Below, piece by piece: positions 1 through 64,000 of a DNA stretch of 64,000 nt. The DNA comes from Xylanimonas allomyrinae (GTDB lineage Bacteria; Actinomycetota; Actinomycetes; Actinomycetales; Cellulomonadaceae): contig NZ_CP035495.1 in assembly GCF_004135345.1 (NCBI RefSeq), positions 1,550,001 through 1,614,000 of the forward strand, in the 5' to 3' direction. Position numbers and translations under genes: made by a program. Position 1 is the first letter of the stretch; every line of letters starts with the position of its first letter. The notes beneath the pieces were generated by a model. The model was not told the origin of the DNA, made no database searches, and saw nothing but the letters and a program-made list of their open reading frames with translations.

Positions 1-582
1 CGCTGGCCCGAGTGGCTCGCCAACCTGGGGGCGCTCGCGGGCCTGTCCGTGCCGCACTTCTGGCTCGGCATCCTCGCGATCCTGTGGCTCGCCGTCGACC
101 TGAAGGTCTTTCCCGCTTCGGGGTACGTCGATCCCACGACCGACGTCGTCGAATGGGTGCGGCATCTGACGCTGCCCGCCGTCGTGCTCGGCACCGGACT
201 CGCCGCCGTGATCATGCGGCAGACGCGAGCGTCGATGATCGAGGCGATGGGCTCGGACTACGTCCGCACAGCCCGGGCCACGGGCCTCGGCAAGGGCCGG
301 ATCCTCGCCCGCTACGGACTGCGCAACTCGCTCATCGTCGTCGTCACGATCACGGGCCTGCAGCTCGGCGGACTCATCTCCGGTGCGGTCGTCACCGAGC
401 GCGTGTTCGCCCTGCCGGGCTTCGGCAAGCTCACGCTCGACGCCGTCTTCACACGCGACTACCCGGTCATCCAGGCCGTCGTGCTCGTCACCACCGCCGG
501 CTACGTGCTCATCAACCTCGCGGTCGACGTGCTGTACACGGTGGTCAACCCGCGGATACGGGTGGGAGGGAAGAGCTCATGA
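1..582 (+). CDS. Peptide-type ABC transporter permease, DppB-like (5' end cut off by window)
   Basis: This is the C-terminal ~193 residues of an inner-membrane permease of the DppB/OppB family, part of an importer for peptides or similar compounds. The frame is open from base 1, and the first codons continue into the family pattern PHFWLGILAILWLAV, so the real start is upstream of the window. The conserved EAA-type loop is visible in the stretch MGSDYVRTARATGLGKGRIL near the middle, followed by hydrophobic helices and the usual tail (VDVLYTVVNPRIR). The stop overlaps the next start as ATGA, so the two permeases are translationally coupled. The substrate-binding protein that should belong to this importer is not in the window and probably lies upstream. 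Confidence 0.93.
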   Translation, partial: RWPEWLANLGALAGLSVPHFWLGILAILWLAVDLKVFPASGYVDPTTDVVEWVRHLTLPAVVLGTGLAAVIMRQTRASMIEAMGSDYVRTARATGLGKGRILARYGLRNSLIVVVTITGLQLGGLISGAVVTERVFALPGFGKLTLDAVFTRDYPVIQAVVLVTTAGYVLINLAVDVLYTVVNPRIRVGGKSS

Positions 583-1490
583 CCCAGCTCGTCAACGCCG
601 GCACCTCGGGCGCCGGGCTCGCTGCCGCACCGGCCCGCGAGGCGGCACACCCCCGGTGGCGGGTGCTGACGCACCTCGTGCGTTCACCGCTGGCCCTGGC
701 TGGGCTCGCCATGCTGGCCGTCGTCGTCCTGGCCGCGCTGCTGGCACCGTGGCTCGCTCCGTACCCTCCTGACCAGGTGCACTTCGACGCCCCTCTCCAG
801 CGACCGGGGACCGTGGGTTTCCCCCTCGGGACGGACGACCTGGGGCGGGACGTCCTGTCGCGAATGCTCTGGGGCGTGCGAGCGTCACTGATGGTGGGCG
901 TGATGTCCGTCGTCCTCGCAGTCGGAGTCGGCACGCCGTTGGGCCTGGCGGCCGGATACTGGCGCCGCATCGACCCCGTGCTCTCCCGCCTGACCGACGT
1001 GACGCTCGCGTTCCCGTTCCTCGTGCTCGCGGTCGGTCTTGCCGCGATCAGCGGGCCAAGCCTGACGAACGCTGCCATCGCGCTCGGCGTCGCGCAGGTC
1101 CCGACGATGGTCCGCGTGGTGCGCGGCGAGACGCTGCGCCTGCGCGAGCTCGAGTACGTGCAGGCAGCGGTCGCGATGGACGCATCCGGACTGCGCATCC
1201 TCGCCCAGCACGTGCTGCCCAACTGCCTGTCGGCCGTCGTCGTCCAGGCAACGGTCATCATGCCGGTCGCGGTGCTCGGCGAGGCCGTCCTCTCGTTCCT
1301 CGGCCTGGGCATCCAACCCCCGACGCCCAGCCTCGGCATCATGCTCTCCGACGCCCAGCAGTACCTGTCGCGCACGCAGTGGCCAGCCGTTCTGCCTGGC
1401 ATGGCGATCGTCATCATCTGCCTCGGCTTCAACCTCGTCGGAGACGCGCTCCGTGACGCCATCGACCCCGCGACCGCGAGAAACGAGTGA
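579..1490 (+). CDS. Peptide-type ABC transporter permease, DppC-like
   Basis: This is the second membrane subunit of the peptide-type importer, about 303 residues, the usual DppC length. The ATG at 579 overlaps the upstream stop. A short cytoplasmic N-terminus is followed by a first helix (LALAGLAMLAVVVLAALLAPWLAPY) and the DppC hallmark FPLGTDDLGRDVLSRMLWG. The EAA loop (RELEYVQAAVAMDASGLRI) and the closing motif (SFLGLGIQPPTPSLGIML) are intact. It would pair with the first permease to form the channel driven by the fused ATPase at 3360. The gene ends in a GTGA overlap with the gamma-glutamyltransferase-like gene, so the permeases and the enzyme form one transcription unit. Confidence 0.95.
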   Translation: MTQLVNAGTSGAGLAAAPAREAAHPRWRVLTHLVRSPLALAGLAMLAVVVLAALLAPWLAPYPPDQVHFDAPLQRPGTVGFPLGTDDLGRDVLSRMLWGVRASLMVGVMSVVLAVGVGTPLGLAAGYWRRIDPVLSRLTDVTLAFPFLVLAVGLAAISGPSLTNAAIALGVAQVPTMVRVVRGETLRLRELEYVQAAVAMDASGLRILAQHVLPNCLSAVVVQATVIMPVAVLGEAVLSFLGLGIQPPTPSLGIMLSDAQQYLSRTQWPAVLPGMAIVIICLGFNLVGDALRDAIDPATARNE

Positions 1491-3376
1491 TCACCACCGT
1501 GAGAAACGACAGCTTCGTCCCGCCGCCGGCCCATCTCTCCCGCCCCGACCTCAGCGGCACGTTCGGTATGGCCGCCACGACGCACTGGCTGGCCACCGGG
1601 AGCGCACAGGCCGTGCTCGAGCGCGGAGGCAACGCGTTCGACGCCGCAGTGGCCGCCGCATTCGTCCTGCACGTCGTCGAGCCCCACCTGAACGGACCCG
1701 GCGGTGACATGACCGGCGTGTTCGCGACGGCGGCCGACCCCGGCCGCCCGGTCGTCCTCGTCGGCCAAGGGCCGGCCCCAGCGCGTGCGACCATCGACCA
1801 CTACCGTGCCGAGGGGCTCGATCTCGTCCCCGGTTCCGGAGCGCTGGCCGCAGCCGTCCCCGGGGCGGTGGACGCATGGCTCCTGCTTCTTCGCGACCAC
1901 GGCACGTGGCCGCTCGGTGACGTTCTTGCCTTCGCGCTCGAGTACGCCCGGTCAGGCCACCCCGTGCTGCCGCGGGTGGTCAGCACCATCCGCGGAGTCG
2001 AGCAGCTGTTCCGCGAACACTGGCCGTCCTCGGCCGCGCGGTGGCTCCCCGGCGGCCGGGTGCCGGAGCCCGGCGAACGGGTCACCGCCCCCGAGTACGC
2101 CGCCGTGCTGGAGCGCCTCGTCGCGGCCGCGGCGGGTGCCGTCGCCGTCGGCGCAGACCGTGCCGCAGCGATCGACGCGGCCCGCGAGGAGTGGCGCGCC
2201 GTCGTCGGACCCGCCGCCGAGGCGATGGCGCGAACCCCGCACCGGCACGCCGACGGCGCCGATCATGCCGGGGTCATCACGGCCGCCGACATCGCCGGCT
2301 TCGCTGCATCGTACGAGGACCCCGTGTGCGTGACGTTCCGCGGGTACACCGTCGCCAAGACCGGGCCGTGGGGGCAGGGGCCGGTGCTTCTGCAAGCACT
2401 GAAACTCCTCGAAGGGCTCGACGACCGACGGCTGGACCCGTCCACGGAGGTCGGCGCCCACACCGTCCTGGAGGCGCTGAAACTCGCTCTGGCCGACCGC
2501 GACACGTGGTACGGCGATGGCGTGCAGGGCCTGAACACCGAGGATCTCTCCTACCTGTTGTCCGACGGCTACGCCCAGATGCGCCGCGAGCTCATCGGCG
2601 AACGAGCGTCGCACGACTTCCGGCCCGGCCGTATCCCCGGACGACAGACCCCTGCCGCGCCACCGATGCGCACCGAACACGAGGCCGCCGGGGTGCTGCG
2701 TCCCGGTGCGGTGCGGGTGAGCCCTCCCGCAGGCGTCGGCGAGCCGACGATCGACACGGAGCTCGTACCCGACGGCGCCGGCGCCACGCGGGGAGACACC
2801 TGCCACATCGACGTGGTCGACCGCTGGGGCAACGTGGTGTCTGCGACGCCGTCCGGCGGCTGGCTCCAGTCCTCTCCCACCGTGCCTGGCCTCGGCTTCT
2901 GCCTCGGCACACGTCTGCAGATGACGTGGCTCGACGACGCATCGGCATCGCGGCTCGAGCCGGGCCGCCGGCCGCGCACGACACTCACCCCGACGCTGGT
3001 TCTGAAGGACCGTCAGCCGGTGCTCGCGCTGGGCTCCCCCGGAGGCGACCAGCAGGACCAGTGGCAGCTGCTCCTGCTGCTGCGGGTGCTCGTCGGCGGA
3101 TATACCCCGCAGCAGGCGATCGACGCCCCCGCGCTGCACACGACGTCGTTCCCCGGGTCGTTCTGGCCCCGCACCTGGACTCCGGGCGGTTCCGTCGTCG
3201 AGGACCGTCTGGGCGAGGAGGTCATCCGGGGACTCGAGGCACGCGGACATGTGATCACGCGGGCGGGCGACTGGTCGCTGGGCCGACTGTCTGCCGTGAC
3301 TCGCGACCCCGCGACGGGCCTCGTGGGCGCCGCCGCCAACCCGAGAGGAGCGCAGGGCTATGCCGCTGGTCGCTGA
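1487..3376 (+). CDS. Gamma-glutamyltransferase/Ntn-hydrolase family protein
   Basis: This 629-residue protein belongs to the gamma-glutamyltransferase family, whose precursors cleave themselves so that a threonine becomes the N-terminal nucleophile. The likely nucleophile is Thr438 in the motif GDTCHIDVVDRWGN, aligned with the TTHYSVVD segment of the E. coli enzyme. N-terminal family features (GGNAFDAAVAAAFVL, NGPGGDMTG) are present. The substrate-side residues differ from classical GGT (TPSGGWLQSSP), so an acylase or amide hydrolase acting on a related substrate is possible. I see no signal peptide, so it is probably cytoplasmic. Its start overlaps the DppC-like stop (GTGA) and its end overlaps the ATPase gene by 17 nt, which ties it to the importer: the imported compound is probably its substrate. 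Confidence 0.88.
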   Translation: MITTVRNDSFVPPPAHLSRPDLSGTFGMAATTHWLATGSAQAVLERGGNAFDAAVAAAFVLHVVEPHLNGPGGDMTGVFATAADPGRPVVLVGQGPAPARATIDHYRAEGLDLVPGSGALAAAVPGAVDAWLLLLRDHGTWPLGDVLAFALEYARSGHPVLPRVVSTIRGVEQLFREHWPSSAARWLPGGRVPEPGERVTAPEYAAVLERLVAAAAGAVAVGADRAAAIDAAREEWRAVVGPAAEAMARTPHRHADGADHAGVITAADIAGFAASYEDPVCVTFRGYTVAKTGPWGQGPVLLQALKLLEGLDDRRLDPSTEVGAHTVLEALKLALADRDTWYGDGVQGLNTEDLSYLLSDGYAQMRRELIGERASHDFRPGRIPGRQTPAAPPMRTEHEAAGVLRPGAVRVSPPAGVGEPTIDTELVPDGAGATRGDTCHIDVVDRWGNVVSATPSGGWLQSSPTVPGLGFCLGTRLQMTWLDDASASRLEPGRRPRTTLTPTLVLKDRQPVLALGSPGGDQQDQWQLLLLLRVLVGGYTPQQAIDAPALHTTSFPGSFWPRTWTPGGSVVEDRLGEEVIRGLEARGHVITRAGDWSLGRLSAVTRDPATGLVGAAANPRGAQGYAAGR

Positions 3377-5021
3377 GAACTCGCCACTGCTCGCGGTCAA
3401 GGGTCTTGAGGTCGCCTACGGCTCGCGAACCGTGGTGCATGGGGTCGACCTTGAGATCCGCCGTGGCGAGAAGGTCGCGCTCGTCGGGCAGTCGGGGTCG
3501 GGCAAGTCCACGCTCGTGGCCGCTCTTCTCGACCTGCTGCCGGGCGCCGGCCGGGTCACGGCAGGGACGGTGCTCCTCGACGACGTCCTCCTGCTGGGCG
3601 AGGGTGCGGACCCGGCGCAGGTCGCTGCGGCACGGGGTCCCCGGATCGGTCTCGTGCCGCAAGACCCGGCAACCAACCTCAGCCCGACCATGCGGGTGGG
3701 CGACCAGGTGGCCGACGCGCTGCGCTACGGCACAAAGGATCGCGGCGGGCTCCGCGGTGGCGCCCGGCGACGTCGCGTCGTCGAACTCTTCGACGAGGCC
3801 GGCATCCCAGACCCGGCCCGCCGCTCGCGCCAGTACCCGCACGAGTTCTCCGGCGGCATGCGTCAGCGCGTGCTCATCGCACGCGCACTGGCACGCGAAC
3901 CGGAGCTGCTGGTGGCCGACGAACCGACGTCGGCCCTCGACGTCACAGTGCAGCGGCGCATCCTCGACCACCTTCAAGGTCTCGTCGACGCACGCGGCAC
4001 GGCGCTGCTGCTGGTCACCCACGACCTGGGAATCGCGGCCGATCGCGCCGATCGCATCGTCGTCATGCTCGACGGCCGCGTCGTCGAAGACGGAGACCCC
4101 GATCAGGTGCTCCGCGACCCTCGCCACGAGTACACCCGTCGTCTGATCGACTCCGCCCCGAGTGTCACGGCCGCCAAGGCGATCAGCGCGCGCGTCGAAG
4201 TCACCGGTATGCCGGGTGCGCCCGGGGACGATGCCCCACGACCGGACGTCGTCACGGTGCGCGACGTCGTCAAGGAGTTCGCCGTGCGGGGCAGCCGCAC
4301 GAAGGTGCGCGCGGTCGACGGGGTGTCCTTCACCGTTCCGCGCGGCACCACCACTGCCTTGGTTGGGGAGTCGGGATCGGGAAAGACAACGATCTCCAGG
4401 ATCCTGCTGGGTCTGGAGACCGCCACCAGCGGCACAGCACTCGTGAACGACACCGACCTGTCGACCTGCACGCGACGCGAACGTCGCGCTGTGCGGCGCA
4501 CGGTGCAACCGGTCTTCCAGGACCCGTACGGCTCCCTCGACCCGACCCACACGGTCCATCGACTGGTGGACGAGCCGCTGCGCGTCCTCGGCGTCGGCGA
4601 CCGTCTCTCGCGCCGGCGCCGAGTGGCGGAGCTTCTCGACCAGGTCGCCCTGCCGACCGACGTACTCCATCGGCGTCCCGGCGAGCTGTCGGGCGGGCAG
4701 AGGCAGCGCGTCGCGATCGCACGGGCCCTCGCCCCGGAACCCGCACTGCTTGTGTGCGACGAGGCCGTGAGCGCACTGGACGTACTCGTGCAGGATCAGG
4801 TACTGGCGCTGCTTGCAGACCTGCAGCAACAGCTCGGCGTCTCGTACCTGTTCATCACACATGACCTCGCCGTTGTCCGGCAGATCGCCGACAATGTCGT
4901 GGTGCTGCGCCACGGCAGTGTCGCAGAGTCAGGTTCGGTCGACGACGTCTTCTTGAGTCCGCAGTCCGACTACACCCGTGAGTTGCTTGGAGCCATCCCC
5001 GGTGCCGCCTTCCTCCGCTGA
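3360..5021 (+). CDS. Fused double ABC ATPase of peptide-type importer (DppD-DppF type)
   Basis: One polypeptide of 553 residues carries two complete ATP-binding cassettes that power the importer. The first half has Walker A GQSGSGKST, signature FSGGMRQRV and Walker B LLVADEPTSALD. The second half has GESGSGKTT, LSGGQRQRV and LLVCDEAVSALD. A linker near residues 270-300 joins them. Both cassettes show the Dpp/Opp-type Q-loop context (LVPQDPATNLSP and PVFQDPYGSLDP). The ATG at 3360 is preceded by a strong ribosome site, GAGAGGAG, at 3342-3350, inside the end of the preceding gene. Fused DppD/DppF arrangements are common in actinobacteria. The gene continues into the GntR regulator with little or no gap. 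Confidence 0.96.
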   Translation: MPLVAENSPLLAVKGLEVAYGSRTVVHGVDLEIRRGEKVALVGQSGSGKSTLVAALLDLLPGAGRVTAGTVLLDDVLLLGEGADPAQVAAARGPRIGLVPQDPATNLSPTMRVGDQVADALRYGTKDRGGLRGGARRRRVVELFDEAGIPDPARRSRQYPHEFSGGMRQRVLIARALAREPELLVADEPTSALDVTVQRRILDHLQGLVDARGTALLLVTHDLGIAADRADRIVVMLDGRVVEDGDPDQVLRDPRHEYTRRLIDSAPSVTAAKAISARVEVTGMPGAPGDDAPRPDVVTVRDVVKEFAVRGSRTKVRAVDGVSFTVPRGTTTALVGESGSGKTTISRILLGLETATSGTALVNDTDLSTCTRRERRAVRRTVQPVFQDPYGSLDPTHTVHRLVDEPLRVLGVGDRLSRRRRVAELLDQVALPTDVLHRRPGELSGGQRQRVAIARALAPEPALLVCDEAVSALDVLVQDQVLALLADLQQQLGVSYLFITHDLAVVRQIADNVVVLRHGSVAESGSVDDVFLSPQSDYTRELLGAIPGAAFLR

Positions 5022-5781
5022 TCACCATGCCGTAGCCGCCGTCCCCGCCTATCCGTCGGGCGGCGCGACCTCGTGGGTGCAGGACGCCATCCGCCGGGAC
5101 GTCATCACCGGTCGGCTCACGCCCGGCGACCGCGTGACGGAGGCGTCCCTCGCAGCGCGCTACCGCGTCTCGCGGGTTCCTGTGCGGGAGGCGCTACGCG
5201 GGCTGGAGAGCGAGGGGTTCATCGTGCCGCGGCCGCACGTGGGCTCACGCGTCGCGGCCGTCCCCGTGGCCGATGCCGACGACTTGTTCGCCATCAGGGA
5301 GACCATCGAGGTCTCGACGGCGCGGCGGGCCGCGCTTCGCGCTTCGACGATCTGGTCGGGGGACGACACTCCGGACGAGTGGTTCGTTCAGAGGCGTGAG
5401 ATCGCCTCGCTTCTCGACGAGGGTGATGCGTGCCTGGTGCGGGGCGACCTGGATACCTTGGTCGACGTTCATGACCGGTTCCATCTTGCCGTCGCAAGCC
5501 TGGCGGCAAGCGACGTGCTGCAAAGGCTGCTGCGGCACGTGACCTGGAACATCGAATGGCTGTACTCCACCGACCCGCACGCTCGCGGCAGTCGCCTCTG
5601 GCCCGAGCACCGTGTGATCGTCGCGGCAATCGATGCCGGCGACACCGCCAGAGCGGCGTCGCTGATGGGCGCGCATGTGCGTGAGTCCCGCCTTACCTAC
5701 CTCGCCCGCTATGAGGGGCGCGGGACGAGCGCCGACCCTGCCGTCGCGGCCGCCGTAGACGAGCGCCGCCGCACCCCCTAG
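5002..5781 (+). CDS. GntR/FadR-family transcriptional regulator (FCD domain)
   Basis: About 259 residues: an N-terminal winged helix (AIRRDVITGRLTPGDRVTEA and VSRVPVREALRGLESEGF) followed by an all-helical FCD effector domain with the family pattern LFAIRETIEVSTARRAA and HDRFHLAVASLA. FCD regulators sense small carboxylated metabolites and mostly repress neighbouring catabolic or transport genes, so it probably controls the upstream importer/GGT operon. I chose GTG 5002 because GGAG lies 9 nt upstream; an in-frame GTG at 4978 is possible but lacks a ribosome site. Either start overlaps the ATPase gene. It is the last gene of the operon. Confidence 0.9.
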   Translation: MPPSSADHHAVAAVPAYPSGGATSWVQDAIRRDVITGRLTPGDRVTEASLAARYRVSRVPVREALRGLESEGFIVPRPHVGSRVAAVPVADADDLFAIRETIEVSTARRAALRASTIWSGDDTPDEWFVQRREIASLLDEGDACLVRGDLDTLVDVHDRFHLAVASLAASDVLQRLLRHVTWNIEWLYSTDPHARGSRLWPEHRVIVAAIDAGDTARAASLMGAHVRESRLTYLARYEGRGTSADPAVAAAVDERRRTP

Positions 5782-6085
5782 TACTCACGGGGTCGCAGGC
5801 ACCACCCACCACATCCGGCACAAGGACGACGCGACAGACGCGCTACGTCGAGAGCACGCTCTGCGCTGGCCCTCGACGCCGTCGTCGTCCCCGCAGCCGT
5901 CATCGGCACCGCTGTCCGCCATCTCCGCCCACGGCCCGAGGGGCCCGCCGGTACCTAGGGCCCCCACGATGGCGGACCACCGCGACGTAGGTCCCACCCG
6001 CCGCGAAGATACGGCACCTGCCCGATCCGCGGACGCTACCTCAGGGACGAGCCTGGTCTGGTCGCACCGAGAGAACGGATCAGCC
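5782..6085. other. Intergenic region, no gene recognised
   Basis: About 300 bases separate the GntR gene from the first small ORF, and I find no convincing coding frame in them. One hairpin is visible: GGGGCCC at 5940-5946 pairs with GGGCCCC at 5958-5964 across an 11-nt loop. It has no T-tract and lies about 160 nt after the GntR stop, so it is only a weak terminator candidate. A promoter for the downstream small gene should lie here, but no clear -10 box stands out. Confidence 0.5.
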
Positions 6086-6298
6086 ATGGACTCGCTCGCC
6101 TTCCACACCGTCCAGCGCGCCGAGCAGGAAGAGCTTGAACGCCACCTCGCCCAGGTCCGGCTCGCGCGCGCCGTCCGCGCCGAGCACGACCGGCTCGCGC
6201 GCAGGGACCCGTCCCCGCGGCGTCGCCCTCCGCGGACGCTGCGCAGCCGCATCTCCGACATGCTCCACGTACCGCGCCATCCCGTCCGCACGGCCTGA
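6086..6298 (+). CDS. Small basic hypothetical protein (70 aa)
   Basis: This short ORF begins ATG GAC TCG CTC GCC and encodes a 70-residue, Arg/Glu-rich protein. A helical first half (HTVQRAEQEELERHLAQVRL, RAEHDRLARR) is followed by a very basic tail (RRRPPRTLRSRIS). I do not recognise a family. A partial purine-rich stretch (GAGAACGGA) lies upstream. Its opening resembles the 50-aa product at 6496: both start MD plus a short uncharged stretch, then QRA and RAEHR/RAEHD-type helices and a basic end. They look like a pair of related actinobacterial microproteins. Function unknown. Confidence 0.55.
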   Translation: MDSLAFHTVQRAEQEELERHLAQVRLARAVRAEHDRLARRDPSPRRRPPRTLRSRISDMLHVPRHPVRTA

Positions 6299-6495
6299 GC
6301 GCGGTCGCGACGCGCCACCCGAGGCACGCACGGCGACCGACCCCCACCGCCAGCGCCGCAGGACACGCAAAACGGCCCGGCGCCGGGCAGAATGGAGGTG
6401 CTGGCGCCAGGTCGCCAGCCCGGCGACGTCGCCACCGCGCAGCGCCGGATCCACGGCGGGCCCACCCTTCCCGCCCGGCACCAAGGAGCACTCTC

Positions 6496-6648
6496 ATGGA
6501 CCCGCAGTCCTACGTCACCACCTGGCTCGCCGTCGAGGCGCAGCGCGCCGTCGAGGCCGAGCACCGCCGCGAGGCCGCCGCTCGGCCCGAGCAGCGTGTC
6601 CGCCGTCGCCACGGCCGGCTCGCCGTGGCGGTTCGCCGCGCGCGTTGA
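6496..6648 (+). CDS. Small basic hypothetical protein (50 aa)
   Basis: This 50-codon ORF (ATG 6496, TGA 6646-6648) has a textbook ribosome site, AAGGAG at 6483-6488, 7 nt before the start. The product is helical and very basic: a first half containing WLAVEAQRAVEAEHRREAA, then an Arg-rich end (RVRRRHGRLAVAVRRAR). Its composition and layout resemble the 70-aa product 200 bases upstream, suggesting paralogues. The strong ribosome site is the best evidence that it is translated. No known domain is recognised; nucleic-acid binding is conceivable from the charge but is only a guess. Confidence 0.6.
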   Translation: MDPQSYVTTWLAVEAQRAVEAEHRREAAARPEQRVRRRHGRLAVAVRRAR

Positions 6649-6674
6649 TCCCGGCCGCACGCTGACCGCACCCG

Positions 6675-6680
6675 TACAGT
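6675..6680 (+). promoter_or_regulatory. -10 box TACAGT, leaderless DUF3097 gene
   Basis: TACAGT lies 7 nt before the GTG at 6688 and there is no ribosome site, the typical actinobacterial leaderless arrangement in which transcription begins at the start codon. Confidence 0.6.
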
Positions 6681-6687
6681 CGCGGTC

Positions 6688-7529
6688 GTGCACGACCGTT
6701 ACGGCCCCGACGCCCTGATCTCGACGCCCCGCACCCGGCCCACGTCGCAACCTCTCGCCGCCGAGCACGGACTCGTCGTCGAGGAGGTGCAGACCGGCTG
6801 GGTCGGGGCCGTCGTTCGTGTCGAGAAGTCCGGCGGGATGCACCTGGTGGTGCTCGAGGACCGCGCGGGACGCACCCGGTCGTTCCCGCTCGGGCCCGGC
6901 TTCTGGGTGGACGGCAAGCCTGTCGTGCTCACCGCGCCCGTCACGTCTCGTGCGCCCGCGCCACCCACCCGGACGGCGTCGGGATCCGTGGCCGTGCACG
7001 GGCAGCGCGCCCGGGTCGCGCGCGGTTCACGCATCTGGGTCGAGGGCAAGCACGATGCCGAGCTCGTCGAGAAGGTCTGGGGCGACGACCTGCGCGTCGA
7101 GGGCGTCGTCGTCGAGCTGCTCGACGGCGTCGACAACCTGGCCGCGGCGCTGGCCGACTTCCGCCCGGCCCCGGCCGGCGCGTCGGCGTGCTGGTCGACC
7201 ACCTGGTGCCAGGGTCGAAGGAGCGGCGGCTCGCCGACGCGGCGCTGCGGACCGTCCCTGCAGGAACCGTGCTCGTGCTCGGGCACCCCTACGTCGACGT
7301 CTGGCAGGCCGTGCGCGCCTCACGGCTCGGGCTGGCGGCCTGGCCGGTCATCGAGCGCGGGACCGAGTGGAAGCGCGGCATCCTGCGTTCTCTGGGCTGG
7401 CCGGCACAGACCCAGGAGGACGTCGCGCACGCCTGGCAGCGCATCCTGCGCTCCGTGCGCGACTACCGGGACCTGGACCCGGCGCTCCTGGGGCGGGTCG
7501 AGGAGCTCATCGACTTCGTGACCGCGTGA
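6688..7529 (+). pseudogene. DUF3097 family protein (single-base frameshift)
   Basis: The first ~163 codons (GTG 6688 onward, to LAAALADFRP) and the last ~113 codons (VLVDHLVPGSKERRLADAAL to the stop at 7529) encode the two halves of the actinobacterial DUF3097 protein, but they are in different frames. Adding one G to the GG at 7167-7168 (CGCCCGGCCCCGG) joins them and gives RPGPGRRVGVLVDHLVPGSK, which is what the family normally shows. The middle part has the GSRIWVEGKHDAELVEKVWG motif of this family. The role is unknown; the family has a Toprim-like look, which is my inference. The loss is probably a sequencing deletion, since seven other sites in the window show the same kind of defect. Confidence 0.8.
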
Positions 7530-7558
7530 CCCGGGTCTGCGACGGGGGGTCACGCTGG

Positions 7559-7587
7559 CCGGCGCCCGCCGCATCGACGGGCGCCGG
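7559..7587. terminator. Hairpin between convergent genes
   Basis: CCGGCGCCCG (7559-7568) and CGGGCGCCGG (7578-7587) form a perfect 10-bp stem with a 9-nt loop between the converging ends of the DUF3097 gene and the membrane-protein gene at 7594. There is no T-tract. It is a plausible bidirectional terminator. Confidence 0.55.
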
Positions 7588-7593
7588 GGGCGA

Positions 7594-8529
7594 TCAGACG
7601 ATGGTGCCGCCCGTGATGCGGCGGAACGCGTAGGCGACCGCGAGCGTCGACAGCGGGATCGTCACGAGCAGACCCACGACCAGCGCCAGGGCCCCGACAA
7701 TGTTGATGCCGACGAGCGTCAGCAGCAGCAGGAACACCGATCCGAAGTTCTTGCCCACGAGACGGAAGCTCGTGCCGATCGCGCCGAACGCCGTCGCACC
7801 GTGGTCGATCGTGACCAGCAGCGCGAAGACCGTGAACAGCGGCCATGCCAGCCCGCCGAACGGGACGTAGCTCACGACCGTCGCGGCGATGCCCAGGACG
7901 ACGGCGGTGAGCAGGGCCGCGCCGAGGTGCGGTGCCCGGAAGAACGAGCCGAGCGACGGACGCACGCCGTCCGCCTCGCGCAGCGCGCCGTTCCACGCGA
8001 ACACCTGGAGCATGTAGCCGACGAGCGTGCCGAGGAACGACAGGAAGACCAGCCCAGGGGCGAACCCGATCGACAGGCTGGCCTGCGCGGCATCCGGGTC
8101 GTTCGTCATGTCCGCGACGTCCCGGAAGAAGCTCACGGACTCTCGCACGAGAGGAATGCTCGCCGCGCCGCTCACGATGGCGATGATGAGGACGAGAACG
8201 ACCCACGAGATGGCGTTGCGGGCGAACTTGGCCCACGCGAAACGCAGGGCGTCGCCGACGCGCAGCACAGGGGCGTTCGGTGCGTAGGGCGACGTGGGCG
8301 GCGCGGCCGGGGCACCGCCCGCGAACTGCCCGTACGACGGCGGGGCCTGCGGGGCCGGACCGGGCTCGCCGTACGACGGCGGGGCCTGCGGGGCCGGACC
8401 GGGCTCGCCGTACGGCGATGGGGCCGGCTGACCGGGGGTCGGCTGCGGGTACTGCGGGGGCACGGGCGGCACACCGTGCGGCTGCGGCTCGCCGGCGCCG
8501 GGCTGCGGGGTTCCGTATGGGTCGCTCAT
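7594..8529 (-). CDS. Proline-rich N-terminal membrane protein, hypothetical
   Basis: A 311-residue membrane protein. The first ~90 residues are Pro/Gly/Ala-rich and contain two exact copies of a 13-residue unit (EPGPAPQAPPSYG). Then follow about five to six hydrophobic segments (for example AISWVVLVLIIAIVSGAAS, LTAVVLGIAATVVSYV and FLLLLTLVGINIVGALALVVGLLVTIPL). Disordered Pro-rich tails joined to a polytopic domain are frequent in actinobacterial envelope proteins; I cannot name the family or the function. ATG at 8529. It is divergent from the DUF4870 gene, with a 19-bp perfect palindrome (8541-8559) just upstream of its start. Confidence 0.8.
   Translation of the reverse strand: MSDPYGTPQPGAGEPQPHGVPPVPPQYPQPTPGQPAPSPYGEPGPAPQAPPSYGEPGPAPQAPPSYGQFAGGAPAAPPTSPYAPNAPVLRVGDALRFAWAKFARNAISWVVLVLIIAIVSGAASIPLVRESVSFFRDVADMTNDPDAAQASLSIGFAPGLVFLSFLGTLVGYMLQVFAWNGALREADGVRPSLGSFFRAPHLGAALLTAVVLGIAATVVSYVPFGGLAWPLFTVFALLVTIDHGATAFGAIGTSFRLVGKNFGSVFLLLLTLVGINIVGALALVVGLLVTIPLSTLAVAYAFRRITGGTIV
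8331..8408. repeat. Two exact tandem 39-bp repeats in coding sequence
   Basis: Bases 8331-8369 and 8370-8408 are identical and encode two copies of a 13-residue Pro-rich unit in the N-terminal tail of the membrane protein. Exact identity suggests recent duplication. Confidence 0.85.
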
Positions 8530-8540
8530 GGGTCCCAGCG

Positions 8541-8559
8541 TTCCGTGCTCAGCACGGAA
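8541..8559. promoter_or_regulatory. 19-bp perfect palindrome in divergent promoter region
   Basis: TTCCGTGCTCAGCACGGAA has 9-bp perfect arms around a single central base. It sits 12 nt upstream of the start of the membrane protein (8529) and 51 nt before the -10 box of the divergent DUF4870 gene. It could be an operator for a dimeric regulator or an RNA hairpin in the leader of the minus-strand gene. Confidence 0.5.
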
Positions 8560-8609
8560 GCGCTAGTTCGCGGTCGCCATGAGCGCAGACACGAGCACCG
8601 TTTCGCACA

Positions 8610-8615
8610 TATCGT
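8610..8615 (+). promoter_or_regulatory. -10 box TATCGT, leaderless DUF4870 gene
   Basis: TATCGT ends 7 nt before the GTG at 8623, with no ribosome site, indicating a leaderless transcript. Confidence 0.6.
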
Positions 8616-8622
8616 TGTCCGG

Positions 8623-9003
8623 GTGAGCACCCCCGTGCACTACCCGCCGCCGCCCCTGCCCGAGCACGAGGCACGCAACTGGGCGATGGCCGCCCACCTC
8701 TCGCCTCTCGTGATCGCCCTCCTGAGCGGCGGCATCCTCGCCGCGATCGCTCCGCTCGTCATCTGGCTGCTCTACCGCCAGCGCAGCTGGCTCGTCGACG
8801 ACCAGGCCAAAGAGGCGCTCAACTTCCAGATCACGCTGGCCATCGCCTACGTCGTCGGCCTGGTCACGCTGGTGTTCCTCGTCGGGGTGCTCATCTGGGC
8901 GGCAGCGTTCGTGCTGGCGATCGTCTTCGCCATCCAGGGTTCCGTCGCGGCATCCCGGGGCGAGCGCTACCGCTACCCGATCTCGATCCGTTTCGTGCGT
9001 TGA
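8623..9003 (+). CDS. DUF4870 domain-containing membrane protein
   Basis: A 126-residue protein with a short Pro-rich start (TPVHYPPPPLPEHEARNW) and the DUF4870/Tic20-like core: hydrophobic segment LVIALLSGGILAAIAPLVIWLLY, the conserved polar turn SWLVDDQAKEALNFQI, then two more hydrophobic segments and a basic end. These features define the family well, but its role in the membrane is not known. GTG 8623 is the natural start because a -10 box lies 7 nt upstream. It converges on hemW with only 12 nt between the stops. Confidence 0.9.
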   Translation: MSTPVHYPPPPLPEHEARNWAMAAHLSPLVIALLSGGILAAIAPLVIWLLYRQRSWLVDDQAKEALNFQITLAIAYVVGLVTLVFLVGVLIWAAAFVLAIVFAIQGSVAASRGERYRYPISIRFVR

Positions 9004-9015
9004 CGCGGAGCCGCG

Positions 9016-10280
9016 TCAGTCGGTCAGGTCCCGCACGACGGCGTCGGCCAGCAGGCGGCCGCGCAGCGTCAGCAGCGCGCGCCGCGGCTCACCGTCGGCC
9101 CCGAGCGCGGCCCGCCCGTCCAGCAGTCCGCGCGCCACGAGCCCGGCGACGGCGCTGCGGGCCGCTGGCGCGAGCCCACCGATCGGCAGACCCTCGCGCA
9201 GCCGGACGCCGAGCATGACGCGCTCCAGCTCGCCGTCGGCTCGCGTGAGCAGCTCGCGAGCCGCGCCCGGCGTGCGGCCCTCCTCCAGCAGCGCGGCGTA
9301 GCGGCGCGGGTGCTTGACGTTCCACCAGCGCACGCCGGCATGCCCCTCGGCCCCGCCCGCCGCGGCGACATAGCTGTGCGCTCCCGGACCGATGCCCCAC
9401 CAGTCGTGGCCACGCCAGTAGGCGAGGTTGTGGCGGCACTCGCGCCCCGGTACGGACCAGTTGCTCACCTCGTACCAGCGCAGCCCCGCGTCGGTCAGCA
9501 ACGCGTCGGCGAGCTCGTACTTGGTGGCCTGGTCGTCCTCGTCGGGCAGCGGCAGCACGCCGCGGCGCACCTGCGCACCCATCTTCGTGCCCGGTTCGAC
9601 GACGAGGGCGTACGCCGAGACGTGCTCGACGCCTGTCGCGAGCACGGTCTCGATCGAGGCCCGCCAGTCGTCCAGGGTCTCCCCCGGAGTTCCGTAGATC
9701 AGGTCGAGGCTCACGTCGAGCCCCGCGTCACGCGCCCAGCGCACGACCTCGGGGATGCGCCGCGGGTCGTGCGTGCGCTCGAGTGTCGCGAGCACCGACG
9801 GCACGGCCGACTGCATGCCGAACGACACGCGCGTGAAGCCCCCGTCGGCCAGCTCGCGCAGCGACTGCGGGGTGACCGAGTCGGGGTTGGCCTCCGTGGT
9901 CACCTCCGCGCCGGGGGCCAGCGCCCCCTGCGACAGGGTCTCGCGCACCCCGCGCAGGATCCGCACCAGGTCCGACGCCGGGAGCATCGTGGGCGTGCCG
10001 CCGCCGAAGAACACCGTCGAGACGGGCCGCCCGGCAAGCCCCGCACCCTCCAGCACGCGGCTCGCGAGGCCGACCTCGCGCAGCGCCGTCGTCGCGTAGG
10101 CGTGCTGCGACGCGCCGCCGCCCAGCTCGGACGCGGTGTAGGTGTTGAAGTCGCAGTACCCGCACCGCACCGAGCAGAACGGGACGTGGACGTACACGCC
10201 GAAACGCCCGCGCGGGTTGCCCGCCCACGTGGGCAGCGCACCGTCGTCGGGTACCGGGACGCCCTCGGGGAGCTGCGGCA

Positions 10281-10281
<1 letters not shown>
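9016..10281 (-). CDS. hemW: HemW-like radical SAM protein (coproporphyrinogen III oxidase-like)
   Basis: About 421 residues. The radical-SAM 4Fe-4S cluster motif is CSVRCGYC (Cys36, Cys40, Cys43) in the context YVHVPFCSVRCGYCDFNTY. Other family marks are STVFFGGGTPTML, the EANPDS segment, SFGMQS, the LIYGTPGET strand and the C-terminal HNLAYWRG...GIGPGAHSY region. HemW proteins were long annotated as oxygen-independent coproporphyrinogen III oxidase but act in haem handling or insertion. The GTG at 10281 shares one base with the lepA stop, so lepA and hemW are co-transcribed, the usual bacterial order. Confidence 0.94.
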
Positions 10282-12194
<1,913 letters not shown>

Positions 12195-12227
12195 TCTCCC
12201 ATGCTGCGCAACAGGCGTGACCGCCGA

Positions 12228-12233
12228 TAGCGT
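12228..12233 (+). promoter_or_regulatory. -10 box TAGCGT, leaderless gene at 12240
   Basis: TAGCGT ends 6 nt before the ATG at 12240 and no ribosome site is present, consistent with a leaderless mRNA. Confidence 0.6.
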
Positions 12234-12239
12234 GCTGTT

Positions 12240-12995
12240 ATGACGCCTGCAGCGCTGCTCGCGCACCTCAGCCGCCTCCAGGACGCGTTCACCACCCTCA
12301 CCGCCGCGACCGACCCCGCCACGGCGGTGCCCGGACTCGGTGGCTGGCGCGTGCGCGACCTCGTACTGCACCTGGCGGGGGTGCATCACTGGGCCGCCGG
12401 CATGGCCGTCGGCGACCCCACCCGTGACATCACCCTCGTCGCCGACCCCGGGCTGCGCCCCGGCGAGCTCGCCGCGCTCTACGCGAGCCACGCCGCCGCG
12501 CTGCGCGCGACGCTCACCGACGCCGGGCCCGACGGCCCCGCTCGCACGCTGGTGGGACGCGGGACGACGTCGTTCTGGTTCCGGCGCCAGACCCACGAGA
12601 CGCTCGTCCACCTCGGCGACCTCGCCGCGGCCCGAGCGGGTGCCTGGACTCCCGACGTGCTCGACAGCCTCGTCGCGCTCGACACCGACCTGTGGGCCGA
12701 CGGCGTGGACGAGGTCGTCACGATGTTCCAGCCCCGGCAGACGCACCTGGGGCGCACCTCGCCGCTGGAGCGGACCGTCGCGCTGTACGACATCGACTCC
12801 GGACGCACCTGGGTGCTCGGCGCGCACGAGGACGGGCGCACGCCGTCCGACCGGCCCGCCGTCACCGTGACGGGCGACGCCCGCGCGCTCGACCTGCTGC
12901 TGTGGGGCCGGGTGCCGCTCGCGGCCGGCAGCGTCGTCGTCGACGGCGACGCGGGAGCGCTGAGCGCGGCGCTCGCCGCGGGCGTCACCCCCTGA
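12240..12995 (+). CDS. Maleylpyruvate isomerase family mycothiol-dependent enzyme
   Basis: This 251-residue protein has the DinB-like four-helix N-terminal fold of the mycothiol-dependent maleylpyruvate isomerase family, followed by a C-terminal beta domain. Potential metal-binding histidines are in HLAGVHHW (around residues 42-48) and in [13 protein letters not shown] (around 117-125), in the places expected for the family. Proteins of this kind use mycothiol or are uncharacterised relatives; the real substrate here is unknown. The family is typical of mycothiol-producing actinobacteria and supports that assignment. It converges with the transglutaminase operon, 17 nt between stops. Confidence 0.87.
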
Positions 12996-13012
12996 CCCGG
13001 GCCCCACGGCCC

Positions 13013-13852
13013 TCACCCGAGCCGGGTGACCTGCACCTCGACCTGCAGGACGCTGGGCCCGGGCCCGGCGTACACACCCTTGAGCGGCGGCACGTCGCCG
13101 TACTCGCGCCCGCGCGCGACCACGACGTGGTCGGTGCTCACGAACCGCCGGTTGGTGGGGTCATAGCCCGTCCACGAGCCCGTCCAGAACTCCAGCCACG
13201 CATGCGAGTCGCCGCGGACCGTCTCCCCGATCCCAGCGTCGCTCAGCGGGTGCAGGTACCCCGACACGTACCGGGCCGGGATCCCCACGCTGCGCAGGGC
13301 GCCGATCGCCAGGTGCGCCATGTCCTGGCACACGCCCTTGCGCGCGGCCCACGCCTCGGCGGCCGGGGAGTGCACGGCCGTCACGCCCGGCACGTACTCG
13401 AGCCGGTCGCGCACGGCCAGGCACACCGCCTCGGCCGCGGCCGCCGGGGCCAGGCCGCCCGCCGCCTCGAGCGCGAGCTCGGCGACGTCGTCGGGCACGT
13501 CCGTGGTGGCGGTCGGCGACAGGAACGCCGCGTGGGCGTCGAGGACGGCCTCCTCGCCCAGGTCCGCCCACGAGCGGTCGGGCGTCGGCGCCGGAGCGGG
13601 CCCCCGCTCGACGACGGACGACGCCACGATGGTCAGCCGCTCGTGGGCGCTGAGCATCTCGAACGCCGTGACCGCCGTGCCCCAGTAGTCGACGTACTCG
13701 TCGGTCCAGGTGTGCGGGTGGACGTCGACGCGGGTGCTGCGCACGTGCTGGCGCTCGTCGGCGACCGGGCGCATGCGCGCCTCGTTGTACGAGGCGCGCA
13801 CCGCACCGCCGTAGTCGAACCGGGTCGTGTGGACCACACGCAGGACGCTCAC
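13013..13852 (-). CDS. Transglutaminase-like cysteine protease family protein
   Basis: About 279 residues with the bacterial transglutaminase-like fold: an N-terminal beta domain ([26 protein letters not shown]) and the papain-like triad Cys175 ([10 protein letters not shown]), His217 ([10 protein letters not shown]) and Asp231 (YDPTNRRF). Such proteins are predicted to cleave or form amide bonds. The GTG at 13852 overlaps the alpha-E stop as GTGA, making it the third gene of a tightly coupled operon with the alpha-E and ATP-grasp genes. That trio is a recurring bacterial cluster predicted to be involved in amide-bond chemistry or peptide tagging. Confidence 0.93.
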
Positions 13853-14781
13853 AGTGCCTCCCCCACCCAGGCCGTCGTCGCCGCGGCCGGGAAGTACCTC
13901 GCCTTGACGGCGTCGCTCGCCTGCGAGCACGCCAGCTGGACGCGCTCGAGCACCTCGGGCAGCTCGTCGAGCAAGAGCTCGAGCCGTGCGTACTCCAGCT
14001 CGGTGCGCACGATGCCGAGCTCGCGCCTCGCCTCGTCCCCCGCGCCTCGCGACGGTTCGGAGGGGCCGAGGTCGCGCAGCGCGGCGTCGGCCTGCGTGAG
14101 TGCCGCGACGATCGAGCGCGGGAACAGCGGGTCGCGCAGCAGGAATCCCGCCGCACGGTCGTCGTCGGCTCGCCCGCGGTGGGCGCGCAGGTAGGCCTCG
14201 TGCGCGCCGCACGAGCGCAGCAGCGTGGTCCAGCCCGGGCCTGCCGCGCCCAGGCGTGCGTGGGTGGCGACGAGGCGAGCCGTCATGTCGGCCCGCTCGA
14301 TCGACCGGCCCAGGATCATGAAGTGCCACGTCGCGTCGCGGCTCGTGGCCGAGTCCATGATCCCCGCGACGACGGCGGCGCGCTGGCGCACCCACTGGAA
14401 GAAGTCGTGCGGGATCAAGGACAGCGCCATCGTCGAGACCTCGTTGCGGGTCGTGTTCAGGCACTCCCACAGCTCGGTCGAGACGATCTCGCGTGCCCGC
14501 CGCGCGTTCTCCCTGGCCGAGACGAGCGATCCGGTGATCGACGACGGGTTTGCGCGGTCGCGCGACAGCAGCCGCACCACCAGGTCGCGGTCCACGATCT
14601 CCTCCGACGGCGGCGCCGGGTGGTCCATGATCGCCAGCAGCGACCGGCACGCGAGCTGCTCGTCGGCGAACGGGTCCTCCGAGAGCCGCTGGACGTGGAC
14701 GTCGAGGATGCGCGCCGTGACGTCGGCCCGTTCGACGTAACGGCCGATCCAGAACAGCGACTCGGCGATGCGGCTCAGCAC
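13849..14781 (-). CDS. Alpha-E domain-containing protein
   Basis: A 310-residue, almost entirely helical protein. It opens with the family pattern LSRIAESLFWIGRYVERADVTARILDVH and has the second hallmark WHFMILGRSIERADMTARLV in the centre. The family is always found next to circularly permuted ATP-grasp proteins and is thought to be their partner, but no biochemical function is established. GTG 14781 overlaps the end of the ATP-grasp gene by 7 nt and its stop overlaps the transglutaminase start, so the three products are probably made in fixed ratio. Confidence 0.93.
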   Translation of the reverse strand: MLSRIAESLFWIGRYVERADVTARILDVHVQRLSEDPFADEQLACRSLLAIMDHPAPPSEEIVDRDLVVRLLSRDRANPSSITGSLVSARENARRAREIVSTELWECLNTTRNEVSTMALSLIPHDFFQWVRQRAAVVAGIMDSATSRDATWHFMILGRSIERADMTARLVATHARLGAAGPGWTTLLRSCGAHEAYLRAHRGRADDDRAAGFLLRDPLFPRSIVAALTQADAALRDLGPSEPSRGAGDEARRELGIVRTELEYARLELLLDELPEVLERVQLACSQASDAVKARYFPAAATTAWVGEAL

Positions 14782-16385
14782 GTGACGGCTCCCGATGGTT
14801 CGAAGAAGGACTGTTGCTGTTGTTGCTGCTGCTGGCTCGACCGCAGGTCCGCCGGGTTGGTCGTCAGCGGCACCCCGGCCGCCGTCGCACCCGCGGGGTG
14901 AGCCGGCCTGCCCGTCGGCGTCGCGGCCTCGGCCTCGGCGCGGCGCGTGCGCGGACGGCCCTCGACCACCCAGGTGTCCTTCGAGCCGCCCCCCTGCGAG
15001 CTGTTGACGACGAGCTGCCCCTCGGGCAGCGCGACGCGCGTCAGTCCACCCGGCAGCACCCACACGTCGTCGCCGTCGTTGACCGCGAACGGCCGCAGGT
15101 CGATGTGGCGCGGGCGGAACCCGCCGTCGACGAACGTCGGCGCCGTCGAGAGCTGGACGACCGGCTGCGCGATCCAGCCGCGCGGGTCGGCGACCAGGCG
15201 CGTGCGCAGCTCGTCGAGCTCGGCCCTGCTCGCCGCCGGGCCGACGACGATGCCCTTGCCGCCCGAGCCGTCGACCGGCTTGACGACCAGCTCGTCGAGG
15301 CGGTCGAGCACCTCCGCGAGCGCCTCCGGCTCCTGGAGCCGCCAGGTGTCCACGTTCTTCAGGACGGGCTCCTCCCCGAGGTAGTACCGCACGAGGTCGG
15401 GCACGTAGGTGTAGACGAGCTTGTCGTCCGCGACGCCGTTGCCGATCGCGTTGGCGAGCGTGACCTGCCCGCGCCGTGCGCAGCCGACCAGGCCGGGCAC
15501 GCCCAGCACGGAGTCGGCCCGGAACTGCACGGGGTCGAGGAAGTCGTCGTCGACCCGGCGGTAGATGACGTCGACGCGGCGCGGCCCCTGCGTGGTCCGC
15601 ATGAACACGTGCCCGGACGCGCAGAACAGGTCGCGCCCCTCGACGAGCTCGACGCCCATGAGCCGCGCGAGCAGCGCGTGCTCGTAGTAGGCCGAGTTGT
15701 AGACGCCCGGGGTGAGCACGACGACGGTCGGGTCCGGCACGCCCTCGGGTGCCGCCGCCACCAGCGCGGCCAGGAGCCGCTGCGGGTAGTCGACCACGGG
15801 CCGCACCCGCATCGAGGAGAAGAGCTCGGGGAAGGAGCGCACCATGGCCTGCCGGTTGGACACGACGTAGCTGACGCCCGACGGGACGCGCACGTTGTCC
15901 TCCAGCACGCGGAACTCGCCGGACTCGTCGCGAACGATATCGATGCCCGCGACGTGGCACCGCACACCGTTCGGAGGCTCGATGCCGTGCGCGGCCCGCT
16001 TGAACTCCGCGCTCGACAGGATCAGCCGCAGGGGCACCACGCCGTCCTGGACCGCCTGCTGGGGGCCGTACACGTCAGCCAGGAACGCCTCCAGCGCCCG
16101 CACCCGCTGGGCGACGCCGCGGGCCACGACATCCCACTCGGCAGGCTCGACGACGCGCGGGACGACGTCGAGCGGGAAGGGCCGCTCCTCTCCCGCGAAG
16201 TCGAAGGTCACGCCCTGGGCGAGATAGGAGCGGGCGAGGGCGTCCGCGCGTGCGGCGACCTCGGAGGCCGTCAGGCTGGCCAGGGTGCCGTGCACGGGCG
16301 CATAGCGCGGGCGCACGCCACGGTCACGGTCGAGCATCTCGTCATATGCCGCGCCGAGTGCGTAATCGTCGAACAGGTCCGCCAT
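14775..16385 (-). CDS. Circularly permuted type 2 ATP-grasp protein
   Basis: About 536 residues. The family pattern includes FPLDVVPRVVEPAEWD, the nucleotide/metal region EFRVLEDNVRVPSGVSYVVSNR and the ATP-grasp lysine/glycine loop ELVVKPVDGSGGKGIVVGP. These enzymes are predicted amide ligases that activate a carboxylate with ATP. The ATG at 16385 (MADLFDDYALG) has TACCGT 6 nt upstream. The C-terminal ~60 residues are unusual: low-complexity and ending in a run of eight glutamines before the stop. Usual family members end soon after the VNSSQGGGSKDTWV segment, so this tail is an extension of unknown use. First gene of the three-gene operon. Confidence 0.94.
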   Translation of the reverse strand: MADLFDDYALGAAYDEMLDRDRGVRPRYAPVHGTLASLTASEVAARADALARSYLAQGVTFDFAGEERPFPLDVVPRVVEPAEWDVVARGVAQRVRALEAFLADVYGPQQAVQDGVVPLRLILSSAEFKRAAHGIEPPNGVRCHVAGIDIVRDESGEFRVLEDNVRVPSGVSYVVSNRQAMVRSFPELFSSMRVRPVVDYPQRLLAALVAAAPEGVPDPTVVVLTPGVYNSAYYEHALLARLMGVELVEGRDLFCASGHVFMRTTQGPRRVDVIYRRVDDDFLDPVQFRADSVLGVPGLVGCARRGQVTLANAIGNGVADDKLVYTYVPDLVRYYLGEEPVLKNVDTWRLQEPEALAEVLDRLDELVVKPVDGSGGKGIVVGPAASRAELDELRTRLVADPRGWIAQPVVQLSTAPTFVDGGFRPRHIDLRPFAVNDGDDVWVLPGGLTRVALPEGQLVVNSSQGGGSKDTWVVEGRPRTRRAEAEAATPTGRPAHPAGATAAGVPLTTNPADLRSSQQQQQQQQSFFEPSGAVTC

Positions 16386-16391
16386 GGGCGC

Positions 16392-16397
16392 ACGGTA
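16392..16397 (-). promoter_or_regulatory. -10 box TACCGT, leaderless ATP-grasp gene
   Basis: On the minus strand TACCGT (16397 to 16392) ends 6 nt before the ATG at 16385; no ribosome site is seen. Confidence 0.6.
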
Positions 16398-16524
16398 CGG
16401 CGCGTTCTGTGGCCTGTGGGTTCCGTCCATGTTTCGAGAAGATGACGACACGGCGCCAGGTGCCGTCCACCGCCGTGCCCCGGCGGAACTTCGAGACGCG
16501 CCGTCGCGCAACCGGCCGCGGCCG

Positions 16525-16530
16525 TAGTCT
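16525..16530 (+). promoter_or_regulatory. -10 box TAGTCT, leaderless MazF-like gene
   Basis: TAGTCT ends 7 nt before the GTG at 16538; leaderless arrangement. Confidence 0.6.
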
Positions 16531-16537
16531 GGGCGCC

Positions 16538-17152
16538 GTGGCGAACAGATGGGTCAACGTGCTGGTGGACGTCGCGCGCGCTGCGCTGTCGGGCAGCCGT
16601 AAGCGCACGCCCACCGCGGGGCGCGGCGCCGGCGTGGCCGCCCGGCCCGCCCGCGACGGCGGCACGCCCGGCGGTCGCACCGCACGGCCTTCCGCGACGA
16701 CGACGCGGCCCAGGCCCACGTCGTCCGGCACCGCCGCGGCGGGCACCGCCTACCCCGGCGACTACCTCGGGACGGTGCGCGCGCAGTACGCGCCCCGCCT
16801 CGACGGAGCGCCCGACCCGGGCGAGATCGTGTGGACCCGCGTGCCGTTCGAGGAGGATCCGGCCCAGGGCAAGGACCGGCCGGTGCTGCTGGTCGGCCGC
16901 GACGGGAGCTGGCTGCTCGCGCTCCAGCTCACGTCGAAGGACCACGACCGCGACGCCGCGCAGGAGGCCCGCGCGGGCAGGCTCTGGATGGACATCGGCA
17001 CCGGCGCCTGGGACACGCAGGGGCGACCCTCCGAGGTCCGGCTCAACCGGGTGATCCGGATCGACCCCGTGGCGGTGCGCCGCATCGGCGCGGTGCTGCC
17101 CGAGCCGGTGTTCCGGCGCGTCGTCGCCGCGATGAACGACGCGCTGGGCTGA
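16538..17152 (+). CDS. PemK/MazF-like domain protein with basic N-terminal extension
   Basis: A 204-residue protein. The C-terminal ~110 residues show the PemK/MazF fold pattern: PGEIVWTRVPFEEDPAQGKDRPVLLVGRD, then LLALQLTSKDHDRD and GRPSEVRLNRVIRIDPVAVRRIGAVLP. MazF proteins are mRNA endonucleases, but no antitoxin gene is adjacent and the first ~75 residues are a basic, Ala/Thr/Arg-rich extension not found in classical toxins. It may be a solo housekeeping relative common in actinobacteria rather than an active toxin. It converges on the FUSC gene with a 2-nt gap. Confidence 0.8.
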   Translation: MANRWVNVLVDVARAALSGSRKRTPTAGRGAGVAARPARDGGTPGGRTARPSATTTRPRPTSSGTAAAGTAYPGDYLGTVRAQYAPRLDGAPDPGEIVWTRVPFEEDPAQGKDRPVLLVGRDGSWLLALQLTSKDHDRDAAQEARAGRLWMDIGTGAWDTQGRPSEVRLNRVIRIDPVAVRRIGAVLPEPVFRRVVAAMNDALG

Positions 17153-17154
17153 CG

Positions 17155-18512
17155 TCAGCCCAGCGCGCGGGCCGCGGCGTCCACGGCCGCACAGCGACGC
17201 CGCAACGAGGCCGAGCCGGCCCGCTCCGGCACGGCGAGCACGTCGCGTGCGAGGGCGTGGGCGTCGTCGACCACGGTGGCGAGCCGCCGGGCGCGGCCGA
17301 CGCCGAGGATGCGGGCCGCCCGCACGGTGCCGTCGAGCAGTTCCAGCTCGCCGTCGGCTGCCGCGAGCCGCTGCGCGGGCTGCGCCGACGCCTCCCCCGC
17401 GCGGCGGCGGCGAGCACCTCGCGCGCCGCTGCGGCCAGGCGCGCCACGCGCGACCGGGTCACGTCGCAGGTCCGCACCGGCAGCACGATCCAGGCACAGG
17501 CAACGGCGACGACACCGCCGAGCACGACGCCCAGCAGGCGCTGCTGCAGCAGGTGCGGGCCGGCCTGCCCGAGGAAGCCGTAGAACAGGCTGAGCGCGGC
17601 CGTGACGCCGAACGCCCAGAACACGTGCCCGTGCGGGCGCAGGGCCGCGGCGAGCGCGAGGATCGCGAAGAGCAGGGCGAGGGCCGTGCGGTCCCCCGCC
17701 GTGGTCCCCAGGAGGGTCGCGACGGCCGTCCCGGCCAGCGCACCGGCGACGCGCTGCACACCCTTCCAGAGCACATCGCCGCGACCCCGGTTGGCGCTGT
17801 GGACGATGAGCGCGGTCATCACCGGCCACACGACGTGCGCCGGGTCCACCCACTGCGCGGCCGCGAACGCGACGGCGACCGCGACACCGGCCTGGACGGC
17901 CAGACGCGTGCTCGCTCGCGGCGTGCGGGCCGGCCTGCGCGGGGCCGACCGCTGCGAGGTCGGCCGTGCGCTGGTCGGCCGTGCGCTGGTCGCCGGCGGG
18001 CGCAGGCTCCGCACGGCCAGCGTCCATGCGAGGGCGACGCCCGCTGCGACCAGCGCCCAGCCCAGGAACGACGAGGAGGGCTCGAGCGCGGCCGAGACCA
18101 CCAGGACGGCCGCGAGCGGCAGGGTCGTCGCCGCCCCCGCCGCCTGCCACACCGCACCGAACCTCCGCAGCCAGACCGGTACCGCCACCGCGAGCGCGAA
18201 CAGCCCGGCGCCGACGGCGCGCGCGCGTCCGCCGTCGGCCAGCAGGATGCCGCAGCAGACGGCCACGGCCACGCCGAGGCCGAACGACGCGACCGCCAGG
18301 GGCAGAGCCCGCCCGCGTGCGGGGCCGAGGCCCCTGGGCAGCGAGAACGCGAGCACGACGGCGAACACGACCGCGCCGCGAGGCGGTGCCCACCACGTTC
18401 CGAGCTGGAGCATGGACCACAGGGTGGGCAGGACGACGACCATCGTTCCGACTGCCAGCGTCGCGCTCTCGCGGATCGGCCGGACGGGACGGGTCGGGGC
18501 TGTGGTGGTCAT
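17155..18512 (-). pseudogene. FUSC-family membrane transporter (single-base frameshift)
   Basis: From ATG 18512 the gene encodes a polytopic protein with two sets of hydrophobic helices flanking a charged linker (RPTSARPTSQRSAPRRPAR). The second set (WPVMTALIVHSANRGRGDVLWKGVQRVAGALAGTAVATLLG) is the FUSC signature seen in aromatic-acid and related exporters. The frame breaks at the C5 run 17394-17398. Adding one base there restores a sensible soluble C-terminus (GEASAQPAQRLAAADGELELLDG to AAARALG) that stops at 17155, next to the convergent gene. Without it translation runs into random sequence. A ribosome site, GGAGG, lies 10 nt upstream of the start. It is divergent from marR, so that regulator may control it. 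Confidence 0.82.
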
Positions 18513-18566
18513 GCGTCCGTGCCTCCGCGTGGTGGACCGGCGGTGCCCGCGCGCCGTCGAGATACT

Positions 18567-18585
18567 AAGTGATAGCGTAATACTT
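18567..18585. promoter_or_regulatory. Candidate MarR operator overlapping the marR -10 box
   Basis: AAGTGATAGCGTAATACTT is a 19-bp partial dyad with symmetric elements AAGT..TA...TA..ACTT (6 of 9 pairs). It covers the marR -10 box and ends next to the marR start, and it is the most AT-rich stretch of the region. Its size fits a MarR dimer site and would allow autoregulation and control of the divergent FUSC gene. Binding is inferred only. Confidence 0.5.
18573..18578 (+). promoter_or_regulatory. -10 box TAGCGT, leaderless marR
   Basis: TAGCGT ends 7 nt before the GTG at 18586, inside the candidate operator. An overlapping TAATAC (18578-18583) is a less well placed alternative. Confidence 0.5.
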
Positions 18586-19029
18586 GTGGATGCGCGAACC
18601 AGCCCTGGCGACGTCGCCCCGCTCGTACGGTTCGCCGTCCTGCGGACGGCGCGACGACTGCGAGCCGCGCGCGACCGCTCCGCGCTGAGCACCAACAAGA
18701 TCGCGATCCTCGGCCACCTCGCGCGCAACGACGCGAGCACGCCGTCGCGCATCAGCGCCGAGGAATGGCAGCAACCGCAGTCCCTGACCCGCCCCCTCGC
18801 CGAGCTCGAGGCCGACGGCCTCATCGCACGCTCGGCCGACCCCGCGGACGGCAGGCGCAGCGTGCTGCGGCTGACGCCCGCGGGCCGCAGCGCGTTCGAC
18901 GCCGACATGCGCGCCCGCGACGAGTGGCTGCGCGGCGCGCTCGCGCACCTCGACACCGACGACCTCCGCACGCTCGCCGAAGCCGCCGAGATCCTCGGCC
19001 GGCTCGAAGGAGACGATCCCCGTGACTGA
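18586..19029 (+). CDS. MarR-family transcriptional regulator
   Basis: A 147-residue winged-helix protein. Helical N-terminus (LVRFAVLRTARRLRAARD), DNA-recognition region (TPSRISAEEWQQPQSLTRPLAELEADGLIARS) and wing (DPADGRRSVLRLTPAGR) match MarR. These repressors usually respond to phenolic or other small ligands and control an adjacent transporter, here the divergent FUSC gene. GTG 18586 is supported by the -10 box 7 nt upstream. Its stop overlaps the GH13 gene start by 8 nt, so the two are co-transcribed, an odd pairing. Confidence 0.87.
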   Translation: MDARTSPGDVAPLVRFAVLRTARRLRAARDRSALSTNKIAILGHLARNDASTPSRISAEEWQQPQSLTRPLAELEADGLIARSADPADGRRSVLRLTPAGRSAFDADMRARDEWLRGALAHLDTDDLRTLAEAAEILGRLEGDDPRD

Positions 19030-20314
19030 CACCCCCGACTGGGCCGCCCACGCGATCTGGTGGCGCCTGTACCCGCTCGGGTTCACCGGCGCCTACCCCG
19101 CCGCCGTCGCCCCGGCCGCCGACGAGCACCGGCTGCGCCGGATCATCCCGTGGCTCGACCACGTCACCGAGCTGGGAGCGTCCGGGATCGCTCTCGGTCC
19201 GCTCTTCGCCTCCACCAGCCACGGCTACGACACCGTCGACCACTACCGGATCGACCCCCGCCTGGGCGACGAGCACGACTTCGACGAGCTCGTCGCCCAG
19301 GCGCACGCACGCGGCCTCAAGGTGCAGCTCGACGGCGTGTTCAACCACGTGGGCAGCGCGCACCCGATCGCCCAGGCCGCACTGCGCGACGGGCCGGACA
19401 GCCCCGCCGGGCAGTGGCTCGCCCCCGGGGCCGACGGCGGGTTCGTGCCCTTCGAGGGTCACGACATCCTGCTGACGCTGAACCACGCCAACCCCGACGT
19501 GCAGCGGCTCGTCGCCGACGTCATGCGGCACTGGCTCGACCGCGGCGCCGACGCGTGGCGCCTCGACGCCGCCTACGCGACGCCCACCACCTTCTGGGCG
19601 CAGGTACTGCCGCAGGTGCGCCGCACGCACCCGCAGGCATGGTTCGAGGCCGAGGTCATCCACGGCGACTACGCCGCGTTCGTGCAGGCGAGCAGCGTCG
19701 ACACGTGCACGCAGTACGAGCTGTGGAAGGCCGTCTGGTCGTCGATCAACGACCGCAACCTCCACGAGCTCGCCTGGACGCTCAGCCGCCACGACGAGCT
19801 GCTCGCGACGTTCGCGCCGTCGACCTTCATCGGCAACCACGACGTCACCCGCATCGCCAGCCGGCTCGACGACGCACGCCACCTGCCGCACGCCGTCGTG
19901 CTGCTCGCGGTGCTCGGCGGGACCCCCACCGTCTACGCGGGCGACGAGTACGGGCTGCGCGGCGTCAAGGAGGACCGCCCCCACGGCGACGACGCCATCC
20001 GGCCCGCCTTCCCGGCCACCCCGGCGGACCTCGCCGGCGCAGACCAGGGGCTGTTCCGGCTGCACCAGCGGCTCCTCGGCCTGCGCCGGCGCCACCCGTG
20101 GCTGCACCGGGCCACCGCCACGCCGACGCAGCTGAGCAACGACCACACGATCCTCGAGGTCGCGCACGGCGGGCATGCGCTCAGCGTGACCCTCAACCTC
20201 TCCGACGTCGCCGTGCCGAGCGGGGCGGGCGACGTGCTCGACCAGGACGACGGCTCGCAGCACACGGGTGACTCCGTCGCACCGCACGGCTGGCGGATCG
20301 CCTCGCTGCGCTGA
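19022..20314 (+). CDS. GH13 alpha-amylase family glycosidase (intracellular)
   Basis: A 430-residue (beta/alpha)8 glycoside hydrolase. Conserved regions: DGVFNH at residues 104-109, the nucleophile Asp182 in WRLDAAYA, the likely acid Glu211 in [11 protein letters not shown], and [10 protein letters not shown] with the transition-state Asp. A short C-terminal beta domain follows. There is no signal peptide or carbohydrate-binding module, so it should act on intracellular maltodextrins or alpha-glucosides; the exact specificity cannot be read. GTG 19022 overlaps the marR stop by 8 nt, with GAAGGAG upstream at about 19006-19012. Confidence 0.9.
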
Positions 20315-20331
20315 GGGGCGACAGCCTCTGT

Positions 20332-20371
20332 TACTCTTGGTGGTTGCGTGTCCGCCCAGGTCGGCGGACAC
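20332..20371 (+). promoter_or_regulatory. rpsT promoter and leader hairpin
   Basis: TACTCT at 20332-20337 is a -10 candidate. Just after it, GTGTCCGCC (20348-20356) pairs perfectly with GGCGGACAC (20363-20371) across a 6-nt loop. This gives rpsT an untranslated leader of about 150 nt with a 5' hairpin. Ribosomal-protein leaders are often control sites; no function is shown here. Confidence 0.4.
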
Positions 20372-20490
20372 CGCCTCAGTTCCTCTCCAAGGGTTCCCCA
20401 CCCCCAGTCCCGGAGCTGTGGCCGCCCTCTACGACCTATCCGCTCGTGCTGTCACCTCGCTGGCAGGCGAACACACCAGAAAGTCCACCA

Positions 20491-20751
20491 GTGGCAAACA
20501 TCAAGTCCCAGATCAAGCGCATCAAGACGAACGAGAAGGCTCGTCTGCGCAACAAGGCCGTCAAGTCGGAGCTCAAGACGTACGTGCGCCGCGTGCGCGA
20601 GGCCGTCGCCGCCGGCGACAAGGAGGCCGCGACCACCGCTGTCGCCGCTGCGTCGCGCAAGCTCGACAAGGCCGTCTCGAAGGGCGTCATCCACGCGAAC
20701 CAGGCCGCGAACCGCAAGTCGGCCATCGCGAAGCTGGCCAACGCTCTCTGA
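20491..20751 (+). CDS. rpsT: 30S ribosomal protein S20
   Basis: 86 residues, complete and typical: [25 protein letters not shown] at the start, [15 protein letters not shown] in the middle, and [22 protein letters not shown] at the end. S20 is a primary binder of 16S rRNA in the small subunit. The GTG start at 20491 is fixed by the family N-terminus. It is followed within 26 nt by a strong hairpin terminator. It is divergently separated from holA in the usual actinobacterial order. Confidence 0.98.
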
Positions 20752-20776
20752 GCCCACCTGGCACAGGCACCACACA

Positions 20777-20810
20777 GGGCGCCGCCTCCCGCAGGGGAGG
20801 CGGCGCCCTT
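20777..20810 (+). terminator. Intrinsic terminator after rpsT
   Basis: GGGCGCCGCCTCCC (20777-20790) pairs perfectly with GGGAGGCGGCGCCC (20795-20808) over a 4-nt loop and is followed by TT. A 14-bp GC stem 25 nt after the rpsT stop is a convincing terminator. Confidence 0.85.
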
Positions 20811-21084
20811 GCCGTCGCGCTCGCCCGGACCGGCAGCGACCGCGACTCGCGCGGTTGTGGCTGCAGGTCGTGACAACCAGTCGTGGCGAGAGGTCGTCGC
20901 GACGCGCGCGACGGGACCGCACCGGCACACGGCACGCCGCCGCGCGGGCGGGCGCGGGCGTGCGGGCGTTGGCGTGAGCGCGCGCGACGTCCGGACGCTC
21001 ACCGGGAAGGCGGGCGCGGTGGGCAGGGAGGCGCGGTAGGCGGGCGCGCGCGGTGTCGCGTGCGCCGGTGGGGGCGAGGAACGG
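20811..21084. other. Intergenic region between rpsT terminator and holA end, nothing recognised
   Basis: About 270 bases of very G+C-rich sequence with no plausible coding frame and no tRNA. An imperfect stem (GGTTGT near 20853 with ACAACC near 20875) is visible, and the rest is low-complexity GCGGGCGCG-type sequence. Confidence 0.5.
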
Positions 21085-22173
21085 TCAGCGAACGGCTGCG
21101 GGGCGTGCGGCGGCGGCGATGGCCAGGACGGCCGTCTCGACCGCGTAGACCGGGTCGCGGCCGGCGCCCTTGACCTCGGCGTCCGCCTGCGCGACGGCGG
21201 TGATCGCCCTCGCGAGCCCCTCCGGCGTCCAGCGCTGGAGATCCTTCTGCGCGTTGCGGACCTGCCAGTCCTGCAGGCCGAGCTCGCGCGCCGTGACCGC
21301 GCCGCCGCGCAGCGCCGCAACCTTGGCCAGGGTGCGCAGCCGCAGCGCGAGCGCCGCGACCAGCGGCACCGGGTCGGCGCCCGTCGCCAGCGCGTGCCGC
21401 AGGAGCGCGACGGCGCCGCCGGCGTCACCCGCGACCGCGGCGTCGGCGACCTTGAAGCCCGTCGCCTCGACGCGCCCGCCGTAGTACCGGTCGACGACGC
21501 CGGTGGTGAGCGTCCCGGTCGTGTCGGCCACGAGCTGGGCGACCGCCGAGGCGAGCTCGCGCAGGTCGGTGCCCAGCGCGTCCACGAGGGCGCGCACGGC
21601 CTCCGGCTCGGCACGGCGGCGAGCCGCGCGCAGCTCTCGGGCCACGAACTCCGCCTTCTCCGCGTCGCGCGTCACGGCGTCGCACTGGAGCACCGGGGCA
21701 CCCGACGCGACGATCGTGTCGAGCATCTTCTTGCCGCGCTGCCCGCTGCCGTGCACGACCACGACCGTCGTCTCGTGGTCGGGGTTCGCCGCGTACGCCA
21801 GCACGTCCGCGTACATCTCGTCGGTGCCCGCGTCCGCACCGGCGAGGACGACGACCTTGGCCTCCCCGAACAACGACGGGCTCGCCGCGACCTGGAGCTG
21901 CCCGGCGCCGTACGTCGGCCCGTCGAGCTGGGCCTTCTCCGTCTGGGGGTCGCGCTCGCGGGCGAGGCCGACGATCCCCTCGACCGCCCGCTCACGCAGC
22001 AGCTCCTCGGGGCCGCGCACCAGCACGAGGGGGGCGAGCGTGGGCTCGTCCCACGAGCGGACGTTGCCGGGACGAGGGCGGGCGCCGGACCGGGCGCGGG
22101 CAGCGGGAGGCACGCGCCCACTCTGCCACGCGCCACCGACCGACCCGGCGGGCGCGCGCGCCGCACGCCTCAT
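21085..22173 (-). CDS. holA: DNA polymerase III delta subunit
   Basis: About 362 residues, the clamp-loader delta subunit that opens the sliding clamp. The actinobacterial pattern is present: WDEPTLAPLVLVRGPEELLRERAVEGI at the N-terminal core, FGEAKVVVLAGAD, TTVVVVHGSGQRGKKMLDTI, the EAEFVARELR-type lid region and the C-terminal helical collar (LQDWQVRNAQKDLQRWTPEGLARAI). ATG 22173 overlaps the comEC stop as ATGA; the protein may instead start at the internal GTG near 22113, because the first ~40 residues are not conserved-looking. Last gene of the comEA-comEC-holA operon. Confidence 0.92.
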   Translation of the reverse strand: MRRAARAPAGSVGGAWQSGRVPPAARARSGARPRPGNVRSWDEPTLAPLVLVRGPEELLRERAVEGIVGLARERDPQTEKAQLDGPTYGAGQLQVAASPSLFGEAKVVVLAGADAGTDEMYADVLAYAANPDHETTVVVVHGSGQRGKKMLDTIVASGAPVLQCDAVTRDAEKAEFVARELRAARRRAEPEAVRALVDALGTDLRELASAVAQLVADTTGTLTTGVVDRYYGGRVEATGFKVADAAVAGDAGGAVALLRHALATGADPVPLVAALALRLRTLAKVAALRGGAVTARELGLQDWQVRNAQKDLQRWTPEGLARAITAVAQADAEVKGAGRDPVYAVETAVLAIAAAARPAAVR

Positions 22174-24842
22174 CCGCACGCCAGCGCCAGCCTGCCGTGA
22201 CGTGCCACCAGCACGGCCGACCCGCACTCGTCGGTCCGTACGGTGGTGGCGCCCACGGCCGCATACAGGGCGAGCATGCGGTCGGTGGGATGCCCGTAGG
22301 TGTTGCCCGCCCCGACGCTGACGAGCGCGACGCGCGGGTGCAGCAGGCGGGCGAGCCCCGCGGACTGAGACGCCGACCCGTGGTGCGCCACCTTGACGAC
22401 GTCGACGCCGTCGGTCACGCCGGGCGGGCCGGTCGCCCTCAGCGCCGCGAGGAGCGCCTCCTGCCCGGGCTCCTCCAGGTCGCCGAGCGCAACCACGTCG
22501 ATCGTGCCTCCGGGGCCGCGCGAGGTGAGGTCGAGCGCGAGCGAGGCGTCGTTGACGCCGTCGCCCTCGGCCGACCCGCTTGCCACGCCGGCCGGCCGGC
22601 TCCCGCTGGCGGTGCCCGTGCCGAGCACCCGGACGCCCACGGCCCACGGGCCCTCCCCCACCGTGCCGCCGTCCCCCACGACCGGCACGGCAGGTGCCAG
22701 GCCGGCGGCCTCCAGGGCGCCCGCCGCGCGGCGCGCGTTGGCGGCCGGCTCGTCGAGCGGCGAGACCCACGCGGCGCGCACACGGCGCCCGGCGAGGACG
22801 CCGGCGAGCCCGCCGACGTGGTCGAGGTGGTCGTGCGTGAGAACCAGCAGGTCGACCCGCGTGACCCCCAACCGGTCGAGGCAATGCCCTGCGGCGTCAC
22901 CCGGGGGCCCGGTGTCGACGACGATCGCCGACGCCGGGCCCGTGCGGACGGCGAGCGCGTCACCCTGCCCGACGTCACAGGCCACGACCTGCCAGTCCGC
23001 GGGCACCGAGCCGCGCACGGGCAGCGCGCGCACGAACGCCGTCGTTGCGGCGACCGCCAGGAGCACGAGGGCCAGGGCAGCACCGCAGACGGCGGTGGCG
23101 ACGCGCCGGTCGTGGTGCGTCGCCACGCCACGCCGACAGCGGGCGAACGTCGCGCGCCCCGACGTCCGCGCACGGCGCCACGTGCGGCGCCCGATCTCGG
23201 TCCACGCCCAGCCCTCGGCCGGCTCGCGACGCAGGACGAGCACGAACGCCGCAACCGTCGCCGCGAGCATCGCGAACGCCCCGGGCGGGCCACCCGGCCA
23301 GGGCAGCGCCGCCCCGGGCAGGGCCGCGCACCATCGAGCGACCGCGGCGATCCACCAGGTCGCGCCTCCGGCGAGCCAGGCGAGCACGCGCGCCGCCGCG
23401 GGCCACCCGGGGCCGATGACGGTCGCGCCGAGGCCCAGCAACGTCGCGGGAGCGACCGCGGGAGCGGCGAGCAGGTTGGCGAGCACCGACGTCGTCGGGA
23501 GGCCGGGCGAGAGCAGCACGAGCACGGGGCCGCACGCCGCCTGGGCCGCGACCGGGACCGCGAGCGCGAACGCGCCGGCCCGGCCCAGCCACGGCGTCAG
23601 CCGGCGCACGAGGGCCGGGGCGAGCAGCACGAGCCCGGCCGTCGCCGCACACGAGAGCGCGAACCCGAACGATCGCGCGAGCCACGGGTCGGCGCACAGC
23701 AGCGCGACGACGCACACGGCGAGCGACGGCACCGACGCGGCGGGCCGGCCCAGGACCAGGCCCAGCAGCGTGACCGCACACATCGCCGCGGCGCGCTGCA
23801 CGCTCGGGTCGGGGCGCACGAGGAGGACGAACGCGGCCGCGACCACGGCCACGAGCGCCACCCGTGCGGCGCGAGGGGCACGCACGGCCCCGGCGAGCGC
23901 CGTGACGAGCGCGAGCACGATCGCGAAGTGCCCGCCCGAGACGGCCGTCAGGTGTGTGAGCCCTGTCGCCCGGAACGCGTCCGCCAGGTCGGGCGGCAGC
24001 CGAGAGGTGTCCCCGACGGCGATCCCCGGCACGAGCCCTTGCGCCTGGGGCGACAGGTCCGCGGTGACGTCGCGCAGCGCCGCACGCATCGCGTTCGTCA
24101 CCCGGACGACGGCAGGTGGCGCGCGGGTGACCTGCGCCGCGTCGCCCGTGGCGCGCGCGGCCGCCGCATCACCCGGCCGGGCGGGCGAGAGCCGCGCGCG
24201 TACGACGACGCGCGCCCCGTACGGCGGGGCCGTCGGCGTCGTGACCTCGATGCGGCCTCGCACCGAGGTCGTCACGGCGCGCGCCGTGAGCGAGTCGGCG
24301 GCCAGCTCCCAGCGCTGCCCCGTCCCGAACGACGCCGGGGCAGGGTCGGTGACGACCCGCCCGTGGAGGACGGCGTCGGCGTGCTCGGTCGCGAGCAAGG
24401 CCAGCGGGGCGCGCGTCGTGGTGTCGACGTGGGCCGAGAGCGCGACGGCGGCGACGGCGCCGAGGGCGAGCAGGACGTGCGCGGCACCGGTTCCCGAGCG
24501 CCACCCGAGTCGTGGCGCGGCCTGGCCCCGCCTGGACGCCGCGAGGGCCGCGAGGATGCGCGGCCACCGGTCCACCGCGCGCGCAGGCCGCGCACGGGCG
24601 GCGGTCGCCCGCGGCGGCTGACGCTCACCGCGACCCCGCGGCGGCTGGGGTTCACCGTGGCCCCGGGGCGACGCGAGGCGCAGGCGTCGCCACCCCAGGG
24701 TCAGCAGCGCGAGCAAGGCCCCGGCGCTCGCGGCGACGACGGTCGACGACGCGGCCCGGGGCGGGGCTGCCGCGCCTGTGAGCGTCCACGCGGCGGCCCA
24801 CGCCGCGAGCGCCGCCGGGGCGAGCCGCAGGTCCGCCCTCAC
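22170..24842 (-). CDS. comEC: ComEC/Rec2 competence-type DNA channel protein
   Basis: An 890-residue membrane protein: N-terminal helices, an OB-like DUF4131 region (LHGRVVTDPAPASFGTGQRWEL), the competence channel domain (GLVPGIAVGDTSRLPPDL, LTAVSGGHFAIVLALV) and a C-terminal metallo-beta-lactamase-like domain with the metal motif LTHDHLDHVGG and later VKVAHHGSASQS. In transformable bacteria it forms the channel for single-stranded DNA. The gene is intact while the adjoining comEA reads as frameshifted. GTG 24842 overlaps the restored comEA stop (GTGA), which supports co-translation. Confidence 0.95.
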   Translation of the reverse strand: MRADLRLAPAALAAWAAAWTLTGAAAPPRAASSTVVAASAGALLALLTLGWRRLRLASPRGHGEPQPPRGRGERQPPRATAARARPARAVDRWPRILAALAASRRGQAAPRLGWRSGTGAAHVLLALGAVAAVALSAHVDTTTRAPLALLATEHADAVLHGRVVTDPAPASFGTGQRWELAADSLTARAVTTSVRGRIEVTTPTAPPYGARVVVRARLSPARPGDAAAARATGDAAQVTRAPPAVVRVTNAMRAALRDVTADLSPQAQGLVPGIAVGDTSRLPPDLADAFRATGLTHLTAVSGGHFAIVLALVTALAGAVRAPRAARVALVAVVAAAFVLLVRPDPSVQRAAAMCAVTLLGLVLGRPAASVPSLAVCVVALLCADPWLARSFGFALSCAATAGLVLLAPALVRRLTPWLGRAGAFALAVPVAAQAACGPVLVLLSPGLPTTSVLANLLAAPAVAPATLLGLGATVIGPGWPAAARVLAWLAGGATWWIAAVARWCAALPGAALPWPGGPPGAFAMLAATVAAFVLVLRREPAEGWAWTEIGRRTWRRARTSGRATFARCRRGVATHHDRRVATAVCGAALALVLLAVAATTAFVRALPVRGSVPADWQVVACDVGQGDALAVRTGPASAIVVDTGPPGDAAGHCLDRLGVTRVDLLVLTHDHLDHVGGLAGVLAGRRVRAAWVSPLDEPAANARRAAGALEAAGLAPAVPVVGDGGTVGEGPWAVGVRVLGTGTASGSRPAGVASGSAEGDGVNDASLALDLTSRGPGGTIDVVALGDLEEPGQEALLAALRATGPPGVTDGVDVVKVAHHGSASQSAGLARLLHPRVALVSVGAGNTYGHPTDRMLALYAAVGATTVRTDECGSAVLVARHGRLALACG

Positions 24843-26268
24843 ACCGTCACCAGGTCGCGGACCTTGGCCATCATCGCGGGCCCGATACCGGACACCTGGT
24901 CGAGCTCGTCGACCGACGCGAACGCCCCGTTCTGCTCACGCCAGGCGACGATCCTGGCGGCGAGCGCCGGGCCGATCCCCGGCAGGGTGGCGAGCGTCGC
25001 GGCGTCGGCGGTGTTGAGGTTGACGAGACCGGCGGGCGCGGCGAGGGCGCTCGTCCCGTCCGCGGCGGCCGCTGGTCCGGGCGCCGGAGCGACCGCCTCT
25101 CCGGGGCCGGCACGCGCAGCTGCTCACCGTCGACGAGGAGCCGGGCGAGGTTGACGGCGCTCAGGTCCGCGCCCTCGGTCGGCCCGCCGGCGGCGGCGAC
25201 GGCGTCGGCGACGCGCGCCCCCGCGGGCAACGTGAGCAGTCCGGGCGCGTGGACCTGGCCGACGACGTCGACCACGACGCCGGGGGCCGACGGGCTGGGC
25301 GACGGCAGCGGGGCGACGCTCGCGAAGGGGTTTCCCGCCGCGTCTCCCAGGGTCGGGGACGCGGCACCGGTCATGCCGAGCACGTCGACGTCGTCGCGCG
25401 GCCACAGCGCGACGACGGCGAGCCCGGCACCCAGCAGGAGCACGGCACAGACCGCGGCGACGGCGGCCCGGGGTCGCAGCGCCCAGCGTCGGGCGCCGGG
25501 GTTGTGAAGCTCGGTGTCATCGCCGCCGGGGACGTGGCCTTGGAGCGCGGCGTACGCCGCGGCCGCGTGCCGCGCGGCGGCGGTCGCCTGGCGGCGGTCG
25601 GCGAGCCGCGAGCGCAGGTCGTCCGCGAGGTCATCCGCCGTGCCGGCGTCAGCGATGTCACCTGCCGAGCCGACCCCGGCGAGGCCGTCAACCACGCCAA
25701 CCCCAGCGACATCGCCCGCCGTGCCAGCGCCCGCGAGACCGTCAGCCGTGCCGACCCCAGCAGGACCGTCAGCCAAGCCAACCCCCGCAGGACCGTCAGC
25801 CAAGCCAACCCCAGCGAGATCGCCCGCCGTGCCAGCGCCCGCGAGACCGCCAGCCGTGCCGACCCCCGCAGGACCGTCAGCCAAGCCAACCCCAGCGACA
25901 TCGCCCGCCAGGCCGACGCCCGCGAGACCGTCGACCACCCCTGCGGGACCGCCGGCCGGATCGCCCTCCGCAGGGCCGTCACCCGAACCGGCCCCCGCCG
26001 GACCACCGGTCCAGGCACCCCCAGGGCCACCAGGCTCGGCACCCCGGAGAGGTCGCGCCTGCGCGTCGGGCGGGGACACGGGCACCGCGCCCGACCCGCT
26101 CTGCTGCACCGCGCCCGCCGCGCGCGGCGCGCGACCGGTCACGGCGTTGTCCCACGGCAGGCCGGCTCCGCCCTCGTGCTCCCCGGTGCGGGCAGCGCCG
26201 TCGGCCCGTGCCGCCCGCAGCCTTCCGAGGGCTGCCGCGAACGCGTCGCTCTCCCTGTGCTCGCTCAC
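24839..26268 (-). pseudogene. comEA: ComEA-type DNA-binding competence protein (single-base frameshift)
   Basis: From GTG 26268 the product has a low-complexity N-terminal half, one membrane segment (AVAAVCAVLLLGAGLAVVALW) and the SLBB-like domain (VVVDVVGQVHAPGLLTLPAGARVADAVAAAGG). The frame then breaks: adding one base at the CC of 25101-25102 (CTCTCCGGGG) restores the C-terminal helix-hairpin-helix pair VNLNTADAATLATLPGIGP and FASVDELDQVSGIGPAMM and a stop at 24839 overlapping comEC. The domain binds incoming double-stranded DNA. The cytoplasmic part carries eleven 9-residue repeats, which is unusual. Confidence 0.85.
25633..25929. repeat. Eleven degenerate 27-bp tandem repeats in comEA
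   Basis: A 297-bp block of 27-bp units on the minus strand encodes eleven 9-residue repeats of the kind xLAGVGLAD / GPAGVGTAG before the membrane helix of ComEA. Several adjacent units differ by only one or two bases, so unequal crossing-over or slippage is likely. Confidence 0.85.
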
Positions 26269-26275
26269 GGCCGCG

Positions 26276-26281
26276 ACGTTA
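26276..26281 (-). promoter_or_regulatory. -10 box TAACGT, leaderless comEA
   Basis: On the minus strand TAACGT ends 7 nt before the GTG at 26268; no ribosome site. Confidence 0.6.
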
Positions 26282-26358
26282 GGGCGCGCCGTGGCGGCGC
26301 CGGTCCTGCCGGCTGCGGCCTGTGCGCAACCCCGGCGGCCGGCCCGCGGGGGACGGCG

Positions 26359-27300
26359 TCAGTGCGAGTGGCCGCCGAGGTCCGCCACCACGACGGCCAC
26401 CGCGCCCGGCCCCGCGTGGGTGCCCAGGACGGCGCTGACCGGCGTGACGACGGGCGTCGCGTCGAGGCGCTCCCGCAGCCGGGACGCGACGTCTGCGGCA
26501 CGCTCGGGCGCACCGAGGTGGTGCACGGCCACGCCCACGCGCTGCATCCCGTCGGCGTGCTCGACGGCGAGCGCGAGCATGCGTTCGAGCGCTGCCGCCC
26601 GGGTCCGGACGCGCTGCACGAGCCGCACCGCGCCGTCGTCGATCTCCAGGATGGGCCGCACGCCGAGGGCCGTGCCGAGCGCGGCGGCCCCTGCGGACAG
26701 GCGCCCGCCGCGCCGCAGGTGGTCGAGCGAGTCGACGAGGAACAGCGTCCGGCTCGATGCCGCGACGGCTGCGGCGCGGGCGGCGACGTGCTCGGCGTCG
26801 GCACCCGCGGCGGCGCACTGCGCGGCGGCCTGCGCGGCGAACCCGAGCGCCATCGCGACGGCACGCGAGTCGACCGCCCGCACCGCGAGCATCGCGCGCT
26901 GCCCTGCGTGCCCCGCGCCGGCGACCGTCCCGGACAGGGCGCCCGACAGGTGCACCGACACGATGGCGCGCGCCCCGTCCTGCGCGAGCGCGCGGTATGC
27001 CGCGGCGAAGTCCTCGGGCGAGGGCTGCGACGTCGTCAGCCGCTGCCCGGCACCGATGCGCTCGGCGACCTGCGCGGGTGTGATGTCGACGCCCTCGCGC
27101 AGCTCGCCGTCGGGCGTCATGACGCGCAGCGGGACGACGACGGGCCCGCTGCCCGCGCCGTCGGGCGAGACGCCGGGGTGATGGGGCAGGCACGCCGTCG
27201 AGTCGGTGACGACACGCACGGCGGGTCGGGCGACGTCGTCCGCGACGACGTCGCGCGGAGCTGAGCGGACGCTGTGGGTCAGGAGGTGAGGCAGGCGCAT
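26359..27300 (-). CDS. DegV family fatty-acid-binding protein
   Basis: About 313 residues of the DegV family, cytosolic proteins that bind a fatty acid and, in Firmicutes, serve fatty acid kinase. Visible marks: VRVVTDSTACLP near the N-terminus, TSQPSPEDFAAAYRAL, VSVHLSGALSGT and the C-terminal GTHAGPGAVAVVV. ATG 27300 (MRLPHLL) is preferred, with TATGGT 9 nt upstream; an in-frame GTG at 27324 would lie across that -10 box. It is divergent from the HerA-like ATPase gene, 64 nt between starts. Confidence 0.9.
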   Translation of the reverse strand: MRLPHLLTHSVRSAPRDVVADDVARPAVRVVTDSTACLPHHPGVSPDGAGSGPVVVPLRVMTPDGELREGVDITPAQVAERIGAGQRLTTSQPSPEDFAAAYRALAQDGARAIVSVHLSGALSGTVAGAGHAGQRAMLAVRAVDSRAVAMALGFAAQAAAQCAAAGADAEHVAARAAAVAASSRTLFLVDSLDHLRRGGRLSAGAAALGTALGVRPILEIDDGAVRLVQRVRTRAAALERMLALAVEHADGMQRVGVAVHHLGAPERAADVASRLRERLDATPVVTPVSAVLGTHAGPGAVAVVVADLGGHSH

Positions 27301-27309
27301 GGCACGGTC

Positions 27310-27315
27310 ACCATA
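27310..27315 (-). promoter_or_regulatory. -10 box TATGGT, degV
   Basis: On the minus strand TATGGT ends 9 nt before the ATG at 27300, giving a leader of only 2-3 nt. Confidence 0.5.
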
Positions 27316-27352
27316 TCCAGCCACCCGCCGGGCGGCGGCCCATCGCGCGCGC

Positions 27353-27358
27353 TAGGTT
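27353..27358 (+). promoter_or_regulatory. -10 box TAGGTT, leaderless HerA-like gene
   Basis: TAGGTT ends 6 nt before the ATG at 27365, with no ribosome site. Confidence 0.6.
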
Positions 27359-27364
27359 GCGCGC

Positions 27365-29284
27365 ATGCCCGAGGATCACCAGCCCACGGCCCCGACGAGC
27401 GCCGACCTCGCGGCCCTGCGGGCAGCGGCGGCGCAGGCGGCCGCCGAGGCCGCAGCCGCCAAGGCGGCGGCAGCGCAGGCCGCGCTCGAGGCGGCCGAGG
27501 CCGCCGCGCAGGCCGCCGGCCCCGGCCAGGCCGCCACGCCCGCACCGCCCGCCGACCCCGCTCCCCCGGCGGTCGCGTCCGCACCGTCCCTGCCACCGGC
27601 CGCCGCACCCGCGCCGGTCGGCGACGCCCCGCGCACGCCCCCGGACCTCGACGGGTACGCCGCCGAGGTCGCCGCGGGCTACGCGGTGCGCGGAGCCTTG
27701 CTCCCGCTCGGTGCCCTTCTCGAGGACGTCGGCGGCACGCCCGCCCCGAACCCGGACGTGCAGGTGGGCTTCGCGCTGTCGATGCTCAACCGGCACGGCC
27801 TCGTCGCGGGAGCCACGGGCACGGGCAAGACCAAGACGCTCCAGGCGATGGCCGAGGGCCTGTCGCTCGCGGGTGTGCCGGTGTTCCTCGCGGACATCAA
27901 GGGCGACCTGTCGGGCCTGGCGGTCGCGCCCGCCCCGAGCGAGGCCGTCAGCGCGCGCGCGGCCAGCATCGGCCAGGCGTGGGCCCCGACGGCGTTCCCC
28001 GTCGAGTTCTACTCGCTGGGCGGGCTCGGTGCGGGGGTGCCGATCCGCACCACGGTGACCGACTTCGGCCCGTTGCTGCTGAGCAAGGTGCTGGGGCTCA
28101 ACGACACCCAGGAGTCGAGCCTCGGCCTGGTCTTCCACTGGGCCGACGCGCAGGGCCTGGCGCTGCTCGACCTCAAGGACCTGCAGGCGACCATCGCCTA
28201 CCTCGTCTCGGACGAGGGCAAGGCGGAGCTCAAGGGCATCGGCGGCCTGTCGGTGGCGACGGCGGGCGTGATCCTGCGCGAGATCGTCGCGCTCCAGGCG
28301 CAGGGGGCGGACGTGTTCTTCGGCGAGCCCGCGTTCGCGACGTCGGACCTGCTGCGCACGGCCGCCGACGGCAGGGGCGTGGTCTCGGCGCTGGAGCTGC
28401 CCGCGGTCCAGGACCGTCCCGCCCTGTTCTCGACGTTCCTGATGTGGCTGCTGGCCGACCTGTTCCAGGAGCTGCCGGAGGTGGGCGACCCGGACAAGCC
28501 GCGCCTGGTCTTCTTCTTCGACGAGGCTCACCTCCTCTTTGCCGGCGCGAGCAAGGACTTCCTGCAGCAGGTCACGCAGACGGTGCGCCTCATCCGCTCC
28601 AAGGGGGTGGGCGTCTTCTTCGTCACCCAGTCCCCCAAGGACGTGCCGGCCGACGTGCTCGCCCAGCTCGGCAACCGGGTGCAGCACGCGCTGCGGGCCT
28701 TCACCCCCGACGACGCGACGGCGCTGCGCCAGGCGGTGCGGACGTTCCCGCACTCGCCCTACGACCTGGAGCGCCTGCTGCAGTCGCTCGCGACGGGCGA
28801 GGCCGTGGTCACCGTGCTGACCGAGAAGGGTGCGCCCGCGCCGGTCGCCTGGACGCGCGTGCGCGCCCCGCAGGCGTCGATGGACCCGGCGCCGCCCGCC
28901 ACGCTCGACGCCGTCGTGGCGGCGTCGAGCGGGCAGGCGCGTTACGGCACCGCCGTCGACAACGAGTCGGCGTTCGAGCTGCTGCAGGTGCGCGTGCAGC
29001 AGGAGGCGGCCGCGCGCGAGGCCGCCCGGGCCGCCGACGCCGCCGCGCAGGCGCAGGCGAAGGCTGAGGCGGACGCCGCGGCCCAGCGCGAGCGGGCCGC
29101 CCGCAAGGAGCAGGCCGAGCTGGAGAAGATGCGCGAGCGCCTGCTGCGCGACGCCACGCAGCGTCCGACGGCGTCCCGGCCCCGCTCGCGCGCGGCGAGC
29201 CCGCTCGACTCGATGCTCCGGACGGCCGGCAACACGCTGGCGCGCGAGATCACCCGCTCGATCTTCGGCACGCGGCGACGCTGA
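27365..29284 (+). CDS. HerA-like ATPase (DUF853 / helicase HerA-like C-terminal domain)
   Basis: A 639-residue FtsK/HerA-superfamily ATPase. Residues ~12-52 are an Ala/Gln-rich predicted coiled coil, then a Pro-rich linker. The ATPase core has Walker A AGATGTGKTKT, then FLADIKGDLSGLA, Walker B LVFFFDEAHLLF and sensor-like VFFVTQSPKDVPADVLAQLGNR. A second coiled coil, rich in Ala and Glu, follows near residues 540-600, and the tail is basic (TSIFGTRRR-like). The family (YjgR type) is widespread but of unproven function; DNA or nucleoprotein translocation is inferred from the superfamily. It stands alone, convergent with the aminotransferase (9 nt). Confidence 0.92.
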   Translation: MPEDHQPTAPTSADLAALRAAAAQAAAEAAAAKAAAAQAALEAAEAAAQAAGPGQAATPAPPADPAPPAVASAPSLPPAAAPAPVGDAPRTPPDLDGYAAEVAAGYAVRGALLPLGALLEDVGGTPAPNPDVQVGFALSMLNRHGLVAGATGTGKTKTLQAMAEGLSLAGVPVFLADIKGDLSGLAVAPAPSEAVSARAASIGQAWAPTAFPVEFYSLGGLGAGVPIRTTVTDFGPLLLSKVLGLNDTQESSLGLVFHWADAQGLALLDLKDLQATIAYLVSDEGKAELKGIGGLSVATAGVILREIVALQAQGADVFFGEPAFATSDLLRTAADGRGVVSALELPAVQDRPALFSTFLMWLLADLFQELPEVGDPDKPRLVFFFDEAHLLFAGASKDFLQQVTQTVRLIRSKGVGVFFVTQSPKDVPADVLAQLGNRVQHALRAFTPDDATALRQAVRTFPHSPYDLERLLQSLATGEAVVTVLTEKGAPAPVAWTRVRAPQASMDPAPPATLDAVVAASSGQARYGTAVDNESAFELLQVRVQQEAAAREAARAADAAAQAQAKAEADAAAQRERAARKEQAELEKMRERLLRDATQRPTASRPRSRAASPLDSMLRTAGNTLAREITRSIFGTRRR

Positions 29285-29293
29285 CCGCCGCCG

Positions 29294-30723
29294 TCACGCC
29301 ACGTACTCGTCCGCAACGTCGAGCGCGGCGTCGATCACCGCGAGCCCGCGCCGCAGCTCGTCCTCCGCGATGACCAGCGGCGGTGCCAGGTGCACGCGGC
29401 TGAAGTGCGTGAAGGGCCACACGCCGCCCGCCTTGCACGCGGCGGCGATGCGCGCCATCGGCTCGGCGTCGGCACCCGCGGCGTTGAACGGTACGAGCGG
29501 CTCGCGCGTCTCGCGGTCGCGCACGAGCTCCAGCGCCCAGAACAGGCCCCGGCCGCGCGCCTCGCCCAGCGCGGGGTGCCGCTCGGCCCAGGCCGCGAGC
29601 TCGGGGGCGATCACGCGTTCGCCGAGGTCGCGCACGCGCTCCAGGATGCCGTCGCGCTCGAACACCTCGAAGGTGGCCACGCCCGCCGCGCAGGCCAGCG
29701 GGTGGCCGGAGTAGGTGAGCCCGCCGGGGAACGGGACGTCGTCGAAGTGGCGTGCGACGGCGTCGCTGATGACGACGCCGCCCAGGGGCACGTACCCGGA
29801 GTTGACGCCCTTGGCGAACGTGATGAGGTCGGGCACGACGCCGAACGCGTCGACGGCGAACCACTCCCCGACGCGGCCGAACCCCACCATGACCTCGTCG
29901 GCCACGAGGAGGATGCCGTGCCGGTCGCACAGCTCGCGCACGCCCGCCAGGTAGCCCGGCGGCGGGACGAGCACGCCGTTGGTGCCGACGATGGTCTCCA
30001 GCACGATCGCGGCGACCGTCCCGGCGCCCTCGAGCCGCACCACCGACTCCAGGTGCTCGAGCGCGCGCTCGGTCTCCTGCTCGGGGTCGTGGCGTGGAAC
30101 GCCGAGCGGTACGGGTAGGGGCCGAAGAAGTGGGCGACGCCCGGGTCGATCGGGCGGTTGGCCCACCGGCGCGGGTCGCCCGTCAGGGCGATCGCCGTCG
30201 ACGTCGAGCCGTGGTACGAGCGGTAGGCGGACAGCACCTTCCAGCGCCCGGTCGCCTGCCGCGCGAGGCGGACCGCGTACTCGTTGGCCTCGGCGCCGCC
30301 GTTGGTGAAGAACACGTGGTCGAGCGTGCCGGGCGCGACGGCGGCGATCCGGCGCGCCAGCTCGCCGCGCACGTCGTTGGCCAGGGACGGCTGGATCGTG
30401 GCGAGCCGCCCGGCCTGCTGCTGGACGGCGGCGACCAGGTCGGGGTGCTGGTGGCCCAGGTTGAGGTTGACGAGCTGGGAGCCGAAGTCGAGGTAGGCGT
30501 TGCCCTGGTAGTCCCAGAACGTCGAGCCCCGGCCCGCCGCGACGGGCAGCGGGTCGATGTGGGCCTGCGCGCTCCAGGAGTGGAACACGTGCGCCCGGTC
30601 GTCCGCGCGCACCTGCGCCTCGGCGTCCGCGTCGCCGAACGGGTGGTGCGTGCCGTGCCGGTCGAGGTGGCCGTGCGGTTCGTCGCTCGCGCTCGGCACG
30701 AGCGCGTCGTTGGTCGGCGTCAT
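29294..30723 (-). pseudogene. Class III aminotransferase (single-base frameshift)
   Basis: The start (ATG 30723, ribosome site GAGGAG) leads into a PLP-dependent omega-aminotransferase of the GABA/beta-alanine:pyruvate type: FWDYQGNAYLDFGSQLVNLNLGH, VFFTNGGAEANEYAVRLAR and YRSYHGST. At 30081-30086 the frame breaks; adding one C on the plus strand at 30082 (coding strand ACCCCG[G]AGCAGG) joins it to ATTPEQETERALEHLE and the rest: DEVMVGFGRVGEWFA, the PLP-lysine segment ITFAKGVNSGYVPLGG and the C-terminal FTHFSRVHLAPPLV. The restored protein is 476 residues. It lies 9 nt behind the semialdehyde dehydrogenase, the natural next enzyme. Probably intact in the living genome. Confidence 0.85.
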
Positions 30724-30732
30724 CGGTGCTCC

Positions 30733-32217
30733 TCAGCGGTTCGACGGGAAGGCGAGCTCGACCTTCGAGCCGGCCGGGTCGGGCCAGCGCGAGGTGACGA
30801 CCTTGCTGCGCGTGTAGAAGTGGAACGACTCGGGGCCGTAGATGTGCGTGTCGCCGAACAGCGAGTCCTTCCAGCCGCCGAACGAGTACGCGCCCACGGG
30901 CACCGGGATCGGCACATTGATGCCGATCATGCCCGCGTCCGCCTCCCGCTGGAAGCGGCGCGCGGCACCGCCGTCGCGCGTGAAGACGGCCGCGCCGTTG
31001 CCGAACGGGCTGCCGTTGACGATCGCGACCGCCTCGTCGAACGTCTCGGCCCGCACGACGGCCAGCACGGGCCCGAAGATCTCGTCGTCGTACACGGGCG
31101 TGCCGGGCCGCACGTGGTCGACGAGGCTGGGCGCCAGGAAGAACCCACCGCCCGGCAGGTCGCGCTCACGCCCGTCGACGACGACGGTGGCGCCGTCGGC
31201 GGCCGCGCCGGCCACGTAGGACGCGACCTTGTCGCGGTGCTCGCGCGTGATGAGCGGGCCCATCTCGCTCGCCGGGTCGGTGCCGGGGCCGACGACGAGC
31301 GCGTCGAGCCGCCGCGCCACGGCCTCCACGAGCCGGTCGCCGACGTCACCGACCGTGACCAGCACGCTGACGGCCATGCAGCGCTCCCCGGCCGAGCCGT
31401 AGGCGGCCGAGACGGCAGCGTCGGCCGCCGCGTCGACGTCGGCGTCGGGCAGCACGACCATGTGGTTCTTCGCGCCGGCCAGCGCCTGGACGCGCTTGCC
31501 GGACGCGCTCGCGCGGGCGTAGATGGCGCGCGCGACGGGCGTGGACCCGACGAAGCTCACCGCGCCCACGTGCGGGTCGTCGAGCAGCGCGTCCACGGCG
31601 TCCTTGGCGCCGTGGACGACGTTGAGCACGCCGTCGGGCAGGCCCGCCTCCTGGAAGAGCCGCGCGAGGAACAGGGGCGCGCTCGGGTCCTTCTCGCTCG
31701 GCTTGAGCACCACGGTGTTGCCGCACGCGACCGCGCTGGCGACCATCCACAGGGGCACCATGACGGGGAAGTTGAACGGGGTGATGCACCCGACGACGCC
31801 GACGGGCTGCCGCACCGAGTACACGTCGACGCCGCGCGAGACCTGCTCGCTGTGCTCGCCCTTGAGGTGCTCGAGCAGGCCGGCCGCGTACTCGACGTTC
31901 TCCAGGCCGCGCCCGATCTCGCCGAGCGCGTCGGCGTGCACCTTGCCGTGCTCGGACGTGACGATGCGCGCGAGGTCGTCTCGGCGCTCGGTCAGCAGGT
32001 GCCGCAGCCGGAAGAGCACGTCCGCGCGGCGCGCCAGGCTCGTCTCGCGCCAGGCCGGCAGGGCCGCGCGCGCCGCCTGGACGGCGGCCGCGACGTCGGC
32101 GGCACCGCCCAGCACGACGTCGTGCTGGCGCTGCCCGGTCGCCGGGTCGAAGACGGGGCCGACGCGGGCCGGGTCGCCGGTCTCGGCTCCGGCGACGAGA
32201 TGACGGATGAGTGCCAC
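30733..32217 (-). CDS. mmsA: CoA-acylating (methyl)malonate-semialdehyde dehydrogenase
   Basis: A 494-residue aldehyde dehydrogenase of the MmsA/IolA type, which turns malonate or methylmalonate semialdehyde into acetyl- or propionyl-CoA with NAD+ and CoA. The nucleophile is Cys280 (YGSAGERCMAVS). At the position where other aldehyde dehydrogenases carry a general-base glutamate there is Asn251 (ALAGAKNHMVV), the hallmark of the CoA-dependent group. Other marks are CITPFNFPVMVPLWM and FFLAPSLVDHV. GTG 32217 has a good ribosome site (GGAGGA). It forms an operon with the aminotransferase and is divergent from the PucR gene. Confidence 0.93.
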   Translation of the reverse strand: MALIRHLVAGAETGDPARVGPVFDPATGQRQHDVVLGGAADVAAAVQAARAALPAWRETSLARRADVLFRLRHLLTERRDDLARIVTSEHGKVHADALGEIGRGLENVEYAAGLLEHLKGEHSEQVSRGVDVYSVRQPVGVVGCITPFNFPVMVPLWMVASAVACGNTVVLKPSEKDPSAPLFLARLFQEAGLPDGVLNVVHGAKDAVDALLDDPHVGAVSFVGSTPVARAIYARASASGKRVQALAGAKNHMVVLPDADVDAAADAAVSAAYGSAGERCMAVSVLVTVGDVGDRLVEAVARRLDALVVGPGTDPASEMGPLITREHRDKVASYVAGAAADGATVVVDGRERDLPGGGFFLAPSLVDHVRPGTPVYDDEIFGPVLAVVRAETFDEAVAIVNGSPFGNGAAVFTRDGGAARRFQREADAGMIGINVPIPVPVGAYSFGGWKDSLFGDTHIYGPESFHFYTRSKVVTSRWPDPAGSKVELAFPSNR

Positions 32218-32245
32218 GGTTCCTCCACAGCAGGGACGACGGGGA

Positions 32246-32263
32246 TGCCGGACGATCTGCCCG
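32246..32263. promoter_or_regulatory. Candidate PucR operator O1
   Basis: TGCCGGACGATCTGCCCG is itself a dyad (CCGG...CCGG arms) and recurs, inverted, at 32348-32365 with one mismatch. It sits between the divergent mmsA and pucR genes, overlapping the expected -35 region of pucR. Binding by PucR is inferred from position. Confidence 0.5.
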
Positions 32264-32272
32264 GATGGTGAC

Positions 32273-32278
32273 TAGTCT
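32273..32278 (+). promoter_or_regulatory. -10 box TAGTCT, pucR
   Basis: TAGTCT lies inside the 8-bp palindrome GACTAGTC, 40 nt before the pucR ATG. This gene therefore has a leader and a ribosome site (GGAAGCGAGG), unlike most single genes here. Confidence 0.45.
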
Positions 32279-32317
32279 CAGAACCTCGATCATCTCGGCG
32301 CGGAAGCGAGGCCAGCG

Positions 32318-33946
32318 ATGTCAGACCGTCCCGGATCACGCACCGTTCGGACAGATCGTCCGGCACCCGGCGACTCGCACCTGCTGCCGAGCGTGCGCGA
32401 CGTGCTCGCCTCCGAGCCGGTCGCCCGGGCCCTGCCCGAGCTGGTGTGCGGCGCCGAGGGGCTCGACGCGCCCGTGCGCTGGGTCCACGTCGCCGAGACC
32501 CCCGAGGCCGCGGGCCTCGTCTCGGGCGGCGAGCTCCTGCTCTCGACGGGCATCGCCTGGCCCGCCGACGGTCCGGCGCTGCACCGCCTGGGCCGGCAGC
32601 TCGTCGCGGCCCGTATCGCGGGACTCGTCCTGGAGCTCGGGGACCACCTGCCCGCCGCCCCGCCCGCCCTCGTGGCCGAGCTGCGCGCCGCGGGCGTCCC
32701 GTTCGTCGTCCTGCACCGCAAGGCCCGCTTCGTCGACGTCACCGAGTCCGTCCACGCGCGGATCATCTCCGACCAGACGGCCGCGCTGCGCGCCCGCGAC
32801 GAGATCCACACGCTGTTCACCGGCCTGAGCCTGCGCGGCAGCCCCGCCGACGTCATCGTCGCGCACGCCGCACGCGTGCTCGCCTGCCCCGTCGTGCTGG
32901 AGGACGCCGCCCACCAGGTCGTCGCCGCCGAGAACCTCTCCCCCGACGGCGCCGACCTCGCCGCGTGGGAGCAGCGCTCACGCGCCGCGCACCGCGGCAC
33001 AGGACAGGACGGCTGGACGATCGCGCCCGTCGAGGCGCGCGGCACCCGCTGGGGGCACCTCGTCGCGCTCCCCGGGGAGCAGCACCGCGCCGGCCGCTCG
33101 ACCGTGCTCGAACAGGCCGCCGTCGCACTGACCCTCAGCCGGCTCGCCGACCGCGACGACGACGCGTGGTCCCGGCACAGCCACACGGCCCTCCTCGGCA
33201 CGCTCCTGCGCGGGCGGCACGCCGGCGACGGCGAGCTCACGGCGCGCTTCGAGGCGTCCGGCTTCCCCGTCACCGGCCGTGTCCTGACCGGCGCCGTCCT
33301 GCTGCGGCGCGCGGGCGCCCTCGACGACGGCGCCGCGACCCGCGTGGTGCGCGCCGCCCGTGCCAGCGGGCTCGGCGTCCTCGCCGCACCCCAGCCCGAC
33401 CGGCCGGGCCGGCTCGTCGTCGCCGTGTCCGCGCGCGACGGGCACGCGCCCGACGACGCCGCGTTCCAGGCGCTCGCGGCCGCCGCGCCGCACGAGGCCG
33501 ACGAACGCGCGGCCGACGTCGTCGTCGGCACCGGGGCCCACGGGCCGGCCGGGCTGCTCGCCTCGCTCACCGAGGCCGTCGCGCTCGCCGGGCGCCTGAC
33601 GCCGGGGCCCGCCGCCGCCGTCCACCGGGCGTCCCGGCACCCGCTGCTGCGCCTGGTCACCGCGCTCGGCGGCGACCCCCGGCTGACGGCGCACGCCGAG
33701 GACCTGCTGCGCCCGCTCGTCGAGCACGACCTGGCGCACGACGGCGACCTGGTCGAGGTGCTGCGCGCCTACGTCGCCCACCCCGGCAACCGCACCCGTG
33801 CGGCGGCCGCGAGCCACCTGTCACGCTCGGTGTTCTACCAGCGGCTGGCGCTCGTCTCCCGGCTCCTGGGACTCGACCTCGACGACGGCGAGGCGGTCGC
33901 GGCGCTGCACGTCGCGGTGCTGGCCCGGCCGCCCCGGCGCGCCTGA
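32318..33946 (+). CDS. PucR-family transcriptional regulator
   Basis: A 542-residue regulator. The N-terminal PucR domain covers residues ~25-140 (LPSVRDVLASEPVARALPELVCGAEGLDAPVRWVHVAE, GELLLSTGIAWP, VPFVVLHRKARFVDVTE), followed by a GGDEF-like central domain and the C-terminal helix-turn-helix (LVEVLRAYVAHPGNRTRAAAASHLSRSVFYQRLALVSRLLGLDLDD). Family members control purine, GABA and amino-acid catabolism, often from a divergent promoter. The position opposite mmsA and the two operator-like repeats suggest that it governs the mmsA-aminotransferase operon and itself. Its stop lies inside the first unit of a 17-bp repeat array. Confidence 0.9.
   Translation: MSDRPGSRTVRTDRPAPGDSHLLPSVRDVLASEPVARALPELVCGAEGLDAPVRWVHVAETPEAAGLVSGGELLLSTGIAWPADGPALHRLGRQLVAARIAGLVLELGDHLPAAPPALVAELRAAGVPFVVLHRKARFVDVTESVHARIISDQTAALRARDEIHTLFTGLSLRGSPADVIVAHAARVLACPVVLEDAAHQVVAAENLSPDGADLAAWEQRSRAAHRGTGQDGWTIAPVEARGTRWGHLVALPGEQHRAGRSTVLEQAAVALTLSRLADRDDDAWSRHSHTALLGTLLRGRHAGDGELTARFEASGFPVTGRVLTGAVLLRRAGALDDGAATRVVRAARASGLGVLAAPQPDRPGRLVVAVSARDGHAPDDAAFQALAAAAPHEADERAADVVVGTGAHGPAGLLASLTEAVALAGRLTPGPAAAVHRASRHPLLRLVTALGGDPRLTAHAEDLLRPLVEHDLAHDGDLVEVLRAYVAHPGNRTRAAAASHLSRSVFYQRLALVSRLLGLDLDDGEAVAALHVAVLARPPRRA
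32348..32365. promoter_or_regulatory. Candidate PucR operator O2 (within pucR codons 11-16)
   Basis: CGGACAGATCGTCCGGCA is the inverted copy of O1 (17 of 18 bases) and is an inner dyad CGGAC-N5-GTCCG. It lies just inside the pucR coding sequence, 102 bp from O1, a layout that would fit a repression loop. Confidence 0.5.
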
Positions 33947-34013
33947 GGCCCTGGCGAGTCTGAGGCCCTGGCGCGCCTGAGTCCCTGGCGCGCCTGAGTC
34001 CCCGGCGCCTGAG
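33931..34013. repeat. Five tandem 17-bp repeats at the end of pucR
   Basis: Four 17-bp units (33931-33998) of the form GCCCTGGCGCGCCTGAG and one 15-bp unit (33999-34013) lie head to tail. The pucR stop is in the first unit and the array runs up to the convergent peptidase stop at 34015. A slippage-prone spacer is the simplest reading. Confidence 0.85.
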
Positions 34014-34014
34014 A

Positions 34015-35118
34015 CTAGGCGCCAAACGCGGCCCGGACCTCGGCGTGCGGCAGGGCGTAGGCGCGGTGCCCGTCACGCCCCGTCACGTCGTGCGCCGCGA
34101 CCAGCGCCTCCGCCACGGCCTCCTCCGTGGCCTCGACCGTCGCCGCGTAGAGCGGGTCGACCAGTCCCCACGGCACGGACCGGAGCCGGTCGAGCGGCGG
34201 GGTCTGCCCGGCGGGGATGCGCGAGACGAGCGCGCCGGTGTTGGCCGTCGAGAACGCGAGGAAGATGTCGCCCGAGAAGTGGCTGCCGGTGGTCCCCGTG
34301 CGCGCCAGCCCCAGCGGCACGCGGCGCGCGACCGCCGCGAGCTGGTGCGGAAGCAGCGGCGCGTCGGTCGCCACGATCCCCACCACGCTCCCCGCCCCGG
34401 CCGCCGCGCCCGGGTTCTCGCCGTCGCGCACCAGCCAGTCGGTCTCCGCCATCGGGTTCGGCGCGGCCGAACGCCGGCCGAGCGGCACGCCGCCCAGGCG
34501 CAGCTCGGGCCGCGACCCGAAGTTTGCCTGCAACAGCACGCCGACCGTGTACTGCTCGTCACCGACGTCGGCGACCCGCGACGCCGTGCCCGTGCCGCCC
34601 TTGAAGCCGTAGCAGCACATGCCCGTGCCGCCGCCGAACGGGCCGCTGACGACGTCGGCGCTCGCGGCGTCGATCGCGCGACCGGCGTCGTCGGGCACGA
34701 GGTGACCGCCGTTGATGTCGTGCAGGTAGCCGTCCCACGTCTCGCCCACCACGGGCAGGAGCCACTGGGAGGCCAGCGCCGGATGGTGGCGCACGACCCA
34801 GTCGACGACGCCGCGATGGACCGTCCCGACCGAGTGCGAGCTCGTCAGGAGCACGGGCAGGTCGAGCGACCCGCTCTCGTCGATCCACGTCCGGCCCGTG
34901 AGCTCGCCGTTGCCGTTGAGCGAGTGCGTCGCGGCCGCGCACGGGACGCCGACGCCGTCGCGGCCTCGCGGCAGGATGGCTGTGACTCCGGTCTGGACGT
35001 GCCCGGCCGAACGGGTCACGTAGCCGACCTCGACTCCCCCGACGTCGGTGATCGCGTTGCGCGGCCCGGGGACGCCGTCGAAGGAAACGCCGAGGTCACG
35101 TGCGTGGATGCCAGACAT
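34015..35118 (-). CDS. S58/P1-family peptidase (DmpA/BapA-type aminopeptidase)
   Basis: A 367-residue Ntn-hydrolase of the DmpA/BapA family, which self-cleaves before a serine and removes N-terminal residues, with notable ability to release beta-amino acids from peptides. The likely nucleophile is Ser244 in GAGSVVGIVATDAPLLPHQL, matching the DmpA cleavage site. Other marks: NAITDVGGVEVGY, THSLNGNGELTGR, VVSGPFGGGTGMCCYGFKGGTGTASR and SGDIFLAFSTAN. No signal peptide, so cytoplasmic. ATG 35118 is fixed by a -10 box TATGCT 7 nt upstream with TTGAGC as -35. It sits beside an amino-acid permease and the beta-alanine-type catabolic pair, which suggests beta-peptide use. Confidence 0.92.
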   Translation of the reverse strand: MSGIHARDLGVSFDGVPGPRNAITDVGGVEVGYVTRSAGHVQTGVTAILPRGRDGVGVPCAAATHSLNGNGELTGRTWIDESGSLDLPVLLTSSHSVGTVHRGVVDWVVRHHPALASQWLLPVVGETWDGYLHDINGGHLVPDDAGRAIDAASADVVSGPFGGGTGMCCYGFKGGTGTASRVADVGDEQYTVGVLLQANFGSRPELRLGGVPLGRRSAAPNPMAETDWLVRDGENPGAAAGAGSVVGIVATDAPLLPHQLAAVARRVPLGLARTGTTGSHFSGDIFLAFSTANTGALVSRIPAGQTPPLDRLRSVPWGLVDPLYAATVEATEEAVAEALVAAHDVTGRDGHRAYALPHAEVRAAFGA

Positions 35119-35125
35119 GCGCGAC

Positions 35126-35153
35126 AGCATAGCGATTCTGAACGCTTGCTCAA
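35126..35153 (-). promoter_or_regulatory. Promoter of S58 peptidase gene (leaderless)
   Basis: On the minus strand TTGAGC (35153-35148), 16-bp spacer, TATGCT (35131-35126), then 7 nt to the ATG at 35118. One of the best complete promoters in the window. Confidence 0.7.
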
Positions 35154-35169
35154 GATGCGCTTGATCTTG
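35151..35169. promoter_or_regulatory. Palindromic operator candidate between peptidase and permease
   Basis: CAAGATGCGCTTGATCTTG has 6-bp arms (CAAGAT/ATCTTG). It overlaps the -35 box of the S58 gene, and a second dyad TCAAG-N5-CTTGA (35150-35164) is nested in it. The TetR regulator at 36759 is the nearest candidate to bind it. Confidence 0.5.
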
Positions 35170-35260
35170 CCCGGACAGGCTTGACAGACAGACTGGGACG
35201 CCGCTTGACTCCCTGTTCAATTCCTGCGTAACGGCGCGCAGACCTGACTAGGGGAGTCGC

Positions 35261-36751
35261 ATGAGCCAGCTCAACGCAAGAGCCTCGTCCCACCCCACCA
35301 GCGAGACCCAGGAGGGCCGGCAGCTCGCGTCCGGCCGACTCGGCGTGTGGGGAATCGCGTTCTTCGTGATCTCCGCCGCCGCCCCGCTCACGGTGGTGGT
35401 CAGCGCGGCACCCACCGCGCTGCGCCTGGGCGGTATCGGCGCACCCGGAGCCATGCTCGTGTGCGGGATGGTGCTGATCCTGTTCGCGGTGGGCTTCACC
35501 GCGATGTCCCGCTACGTACGCAACGCCGGAGCGTTCTACGCGTACGCCACGCGCGGGCTCGGACGGCCCGCCGGGCTCGCGACGGCGCTCGTGACCGTGT
35601 TCGCCTACGCGTCCCTGTGCGTGTGCTTCTACGGGTTCATCGGCTTCTTCGGCCAGATCACCGTCGAGGCGCTGCTCGGGTACCACCTGCACTGGGGCTT
35701 CTACTCGCTCGCCTCGGCCGCCCTGGTCTGCGTGCTCGGCTACCGGCACATCGACGTCGGCGCCAAGGTGCTCGGCGTCCTGCTCACGCTGGAGGTCGCG
35801 ATCCTCCTGGTGCTCGCCGTCGCGGTGCTCATGCAGGGCGGTCCCGCGCCGGCCTCGGCCGCGTCGTTCGACCCGCGCAACATCTTCCTCGCCGCGGGCT
35901 CAGGCAGCCTCTTCGTCTTCGGGTTCGGCGCCTACATCGGGTTCGAGGGCACCGCGATCTACACCGAGGAGGCCAAGGACCCGCGCCGGACCGTTCCGCG
36001 CGCCACGTACGTCGCCGTCGGGTTCCTCGGCGCGTTCTACGCCTTTACGTTCTGGATCCTCACGGTCGCCTTCGGCGCCGACAACGTCGTCGAGCTCGCC
36101 CAGGGCGAGGACTTCCAGGACATCGTCTTCTCCGCGGGCTCGACCTACCTCGGCGACGCCGCGGCCGACACCATGCGCGTCCTGATCGTCACCAGCTTCT
36201 TCGCCTGCCTGCTCGCGTTCCACAACGCGTGCTCGCGCTACGTGTACTCCCTCGCCCGCGAGCGCCTGCTGCCGTACGGCCTCGCCAGCACGCACCGCGT
36301 CAGCCGCTCCCCCCACCGGGCGAGCCTGCTGCTGTCGGGCCTGAGCCTGGTGGTCATCGTCGCCTGCATCGTCGTGAAGGCTGACCCGTTCCTCCAGCTC
36401 GGGATCTGGACGTACTCCATGGGCGTGGCCGGCCTCGTCTTCGCCCAGGCGGTCGCCGCGGTCGCGATCGTCGGCTTCTTCACCCAGGACCTGCGAGGCC
36501 ACTCCCCGTGGCGGGTGCTGATCGCACCCGTCCTCGGCGCCGTCGGCCTCGCCGTCGGGTTCTGGCTCATCGCCACGAACATGGACATCATCACGGACCA
36601 GGAGGGCGCGGTGAACACCATCCTGCTGCTGCCCACGCCCGTGCTGGTGGTCGTCGGGCTCGTCGCCGCCCGGGTGATGCGCCGACGCGACCCGGCGCGG
36701 TACGCGTCGCTCGCGACGGCGGAGGCGCCCGAGGCCCTGGAACGGGTCTGA
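35261..36751 (+). CDS. APC-superfamily amino acid permease
   Basis: A 496-residue transporter with about twelve to thirteen hydrophobic helices. The family start is clear: LGVWGIAFFVISAAAPLTVVVSAAP, GGIGAPGAMLVCGMVLILFAVGF and NAGAFYAYATRGLGRPAGLA. Helix 6-7 carries GFEGTAIYTEEAKDPRRTVPRATY, typical of the amino acid transporter branch. It would import amino acids or short amides in exchange for protons. ATG 35261 follows GGGGAG with a short 4-nt spacing. It is divergent from the S58 peptidase, and TetR follows 7 nt downstream in the same unit. Confidence 0.92.
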   Translation: MSQLNARASSHPTSETQEGRQLASGRLGVWGIAFFVISAAAPLTVVVSAAPTALRLGGIGAPGAMLVCGMVLILFAVGFTAMSRYVRNAGAFYAYATRGLGRPAGLATALVTVFAYASLCVCFYGFIGFFGQITVEALLGYHLHWGFYSLASAALVCVLGYRHIDVGAKVLGVLLTLEVAILLVLAVAVLMQGGPAPASAASFDPRNIFLAAGSGSLFVFGFGAYIGFEGTAIYTEEAKDPRRTVPRATYVAVGFLGAFYAFTFWILTVAFGADNVVELAQGEDFQDIVFSAGSTYLGDAAADTMRVLIVTSFFACLLAFHNACSRYVYSLARERLLPYGLASTHRVSRSPHRASLLLSGLSLVVIVACIVVKADPFLQLGIWTYSMGVAGLVFAQAVAAVAIVGFFTQDLRGHSPWRVLIAPVLGAVGLAVGFWLIATNMDIITDQEGAVNTILLLPTPVLVVVGLVAARVMRRRDPARYASLATAEAPEALERV

Positions 36752-36758
36752 GACGGCC

Positions 36759-37397
36759 ATGGGCGCCGCAGGCGGCGGTCGCCGCCGCGCCGAGCTCGTC
36801 TCGGCAGCGTTGCGGGTCGCGCGGGACAAGGGCGTCGGGGCGACCAACGTCCGGTCCGTCGCGGCGGAGGCCGACGTCTCCACCGGCACGGTGATGTACC
36901 ACTTCTCGACCTTCGACGACCTCGTCTTCACCGCGGTCGAGGGCGTCGTCGAGGAGTTCTACGAGCGCCGGCGCGAGATCGCCGAACGGCACGCCGACCC
37001 GCGCGACCGCATCGTGGCTCTCGTCGAGGCCGGGGTCCCCGACGTCATCTCCCAGGACCTGCGCCTGGTGTACGAGAGCATCCCGTTGCTACGCCAGCGG
37101 CCTCAGTACAAGCCGCTGCACCGCTCGATCGTCGAACGGCAGGTGATGCTCTACCGCACGACGATCGAGCTCGGCGCCGGGCTGGGGCACTTCCACCCGG
37201 CCGCCGAGCCGGCAGCCATCGCCCGCAACCTCGTCGCGCTCGAGGACGCGTACGACCTGTACCCGCTCATCGGCGTGGAGCTCGACCGGGCCGCCTGCCG
37301 CGCGAACGTGCTGTCGTACGCGAGCCTCGCGCTCCGGTGCACGCTCGCCGGACCGGGCGGCGTGCCGCGCGCGACCGGCACGGGAAAGGCGAGCTGA
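36759..37397 (+). CDS. TetR-family regulator
   Basis: A 212-residue regulator. The N-terminal helix-turn-helix is RAELVSAALRVARDKGVGATNVRSVAAEADVSTGTVMYHFSTFDDLV, and the rest is a helical ligand domain of BetI-like type (VISQDLRLVYESIPLLRQRPQYK). The gene is 7 nt downstream of the permease, so it is probably autoregulated and controls the permease/peptidase promoter region with its palindrome at 35151-35169. It ends before a strong bidirectional hairpin. Confidence 0.88.
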   Translation: MGAAGGGRRRAELVSAALRVARDKGVGATNVRSVAAEADVSTGTVMYHFSTFDDLVFTAVEGVVEEFYERRREIAERHADPRDRIVALVEAGVPDVISQDLRLVYESIPLLRQRPQYKPLHRSIVERQVMLYRTTIELGAGLGHFHPAAEPAAIARNLVALEDAYDLYPLIGVELDRAACRANVLSYASLALRCTLAGPGGVPRATGTGKAS

Positions 37398-37445
37398 ACG
37401 GCGCGTGCCTGGCCGCTCGCTCCCGGCCGCAGCCGGTGCTTCTGA

Positions 37446-37499
37446 GCACGCACGACGGCGCCGCACCCCCGCGCGGGGGTGCGGCGCCGTCGTGCGTGC
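37446..37499. terminator. Perfect 25-bp stem terminator between tetR and glgP
   Basis: Bases 37446-37470 and 37475-37499 are perfect reverse complements with a 4-nt loop (GCGC). The hairpin ends 2 nt before the glgP stop and 48 nt after the tetR stop, so it serves both convergent genes. There is no T-run. Confidence 0.8.
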
Positions 37500-37501
37500 G
37501 A

Positions 37502-39972
37502 TCAGTCCTGGACCGGCACGGGCTCCACGTGCCAGATGCGGTCGAGGTAGTCGCGCATGGACCGGTCCGAGGAGAAGAAGCCGCTGCGGGCCACGTTGAG
37601 CACCGCCGCGCGGCTCCAGGCGTCCGCGTCGCCGTAGGCGGTGTCGACGCGCTCCTGGGCGTCCATGTAGGACTGGTAGTCCGCGAGCACCATGAAGCGG
37701 TCCTCGTACAGCAGGTTCGAGACGATCGGCTCGAAGACGCTGCGGTCCCCGCCCGAGAACTCGCCGGCGGCGATGAGGTCGAGGGCCCGGCGCAGCACCG
37801 GGTTCTGCTCGTAGTACGCGGCCGGGCGGTAGCCGGCCTCCTGGATCGCACTCGCCTCCGGCTCGGTCAGGCCGAACAGGAAGAAGTTGTCGTCCCCGAC
37901 GAGCTGGCGGATCTCGACGTTCGCGCCGTCGTCCGTGCCGACCGTGAGGGCACCGTTGAGCGCGAACTTCATGTTGCCGGTGCCTGACGCCTCCTTGCCC
38001 GCAAGCGAGATCTGCTCCGACAGGTCGGCGGCGGGGATGAGCGTCTCGGCCACCGTCACGTTGTAGTTGGCCGGGAACGCCACCCGCAACGCCTGCGACA
38101 CGACCGGGTCCCCGTTGACGCGGGCCCCGACGTGGTTGATGAGCGCGATGATCTCCTTGGCCATCTTGTAGCCGGGTGCGGCCTTGGCCCCGAAGACGAC
38201 GGTGCGGTGCACCGCCGTGGCCGGGTCGAGCTCGCCCGTGCGCAACCGGTCGTACGTCGTCACGACGTGCAGCACCTTCAGGAGCTGGCGCTTGTACTCG
38301 TGCAGGCGCTTGACCATGACGTCGAGCATGGTGTCCGGGTCGATCGCGATGCCGTCACGCGCGGCGAGCAGGTCGACCAGGCGGTGCTTGTTGGCCTGCT
38401 TGACCTCACGGAACCGGGCCCGGAACTGCGCGTCGTCGGCCAGCGGCTCGAGCTCGCGCAGGCGCTCCAGGTCGGTGACCCAGCCGTCGCCGATGGCCTC
38501 GGTGATGAGGCTCGACAGGCCCGGGTTGGCCAGGCGCACGAACCGGCGCGGGGTCACGCCGTTGGTCACGTTCGTGAACTTCTCGGGCCAGAGCTCGGCG
38601 AAGTCGGTCAGCACCTTCTCGCGCAGGAGCTGGCTGTGCAGCTCGGCGACGCCGTTGATCTTCGACGTGCCCACGCTCGCGAGGAACGCCATGCGCACGG
38701 CCCGCTCGGGGTGCTCGGCGATGATCGACATGCGCCGGACGAGCATCTCGTCGTTGCCGAACCGCTCGCGCACCGAGGCGAGGAACTCGTCGTTGATGCG
38801 GTAGATGATCTCCATGTGCCGCGGCAGCAGCCGCGCCATGAGCTCGACCGGCCACACCTCGAGCGCCTCGGGCAGCAGCGTGTGGCAGGTGTAGGCGAAG
38901 CACTGGCGGGTGATCCCCCATGCCTCGTCCCAGGTCAGCCCCTTGAGGTCGATCAGGATGCGCATGAGCTCGGGGATCGCGATCACCGGGTGGGTGTCGT
39001 TGAGCTGGAAGGTGATGCGCTCGGGCAGGCGGTGCAGGTCGAACCCGTCCTCGAGGAATCGCTCGACGAAGTCGTGCAGCGACGCCGCGACGAAGAAGTA
39101 CTGCTGCTGCAGGCGCAGCTCCTTGCCCTGCGGCGTCGAGTCCTCGGGGTAGAGGACCTTGGTGATGTTCTCGGCGAACGTCTGCGCGCGCACGGCCTCG
39201 GCGTAGTCGCCGTAGTTGAAGATCTTCAGGTCGAACGCGTGGGTGGCGCGCGCGCTCCACAGGCGCAGCGTGTTGACGCGGCCGTTGAGGTAGCCGGGCA
39301 CCATGTAGTTGTAGGGGATGGCGAGCACGGACCAGCCGGGAACCCAGGTGGTGCGCTCGACGCCGTCGACCGTCGCCGTCTCGGTGTGGCCACCGAAAGC
39401 GATCTCGACCTCCTGCTCGGGCGGGCGATCTCCCACGGCGAGCCGTTGTCGAGCCACGAGTCCGGCTCCTCGACCTGGCGGCCGTCGACGAACGTCTGAC
39501 GGAAGATGCCGTACTCGTAGCGGATGCCGTAGCCGATGGCGGGGATGTTCATGGTCGCGAGCGAGTCGATGAAGCAGGCGGCGAGACGGCCGAGGCCGCC
39601 GTTGCCGAGGCCCGGCTCGACCTCCGCGGCGCGCAGCTCGTCGAGCGAGAGGCCCAGGCTGGCCAGCGCCTCCGCCGCCACGGCCTCCAGGCCCGAGGCG
39701 ATGAGCGCGTTGTCGAGCTGGCGGCCGAGCAGGTACTCGGCGGAGAGGTAGGCGACGCCGCGACCGGGCTGGTGGTACTGGTGGGTCACCGTGCGGTTCC
39801 AGCGCGACATGAGGTAGGCGCGGGCGGTGCGGGCGAGAGCCAGGTACTTGTCGTTGAGCGAGGCACGCTCGAGCGTCGTTCCCTGCGTGTACGTCAGCTC
39901 CCGCAGGTACTGCCGCACGAAGCCCTCGACGGTGTGCTCCGGGCTGGCGATGGGGGGTGTCGTGTCGGTCAC
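37502..39972 (-). pseudogene. glgP: Glycogen/starch phosphorylase (single-base frameshift)
   Basis: GTG 39972 starts a glycogen phosphorylase: HTVEGFVRQYLRELTYTQG, YLSAEYLLGRQLDNAL, EVEPGLGNGGLGRLAACF. At 39418 the frame breaks (coding CCCGCCCG[G]AGCAGG). One added base joins it to the remainder, which contains LNDTHPVIAIPELMR, NVTNGVTPRRF, VKRLHEYKRQLLKVLHV, GKEASGTGNMKFALNGALTVGTDDGANVEI and the PLP-lysine region. The restored length is 823 residues, normal for the family. It releases glucose-1-phosphate from alpha-1,4-glucan. The leaderless -10 TACTGT is 6 nt upstream. Almost certainly functional in the organism. Confidence 0.88.
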
Positions 39973-39978
39973 GCCACG

Positions 39979-39984
39979 ACAGTA
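39979..39984 (-). promoter_or_regulatory. -10 box TACTGT, leaderless glgP
   Basis: On the minus strand TACTGT ends 6 nt before the GTG at 39972. Confidence 0.6.
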
Positions 39985-40059
39985 CAAGCGAGCGGGCGGG
40001 AAGGCAGCGGGGAAGTCGCATTCCGCGTCGATGACCTGCGCAGGCCCGCGCCCGGGCGC

Positions 40060-43000
40060 TCAGCGCGCCGCCGGCTGCGGCCCCTCCGGGACGCCGACGA
40101 CGGCGCGCGCCCGCGAGCGACCGCCGGAATCCTTGGTGACCACGTAGGAGGCGTCCACGTGCGGTTCGAGCGCCGAGACCTTGTCGTTGGGCGCGCCGAC
40201 CACGAGCTGGAACCCGAGCCCGCGCCAGGCGCCCACGGCGCGACCCGAGAACTGGGCGTCGGCCTTGATGAGCGCCTCGTCGAGAAACACGGGGGCGTAG
40301 CGCGGGCGGTCGGCGCCGGCGTCGCCGAGCTGGTAGCGCAGCGCGGCCCCGACGATGAACGCGACCAGCTCCTGCGACTCACCGCCCGACTTCTCGCCGA
40401 TGTGGTCGTAGAGCGCGACGTGGGCGCCGTCGAGGTCGACCTTCTCGGCCGACAGGCGCACGTGGCGGCGCACGTCGACCAGGTCGGCCCGGTCGGGCGC
40501 GCCGGGCCGCAGCCGGTCGATGAGGCGGGCCATGCGCGCATACCGGGCCTCGCGCTCGGCCTCGGTGGCCTGCGCGGACACCAGCTCGCGCACCTCGCGC
40601 AGCTCCTTGCGGAACCGGGTGACGAGCGCCGACTGGACGGGGCGTGCGTCGATGCGCAGACGGTGGTCGTCGTCGGCGAACGGCAGCCCGGACAGGATCC
40701 GGTTGACCGGGTCGATGCGCTCGGTGATCTCGCGCAGCGAGCGCGCGACGGTGCGTTCGAGGTCCGTGAGGTCGTCGCCCGACATGCGCAGCAGGCTGCG
40801 CCGCCAGTCGGCCTCGAGCTCGTGCAGCCGGTCGGTCTCGAGCGTCGTCAGCACGCGCTCGTAGTCGGCGTACGAGGCGTCGGGGTCGGTGCCCAGGTTC
40901 GGGTCCTCCCACTGCCGGGTGAACGCCTCGAACAGCGTGCGCAGCGCCTCGCGTCCGGTCTCGACGGCGGTCGCCGCCGTCTCGCGGTCGTGCCGCAGCC
41001 GTTCGGCGGCGCGCGCCACGACGGCGTCGAACGCGGCGAGCGCGGCCTGCGGGTCGTCGCCGCCGTCGCCCGGGGCGGTCGCGTCGGCGAGCACCTCGTC
41101 GAGGTAGGAGCGCTGCCGCGCGGTGAGGGTGTCGCCGCGGTCGGCCGCGTCGTCGAGCACGCGCTGGGCGGCGTCGACGTCGTCGCTGACCCGTTCCCAG
41201 CGTGCCTGGAGCTCGGCCGACCTGCCCTTGGCGAGGCCCAGGTCCTGGGTGAGCGCGTCGACGCGCGCGTCCAGCTCGGCGGCGCGCGCCCGCAGGTCGT
41301 CGAGCTCGGGGCTCTCGGCGCGCGCCTGGGCGATGACGTCACGCCAGCGCGCGCAGGCGGCCTGCGCGGCAGCGACGTCGACGCCGTCCCAGCTCAGTTC
41401 CGTGACCACGCGCGCGGCCGCGGCCTGGTCCTCGACGGCGTCCAGGCGCAGCGCGGCACCGCGCAGCGCCTCGGCGGCGGCGCGCAGCTCGGCGCCGGCC
41501 GACTCGATCGCCCGGTCGAGGTCGGCCAGGCGGCGGGTGTTGGTGAAGCCCAGCACGTTGGCGTGCCCCTGGCCGCCGTGCGCGCCGCGCGAGCCCTCGG
41601 AGGTCTGCCCGGTGCGCGTCAGCGCCTTGGGGTGCCGGGCCAGGTCGGCGGGCGAGTCGACGCACGTGAACGCGAAGCGCTCGGCGAGGCGCTCGCGCAA
41701 CCAGCCCTCGAACGGGCCGCGCGCGTGCTCGACCCGCCCGGGCAGGGTCGCCGGGTCGGGGCGGGACTGGCTGACGACCCCGGTCGGCACGCCCTCGAAG
41801 CGCAGGCGCACGGCCGACGGGACGGCGTCGATCGCCGCCCGGAACCGGTCGAGGTGCGCGACGTCGAGCAGCAGCGTCGTCGCGAACCCGCCCAGGGCCA
41901 GGTTGAACGCCTCACGCCACGGCTCGTGCTCGGTGCGCACCTCCAGCAGCTCGGCGACGAACGGCAGCTCGGCGACGTCGAGCCCGGCCGCGTGCGCGAG
42001 TGCGACACGCGCCCGGTGCAGCACCTCGGGAACGTTGCCGTGCCGGGCCGCGAACGCCGTGCGCTCGGTCGTGAGCTCGGCCAGGGCACGCTCGGCGGCG
42101 ATCTGGGCGTCGCGCGCCCGGTCGCGCGACTCGAATGCCGCGTGCCGGTCCTGGGAGTCGGCGAGCCGCGCCGTGGCGGCCGCGGCGAGCCGCACGAAGT
42201 CGGCCTTGCTCGTGACGGTCGCGCCCAGCACGTCGAGCGCGGCGTCGAGGCGCCCGCGGTGTCGCTGCACCTCGGCGAGCGCCGCCTCGGCACGCGACAG
42301 CTCGCCCTCCGCCTGGTGCAGCCGTTCGCCGCCCGAGGCCCACAGCTGGGTGCGGATCGCGTCGAGCTCGGCCTTGCACGCCTTGACGACGGCGTCGAGC
42401 TCGCGCACGCGGTCCCCGGCCTGCTGCGCCTGCCGGCGCACGTCGTCCTCGAGCGCGCGCAGCAGGCCCGCACGCCGTTCGGCACGCCACAGGCCGACCG
42501 GCGACCCGTCGTCGTCGGTGCGCCCGACGCCGTCGACGACGGCGAGCCGCTCGCGGGCCGCGTCGATGCTCGCGCGGTGGCCGCGGACCGGGGACAGGAC
42601 GCGCACCTGCTGCTGCGCGGTGAGCATCCGCGCGCGCGTGCCGGAGAGCTCGTCGAAGTGCTCGACGACGTCGTCGGCCCGGGCCAGCGTCTCGGGCTCC
42701 TCGAGGACCATCGACTTGTAGAGCGCGTCGACTGTGGTGATCTGCTGGCCCGCCTGGATGCGCGCGAGCAGGCCGACGGCCTTCTCGCCGCCGCCCGCGG
42801 CGCCGATGCCGAGCGTCGAGTACAGGCGCGCCGCGAACTCGCGGTCGGTGTCGAAGCAGGTCAGGCCGAGGGCCACGAGGGCCGGGCGGGCGAAGCGCTG
42901 CTCGGCCGCGGGCGCCAGGTCACGCAGGTCGAGCGGCCCGGCGACCGTGGCGCGCACGGGGGTCAGCGCGTCCATGGTGGTGGCCCCGGCGGGGACGTAC

Positions 43001-43434
43001 CAGGCGCGCACGGCCGTCAGCTCGGCGCCCGACTGGTCGGCCCACGTCATGGCGATGGCCGTCCAGGTGTCGCGTCCGTCGCCGCGCAGCACCCGTTCGC
43101 GCGTGCCGTCGGCGGTGCGCGACTCGTCGAGCTTGCCGCGCGCGTACGAGATGACGTTGCGCTGGTCCTTGCCGCGCGGGCGCCCGACGACGCCCCCGTT
43201 GGACGCGCCGTTGAACGGCGTCGTGTGGGGCATGAGCAGCGCGATGTAGGCGTCCATGAGGGTGGACTTGCCCGAGCCGGAGCCGCCCGCGAGCAGCGTG
43301 GCGGTGGAGGCCAGCCGCACGCGGTGGGAACCGTCGTAGCCGCCCCAGTTGACCACCTGAAGGTCCCGGGCGACCCACTGCTGGCCCGTCGAGGCCGCCG
43401 GGATGAGCCCGAAGAGGGTGTCGACCATCGTCAT
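40060..43434 (-). CDS. jetC: JetC/MksB-type SMC-like ATPase (Wadjet/Mks condensin)
   Basis: A 1124-residue SMC-like protein: an N-terminal Walker [10 protein letters not shown] (residues 50-58) after the family opening [23 protein letters not shown]; long charged, Ala/Arg/Glu-rich coiled-coil stretches; and a C-terminal ABC half with signature [23 protein letters not shown], Walker [15 protein letters not shown] and the closing [19 protein letters not shown]. In Wadjet (JetABCD) and Mks systems this subunit forms the DNA-loop-extruding motor. ATG 43434 overlaps the jetB stop. No jetD lies downstream: glgP follows in 87 nt. Confidence 0.92.
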
Positions 43435-44255
43435 TCGTCGTCCTCCTCGTCGGAGTCGGTCTCGTCGGAGTCGGTGTCGTCGGAGTCGGTCTCGTCGGAG
43501 TCGGTCTCGGCCGCGTCGTCCAGGACAGCGGCGAAGCCGGCGTCGGAGCCGACGGCGTGGGCCGCGGCCTCGGGAGCCGGGCGTCCCCCGGCGCGCAGCC
43601 ACGCGGCGAGCTCGGCCAGCCGGTCGACGGGCAGCACCACCTCGACCAGGGCGGTGACGCGGAACCGCCCCGGCGCCTCCTCGACGAGGAACCCCTCGGT
43701 CACGAGCTTGGCGATGGCCGCGCGCACCTCGCGCTGGCGCAGCGCGACGTTCGTCTCGGCCGGGTCGAGGTAGGTGAACACCCACTGCTCGAGCTCCTCG
43801 GCGTCGACGCGTGCGGCGACCTCGCCCGCCCGGCTCTCCTGCTGGTGCAGCGTGCGCAGCTGCACCAGCAGCACCGTCTCGACGCGCGTGTACGACTCGT
43901 CGCGCAGCAGGATCGGGATGTCGACCTCGCCCGAGCGCACCTGCCGCTTGTAGGCGATGCCGCGGTCGCGGTCCACGACGAGCGTCACGAACAGGTCGTG
44001 CAGCCGCGACTCGATGACCGTCTGGTGCGCCAGGAGCGCCTGCCAGCGCTCCGGCGTGCGCTCGGCCGACAGGTAGCGGCGGCGCAGCAGGTCCACGAGC
44101 ACCACGCGGGCGGCCGGATCGAGCGTGCCGGTGTCACCGGCGAACAGCTCGGCGGGGTCGGCCTCCATCGCGACGGGCGCGATGAACCCGCCGGGCTCCA
44201 CGCCCGGGTCCCCGACGGGCGCGCCCTCGACGGGCACGTCCTCGACGTCGCTCAT
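43431..44255 (-). CDS. jetB: JetB/MksE-like kleisin-associated protein (DUF4194)
   Basis: A 274-residue DUF4194 protein, the MukE/MksE-like (kite) partner of the condensin. The core reads [58 protein letters not shown], then winged-helix elements ([36 protein letters not shown]). The C-terminal ~40 residues are unusual: a strongly acidic tail with four TDSDE-type repeats. ATG 44255 overlaps the jetA stop (ATGA) and its stop overlaps the jetC start (ATGA). Confidence 0.92.
43443..43510. repeat. 15-bp repeats encoding the acidic JetB tail
   Basis: About four copies of a 15-bp unit (reading TDSDE on the minus strand) lie at the 3' end of jetB and give an Asp/Glu/Ser-rich tail. The near-identity makes length change by slippage likely. 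Confidence 0.75.
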
Positions 44256-45742
44256 ACGTCCCCCTCCGGGCCGGCGGTGCTGGTGCGGTCGGGGCGTGGC
44301 GCGAGCGCGACCCCCTCGAAGGCGAGACGACGGCGCGTGCCGTCGGGTCGCACGGTGTCGACGACGGCGACGGCGTCGCGGTCGACGAGCCCGTGCCGGG
44401 CGCCGAGCTCGAGCAGCCCGACGAGGTCGACCGGGCGGCGCGTCGCCGCGTCCGCACCGGCGAACAGGTCGGCCAGGTCGGCGGGCCCGCCGTCGGCGGC
44501 CCGCGCGAGCAGCGCGGCGAGCTCGTCGTAGTGCGGCCCGCCCCACGCCTGCGCGTGCTCGAGCGACGGCTCGGTCCCGTCGTCGTCCCACGGGGCGAGC
44601 GGCGCGGGCCCGTCCGCGGGGCGCAGGTCGGCGAGCGTCGCGCGCAGGCGTCCCACGCTCGCGCGCGGCAGGCGGCGCAGCGGGTCGACGGGCTGGGCGC
44701 GCCGCGTCGTCGGCATCCACGCACCGAGCCCGGAGATGACCTCGCGCAGCAGGTCGTCGACCTGGCGGTCGCGCAGCGGGTCGTGGTGGCGCACCTGTGC
44801 CGCGATGACGCGTGACGCCTGACGCTGCGCGGTCAGCACGTCCTCGAACCCCTGCTCGATGCGCTGGGTGATCGCGCGCAGCTCGGCACGCTGCTGCTCG
44901 GGCAGGCGCGCCGCGAACGGGTGGCGTAGCACGACGTCGAGGGCGTCGGCCAGCTCGTCGAGACGCTGCGGATCCCCCAGCAGCCGCGTGGCGCCGGCGA
45001 ACGCCCGGCCCTCGGCCGTGGCGTCCATGAGGTGCTCGGCGCGGTCGAGGTAGTCGCGCAGCACCTCGCCGGTCGGCCGCTCGTCCTGGCGCAGCGCGGT
45101 GACCGTCTCGCGCTGGATCGAGCGGATCGACTCGGCGACGCGTGCGAAGTCGGCCGGCAGCTCGCGCACCAGCATGAGCACGTTCTCGGCCGCCTCGAGC
45201 AGGTGCTCCTCGCCGACCGGGTCGACGGTGCCGTCGCGTTCGAGCCGTGCGCGCTCGGTCTCGCGCTGCGCGATCTCCCGGGTGAGCCGGGCGATGCGCG
45301 CGGCCGCGTCCGGGTTCGCGTCGTCGGCCAGCCGTTCGACGGCCTCCAGCAGCGTGAGCACGCGTGAACGCGTCACGCGCGAACGTCCACCGCCTGCGCG
45401 GCCCGTGATCTCCAGGGCGCCGACGGCGTGCGCCGACAGCCGGTACCTCTCGGTCCCGTCCTCGTCGGCCTGGCGCACGAGCCAGCCCGCCTCGACCCAG
45501 GTGCGGCACAGCTCGCGCGCCGGGCGCTCCGGCAGGTCGTCGTACCCGGCCGCGCGCAGCTGAAGGACGGCGTCGGCGATCTCGGTGTGCGCGTCGGCGA
45601 CGCGCACGATCGTCCGGTCGGGCTGGAACACGCTCGACAGCAGCGCGACGACCAGCGGTGCGTCACGCTTGTGCAGCAACGCGAGCATGGGGCTGCGGAA
45701 GCCCCGCAGCGCGCCCGCGTAGGCGCTCTCGATCCTGTTCAT
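44252..45742 (-). CDS. jetA: JetA/MksF-like kleisin subunit (DUF3375)
   Basis: A 496-residue DUF3375 protein, the kleisin-like subunit of Wadjet/Mks complexes. Family pattern: [76 protein letters not shown], then a long helical middle ([43 protein letters not shown]). ATG 45742 is 17 nt behind the leuS stop, so jetABC is transcribed with leuS. The gene order A-B-C matches defence loci, but the JetD nuclease gene is missing. Confidence 0.92.
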
Positions 45743-45759
45743 CACGGGGGCGCGGGCCC

Positions 45760-48723
45760 TCAGACGACGACGTTGACCAGCTTGGGCGCGCGCACCACGA
45801 CCTTGCGCACGGGCTTGCCACCGATCGCCTTGACCACGTTCGGCTCGGCCAGCGCCGCGGCCTCCAGGTCGGCCTCGCCGATCGACGGCGGCACCTCGAT
45901 GCGACCGCGCACCTTGCCCTGCACCTGGATCACGCACGTCACGGTGTCCTCGACCAGGTACTGCGGGTCGGCGACGGGGTACGGCTCGTACGTGATCGAC
46001 TCGGCGTGGCCCAGGCGCTCCCACAGCTCCTCCGCCAGGTGCGGGGCGAGCGGCGCGACCATCTGCACCAGCGGCTCGACGGCGGCGCGCGGCACCGCGT
46101 CGAGCCCGGTCAGGTGGTTGTTGAGCGTGATGAGCTTGGCGATCGCCGTGTTGGGGCGCATGCCCTCCATCTCCGCCGTGACGTCGGCGATGGTGCGGTG
46201 CACGGCCCGCAGCGTCTCGACCGAGGGCTCGGCGTCGACGACGGTGACCTCGCCCGTCTCCTCGGACACCACGTTGCGCCACAGCCGCTGCAGGAACCGC
46301 TGCGAGCCGACGACGTCGCGCGTGTTCCAGGGGCGCGACAGGTCCAGCGGGCCCATCGACATCTCATAGACGCGGAAGGTGTCGGCGCCGTACGCCTCGT
46401 ACATCTCGTCGGGCGTGACGACGTTCTTCAGGGACTTGCCCATCTTCCCGTACTCGCGGGTCACCGGCTGGCCCTGCCACGTGTACCCGGTCTGCTCGTC
46501 GCCCTCGACCTCGGCCGCCGGGACCGGGAACCCCTGGGCGTCGCGGTAGGCGTACGCCTGGATGTAGCCCTGGTTGAACAGCGTGCCGAACGGCTCGATC
46601 GCGCTCACGAAGCCCAGGTCGTACAGCACCTTGTGCCAGAACCGCGCGTACAGCAGGTGCAGCACCGCGTGCTCGACGCCGCCCACGTACAGGTCGACGC
46701 CGCCGGCCGGGCCCGACGTCGGGTTGTGGCGCGGCCCCAGCCAGTACTCGTCGAGCGCGCGGTCGACGGCCGCACCGGACTCGGTCGGGTCCAGGTAGCG
46801 CAGGTAGTACCAGCACGACCCGGCCCAGTTGGGCATGGTGTTGGTGTCGCGGCGGTACCGGCGGGGCCCGTCGCCCAGGTCGAGGGTCACCTCGACCCAC
46901 TCGGCGTTGCGGCCCAGCGGGGCCTCGGGCACCGAGTCCCTGTCCTCCGGGTCGAAGGTGCGTGGCGCGTAGTCGGGCACGTCCGGCAGGTCGACGGGCA
47001 GCAGCGACTCGGGCAGCGCGACGGGGCGGTCCTGCTCGTCCCACACGATCGGGAACGGCTCGCCCCAGTAGCGCTGCCGGCTGAACAGCCAGTCGCGCAG
47101 CCGGTACGTCGTCGTGCCCTCGCCGACGCCGTGCTCCTCGAGCCACGTGATCGCGCGGGCCTTGGCCTCGGCGACGCCCAGCCCGTTGAGCACCAGGTCC
47201 GCGGCGGGGATGTCCCCGGCGTCGGGCGCGGGGCTGTTGATCGCGACGCCGTCGCCCGTCCACGCCCCGTCCAGGTCGGCGGGCAGCCCGCCGTCGGGCG
47301 CCACGGTGTAGACGATCGGCAGGTCGAACGTCGTGGCGAACGCGTAGTCGCGCTCGTCGCCGCCCGGGACGGCCATGATCGCGCCCGTGCCGTAGCCCAT
47401 GAGGACGTAGTCGGCGGTGAAGACCGGCACGTACGCGCCCGTGAGCGGGTTGACGGCCAGGTGGCCCGAGAAGACGCCGGTCTTCTTGCCGGCGTCGGCC
47501 TGCCGCTCGACGGCCGACTTCGTCGCGGCCTCGCGGCGGTAGGCGGCCACGGCCGCGACGGGCGACTCGTGCCCGCCGGTCCACGAGGAGCGCGTCCCGT
47601 CGGGCCAGGCCGCGGGCACCTCGTCGAGCAGCGGGTGCTCGGGGGCCACCACCATGAACGTCGCACCGAACAGCGTGTCGGGGCGGGTGGTGAACACCTC
47701 GATCGACTCGCCCGCGCCCGCGGCGTCGAGGTCGACGGTGCCGACGACGTCGAACCGCACGTTCGCGCCCGTGGAGCGGCCGATCCAGTTGCGCTGCATC
47801 GACTTGACCTTCTCGGGCCAGTCGATCAGCGCGAGGTCGTCGTTCAGGCGGTCGGCGTAGGCCGTGATCCGCATCTTCCACTGGCGCAGCGCCTTGGTGA
47901 ACACCGGGAAGTTGCCGCGCTCCGAGCGGCCGTCCGCGGTGACCTCCTCGTTGGCCAGCACCGTGCCCAGTCCGGGCGCCCAGTTCACGGGCGACTCGTC
48001 GACGTAGGCCAGGCGCTGGGCGTCGACGACGTCGCGCTGCTGCGCCGTGGTCAGGTCGGCCCAGGCCGTGCCCGCGGGGTAGCCGGGGACGGGCCGCGTG
48101 CCCGCGGCCAGCTCCTCGCGCAGTTCCGCGATGCGACGGGCGCGGCCCGTGCCGCCGTCGGGGCGCGCGGCGTCGGCGTCGTACCAGGAGTCGAAGATCT
48201 GCAGGAAGATCCACTGCGTCCAGCGCACGTACCCCGGGTCGATCGTGGCGAACGAGCGGCGCGGGTCGTGGGCCAGACCGAGGCGGCGCAGCTGGCGCCG
48301 CATGGTGGCGATGTTCGCCTCGGTGGTCACGCGCGGGTGCTGGCCCGTCTGCACGGCGTACTGCTCGGCGGGCAGGCCGAACGCGTCGTAGCCCAGGGCG
48401 TGCAGCACGTTGTCGCCGCGCATGCGCCGGAAGCGCCCGACGACGTCGGTGGCGATGTACCCCAGCGGGTGGCCGACGTGCAGGCCGGCGCCCGACGGGT
48501 AGGGGAACATGTCCATGATGTAGTACGGGCTGCCCGACGCGGGAGCCCCGCCCGGGCCCGTGAGGTCGCCCCGCGGGTTCGCGGCGTGGAACGTGCCGCG
48601 CTCCTCCCAGCGGTCCTGCCAGCGCTGCTCGATCTCCTGCGCGAGCACCGGCGTGTAGCGGAAGGAAGTCTCGCGGGAGGACTCGGAAACCGGGGTGGCC
48701 TGGGCGGCGTCGGGCGTGCTCAC
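45760..48723 (-). CDS. leuS: Leucyl-tRNA synthetase
   Basis: A 987-residue class I synthetase. The HIGH-type motif is in [18 protein letters not shown] near residue 70; the editing domain follows ([24 protein letters not shown] with the LeuRS-type threonine-rich region, [18 protein letters not shown]); the KMSKS-type loop is GKMGKSLKN. The C-terminal domain ends [14 protein letters not shown]. Length matches actinobacterial LeuRS. GTG 48723 has TAGGAT 8 nt upstream (leaderless). jetABC follows on the same strand 17 nt later. Confidence 0.97.
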
Positions 48724-48731
48724 GACTCGCC

Positions 48732-48737
48732 ATCCTA
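48732..48737 (-). promoter_or_regulatory. -10 box TAGGAT, leaderless leuS
   Basis: On the minus strand TAGGAT ends 8 nt before the GTG at 48723; it would drive leuS and jetABC. Confidence 0.5.
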
Positions 48738-48827
48738 GTGCGGCACCGCGCGCGGCCGCGGTCCGCTGTCCGGCGCACGACGCCGGCCGCGCGGCTCCCG
48801 GCTCCCTCCGGCCGGCGCGGGCGCCGC

Positions 48828-49778
48828 TCAGCGGCGGTCGAGCCAGTGCTCGGGCGCGGGCAGCAGTCCCTCCAGCTCCGCGAAGAGCGCGTCGGGCAGG
48901 TCGGCCGTCGCGGCGGCGACCGTGGGGGCGACGCGCGCGGCCGAGCTCATCCCGACGACGGTCGTCGCGAACCGGGGCTCGCGCGTCGAGAACCGGACGG
49001 CCGCGACGTCGAGCGTCGTGCCGTACCTGCGGCAGGTCGCGCGCATCGCCTCGATGGCCTCGAGCACGGGGGCGGGCGCCGGGCCGTACCCATACTTGCC
49101 CGGCACGCGCACCGGGTCGGTGAGCGCGCCGCCGCCCAGCACGGCCGCGTTGATGAGCGCGGCGCCGTCGGCCTGCGCCCGCGCGAGCAGGTCGCCGGCG
49201 CTGCGGTCGGCGAGGGTCCAGCGGTTGTGCACCAGCAGCAGTTCGAACACCCCCAGGTCCCAGTAGCGCGACGTCACGCGCGTGTCGCCGCCGGCCAGGC
49301 CGACGAACCCGACCTCACCGCGCTCGCGCGCGGCCACGAGCTGTTCGACGGCGCCGCCGGGGGCCGTCATGGCCGCGAAGTCGTGGAACTCCGGGTCGTG
49401 CAGGTGCACCACCGGCAGGGGCCGGATGCCGAGCCGCTCGGCCGACTCGGCGAGGGAGCGCCGCACGCGCTCCCCCGAGTAGTCGGAGCCCAGCGGGTCC
49501 ACCTTGGTGATGACGAGCGTGTGCTCGGGCAGCGTGCCGTAGGCGCGCAGGGCCGCGCCGATGCGCCGTTCGCTCTCGCCCGCGCTGTACCCGTTCGACG
49601 TGTCGATGGTGCGGATGCCGGCGTCGAGCGCGGCGCCCACCAGGTCGATCGCGTCTCGCTCGGGCACGTCGTTGCCGAACAGCGCGGGCATCGACCCGAG
49701 GGGGCCGCCGCCGAGGGTCACGGGCGTCACCTTGAGGCCCGTCGAGCCGAGGTCGTTGAGCTGCCAGGGTGTGGTCAT
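48828..49778 (-). CDS. Aldo/keto reductase family oxidoreductase
   Basis: A 316-residue (beta/alpha)8 NADPH-type oxidoreductase. Motifs: [43 protein letters not shown] (catalytic Asp and Tyr), [24 protein letters not shown] (catalytic Lys) and VHLHDPE (His). It is closest in pattern to the D-threo-aldose/pyridoxal 4-dehydrogenase branch; the actual substrate is not readable. ATG 49778 overlaps the MFS stop (ATGA), so it is translationally coupled to that exporter. Confidence 0.9.
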
Positions 49779-51052
49779 CGCGAGGACTCCTGTGCGTCGA
49801 GAGCGGGGCCGCCGTCGAGGGCGGTCAGGGCGTCCGCCACCTGGGCGGCGACGTCGTCGTGCCGGTGCGTCGCCGGCTGGCGCCCGAGCGCCAGCACGAG
49901 CGCCAGCCCCAGCGCGGTCAGCACGACGCCGGTCCACGCGGGCGCGAGGTAGCCCCAGCCGGCGGCGATGACGAGGCCGCCGAAGAACGCCCCGGACGCG
50001 TTGCCGACGTTGAGCGCCGAGTGGCACAGGGCGGCGCCGAGCGACTGCGCGCGCGGCGACAGGTCCATGAGCCGGGTCTGCATCGACAGGCCCAGCACCT
50101 GCGAGGTCACACCCAGCAGGAACAGCGCGGCGATCGCGGGCACCACCTGGTGGCCGACCAGCGCGAAGACCGCGAGCGCCGCACCCGTCGCGACGAACCC
50201 GCCCACGACGGTGCGCAGCACGTCGCGGTCGGCGAGCCGCCCGCCCAGCAGCGTGCCCACGGTCATGCCCACGCCGAACACGGCCAGCACCCAGGGCACG
50301 TGCCCGGGTGCGAGCCCGGCCGCTTTGGTCATGGTGGGCGCCACATAGGAGTAGACGGCGAACAGCCCGCCGAACCCGACGGCACCGGCAAGGAACCCGA
50401 TCCACAGCGGCGCGTTGCGCAGCGAGCGCAGCTCCTGGGACACCGAGGAGTCGACCGGCCCGTCGTGCGGCACGAACGCGAGCACGCCCGCGAGCGTCGC
50501 CGCGCCGAGCACCCCGATGAGCAGGAAGGCGACACGCCAGCCGAGCTGCTGGCCCACGAAGGTCGACAGCGGCACGCCCACGACGTTGGCGACGGTCAGC
50601 CCGGTCATCATCATCGAGACGGCGTGCCCGCGGCGCCCCGGCCCGGCGACGGAGGCCCCGACGGCGGCCCCGACGCCGAAGAACGCGCCGTGCGGCAGCC
50701 CCGCGAGGAACCGCCCGGCCACCAGCAGGCCGATGCTGGGCGCGGCCGCGGAGACGAGGTTGGCGAGCGTGTACGCGCCCATGAGCACGAGCAGCAGGCG
50801 CTGGCGGCTCAGGCGCGCGGCCGCGACCGTGAGCAGCGGGGCGCCGACGACGACGCCGAGCGCGTACGCCGTGATCGCGTGGCCGACGACGGGGTCGCTG
50901 ACGCCGAAGTCGTCGCCGATCTGGGGCAGCAGCCCCATGGTCGCGAACTCGGTGGTGCCGATGGTGAAGCCGCCGAGCGAGAGCGCGAACAGCGCCGCGC
51001 CGACACGCCGTACGCGAGGGCCGGAGGGGGCCGTGGGCTGGATCGTGGGCAA
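49775..51052 (-). CDS. MFS transporter, DHA1-type (drug/arabinose efflux-like)
   Basis: A ~425-residue twelve-helix MFS transporter: FALSLGGFTIGTTEFATMGLLPQIGDDFGVSDPVVGHAITAYALGVVVGAP at the N-terminal end is the DHA1 motif (cmlR/araJ type), then GRFLAGLPHGAFFGVGAAVGAS and a conserved C-terminal half. I prefer the TTG at 51052 because GGAG lies 8 nt upstream and the family N-terminus begins soon after; a longer in-frame reading to 51166 adds non-family sequence. Located between MntR-like regulator and aldo/keto reductase on the same strand. Confidence 0.88.
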   Translation of the reverse strand: MPTIQPTAPSGPRVRRVGAALFALSLGGFTIGTTEFATMGLLPQIGDDFGVSDPVVGHAITAYALGVVVGAPLLTVAAARLSRQRLLLVLMGAYTLANLVSAAAPSIGLLVAGRFLAGLPHGAFFGVGAAVGASVAGPGRRGHAVSMMMTGLTVANVVGVPLSTFVGQQLGWRVAFLLIGVLGAATLAGVLAFVPHDGPVDSSVSQELRSLRNAPLWIGFLAGAVGFGGLFAVYSYVAPTMTKAAGLAPGHVPWVLAVFGVGMTVGTLLGGRLADRDVLRTVVGGFVATGAALAVFALVGHQVVPAIAALFLLGVTSQVLGLSMQTRLMDLSPRAQSLGAALCHSALNVGNASGAFFGGLVIAAGWGYLAPAWTGVVLTALGLALVLALGRQPATHRHDDVAAQVADALTALDGGPALDAQESSR

Positions 51053-51093
51053 GCAGGTCTCCGCCCTGGGTTCCGGATCGATTCGCGCGGAGC

Positions 51094-51786
51094 CTACGCC
51101 CTCGTGACCCACACGCGCGACGCCGGCCGCGCGCCGATCTCGGCTCCCCGCTGCGCCCCGTCGCACGACCAGGTGAGCGCGAGCACGTCACGCCGCGGCA
51201 GCCGCGCCGTGACGGTCACGGGGACGTCGAGCGCGAAGCCGAGCCCCGCGAGGAACCGGAGGTCGGCCGGGTCGGCGTCCGAGATGCGCGCGATCACGCC
51301 CGACTCCCCCGCGTCGAGCACCGACAGCGGCACGGCGTCGGGCCGCACGACGCGCCCGTCGGGCGTGGGGATCGGGTCGCCGTGCGGGTCGCGCACCGGG
51401 TGGCCCAGCAGCGCGTCGAGGCGTTCCACGAGCCGGTCGGAGACGGCGTGCTCGAGGCGCTCGGCCTCGTCGTGGACCTCGTCCCAGGCGTAGCCGAGCT
51501 GCTGCACGAGCCACGTCTCGAGGATCCGGTGGCGGCGCACCATCACCAGGGCGTAGCCGCGCCCGCGGTCGGTCAGACCGACGCCGCGGTAGGGCTCGTG
51601 GACCAGCAGGCCCTGCTCGGACATGCGCTGCACGGCCTCGGACACGGTCGAGGGCCCGACGCCGAGCCGTTCGGCGAGGCGGCCCGTCGACGCCTTGGCC
51701 GGCTCGCCGTCCGGGACCCATTCGAGCAGCGACCAGACGGCCTTCAGGTAGTCCTGGGCGACGGGGGTCAGCTCAGCGGGGTCCAC
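51094..51786 (-). CDS. mntR: DtxR/MntR-family metalloregulator
   Basis: A 230-residue metal-dependent repressor. DNA-binding region: ASTGRLAERLGVGPSTVSEAVQRMSEQGLLVHEPYRGVGLTDRGRGYALVMVRRHRILETWLV. Dimerisation/metal region: EVHDEAERLEHAVSDRLVERLD (Glu and His ligands). The first site has Asp12 where the iron-specific DtxR/IdeR has Met10, as in Mn-sensing relatives, but Lys15 at the place of a further MntR ligand. A C-terminal SH3-like FeoA-type domain follows (AVPLSVLDAGESGVIARISD). Mn2+ is the likelier signal. GTG 51786 has TAGGCT 6 nt upstream. Confidence 0.85.
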   Translation of the reverse strand: MDPAELTPVAQDYLKAVWSLLEWVPDGEPAKASTGRLAERLGVGPSTVSEAVQRMSEQGLLVHEPYRGVGLTDRGRGYALVMVRRHRILETWLVQQLGYAWDEVHDEAERLEHAVSDRLVERLDALLGHPVRDPHGDPIPTPDGRVVRPDAVPLSVLDAGESGVIARISDADPADLRFLAGLGFALDVPVTVTARLPRRDVLALTWSCDGAQRGAEIGARPASRVWVTRA

Positions 51787-51792
51787 CCTGGG

Positions 51793-51798
51793 AGCCTA
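51793..51798 (-). promoter_or_regulatory. -10 box TAGGCT, leaderless mntR-like gene
   Basis: On the minus strand TAGGCT ends 6 nt before the GTG at 51786 and overlaps the metallophosphoesterase stop, giving the regulator its own promoter. Confidence 0.55.
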
Positions 51799-53760
51799 CG
51801 GCTGCGGGGCGGACTCGGGGAGGCCGTCGGCCGGGTCGGGCGCCTGGCTCGTGCCGTCACCCTCCTCGGCGCCGCCGGGCTCGGTGCTCTCCGGCCCTGT
51901 GCCCTCCGACCCGGCGCCCTCCGACCCTGCGCCCTCGTCCTGCGGGTCCTGCGACTCCTCCGCGACCGGCCGCGGCCGCAGCGGGACGGTGCGCCACGGG
52001 CTGACGGTTGCCGTGGCGTCGGGGAACACCTCGACCAGCTTCCACTCGGTGAACCGCTTCTCCGCGGTGTCGAAGCGCAGCAGCGTCATCTCCGCGATCC
52101 CGTGCAAGGGACCGACGGTCGGCTGACCGGACTTCGCGCCCGCCGTCGAGGCGTTGACGTAGCGGATGCCCAGGCCCCGTGGCGCGGGGTCGTGCCGCAG
52201 GTGCGTGTGGCCCGACACCTGGAAGGGCACGCATCCGGAGTCGAGGGCGTCCTGCCCCACGGCAGGGGTGTGGATGAGCAGCAGGTCGACGTCGCCCGCG
52301 TCGCACGCCGTCTGCGCGAGCCGCTCACCCATCTCCGCCGCCGTCTCGCCGCGCGACGTCGTCCCGCCGCCCACCCGCGTCTCGTTCGGGTCGTGGTCGC
52401 CCAGGATCCGCACCCCGGCGACGTCGATGACGTCGCCGCTGAGCACCGTGATGCCGTTCGAGCGCTGCTCGGCGGCGATGATCGCCGAGTCGTGGTTGCC
52501 GTCCGAGACCACCATCGGCACGCCCTTGGGGCGGGCGGTGGCGAACGAGTCGACGCACACCCGCTCGACGGCCGTGCCGTTCATGGTGGTGTCGCCCGCG
52601 TCGAGGATGGCGTCGACGCCGGCACGCTCGGCGACGTCGCGGATCAGCGGGGTCATGCTCATGTTGCAGTGCAGGTCGGAGACCACGAGGAACGTCACCT
52701 GCCCGGCGTCGTCGGGGGCGTCGGCCGCGTCGTCGCCCCCGGTGCCGCGCGAGGGGGTGGCGTCGGGGCTGGGCGTGACGTCGGGCGTGACGTCGGGCGT
52801 GACGTCGGGCGTGACGTCGGGCGTGACGTCGGGGCTGCTCGACGGCGTCGGCGCCCCGTCGGCGTCGTCGAGCGGGGCGGTCCCGTCGTCCGGGGCCGCG
52901 CTCTCGCTCCCCTCGGGCCGGGGCGTGGCGTCCTCGGGCGGGAACGCGTCGTGGATGCCCGCCGTGCCCTGCGCGACGGCCAGCGCCGCAAGCCTCCGGT
53001 CGGCCTCGGCCTGCTCGTCCCACGCGACCTGGAGCGCTCCGCGCGCGTCGGCGTAGAACGCCTCGTTCTGGCGGTAGATCCCCACGAGCTGGGCGCCGTA
53101 GGTGTCGATGACGCCCGCGAGCCGGCCCGTCAGCCGCGCGCCCTCGAGCGCCGTCCCGGCGAAGACCGGGGACATCGGTGCCTCGCTGCGCGAACCCCGG
53201 GCGTCGGACGCCACGAGCCCGCCCACGAGCGCGACCACGACGGTGCCCGCGGTGATGGCCCACGTCCGCGGCGCGAGCGCCGCGGACAGCTCGCGGCGGC
53301 GCGCCTTGCCCACGAGGAACCACAGCCCGGCCGCTGCGAGCGCGACGACGACCAGGGCCACGGCCGTGCGCCGCACCGCGTCGAGCACGAGAGCGCGCAC
53401 GACGGTCGACGCGGTGACCTGCGGGCTGCCGAAGAACTGCAGATAGGAGTCCAGGTCCCCGCTGAGCCCTTCGAGCGTGCGGGCCTGGCTGATCTCCGTG
53501 AGATCCGCCGGGATCTCCTTGATGGTCACGTCGATCCCGAGCGGCCCGGCGGGCGAGTCGAGCCGCAGGGTGCCCAGCGGGCCGAGGTCGGCCACGACCT
53601 CGCCGTCGGTCGTCACCTCGTAGCGGGCCTCGTGCGGGCCGAGCGACAGGTCGGCCGACGCCGTCGTGACGCCGAAGACGACGCTCACGAGCACGGCGGC
53701 GAGACCGGCGAGGGTCCAGCGAACCCAACGGGGTGGGGTGCGACGCGCAGCCTTGCTCAC
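51796..53760 (-). CDS. Membrane-anchored metallophosphoesterase
   Basis: A 654-residue protein. The N-terminal helix (WTLAGLAAVLVSVVFGVTTASA) is followed by an extracytoplasmic stretch and two more helices (VALVVVALAAAGLWFLVG and AITAGTVVVALVGGLVA). After a disordered linker containing five PDVT repeats comes a calcineurin-like phosphoesterase: VVSDLHCNM (Asp, His), DAGDTTMNG, VSDGNHDS (Asn, His), IHTPAVG and SGHTHLRHD. Its substrate is unknown; the domain orientation suggests action on the outer face of the membrane. The C-terminal tail is also repetitive (EGAGS type). GTG 53760; upstream of the MntR-like gene by 9 nt. Confidence 0.88.
   Translation of the reverse strand: MSKAARRTPPRWVRWTLAGLAAVLVSVVFGVTTASADLSLGPHEARYEVTTDGEVVADLGPLGTLRLDSPAGPLGIDVTIKEIPADLTEISQARTLEGLSGDLDSYLQFFGSPQVTASTVVRALVLDAVRRTAVALVVVALAAAGLWFLVGKARRRELSAALAPRTWAITAGTVVVALVGGLVASDARGSRSEAPMSPVFAGTALEGARLTGRLAGVIDTYGAQLVGIYRQNEAFYADARGALQVAWDEQAEADRRLAALAVAQGTAGIHDAFPPEDATPRPEGSESAAPDDGTAPLDDADGAPTPSSSPDVTPDVTPDVTPDVTPDVTPSPDATPSRGTGGDDAADAPDDAGQVTFLVVSDLHCNMSMTPLIRDVAERAGVDAILDAGDTTMNGTAVERVCVDSFATARPKGVPMVVSDGNHDSAIIAAEQRSNGITVLSGDVIDVAGVRILGDHDPNETRVGGGTTSRGETAAEMGERLAQTACDAGDVDLLLIHTPAVGQDALDSGCVPFQVSGHTHLRHDPAPRGLGIRYVNASTAGAKSGQPTVGPLHGIAEMTLLRFDTAEKRFTEWKLVEVFPDATATVSPWRTVPLRPRPVAEESQDPQDEGAGSEGAGSEGTGPESTEPGGAEEGDGTSQAPDPADGLPESAPQP
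52770..52831. repeat. 12-bp repeats encoding (PDVT)5
   Basis: About five near-identical 12-bp units (GACGTCGGGCGT type) encode PDVT repeats in the linker between the membrane helices and the phosphoesterase domain. Confidence 0.8.
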
Positions 53761-53849
53761 AGGGTCCACCTTGAACGACGACCCGCACCGACGCCAACAC
53801 GGCCACACCCCGTGGCGCTGAGCCGGTCGAAGCGGGCGAAGATGGGTGG

Positions 53850-54347
53850 ATGCGCGCGTTCCGGCTCGTGTCGCGCTGGCACCTGCCCGCCGACGTCGAC
53901 ACCGTGTGGGGCGAGCTCGCCGACCCCGCGTTCACCTGGCCCCGCTGGTGGCCCGGCCTCACGGCCGACGAGGTGAGCACGCCGGGCGGGCGCGTCGTCG
54001 ACGGCTGGTCGAGTGCGCGGGTGCGCGTGCGCAGCCCGCTCGGCTGGACGCTGCGGTTCCTGCTCGTGCTGGTGTCGTCGGACCCGCCCGATCCCGGCCC
54101 GCCTCCCGCCGCGGGGCGGGCCCTCCTGCGCGCCACCGGCGACCTGTCCGGCACCGCCGACGTCGTCGTCGCCGCGGCACCCGGCGGCACCGAGGTCGCG
54201 CTCACGTGGGCCGTCGACCTCGCCCGCGACGACGTCGTCGGGCGGCTGCTGCGCACGCTGCCGCGCCCGGCCCTGGCCGCCACGCACGCCGCCGTCATGC
54301 GCGCGGGCGAGCGCGGGCTGACCACGCGGCTGACGGCCGGGGCCTGA
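53850..54347 (+). CDS. SRPBCC family protein
   Basis: A 165-residue START/SRPBCC-like protein: MRAFRLVSRWHLPADVDTVWGELADPAFTWPRWWPGL is the usual opening for the hydrophobic-cavity fold, followed by alternating strands (VRVRSPLGWTLRFLLVLV, GTEVALTWAVDLARDD) and a long C-terminal helix. These proteins bind a hydrophobic ligand; the ligand here is unknown. It converges with the Ku gene, 5 nt between stops. Confidence 0.82.
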   Translation: MRAFRLVSRWHLPADVDTVWGELADPAFTWPRWWPGLTADEVSTPGGRVVDGWSSARVRVRSPLGWTLRFLLVLVSSDPPDPGPPPAAGRALLRATGDLSGTADVVVAAAPGGTEVALTWAVDLARDDVVGRLLRTLPRPALAATHAAVMRAGERGLTTRLTAGA

Positions 54348-54352
54348 CCGGC

Positions 54353-55150
54353 TCACCCGCTGCGACGGGACCTGGCCTCCTCGACGCTCCGGCGCAGCGC
54401 CTCCATGAGGTCGATGACCTCGGCGCCCCCGCCCTCGGCGGCCGTGCCGAACGTCTCGGCGCTGCTGACCGACTCTCCGCGCTCGATCTTGGCCTCGATG
54501 AGCCGCCGCAGCTGCGCCTGGTACTCGTCCTCGAACTCCTGCGGCGCGAAGTCGCCCTCGAAGCTCGCCACGAGCTGACGCGACATCGCCAGCTCCTTGT
54601 CGGTGACGGCGACGTCCTCGGCGAGCGACGGGAACGCGGCCTGCCGCACCTCGTCCGACCACAGCAGGGTCTGCAGCACCAGCACGTCGCCGCGCACCCG
54701 CAGGGCCGCGAGCCGGGTCCGCTGGCGCAGCGCGAACTTCACGAGGGCGGTGCGGTCCGTCTCCTCAAGGGTGCGGCGCAGCAGCACGTACGCCTTGGTC
54801 GACGCGGAGTCCGGCTCCAGGTAGTAGGTGCGGTCGAGCAGGATCGGGTCGATCTGCGACGACGGCACGAACTCGACGACGTCGATCTCGCGGTCGCGTT
54901 CCGCGGGCAGGCCGGCCAGGTCGTCCTTCGAGAGCACCACGGTGTGCTCGCCGTCGTCGTAGGCGCGGTCGATGTGCTCGTAGGGCACCACGGCGCCGTC
55001 CAGCTCGCACACGCGCTGGTAGCGGATGCGACCGCCGTCGGCGTCGTGGACCTGGTGCAGCGGCACGTCGTGGTCCTCGGTGGCGCTGTAGACCTTGACC
55101 GGCACGTTGACGAGCCCGAACGTGACCGCGCCCTTCCAGATGGCCCGCAT
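54353..55150 (-). CDS. ku: Ku protein (non-homologous end joining)
   Basis: A 265-residue bacterial Ku, which forms a ring on broken DNA ends and recruits LigD. Family features are MRAIWKGAVTFGLVNVPVKVYSATEDHDV, QVHDADGGRIRYQRVCE, DREIDVVEFVPSSQIDPILLDRTYYLEPD and RTRLAALRVRGDVLVLQTLLWSDEVR. The C-terminal part (LIEAKIERGESVSSAE) is short, without a Lys-rich extension. The ligD gene is on the other strand 900 nt away, separated by a small alarmone synthetase gene. Confidence 0.95.
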   Translation of the reverse strand: MRAIWKGAVTFGLVNVPVKVYSATEDHDVPLHQVHDADGGRIRYQRVCELDGAVVPYEHIDRAYDDGEHTVVLSKDDLAGLPAERDREIDVVEFVPSSQIDPILLDRTYYLEPDSASTKAYVLLRRTLEETDRTALVKFALRQRTRLAALRVRGDVLVLQTLLWSDEVRQAAFPSLAEDVAVTDKELAMSRQLVASFEGDFAPQEFEDEYQAQLRRLIEAKIERGESVSSAETFGTAAEGGGAEVIDLMEALRRSVEEARSRRSG

Positions 55151-55215
55151 CGGTCCATCGTGACGCGGCTCACGTCACGGCGCGCGTCCGGGCCCGCGCG
55201 GGGTGCGCCGCGCCG

Positions 55216-55992
55216 TCACCGGCTCGAGCGCGACGCCTCGTCGGCGACCTCGGCGGCGTGCATGAACGCCTCGAGCACCTCCTCGGGGCGCAGCTGGGTC
55301 TCGCCGCGGCCCAGAGGGTCGTCCTCGTCCGCGGCGATCGCCTTGACCTCGTCGTGGATGCGCTCCATCGAGCTGTCGAGCGACCACGCGACGTCCGCGG
55401 CGAGCTTGAGCGAGTCCGTGAGGTGACGCGGCACCTCCTTGCCGTACTTGTAGTAGATCTTGTGCTCCAGGCTCGCCCAGAAGTCCATGGCGATGGTCCG
55501 CAGCTGGATCTCGACGACGACGTCCTCGACCCGGTCGGACAGGTAGACCGGCACCTTGACGATCAGGTGCAGCGACTTGTACCCGTTGGCCTTCGGGTGG
55601 GCGATGTAGTCGCGCTCCTCGACGACGGTCAGGTCGCGCTGGGCGGCGAGCATGTCCTTCACCCGGTAGATGTCCGAGATGAAGCTGCACGTCACGCGCA
55701 CGCCGGCGACGTCGTACATCTGGGAGCGGATGTCGTCGAGCGTGAGCGGGATCTGCTTGCGCTGCGCCTTGAGGACGATCGACTCGAACGACTTGAGGCG
55801 CGAACCCGTGTGCTCGATCGGGTTGTAGTCGTGGATGTGCCGGAACTCGTCGCGCAGGATGCCGATCTTGGTGTTGATCTCGTCGATGCCGAACTTGTAC
55901 GACAGCATCAGCCGGCGCAGGTCGAGCATCAGGGCGCGCACCTGCGCGGGGTCGAGGGACGCAACGGACGGCAGCACGACAGGGTCGGTCAC
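55216..55992 (-). CDS. Small alarmone synthetase (RelQ/RelP-like GTP pyrophosphokinase)
   Basis: A 258-residue single-domain (p)ppGpp synthetase without the hydrolase and regulatory domains of Rel/SpoT. Synthetase motifs: RLKSFESIVLKAQRK, DIRSQMYDVAGVRVTCSFISDIYRV, HPKANGYKSLHLIVKVP and VEIQLRTIAMDFWASLEHKIYYK. It transfers pyrophosphate from ATP to GDP/GTP in stress. GTG 55992 (VTDPVVLPSV) has TACGGT 6 nt upstream. It lies between ku and ligD. Confidence 0.94.
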   Translation of the reverse strand: MTDPVVLPSVASLDPAQVRALMLDLRRLMLSYKFGIDEINTKIGILRDEFRHIHDYNPIEHTGSRLKSFESIVLKAQRKQIPLTLDDIRSQMYDVAGVRVTCSFISDIYRVKDMLAAQRDLTVVEERDYIAHPKANGYKSLHLIVKVPVYLSDRVEDVVVEIQLRTIAMDFWASLEHKIYYKYGKEVPRHLTDSLKLAADVAWSLDSSMERIHDEVKAIAADEDDPLGRGETQLRPEEVLEAFMHAAEVADEASRSSR

Positions 55993-55998
55993 GACCCC

Positions 55999-56004
55999 AC
56001 CGTA
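55999..56004 (-). promoter_or_regulatory. -10 box TACGGT, leaderless alarmone synthetase gene
   Basis: On the minus strand TACGGT ends 6 nt before the GTG at 55992. Confidence 0.6.
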
Positions 56005-56053
56005 GGCCGCGCGGCTGACCGGACGCGTGCAACTGCCTGTGACGTGCGTTGTG

Positions 56054-58672
56054 ATGGGACTCGTGCCCACCGCGCAGACCGTGACCGTGGACGGGCGCCG
56101 CGTCCGGCTCACCCACCTGGACAAGGTGCTCTACCCGGCCACGGGCACCACCAAGGGCGAGGTGCTCGACTACCTCGCCCGGATCGCCCCCGCGCTCCTG
56201 CCGCACGTGCGGCGCCGTCCCGCGACCCGCAAGCGCTGGCCCGACGGCGTCCAGGGCCAGGTGTTCTTCCAGAAGAACGCGGACGGCTCGACGCCGCCGT
56301 GGGTGCGCACGCACCGGCTGCGCCACCAGAGCTCGGCGAACGACTACGTGCTGGTCGACGACCTCGCGACGCTCACCTGGCTGGGCCAGACGGCCACGCT
56401 GGAGCTGCACGTCCCGCAGTGGCAGGTGGGCCGCACCGGCGCACCGCTGCCCCCGGACCGGCTGGTGCTCGACCTCGACCCGGGGCCGGGCGCGGGCCTG
56501 GCGGAGTGCGCCGAGGTCGCCCGCCTGGCCCTGCCGCTCCTGCGCGGCATGGGCCTGGAACCCCTGCCGGTCACGAGCGGCTCGAAGGGCCTGCACCTGT
56601 ACGCGGCGCTCGACCTCGACCCCCACGCGGGCGCCACCCGGCCCGACGCCGCACGGCCGCCGTCGACCGAGCAGGTCTCGGCCGTCGCCCACGAGCTGGC
56701 CCGCTACCTCGAGGCCGACCACCCCGACCTCGTCGTCAGCGACATGCGCAAGTCCGTGCGCGCCGGCAAGGTGCTGGTCGACTGGTCGCAGAACAACGGC
56801 AGCAAGACCACCATCGCGCCCTACTCCCTGCGCGGCCTCGACCACCCCACGGTCGCCGCCCCCCGCACCTGGGCCGAGCTCGACGACCCCGGGCTGCGCC
56901 ACCTCACGTTCGACGAGGTGCTCGCGCGCGTCGCACGCGACGGCGACCTGCTCGCCCCGCTCACCGCCGGGCACCTGGCCCAGCTCGAACCCACCCCGGC
57001 GCACCTGGCACGCTTCGAGCGCCTGGAGACCTACCACGCCAAGCGTGACCCCGACCGCACCCCGAGCCGTTCGAGCACGAGCCGTTCGAGCACGAGCCAC
57101 CGCGGGCGCCGTCGTCCGCGGCGGAACCTCCGGGGGCAGGTGCGGCGGCGTCCGGCCCCTCCCCCTCGCGCCTCCAGGCGACCCCGCCCGTCCCCGGGGT
57201 GCCGCGCGGGCGCCGTCCTTCGTCATCCAGGAGCACCACGCCCGGCGCCTGCACTGGGACTTCCGCCTGGAGCACGACGGCGTGCTGGTGAGCTGGGCGC
57301 TGCCCAAGGGCGAGCCCACGGACCCCGCCCGCAACCACCTCGCCGTCCAGACCGAGGACCACCCGCTCGCCTACGGCACCTTCGAGGGGCGCATCCCCGC
57401 AGGCGAGTACGGGGCGGGCGAGGTGACGCTCTGGGACACCGGCACCTACGAGCCGGAGAAGTGGCGCGACGGCCGCGAGGTCATCGTGACGCTCCACGGC
57501 GACCGCCGCGGCACGCGCCGCCTCGCCCTGATCCGCACGGGCACCGGCACCCACTGGCTCATCCACCGCACCCAGCAGCAGCCTGCTCCCCCACCGGGGT
57601 CACCTCGGCACTTCGTCGTCGGCTCGTGCCCCCGGGCGCACGAGCCGACGACGAAGTGCCGACCAGCCAAGCCGCCGGCACCATGTCGTCGCGGCTGGAG
57701 CCCATGCTGGCGACCGGCGCCGGGCCCGTTGAGGTGCGGGGGCTGGAGGCGGACGCGCTCCTGCCCGAGCCGCGGTGGGCCTTCGAGATGAAGTGGGACG
57801 GCTACCGCACCCTGGCCGTCGTCGAGAGCGGGCCCGAGGGCAGGGCCGTGGCCCGCTTCCGGTCGCGCGGCGGGGTGGACCTCACGCCCACCTACCCTGA
57901 GCTGCAGGCCCTTGCCGGCCAGGTCCTGGGTGACCTGCCCGTGGTGCTCGACGGGGAGATCGTCGCCCTGGACGCGTCCGGCCGGCCCGACTTCCGGCGT
58001 CTGCAGCACCACGACTCGGCCGTCGAGCTCATCGTGTTCGACCTGCTGCAGGTCGGTGGCCGATCCTTGCTGCGCGCCCCCTACGACGAGCGCCGCGCAC
58101 TGCTGGCGGACGTCCTCGACGCACGCCGCCCGATCCACCGGCCGCCCGCGTTCGACGGCGACCTCGGCGCCGCGCTCGCGACCTCGCAGCGGCTGCGGCT
58201 CGAAGGCGTCGTGGCCAAGCGCCGCGACTCGACCTACGAGCCGGGCCGCCGCTCGCGGCAGTGGCTCAAGCTCAAGCACACGCGCACGCAGGCCGTCCTG
58301 GTGGTCGGGTGGCGGCCGCTGCACGCGGGCGGGCCGCACGCGGACACCCTGCACGCCGGTGGCCTGCTCCTCGCGGTGCCGGGCCCGGACGGCGCGCTGC
58401 GCTACGTCGGCCGGGTCGGCACGGGCTTCACCGACGCGGACCGGCGCGCCGCAGCCGAGCGGCTGACGGCCGTGGAGCGCCCTTCTCCACCCGTGGACGG
58501 CGTGCCGCGCGCCGACGCCGCGGACGCCCGGTGGGTGACACCGCTGGTCGCAGAGGTCGAGTTCGCCGGCTGGACGGCCGACCCGGCGGCCGAGCCCGAG
58601 GCGCGGCTGCGGTCGGCGCGCTGGCGCGGCTGGCGCGACGACACCGCGCCGGGCGACGTCGTCCTCGAATGA
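56054..58672 (+). pseudogene. ligD: ATP-dependent DNA ligase LigD (disrupted: polymerase, phosphoesterase and ligase parts in different frames)
   Basis: LigD of NHEJ combines a polymerase, a 3'-phosphoesterase and an ATP-dependent ligase. All three parts are here: polymerase (VTVDGRRVRLTHLDKVLYPATG; LDLDPG; DMRKSVRAGKVLVDWSQNN), phosphoesterase (FVIQEHHARRLHWDFRLEHDGVL; EYGAGEVTLWDTG) and ligase (active-site Lys in EMKWDGYR; LEGVVAKRRDSTYEPG). The polymerase and ligase frames agree but the linker and phosphoesterase do not. One added base at 57064 (ACCCCG[G]AGCC) gives a linker EPFEHEPFEHEPPRAPSS; one at 57208-57210 joins the phosphoesterase; a 58-bp hairpin at 57605 sits where the frame returns. 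Start chosen at ATG 56054 (MGLVPTAQ); GTG 56063 is possible. A separate ligase start at ATG 57683 is also conceivable. Confidence 0.8.
57605..57662. repeat. Perfect 25-bp inverted repeat inside ligD
   Basis: Bases 57605-57629 and 57638-57662 are exact reverse complements around an 8-nt spacer (CCCCGGGC), between the phosphoesterase and ligase domains. A short ACC occurs on each side. It looks like an inserted mobile palindrome or a hairpin terminator between two ORFs. Confidence 0.8.
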
Positions 58673-58699
58673 GGCGGGGCCGGTGAGCCCGGGGGCGCC

Positions 58700-58705
58700 T
58701 ACCGT
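58700..58705 (+). promoter_or_regulatory. -10 box TACCGT, leaderless M24 peptidase gene
   Basis: TACCGT ends 6 nt before the ATG at 58712. Confidence 0.6.
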
Positions 58706-58711
58706 GGACGC

Positions 58712-59860
58712 ATGACGCCCTTCGCCGCGCACGTGTACGCCGACCGCCGCCGTCGGGCCGCCGCCCTCGCGGACGAGGCGGGGCTCGACGGGGTGGTGGT
58801 CACACCCGGACCCGACCTGACCTACTTCCTCGGCTACTCCTCGTCCACGACGTCGGAACGGCTCACGCTGCTGTTCATCCCGGCCTCGCCCGCCGGGGCC
58901 GAGCCGGACGGCATCGCCCAGGCCCTCGCCGTGGTGCCGCGGCTCGAGGAGCACGACCTGCTCCGCGGCGCCGTCGGGCCGGTGCAGGCGGTCGCGTGGT
59001 CCGACGGCGACGACGAGCACGCCGCGGCGGCCGGCCTGCTGCGACCGCGGGGCCGGTACGCGATCAGCGACGCCGCCTGGGCGCTGCACGTGCTGGGGCT
59101 GCAGCGCGCGCTGCCCGGCACCGGCTGGCTGCCGGTCACGCGGGCGCTGCCGATGCTGCGCGCGGTCAAGTCGCCTGAGGAGGTCGAGCGCCTGGCTGCC
59201 GCCGGGGCGGGTGCGGACGCCGTCTTCGACGAGATCGTGCAGCGCCGGTTCGCCGGGCGCCGCGAGCGCGACGTCGCGGACGACCTCGCGGCACTGCTGC
59301 GCGACCAGGGGCACGAGCAGGTCGACTTCACGCTCGTGTGCGCGGGAGCCAACGGCGCCGACCCGCACCACGACGCGGGTGACACCGTGATCCGCGAGGG
59401 AGACATGGTGGTGCTCGACTTCGGCGGGCTGGCCGACGGCTACGGCTCCGACACGACGCGCACGGTCCACGTGGGCGAGCCGGAGCCCGACGAGCGCGAG
59501 GTGCACGACGTCGTCCGGGCGGCGCAGGCGGCCGGGATCGCGGCCGTGCGCCCGGGGGCCACGTGCCAGGACGTCGACCGCGCGGCGCGGCGCGTCATCA
59601 CGGACGCCGGGTTCGGCGAGCACTTCATCCACCGCACGGGCCACGGCATCGGCCTGACCACCCACGAGCCGCCCTACCTCGTCGAGGGCGAGGCCACGCC
59701 TCTCCGGGCCGGGATGTGCTTCTCGGTCGAGCCGGGCGTCTACCTGCCGGGCCGGTTCGGGGTGCGCATCGAGGACATCGTCGTGGCCTTCGACGCCGCC
59801 TCCCCGCAGGGTGCGCGGCGGCTCAACACCTCGCCGCGCGGCCTGCGGCTCGTCGAGTGA
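58712..59860 (+). CDS. M24-family metallopeptidase (Xaa-Pro dipeptidase-like)
   Basis: A 382-residue creatinase-like N-domain plus pita-bread C-domain protein. Metal ligands are in place: Asp in VVLDFGG, Asp in GSDTTRTV, His in HRTGHGIGL, Glu in CFSVEPGVY and Glu in VRIEDIV. The N-terminal domain (DEAGLDGVVVTPGPDLTYFLGYSS) is typical of Xaa-Pro peptidases. It hydrolyses X-Pro dipeptides or related bonds in the cytoplasm. Its stop overlaps the lipoprotein start (GTGA). Confidence 0.92.
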   Translation: MTPFAAHVYADRRRRAAALADEAGLDGVVVTPGPDLTYFLGYSSSTTSERLTLLFIPASPAGAEPDGIAQALAVVPRLEEHDLLRGAVGPVQAVAWSDGDDEHAAAAGLLRPRGRYAISDAAWALHVLGLQRALPGTGWLPVTRALPMLRAVKSPEEVERLAAAGAGADAVFDEIVQRRFAGRRERDVADDLAALLRDQGHEQVDFTLVCAGANGADPHHDAGDTVIREGDMVVLDFGGLADGYGSDTTRTVHVGEPEPDEREVHDVVRAAQAAGIAAVRPGATCQDVDRAARRVITDAGFGEHFIHRTGHGIGLTTHEPPYLVEGEATPLRAGMCFSVEPGVYLPGRFGVRIEDIVVAFDAASPQGARRLNTSPRGLRLVE

Positions 59861-60696
59861 GCCGGCTGAGGGTCGCGGCGGGCGTGGCGCTGCTGGCCGC
59901 GACGCTCGGCGGGTGTACCGGTGGCGGCGCACCCGCGCCGCGGCCGACGGCGTCTGCTAGCGCCACGGTCCCCGCGGGCCCGGCGGCGCCCGGGTCCCCC
60001 GCCACCCCTGGGCACCCCGGCGCCGCCGCGAGCCCCGCGCCCACGCAGGATCTCGCGGCCGACGCGCTGCGCCTGGGTGTCACCGAGGGGCCGGTGACGC
60101 TGCTGATCGCGCTCCCGGGCGGCGACGTGCAGGACGCGCCCGCCCAGGTGGGCGCGTCGCACGACGGTGCGCTGCCGGTGACGCTCGACCCGGCGGGCAT
60201 CGCTGGCGGGGTCGTGGGCGTGGACCTCGCGTCGGGCGGCACCCTGACGGCGTACCCGGACGGCGGCCTGGCAGTGCGCGACGCGGACGGCACGCTCGTG
60301 GGCGGCCTGAGCGCCCCGACCGGCGGGGGCCGCTTCACGGTCGTCTCCCCGGGGCGGGCGGAGCTGCGCTGGACGACGACGCCCGCCGCGCCGCAGGCCG
60401 TCGCGTTCTCGCTCGGGACGCGCGGCATCGTCTCGGCGACGTGGGGCGAGCGCGAGGGCGGCCGGTCGCTGGCCGTGGTGCCCACGGGCTGGGCACGTGA
60501 CGCGGGCGATGCGGGCCGCGAGCTGGTGTGGGCCGAGGTGACGGCCGCGCAGCCCGAGGCCGACACGTCCGGGATGCGCGACCAGCTCACGTGCCATGCG
60601 ATCGGCGCGCGCGACAAGGCGTCGTGGAACCTTGAGCCGTGGCGGCCGGACGTCGGTCTGCTCGCGGTGATGGCGGCGCGGTGCAACCCGTCGTGA
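59857..60696 (+). CDS. Predicted lipoprotein with DUF2599 domain
   Basis: A 279-residue secreted protein. The signal peptide ends in a lipobox (LLAATLGGC, Cys about 20), followed by an Ala/Pro-rich linker. The C-terminal ~75 residues match DUF2599: GRELVWAEVTAAQPEADTSGMRDQLTCHAIGARDKASWNLEPWRPDVGLLAVMAARCNPS, with two cysteines that could pair. The family is found in envelope proteins of actinobacteria and its role is unknown. GTG 59857 overlaps the M24 stop, so the two are co-translated. Confidence 0.85.
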   Translation: MSRLRVAAGVALLAATLGGCTGGGAPAPRPTASASATVPAGPAAPGSPATPGHPGAAASPAPTQDLAADALRLGVTEGPVTLLIALPGGDVQDAPAQVGASHDGALPVTLDPAGIAGGVVGVDLASGGTLTAYPDGGLAVRDADGTLVGGLSAPTGGGRFTVVSPGRAELRWTTTPAAPQAVAFSLGTRGIVSATWGEREGGRSLAVVPTGWARDAGDAGRELVWAEVTAAQPEADTSGMRDQLTCHAIGARDKASWNLEPWRPDVGLLAVMAARCNPS

Positions 60697-60724
60697 CGGC
60701 CCGGTCCCCGCGGGCGGCGCGGGC

Positions 60725-61534
60725 TCAGCCTGCGGTGTGCCCGGATCGCCAGTACCCGACGAAGTCGACGTGTGCCTTGGGCAGGCCACGCTCGGCCACG
60801 AGGTGCCTGCGCACGCCCGTGGCGAGCGCCGACTCCCCGACGGCGAACGCGTAGGCGGTGCCCGCGGGCAGGTCGGCCGCGCCGACGGCGTCGAGCGCGG
60901 CGAGGCCCGGCGCGAGGTGCGGGTCGCGGACCAGCCAGTGCAGGTCGACGCCGTCGGGGACGCGGAACTCCTGGGCGTCGTCGGGCGCGGGCACCTCGAT
61001 GACGGCCAGGCCGCGCGCGTCGTCGGGCAGCGACTCGCACACGCCGGCCACGGCGGGCAGCCCGGTCTCGTCGGCGACCAGGAGCGTCCAGTCGTGCGTG
61101 TGGCGCGGGTGGTAGCCGACGCCCTGGTCGAGCAGGCCGACCTGGTCGCCCGGGCGGGCGGCAAGGGCCCACTCGACGGCGGGTCCGCTGTGCCCGTGCT
61201 CGTCGGTGTGGACGACGAAGTCCACGTCGATCTCGTGCAGGCCGGGGCGCGCGGCGCGCACGGTGTAGTTGCGCACCCAGGGGCGGCGCGCCTTGGGGGT
61301 GGCGAGGTACTGCGCGTACCAGAGCGCGGACGTCGCGGTCGGGAGCGCGAGGGCGTCCTGCCCGGCGCGTGGCAGGAAGAGGCGGAACCACTGGTCGAAG
61401 CCGGTGACCGTGAACCGCCGGAGGCCCTCGCCGCCGAGGGTCACGCGCAGCAGGTGCGAGCTGAGGCGTGTGGTGGCGACGACCTCGGCGAGCAGGACGT
61501 GGGGGTCGACGGCGGGACGTCCGCGATAGCTCAT
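60725..61534 (-). CDS. Siderophore-interacting protein (FAD-binding, ferric-siderophore reductase type)
   Basis: A 269-residue SIP-family flavoprotein, related to ViuB, which reduces ferric siderophores in the cytosol to free iron. Family marks: VVATTRLSSHLLRVTLGGEGL, the FAD motif RPWVRNYTVRAARPG (RxYTxR), the NAD(P)H part LLVADETGLPAVAGVCE and the C-terminal AERGLPKAHVDFVGYWRSG. ATG 61534 is 6 nt after a -10 box that lies inside an iron box (61544-61562), so it should be repressed by Fe2+-loaded DtxR/IdeR. Confidence 0.93.
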   Translation of the reverse strand: MSYRGRPAVDPHVLLAEVVATTRLSSHLLRVTLGGEGLRRFTVTGFDQWFRLFLPRAGQDALALPTATSALWYAQYLATPKARRPWVRNYTVRAARPGLHEIDVDFVVHTDEHGHSGPAVEWALAARPGDQVGLLDQGVGYHPRHTHDWTLLVADETGLPAVAGVCESLPDDARGLAVIEVPAPDDAQEFRVPDGVDLHWLVRDPHLAPGLAALDAVGAADLPAGTAYAFAVGESALATGVRRHLVAERGLPKAHVDFVGYWRSGHTAG

Positions 61535-61540
61535 GGCCGA

Positions 61541-61546
61541 AGGTTA
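61541..61546 (-). promoter_or_regulatory. -10 box TAACCT within iron box, leaderless SIP gene
   Basis: On the minus strand TAACCT ends 6 nt before the ATG at 61534 and overlaps the end of the iron box. Confidence 0.6.
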
Positions 61547-61562
61547 GGTGAGGCTTACCTCA
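61544..61562. promoter_or_regulatory. DtxR/IdeR-type iron box
   Basis: TTAGGTGAGGCTTACCTCA matches the 19-bp DtxR/IdeR consensus TTAGGTTAGGCTAACCTAA at 16 of 19 positions. It covers the SIP -10 box and includes the TAA stop (61557-61555) of the upstream MFS gene. Confidence 0.85.
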
Positions 61563-62840
61563 CCAGTCCAGGCGGTTCGTGCGAGACGATCCCGTTGACG
61601 CGCGGCGTCACGCGCCGCTCGAGCAGGAGCGCCGTGCCCGCGAGCGCCCCGCAGCCCGCGACGACGACGGCGATGAACCCGCCGGCGAGGTGGTGCTCGA
61701 GCAGGAAGCCCGCCACGACGGGCCCGGCGATGGTGCCCGCCTGGAAGGCGCCCGAGTTGACGGCGTTGTACCGCCCGCGCAGATGGTCGGGGGCCATGTC
61801 GTTGGTGATCGCGGGCAGCGCGGACTGCATCAGCGTCTCCCCCAGCCCGAACACGCCGTGGAACACCAGCACGCCCGCAGCGGCCGCGGCGCCGCCCGGC
61901 ACCAGCCCCGTCGCCCCGAGGATCAGCCACGACAGCGCCCAGATGGCCGCCATCGCCACCAGCACCCGCGTGCGCCGTCGTCCGCGAGCGCGGTTCATGA
62001 CCCAGAACTGCAGCAGGACGATGACGGCGGTGTTGACGACGAACGCGAAGCCGACCACGCGCGTGGACACCTGCGCGGCCTGCCGTGCGAACGCCGGGAA
62101 CCCGCCCTCCATCTGCCCGTAGCCCACGAACGAGGCGAGCACGGCGAGCGCGGTCAGCCACAGCACCTCGGGGCGGCGCAGGATCGCGAGGTACCCGACG
62201 GTTCCCTCGGCCGCGTCGGCGGGGCGTTCGGCGCGGCCGTGCAGGTGCCGCAGCGGCCCGAGCAGCACCGCGACCGGGGCGAGGAACGTCGCAGCGTTGA
62301 TGAGGAACGCGGCCACGAAGGTGCCGGGCCGCTCGACGTCGACCAGGAAGCCGCCGACGACGCCGCCCACGCCGATGCCGAGGTTGAGCAGGGCGAAGTT
62401 GACGCCGAAGTAGCGCTGCCGCAGCTCGCCGCGCACCACGGTGGCCACGAGCGCGTTGGACGCCGGCCATGCGACGCCCAGCTGGACGCCGAACAGGCAC
62501 AGCCCGGCGGCGGCCACGACGGGCACGGTCGCGCACGCGAGCAGCACCAGCCCCCGATGCCCGCGGCGAGCCCCGCGAGCACGACGCGGCGCGCGCCGTA
62601 GCGGTCCACGAGCGCTCCGGCGGGCCCGGTCACGGCCAGTCCGACGACGGCAATCAGCCCCATGAGCGTGCCCGAGAGGCCGAGGGTGAACCCGCGCACC
62701 TCGTGCAGGTAGATGATCGTGAACGGCAGCGTGAGACCGCGCCCGAAGAACTGGACGACGACCGTCGTCAGCAGCCACCGCCCGTCGCGGGGCAGGGCGA
62801 ACCAGAACGCGACTGCGCCGGAGCGCGCGGAGGTGGGCAC
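61555..62840 (-). pseudogene. MFS transporter (single-base frameshift)
   Basis: From GTG 62840 the N-terminal part (FWFALPRDGRWLLTTVVVQFFGRGLTLPFTIIYLHEV, VTGPAGALVDRYGARRVVLAGLAAGI) is MFS-like. At the C5 run 62551-62555 the frame breaks; one added base (coding ATCGGGGG[G]CTGG) joins it to LVLLACATVPVVAAAGLCLFGVQLGVAWPASNALVATVV and ten or so further helices. It resembles siderophore/multidrug exporters, and the adjacent SIP gene and iron box make an iron connection plausible, although the box faces the SIP gene. The gene ends in TAA inside that iron box. Confidence 0.82.
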
Positions 62841-62945
62841 GCACCGATCCTCGCCCGTGCCACCGGCTCAGGGCGAACGGATTCCGGCGGCGGCGGGCTG
62901 ACGTGACGACCGGCACAAACCGGGACATGACACCCAGTCAGCATG

Positions 62946-62961
62946 CGTGACGCATCTCACG
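62946..62961. promoter_or_regulatory. CRP/GlxR-type site 1 upstream of mqo
   Basis: CGTGACGCATCTCACG fits the NGTGAN6TCACN dyad perfectly. Centre about -93.5 relative to a start near 63047. Confidence 0.65.
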
Positions 62962-62979
62962 GCGATCCTGACCACGTGT

Positions 62980-62995
62980 TGTGATCTGGGTCATA
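62980..62995. promoter_or_regulatory. CRP/GlxR-type site 2 upstream of mqo
   Basis: TGTGATCTGGGTCATA matches TGTGAN6TCACA with one mismatch. Centre about -59.5. Confidence 0.6.
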
Positions 62996-63011
62996 GACGA
63001 TCATTCAGTTT

Positions 63012-63027
63012 CGTGACGGTTTTCACG
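63012..63027. promoter_or_regulatory. CRP/GlxR-type site 3, overlapping mqo -35 region
   Basis: CGTGACGGTTTTCACG fits the dyad perfectly. Its centre is about -27.5, so binding should block RNA polymerase. Confidence 0.65.
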
Positions 63028-63033
63028 AGGTCC

Positions 63034-63039
63034 TAAACT
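63034..63039 (+). promoter_or_regulatory. -10 box TAAACT, leaderless mqo
   Basis: TAAACT ends 8 nt before the ATG at 63048, with no ribosome site. Confidence 0.6.
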
Positions 63040-63047
63040 CGCACGCC

Positions 63048-64000
63048 ATGGCTGCCGTTACCCCCCGCCCCACGGACCAGGTCGACGTCGTCCTGATCGG
63101 CGGCGGCATCATGAGCGCGACCCTTGGCACGCTGCTGCAACAGCTCGAGCCGACGTGGACCATCCGCCTGTACGAGCGACTCGACGACGTCGCCCTCGAG
63201 TCGAGCAACCCGTGGAACAACGCCGGGACCGGGCACGCCGCACTGTGCGAGCTCAACTACACGCCCGAGCGCAAGGACGGCTCGATCGACGTCTCCAAGG
63301 CCGTCACGATCAACGAGCAGTTCGAGGTGTCGCGCGAGTACTGGCACCACCTGCTCACCGAGGGCGCGCTGACGGGCACCGACTTCCTCCAGCACACCCC
63401 GCACATGACGTTCGTGCGCGGCGCCGAGAACGTCGACTTCCTGCGGCGCCGCTTCGAGGCGCTCTCCGCACACCCGCTGTTCAAGGACATGGAGTTCTCG
63501 ACCGACCGCGACCAGATCGCGCGGTGGGCCCCGCTCCTGGTCGAGGGCCGCGACGAGTCCGAGCCGGTCGCCGCGACCCGCAACGCGGCCGGCACCGACG
63601 TCGACTTCGGCGCCCTGACCCACCAGCTCGTCGACTCCCTGGTCGCCCGCGGCGCCGAGGTGCACCTTCAGCACGAGGTCACGAGCCTGCGCCGCACGCG
63701 CGACGGACGCTGGCGGCTCAAGGTCAAGGACCGCAGCTGGAACGCCGCGAACCGGACCCGCACCGTCAGCGCCCGCTTCGTCTTCGTCGGCGCGGGCGGC
63801 GGCGCGCTGCCGCTGCTCCAGTCGTCCGGCATCCCGGAGATCCGCGGCTTCGGCGGCTTCCCGATCTCGGGCGAGTTCCTGCGCACCTCCGACCCCGAGC
63901 TCGTGGCCCGCCACCACGCCAAGGTGTACGGCATGGCCGACGTCGGCGCTCCCCCCATGTCGGTGCCGCACCTGGACACGCGCGTCGTCGACGGCCGCCA
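63048..64000 (+). CDS. mqo: Malate:quinone oxidoreductase (3' end outside window)
   Basis: The first 317 residues of a membrane-associated FAD enzyme that oxidises malate to oxaloacetate and passes electrons to quinone. The dinucleotide fold is [24 protein letters not shown]; then [23 protein letters not shown], a strong Mqo signature; later [17 protein letters not shown] and [37 protein letters not shown]. The frame is open to the last base. Expression is probably governed by a CRP/GlxR-type regulator through three upstream sites. Confidence 0.96.

Follow-up and report, generated by a model that had tools for sequence, protein, structure and literature searches.

A leuS-linked jetABC operon without jetD in Xylanimonas allomyrinae, probably encoding a Wadjet/MksBEF-group condensin without a nuclease

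Loop extrusion by paired motors has been described for both Wadjet and MukBEF complexes. Type I Wadjet systems (JetABCD) are also named MksBEFG or EptABCD, and the PADLOC definition of Wadjet requires all four genes (PMC9252829). Complexes of this group devoid of JetD are already known, namely MukBEF of E. coli, reported to fold the chromosome (PMC7617805), and MksBEF of P. aeruginosa, a three-subunit chromosomal condensin without nuclease that is thought to have lost JetD (PMC10586767). The MksBEFG operon of C. glutamicum, which is also actinobacterial, has been reported to target plasmids rather than the chromosome (PMC10123090, PMC7083940), and this nuclease-bearing complex is described as having no part in chromosome organisation in its host (PMC7083940).

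The window analysed in this work, a stretch of 64,000 nucleotides of the X. allomyrinae genome, contains a kleisin, a KITE subunit and a MukB-like SMC ATPase encoded in one operon without MksG/JetD, the composition of an MksBEF-type complex (Table 1). Intact jetA, jetB and jetC genes with ATGA overlaps, located 17 nt behind leuS and with no room for jetD before glgP, had been claimed from the sequence, and all these features were found. The overlaps lie at 44255-44252 (jetA/jetB) and 43434-43431 (jetB/jetC), the 17-nt gap separates the leuS end (45760) from jetA, and glgP starts about 90 nt past the jetC stop, which leaves no space for a gene of about 1.2 kb such as jetD. Pfam and PADLOC families were matched by JetA (PF11855, 404 bits; JetA1, 647 bits), JetB (PF13835, 127 bits; JetB1, 313 bits) and JetC (AAA_29, 73 bits, and SbcC_Walker_B, 76 bits; JetC1, 1584 bits). 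JetC aligned with the solved JetC 8dk2 over residues 19-1101 (E 1.6e-45) and carries the Walker A, signature and Walker B motifs; JetA was similar to solved JetA chains (best E 2.4e-16), and JetB had no match among solved structures. The glgP frame shifts near position 39420, as indicated by PF00343 matches in two frames and by comparison with relatives. A promoter and terminator scan at the operon found none, and almost none would be expected from such a scan; expression of jetABC by read-through from leuS would be a guess from the 17-nt gap.

Table 1. Position of the jetABC genes and their neighbours, numbered from the first nucleotide of the window.
Feature	Coordinates	Strand	Product length	Remarks
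jetA / mksF-like kleisin	44252..45742	-	496 aa	DUF3375
jetB / mksE-like KITE subunit	43431..44255	-	274 aa	DUF4194, variable acidic repeat tail
jetC / mksB-like SMC ATPase	40060..43434	-	1124 aa	
leuS	45760..48723	-		upstream of jetA, same direction; Pfam; synteny partner in 10 genera
glgP (glycogen phosphorylase)	37502..39987	-		downstream of jetC, same strand; PF00343

The operon shares with type I Wadjet the JetA, JetB and JetC families, the gene order, the overlaps and the ATPase motifs, and its JetC falls in the same clade as jetABCD operons of the same genus, but JetD, present in type I Wadjet, had no match in the operon or the genome. It differs in the same way from the C. glutamicum operon, which has the MksG nuclease and adjoins adhA. 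The resemblance to MukBEF proper is slight, since JetC matches the MukB N-terminal model only weakly (25.7 bits, cut-off 23) and the MukE and MukF families had no match in the window at E<=0.01.

The original prediction had left room for a defence motor whose nuclease is encoded elsewhere and had proposed a search of the full genome, which is 99.99% complete. This search was carried out in six frames on both contigs, a choice that matters because the assembly has several frame breaks, and PF09983, PF11795 and a 19-row JetD alignment (the last at E<=1) all gave no match. Both Pfam families match in C. glutamicum, the control genome, which was positive for the JetB and JetD families, and the 19-row alignment finds JetD in three relatives. 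With no JetD match on either contig, a defence motor served by a distant JetD is not supported. A JetD too diverged for detection was also rejected, because in 99 loci JetD scored at least 350 bits or not at all, with the exception of one remnant of 88.7 bits.

The JetB family was found in 156 of 200 genomes of the bacterial family (23 of 25 genera) and JetD in 31 of them (12 of 25 genera), so that the JetABC motor is distributed more like a core gene. The suggested comparison of leuS-jetABC synteny in related genera revealed that leuS lies directly upstream of jetABC in 34 of 99 loci, spanning 10 genera, and LeuS and JetC distances were correlated over 31 loci (r 0.70; none of 2000 permutations as high). 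Loci were termed leuS-type when their JetC was at least 44% identical to that of the window, which leaves L102 (43.7%), of the same clade, counted as distant. JetD was absent in 57 of the 68 leuS-type loci with enough flank, three short-flank loci being set aside; the 100 regions were a non-random sample for which JetD-bearing genomes were fetched deliberately, so the JetD-less share is understated. Two loci were left out for want of JetC (L142, L150), the tree also omits the fragments L143, L082, L083 and L165, and some named loci overlap with genomes of the family survey. At class level, 49 of 296 genomes exceeded the DUF4194 cut-off, 25 of these 49 being without JetD among the matches listed. 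Relatives of JetC occurred in 15 plasmid records, all below 60% identity, and in one phage record; these are all distant, and mobility of jetABC was rejected.

The gene jetD lies directly after jetC in scattered members of the family, two of them in the genus of the window (G002 and G007, with full jetABCD). According to the original prediction, relatives with complete jetABCD would speak against it if the present copy were a recent deletion. The complete operons in the same genus do indicate that jetD was probably lost here, but the decay of one copy does not account for it, because the two nearest relatives also lack jetD and their genes are under constraint. Over 95 JetC rows the JetD state changes 13-14 times, and under the Dollo assumption of no regain 18-22 losses are counted among the descendants of the last ancestor shared by all JetD-bearing rows and 20-24 in the whole clade. 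The main tree was built by a quick method and gave long-branch warnings. The simplest history would be an old leuS-linked jetABCD from which jetD was lost about 18-24 times if never regained. Regain is possible, because the JetD tree agrees only partly with the JetC tree (distances over 11 rows, r 0.56; 91 of 5000 permutations as high). P. aeruginosa MksBEF is a separate case; here JetD is missing many times over within one actinobacterial family, often in leuS-linked loci.

Close pairs on the two sides of this change were also found. JetC is 87-92% identical between the jetABC and jetABCD sides in the six pairs compared, and Xylanimicrobium pachnodae, with jetABCD, and its relative G001, with jetABC, lend themselves to direct comparison. 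Erosion of jetD was seen in G176 (87 codons, 52% identity) and a 47.5-bit remnant in L191; same-strand tblastn matches behind jetC (E<=0.1) occurred in 3 of 72 JetD-less loci, only that of L149 being convincing. No shared substitute gene was seen behind jetC in the JetD-less relatives. In six loci (g21) the gap that precedes glgP measures 956-1010 nt, and one frame from each, compared with Pfam, gave one immunoglobulin-like domain, one of the same kind below the cut-off and four without match; none of these six frames matched a nuclease family.

The Walker A, signature and Walker B motifs matched in all 56 JetD-less rows, the window included, and in all 11 JetD-bearing rows of the leuS type. 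The 28 distant rows fitted the patterns less well (Walker A in 11 of 16 JetD-bearing and 5 of 12 JetD-less rows), which probably reflects differing motifs. Simple Nei-Gojobori estimates of dN/dS, obtained on GC-rich DNA, ranged from 0.06 to 0.61 over all JetD-less pairs computed. Between the window and its nearest relative, G010, the values were 0.24 for jetA, 0.34 for jetB, 0.19 for jetC and 0.19 for leuS; the jet genes and leuS gave 0.25-0.29 and 0.26 against G006, 0.33-0.39 and 0.24 against G001, and 0.49-0.61 and 0.32 against G003. Four further JetD-less pairs gave 0.06-0.14 for jetC, 0.09-0.15 for jetA and 0.20-0.45 for jetB, with leuS at 0.09-0.17 in three of them, and jetC of L114/L115 gave 0.13. 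The intact ATPase motifs together with these ratios point to a motor under constraint. In some pairs the jet genes outpace leuS in dN/dS (up to 0.61 versus 0.32), which is a point against a condensin function. No JetC column divides JetD-bearing from JetD-less rows well (best 0.31 bits). The JetB N-terminal motif F[IV]xPVxMExD differs little between JetD-bearing rows and sister rows without JetD; it is looser in deep JetD-less branches, where the comparison is confounded by descent. A JetD-contacting IFDR motif has been reported in JetB (PMC10586767); its loss was considered as a candidate change, but the motif could not be mapped onto the JetB rows.

On sequence evidence, the operon probably (at roughly 0.6) encodes a Wadjet/MksBEF-group condensin that lacks a nuclease and folds the chromosome or helps to segregate it. 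JetC dimers with the kleisin JetA and the KITE subunit JetB would act as paired motors, loading on DNA and using ATP for loop extrusion; without JetD, the finished extrusion would not end in a DNA cut, and the complex would then fold the chromosome or help to segregate it, like MksBEF of P. aeruginosa. The apparent repeated shedding of jetD, with the motor kept, suggests another job for the motor, probably a chromosomal one. This agrees with the chromosome-structuring condensin of the original prediction, which is favoured by the old leuS synteny, the intact ATPase motifs and the purifying selection, the function being deduced from them. The report that C. glutamicum MksBEFG takes no part in chromosome organisation (PMC7083940) counts against it, although that complex includes the nuclease. 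Another reading, a leftover defence operon with a decaying motor, finds some echo in the eroding jetD of G176, the L191 remnant and the pairs in which jet genes exceed leuS in dN/dS; it is very improbable, since JetC frames are of normal length, except contig-edge pieces and G059, all 56 JetD-less leuS-type rows keep their ATPase motifs, and three pairs taken from branches devoid of any JetD have jetC dN/dS values of 0.06-0.10.

JetABC might also still defend against plasmids or phages. It could load on small circles and compact or silence them uncut, a mode proposed for eukaryotic Smc5/6 (PMC10586767), and sister operons with jetD do keep nearly the same motor (JetC 87% identical, L077 vs L078) and a similar JetB N-terminus. 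Such a mode is nevertheless unlikely, because an old synteny and presence in most genomes of the family are unusual for defence genes, mksB, mksF and mksG are all reported as necessary in C. glutamicum (PMC10123090), and a plasmid-like second contig coexists with jetABC. This contig, of 32,160 bp, encodes ParA, ParB and ArdC domains and matches plasmids in part, and a size of 32 kb is within the range reportedly restricted by Wadjet (PMC10586767). Its coexistence counts weakly for the condensin reading and against plasmid restriction by JetABC, its plasmid status being putative, and it may carry counter-defence. It is quite improbable that JetABC recruits a nuclease of a different kind from a distant locus: G004 does carry its jetD on a separate contig, next to ldh, lexA and nrdR, and this gene is of the same type as the one in G002 (47% identity), so action at a distance is conceivable, but the genome of the window has no JetD match, and a search local to the locus found neither a shared substitute behind jetC nor a nuclease family in the frames of the longer gaps.

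The condensin reading may tentatively be extended to the whole family, Cellulomonas and Xylanimicrobium included, in which JetABC would be a core chromosome organiser anciently linked to leuS and the nuclease an optional add-on that lineages would have shed, and perhaps regained, time and again. If this is true, one removable gene would switch the same machine between chromosome folding and plasmid cutting. The value of the case lies in the close pairs with and without jetD, which make this switch from defence to chromosome testable, and in a step from jetABCD to jetABC that seems repeated many times within one family; the class-level counts also caution against scoring JetABC by itself as plasmid defence.

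In this genome smc is split over two frames. Across a 36-kb part of the window, breaks were counted in 4 of 29 conserved frames, some of which may be shadow frames. Given the other breaks in the assembly, an assembly error is likelier, and a broken smc was rejected as the reason for keeping jetABC. The strongly acidic JetB tail, noticed earlier as an oddity, is present and originates from a tandem repeat with a 15-bp unit (4.3 copies, 95% matches); as a variable repeat it was rejected as a functional element, the number of acidic residues in the last 30 ranging from 4 to 19 among relatives.

The operon lies where the original prediction had placed it, on the minus strand, 17 nt downstream of leuS and with ATGA overlaps joining jetA to jetB and jetB to jetC. 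Each of the three genes occupies a single frame in the window, and about 90 nt separate the end of jetC from the start of glgP. A structure-database comparison has revealed that solved Wadjet chains resemble JetA and JetC; JetB matched no solved structure. JetA and JetB were unmatched in NCBIfam, and JetC gave SMC matches only, all below the cut-off. A 15-bp tandem repeat (4.3 copies, window 43446-43509) codes for the acidic tail of JetB, which varies strongly among relatives.

Features of the leuS-jetABC region (window positions)
Gene	Position	Strand	Annotation or remark
jetA	44252-45742	minus	DUF3375/JetA of type I Wadjet (Pfam, PADLOC)
jetB	43431-44255	minus	DUF4194/JetB of type I Wadjet (Pfam, PADLOC)
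jetC	40060-43434	minus	JetC of type I Wadjet (Pfam, PADLOC)
leuS	45760-48723		17 nt ahead of jetA

The operon had been predicted to lack the nuclease JetD, and a genome-wide search for a Toprim/JetD protein agrees with this: in the 3,848,642 bases of the two contigs (99.99% complete), no match was obtained with the Pfam families JetD_C and DUF3322 or with a profile of 19 JetD proteins (E<=1). Corynebacterium glutamicum, with its known MksG, was used as positive control for both Pfam searches and scored.

The JetB family was present in 156 of 200 family genomes and the JetD family in 31, and therefore at least 125 genomes carry JetB without JetD. Within the genus, 10 of the 11 genomes carry JetC, the sole exception being 65% complete, and an alignment search located JetD in three (G002, G007 and G004); a fourth match, in G001 (E 0.013), was taken as noise. 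The jetD gene is directly behind jetC in G002 and G007. In G004 (79% complete) it lies alone beside ldh, lexA and nrdR (L262:1733-2944), on a contig other than that of jetABC, a possible case of mis-binning; the jetABC genes of this genome are followed by an RCC1-repeat gene. At class level, the DUF4194 cut-off was passed by 49 of 296 genomes, for which the listed rows give 24 with a JetD match and 25 without. A scan of named JetC relatives, with the best 80 of 215 retained, included Cellulomonas, Microbacterium, Leucobacter, Nocardioides and Nocardia; among these 80, 71 loci extend 1.5 kb or more past jetC, with JetD in 13 of them, none in 57 and a remnant in 1. A second, very distant JetC clade of four genera (26-29% identity to the window; L090, L093, L104, L105, L114, L115, L126) lacks jetD in 7/7 rows and may be a nuclease-free lineage of independent origin. 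One phage record, derived from human fecal samples (MT835499.1:25760-29035), also encodes a protein resembling JetC, with 32% identity across half of the query.

The synteny with leuS extends beyond the window. When 100 regions were taken from relatives, JetC was present, window included, at 99 loci, with leuS directly upstream at 34 of them (10 genera) and glgP downstream at 20, again counting the window. JetD-bearing genomes were sampled on purpose, and locus and tree counts hence describe a pattern and not frequencies: jetD was present at two leuS-linked loci (L077, L144) and absent from 30, the other two ending too soon behind jetC. LeuS and JetC distances were correlated (r 0.70, 31 loci, 0/2000 permutations as high), as expected if the operon was inherited with the chromosome. 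The leuS link looks ancestral to the clade, because leuS-linked rows surround the unlinked ones in the JetC tree. Among the best 80 of 215 named JetC relatives, leuS was found at four loci (L175, L176, L177, L205) and at none from Nocardia or Microbacterium.

A profile built on 24 JetD proteins showed JetD at the 99 loci to be all-or-none (at least 350 bits or absent), except for an eroding piece of 88.7 bits in G176. Truncated jetD remnants shortly behind full-length jetC at L149 (oriented 12869-13187) and L191:12472-12739 apparently represent nuclease loss caught in progress. Across the 95 rows of the JetC tree, JetD state switches 13-14 times, compared with an expectation of 23.6 for shuffled labels; close JetD-less sisters adjoin JetD-bearing rows, and 22 leuS-linked rows from seven genera, in three neighbouring branches, lack JetD. 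Barring any regain of JetD, the tree requires 18-24 losses. In the JetD tree, two genus members pair (support 98/97) and eight Cellulomonas-type rows cluster (87/95), both matching the JetC tree; the whole 11-row set is weakly joined (49/7), and JetD and JetC distances agree partially (r 0.56).

JetC frame length is normal in JetD-less loci, excepting contig-edge fragments and G059, and the Walker A, signature and Walker B patterns matched in 56/56 JetD-less and 11/11 JetD-bearing rows with JetC at least 44% identical to that of the window. In the comparison of the window with G010, its nearest relative and likewise JetD-less, dN/dS was 0.24 for jetA, 0.34 for jetB, 0.19 for jetC and 0.19 for leuS; values grow with distance (0.61, 0.49, 0.49 and 0.32, respectively, against G003). 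On branches without JetD in any sampled row they were 0.06-0.10 for jetC, 0.11-0.15 for jetA, 0.20-0.30 for jetB and 0.09-0.17 for leuS. Judged from these substitution ratios, jetABC is clearly constrained, most strongly on the ATPase and most weakly on JetB.

Wadjet has been proposed to extrude DNA, with JetD firing once extrusion has consumed a small circle (PMC10586767), and a motor without JetD could not cut in this way. JetD is thought to have been lost from Pseudomonas aeruginosa MksBEF, which contributes to chromosome organisation (PMC10586767), and the nuclease is absent from MukBEF too (PMC7617805). Both are, like the window's operon, motors without JetD, and the operon is best read as a probable condensin of their kind. 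Counting against a condensin, a chromosomal role was reportedly not seen for C. glutamicum MksBEFG (PMC7083940), and no clear mark of the JetD-less state was found in JetB or JetC sequences. JetD-less Wadjet-group complexes are already known: MukBEF, P. aeruginosa MksBEF and, in a survey of more than 250,000 genomes, several further members (PMC7617805). Borrelia MksB, without MksE or MksF, is described as favouring long-range chromosome contacts (PMC10406323). Incomplete sets are termed 'Wadjet other' in PADLOC (PMC9252829), and Wadjet enrichment is reported in Actinobacteria (PMC10482375). A leuS-linked lineage with repeated nuclease loss was not found in the portions of the literature searched.

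The genome also encodes ScpA and an smc gene (contig C1, 444797-448347; L281, L286), which is split over two frames (model parts 2-383 and 389-1181) and forms one frame in the genus members G001, G002, G003, G007 and G010. If this break is real, JetABC could be the sole intact SMC motor of the genome. An assembly error is the likelier cause, since breaks also occur in 4 of the 29 conserved frames that were compared across a 36-kb part of the window, and the assembly may contain many small insertions or deletions. Three frames continuous in G010 are broken in the window (6676-7526, 56063-57575 and 61588-62834), some of the 29 compared perhaps being shadow frames. The glgP gene switches frame near window 39420 (minus strand); its two parts share one frame in 19/19 relatives, so the switch reflects either an assembly error or a frameshift of recent origin.

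The two ends of the second contig (C2, 32,160 bp; L255 and L256) did not overlap at any of the lengths tried. This contig encodes ParA, ParB, ArdC and IrrE-like domains and has stretches similar to actinobacterial plasmids; given the ParA, ParB and ArdC domains and these partial plasmid matches, a small plasmid-like element seems to coexist with the operon.
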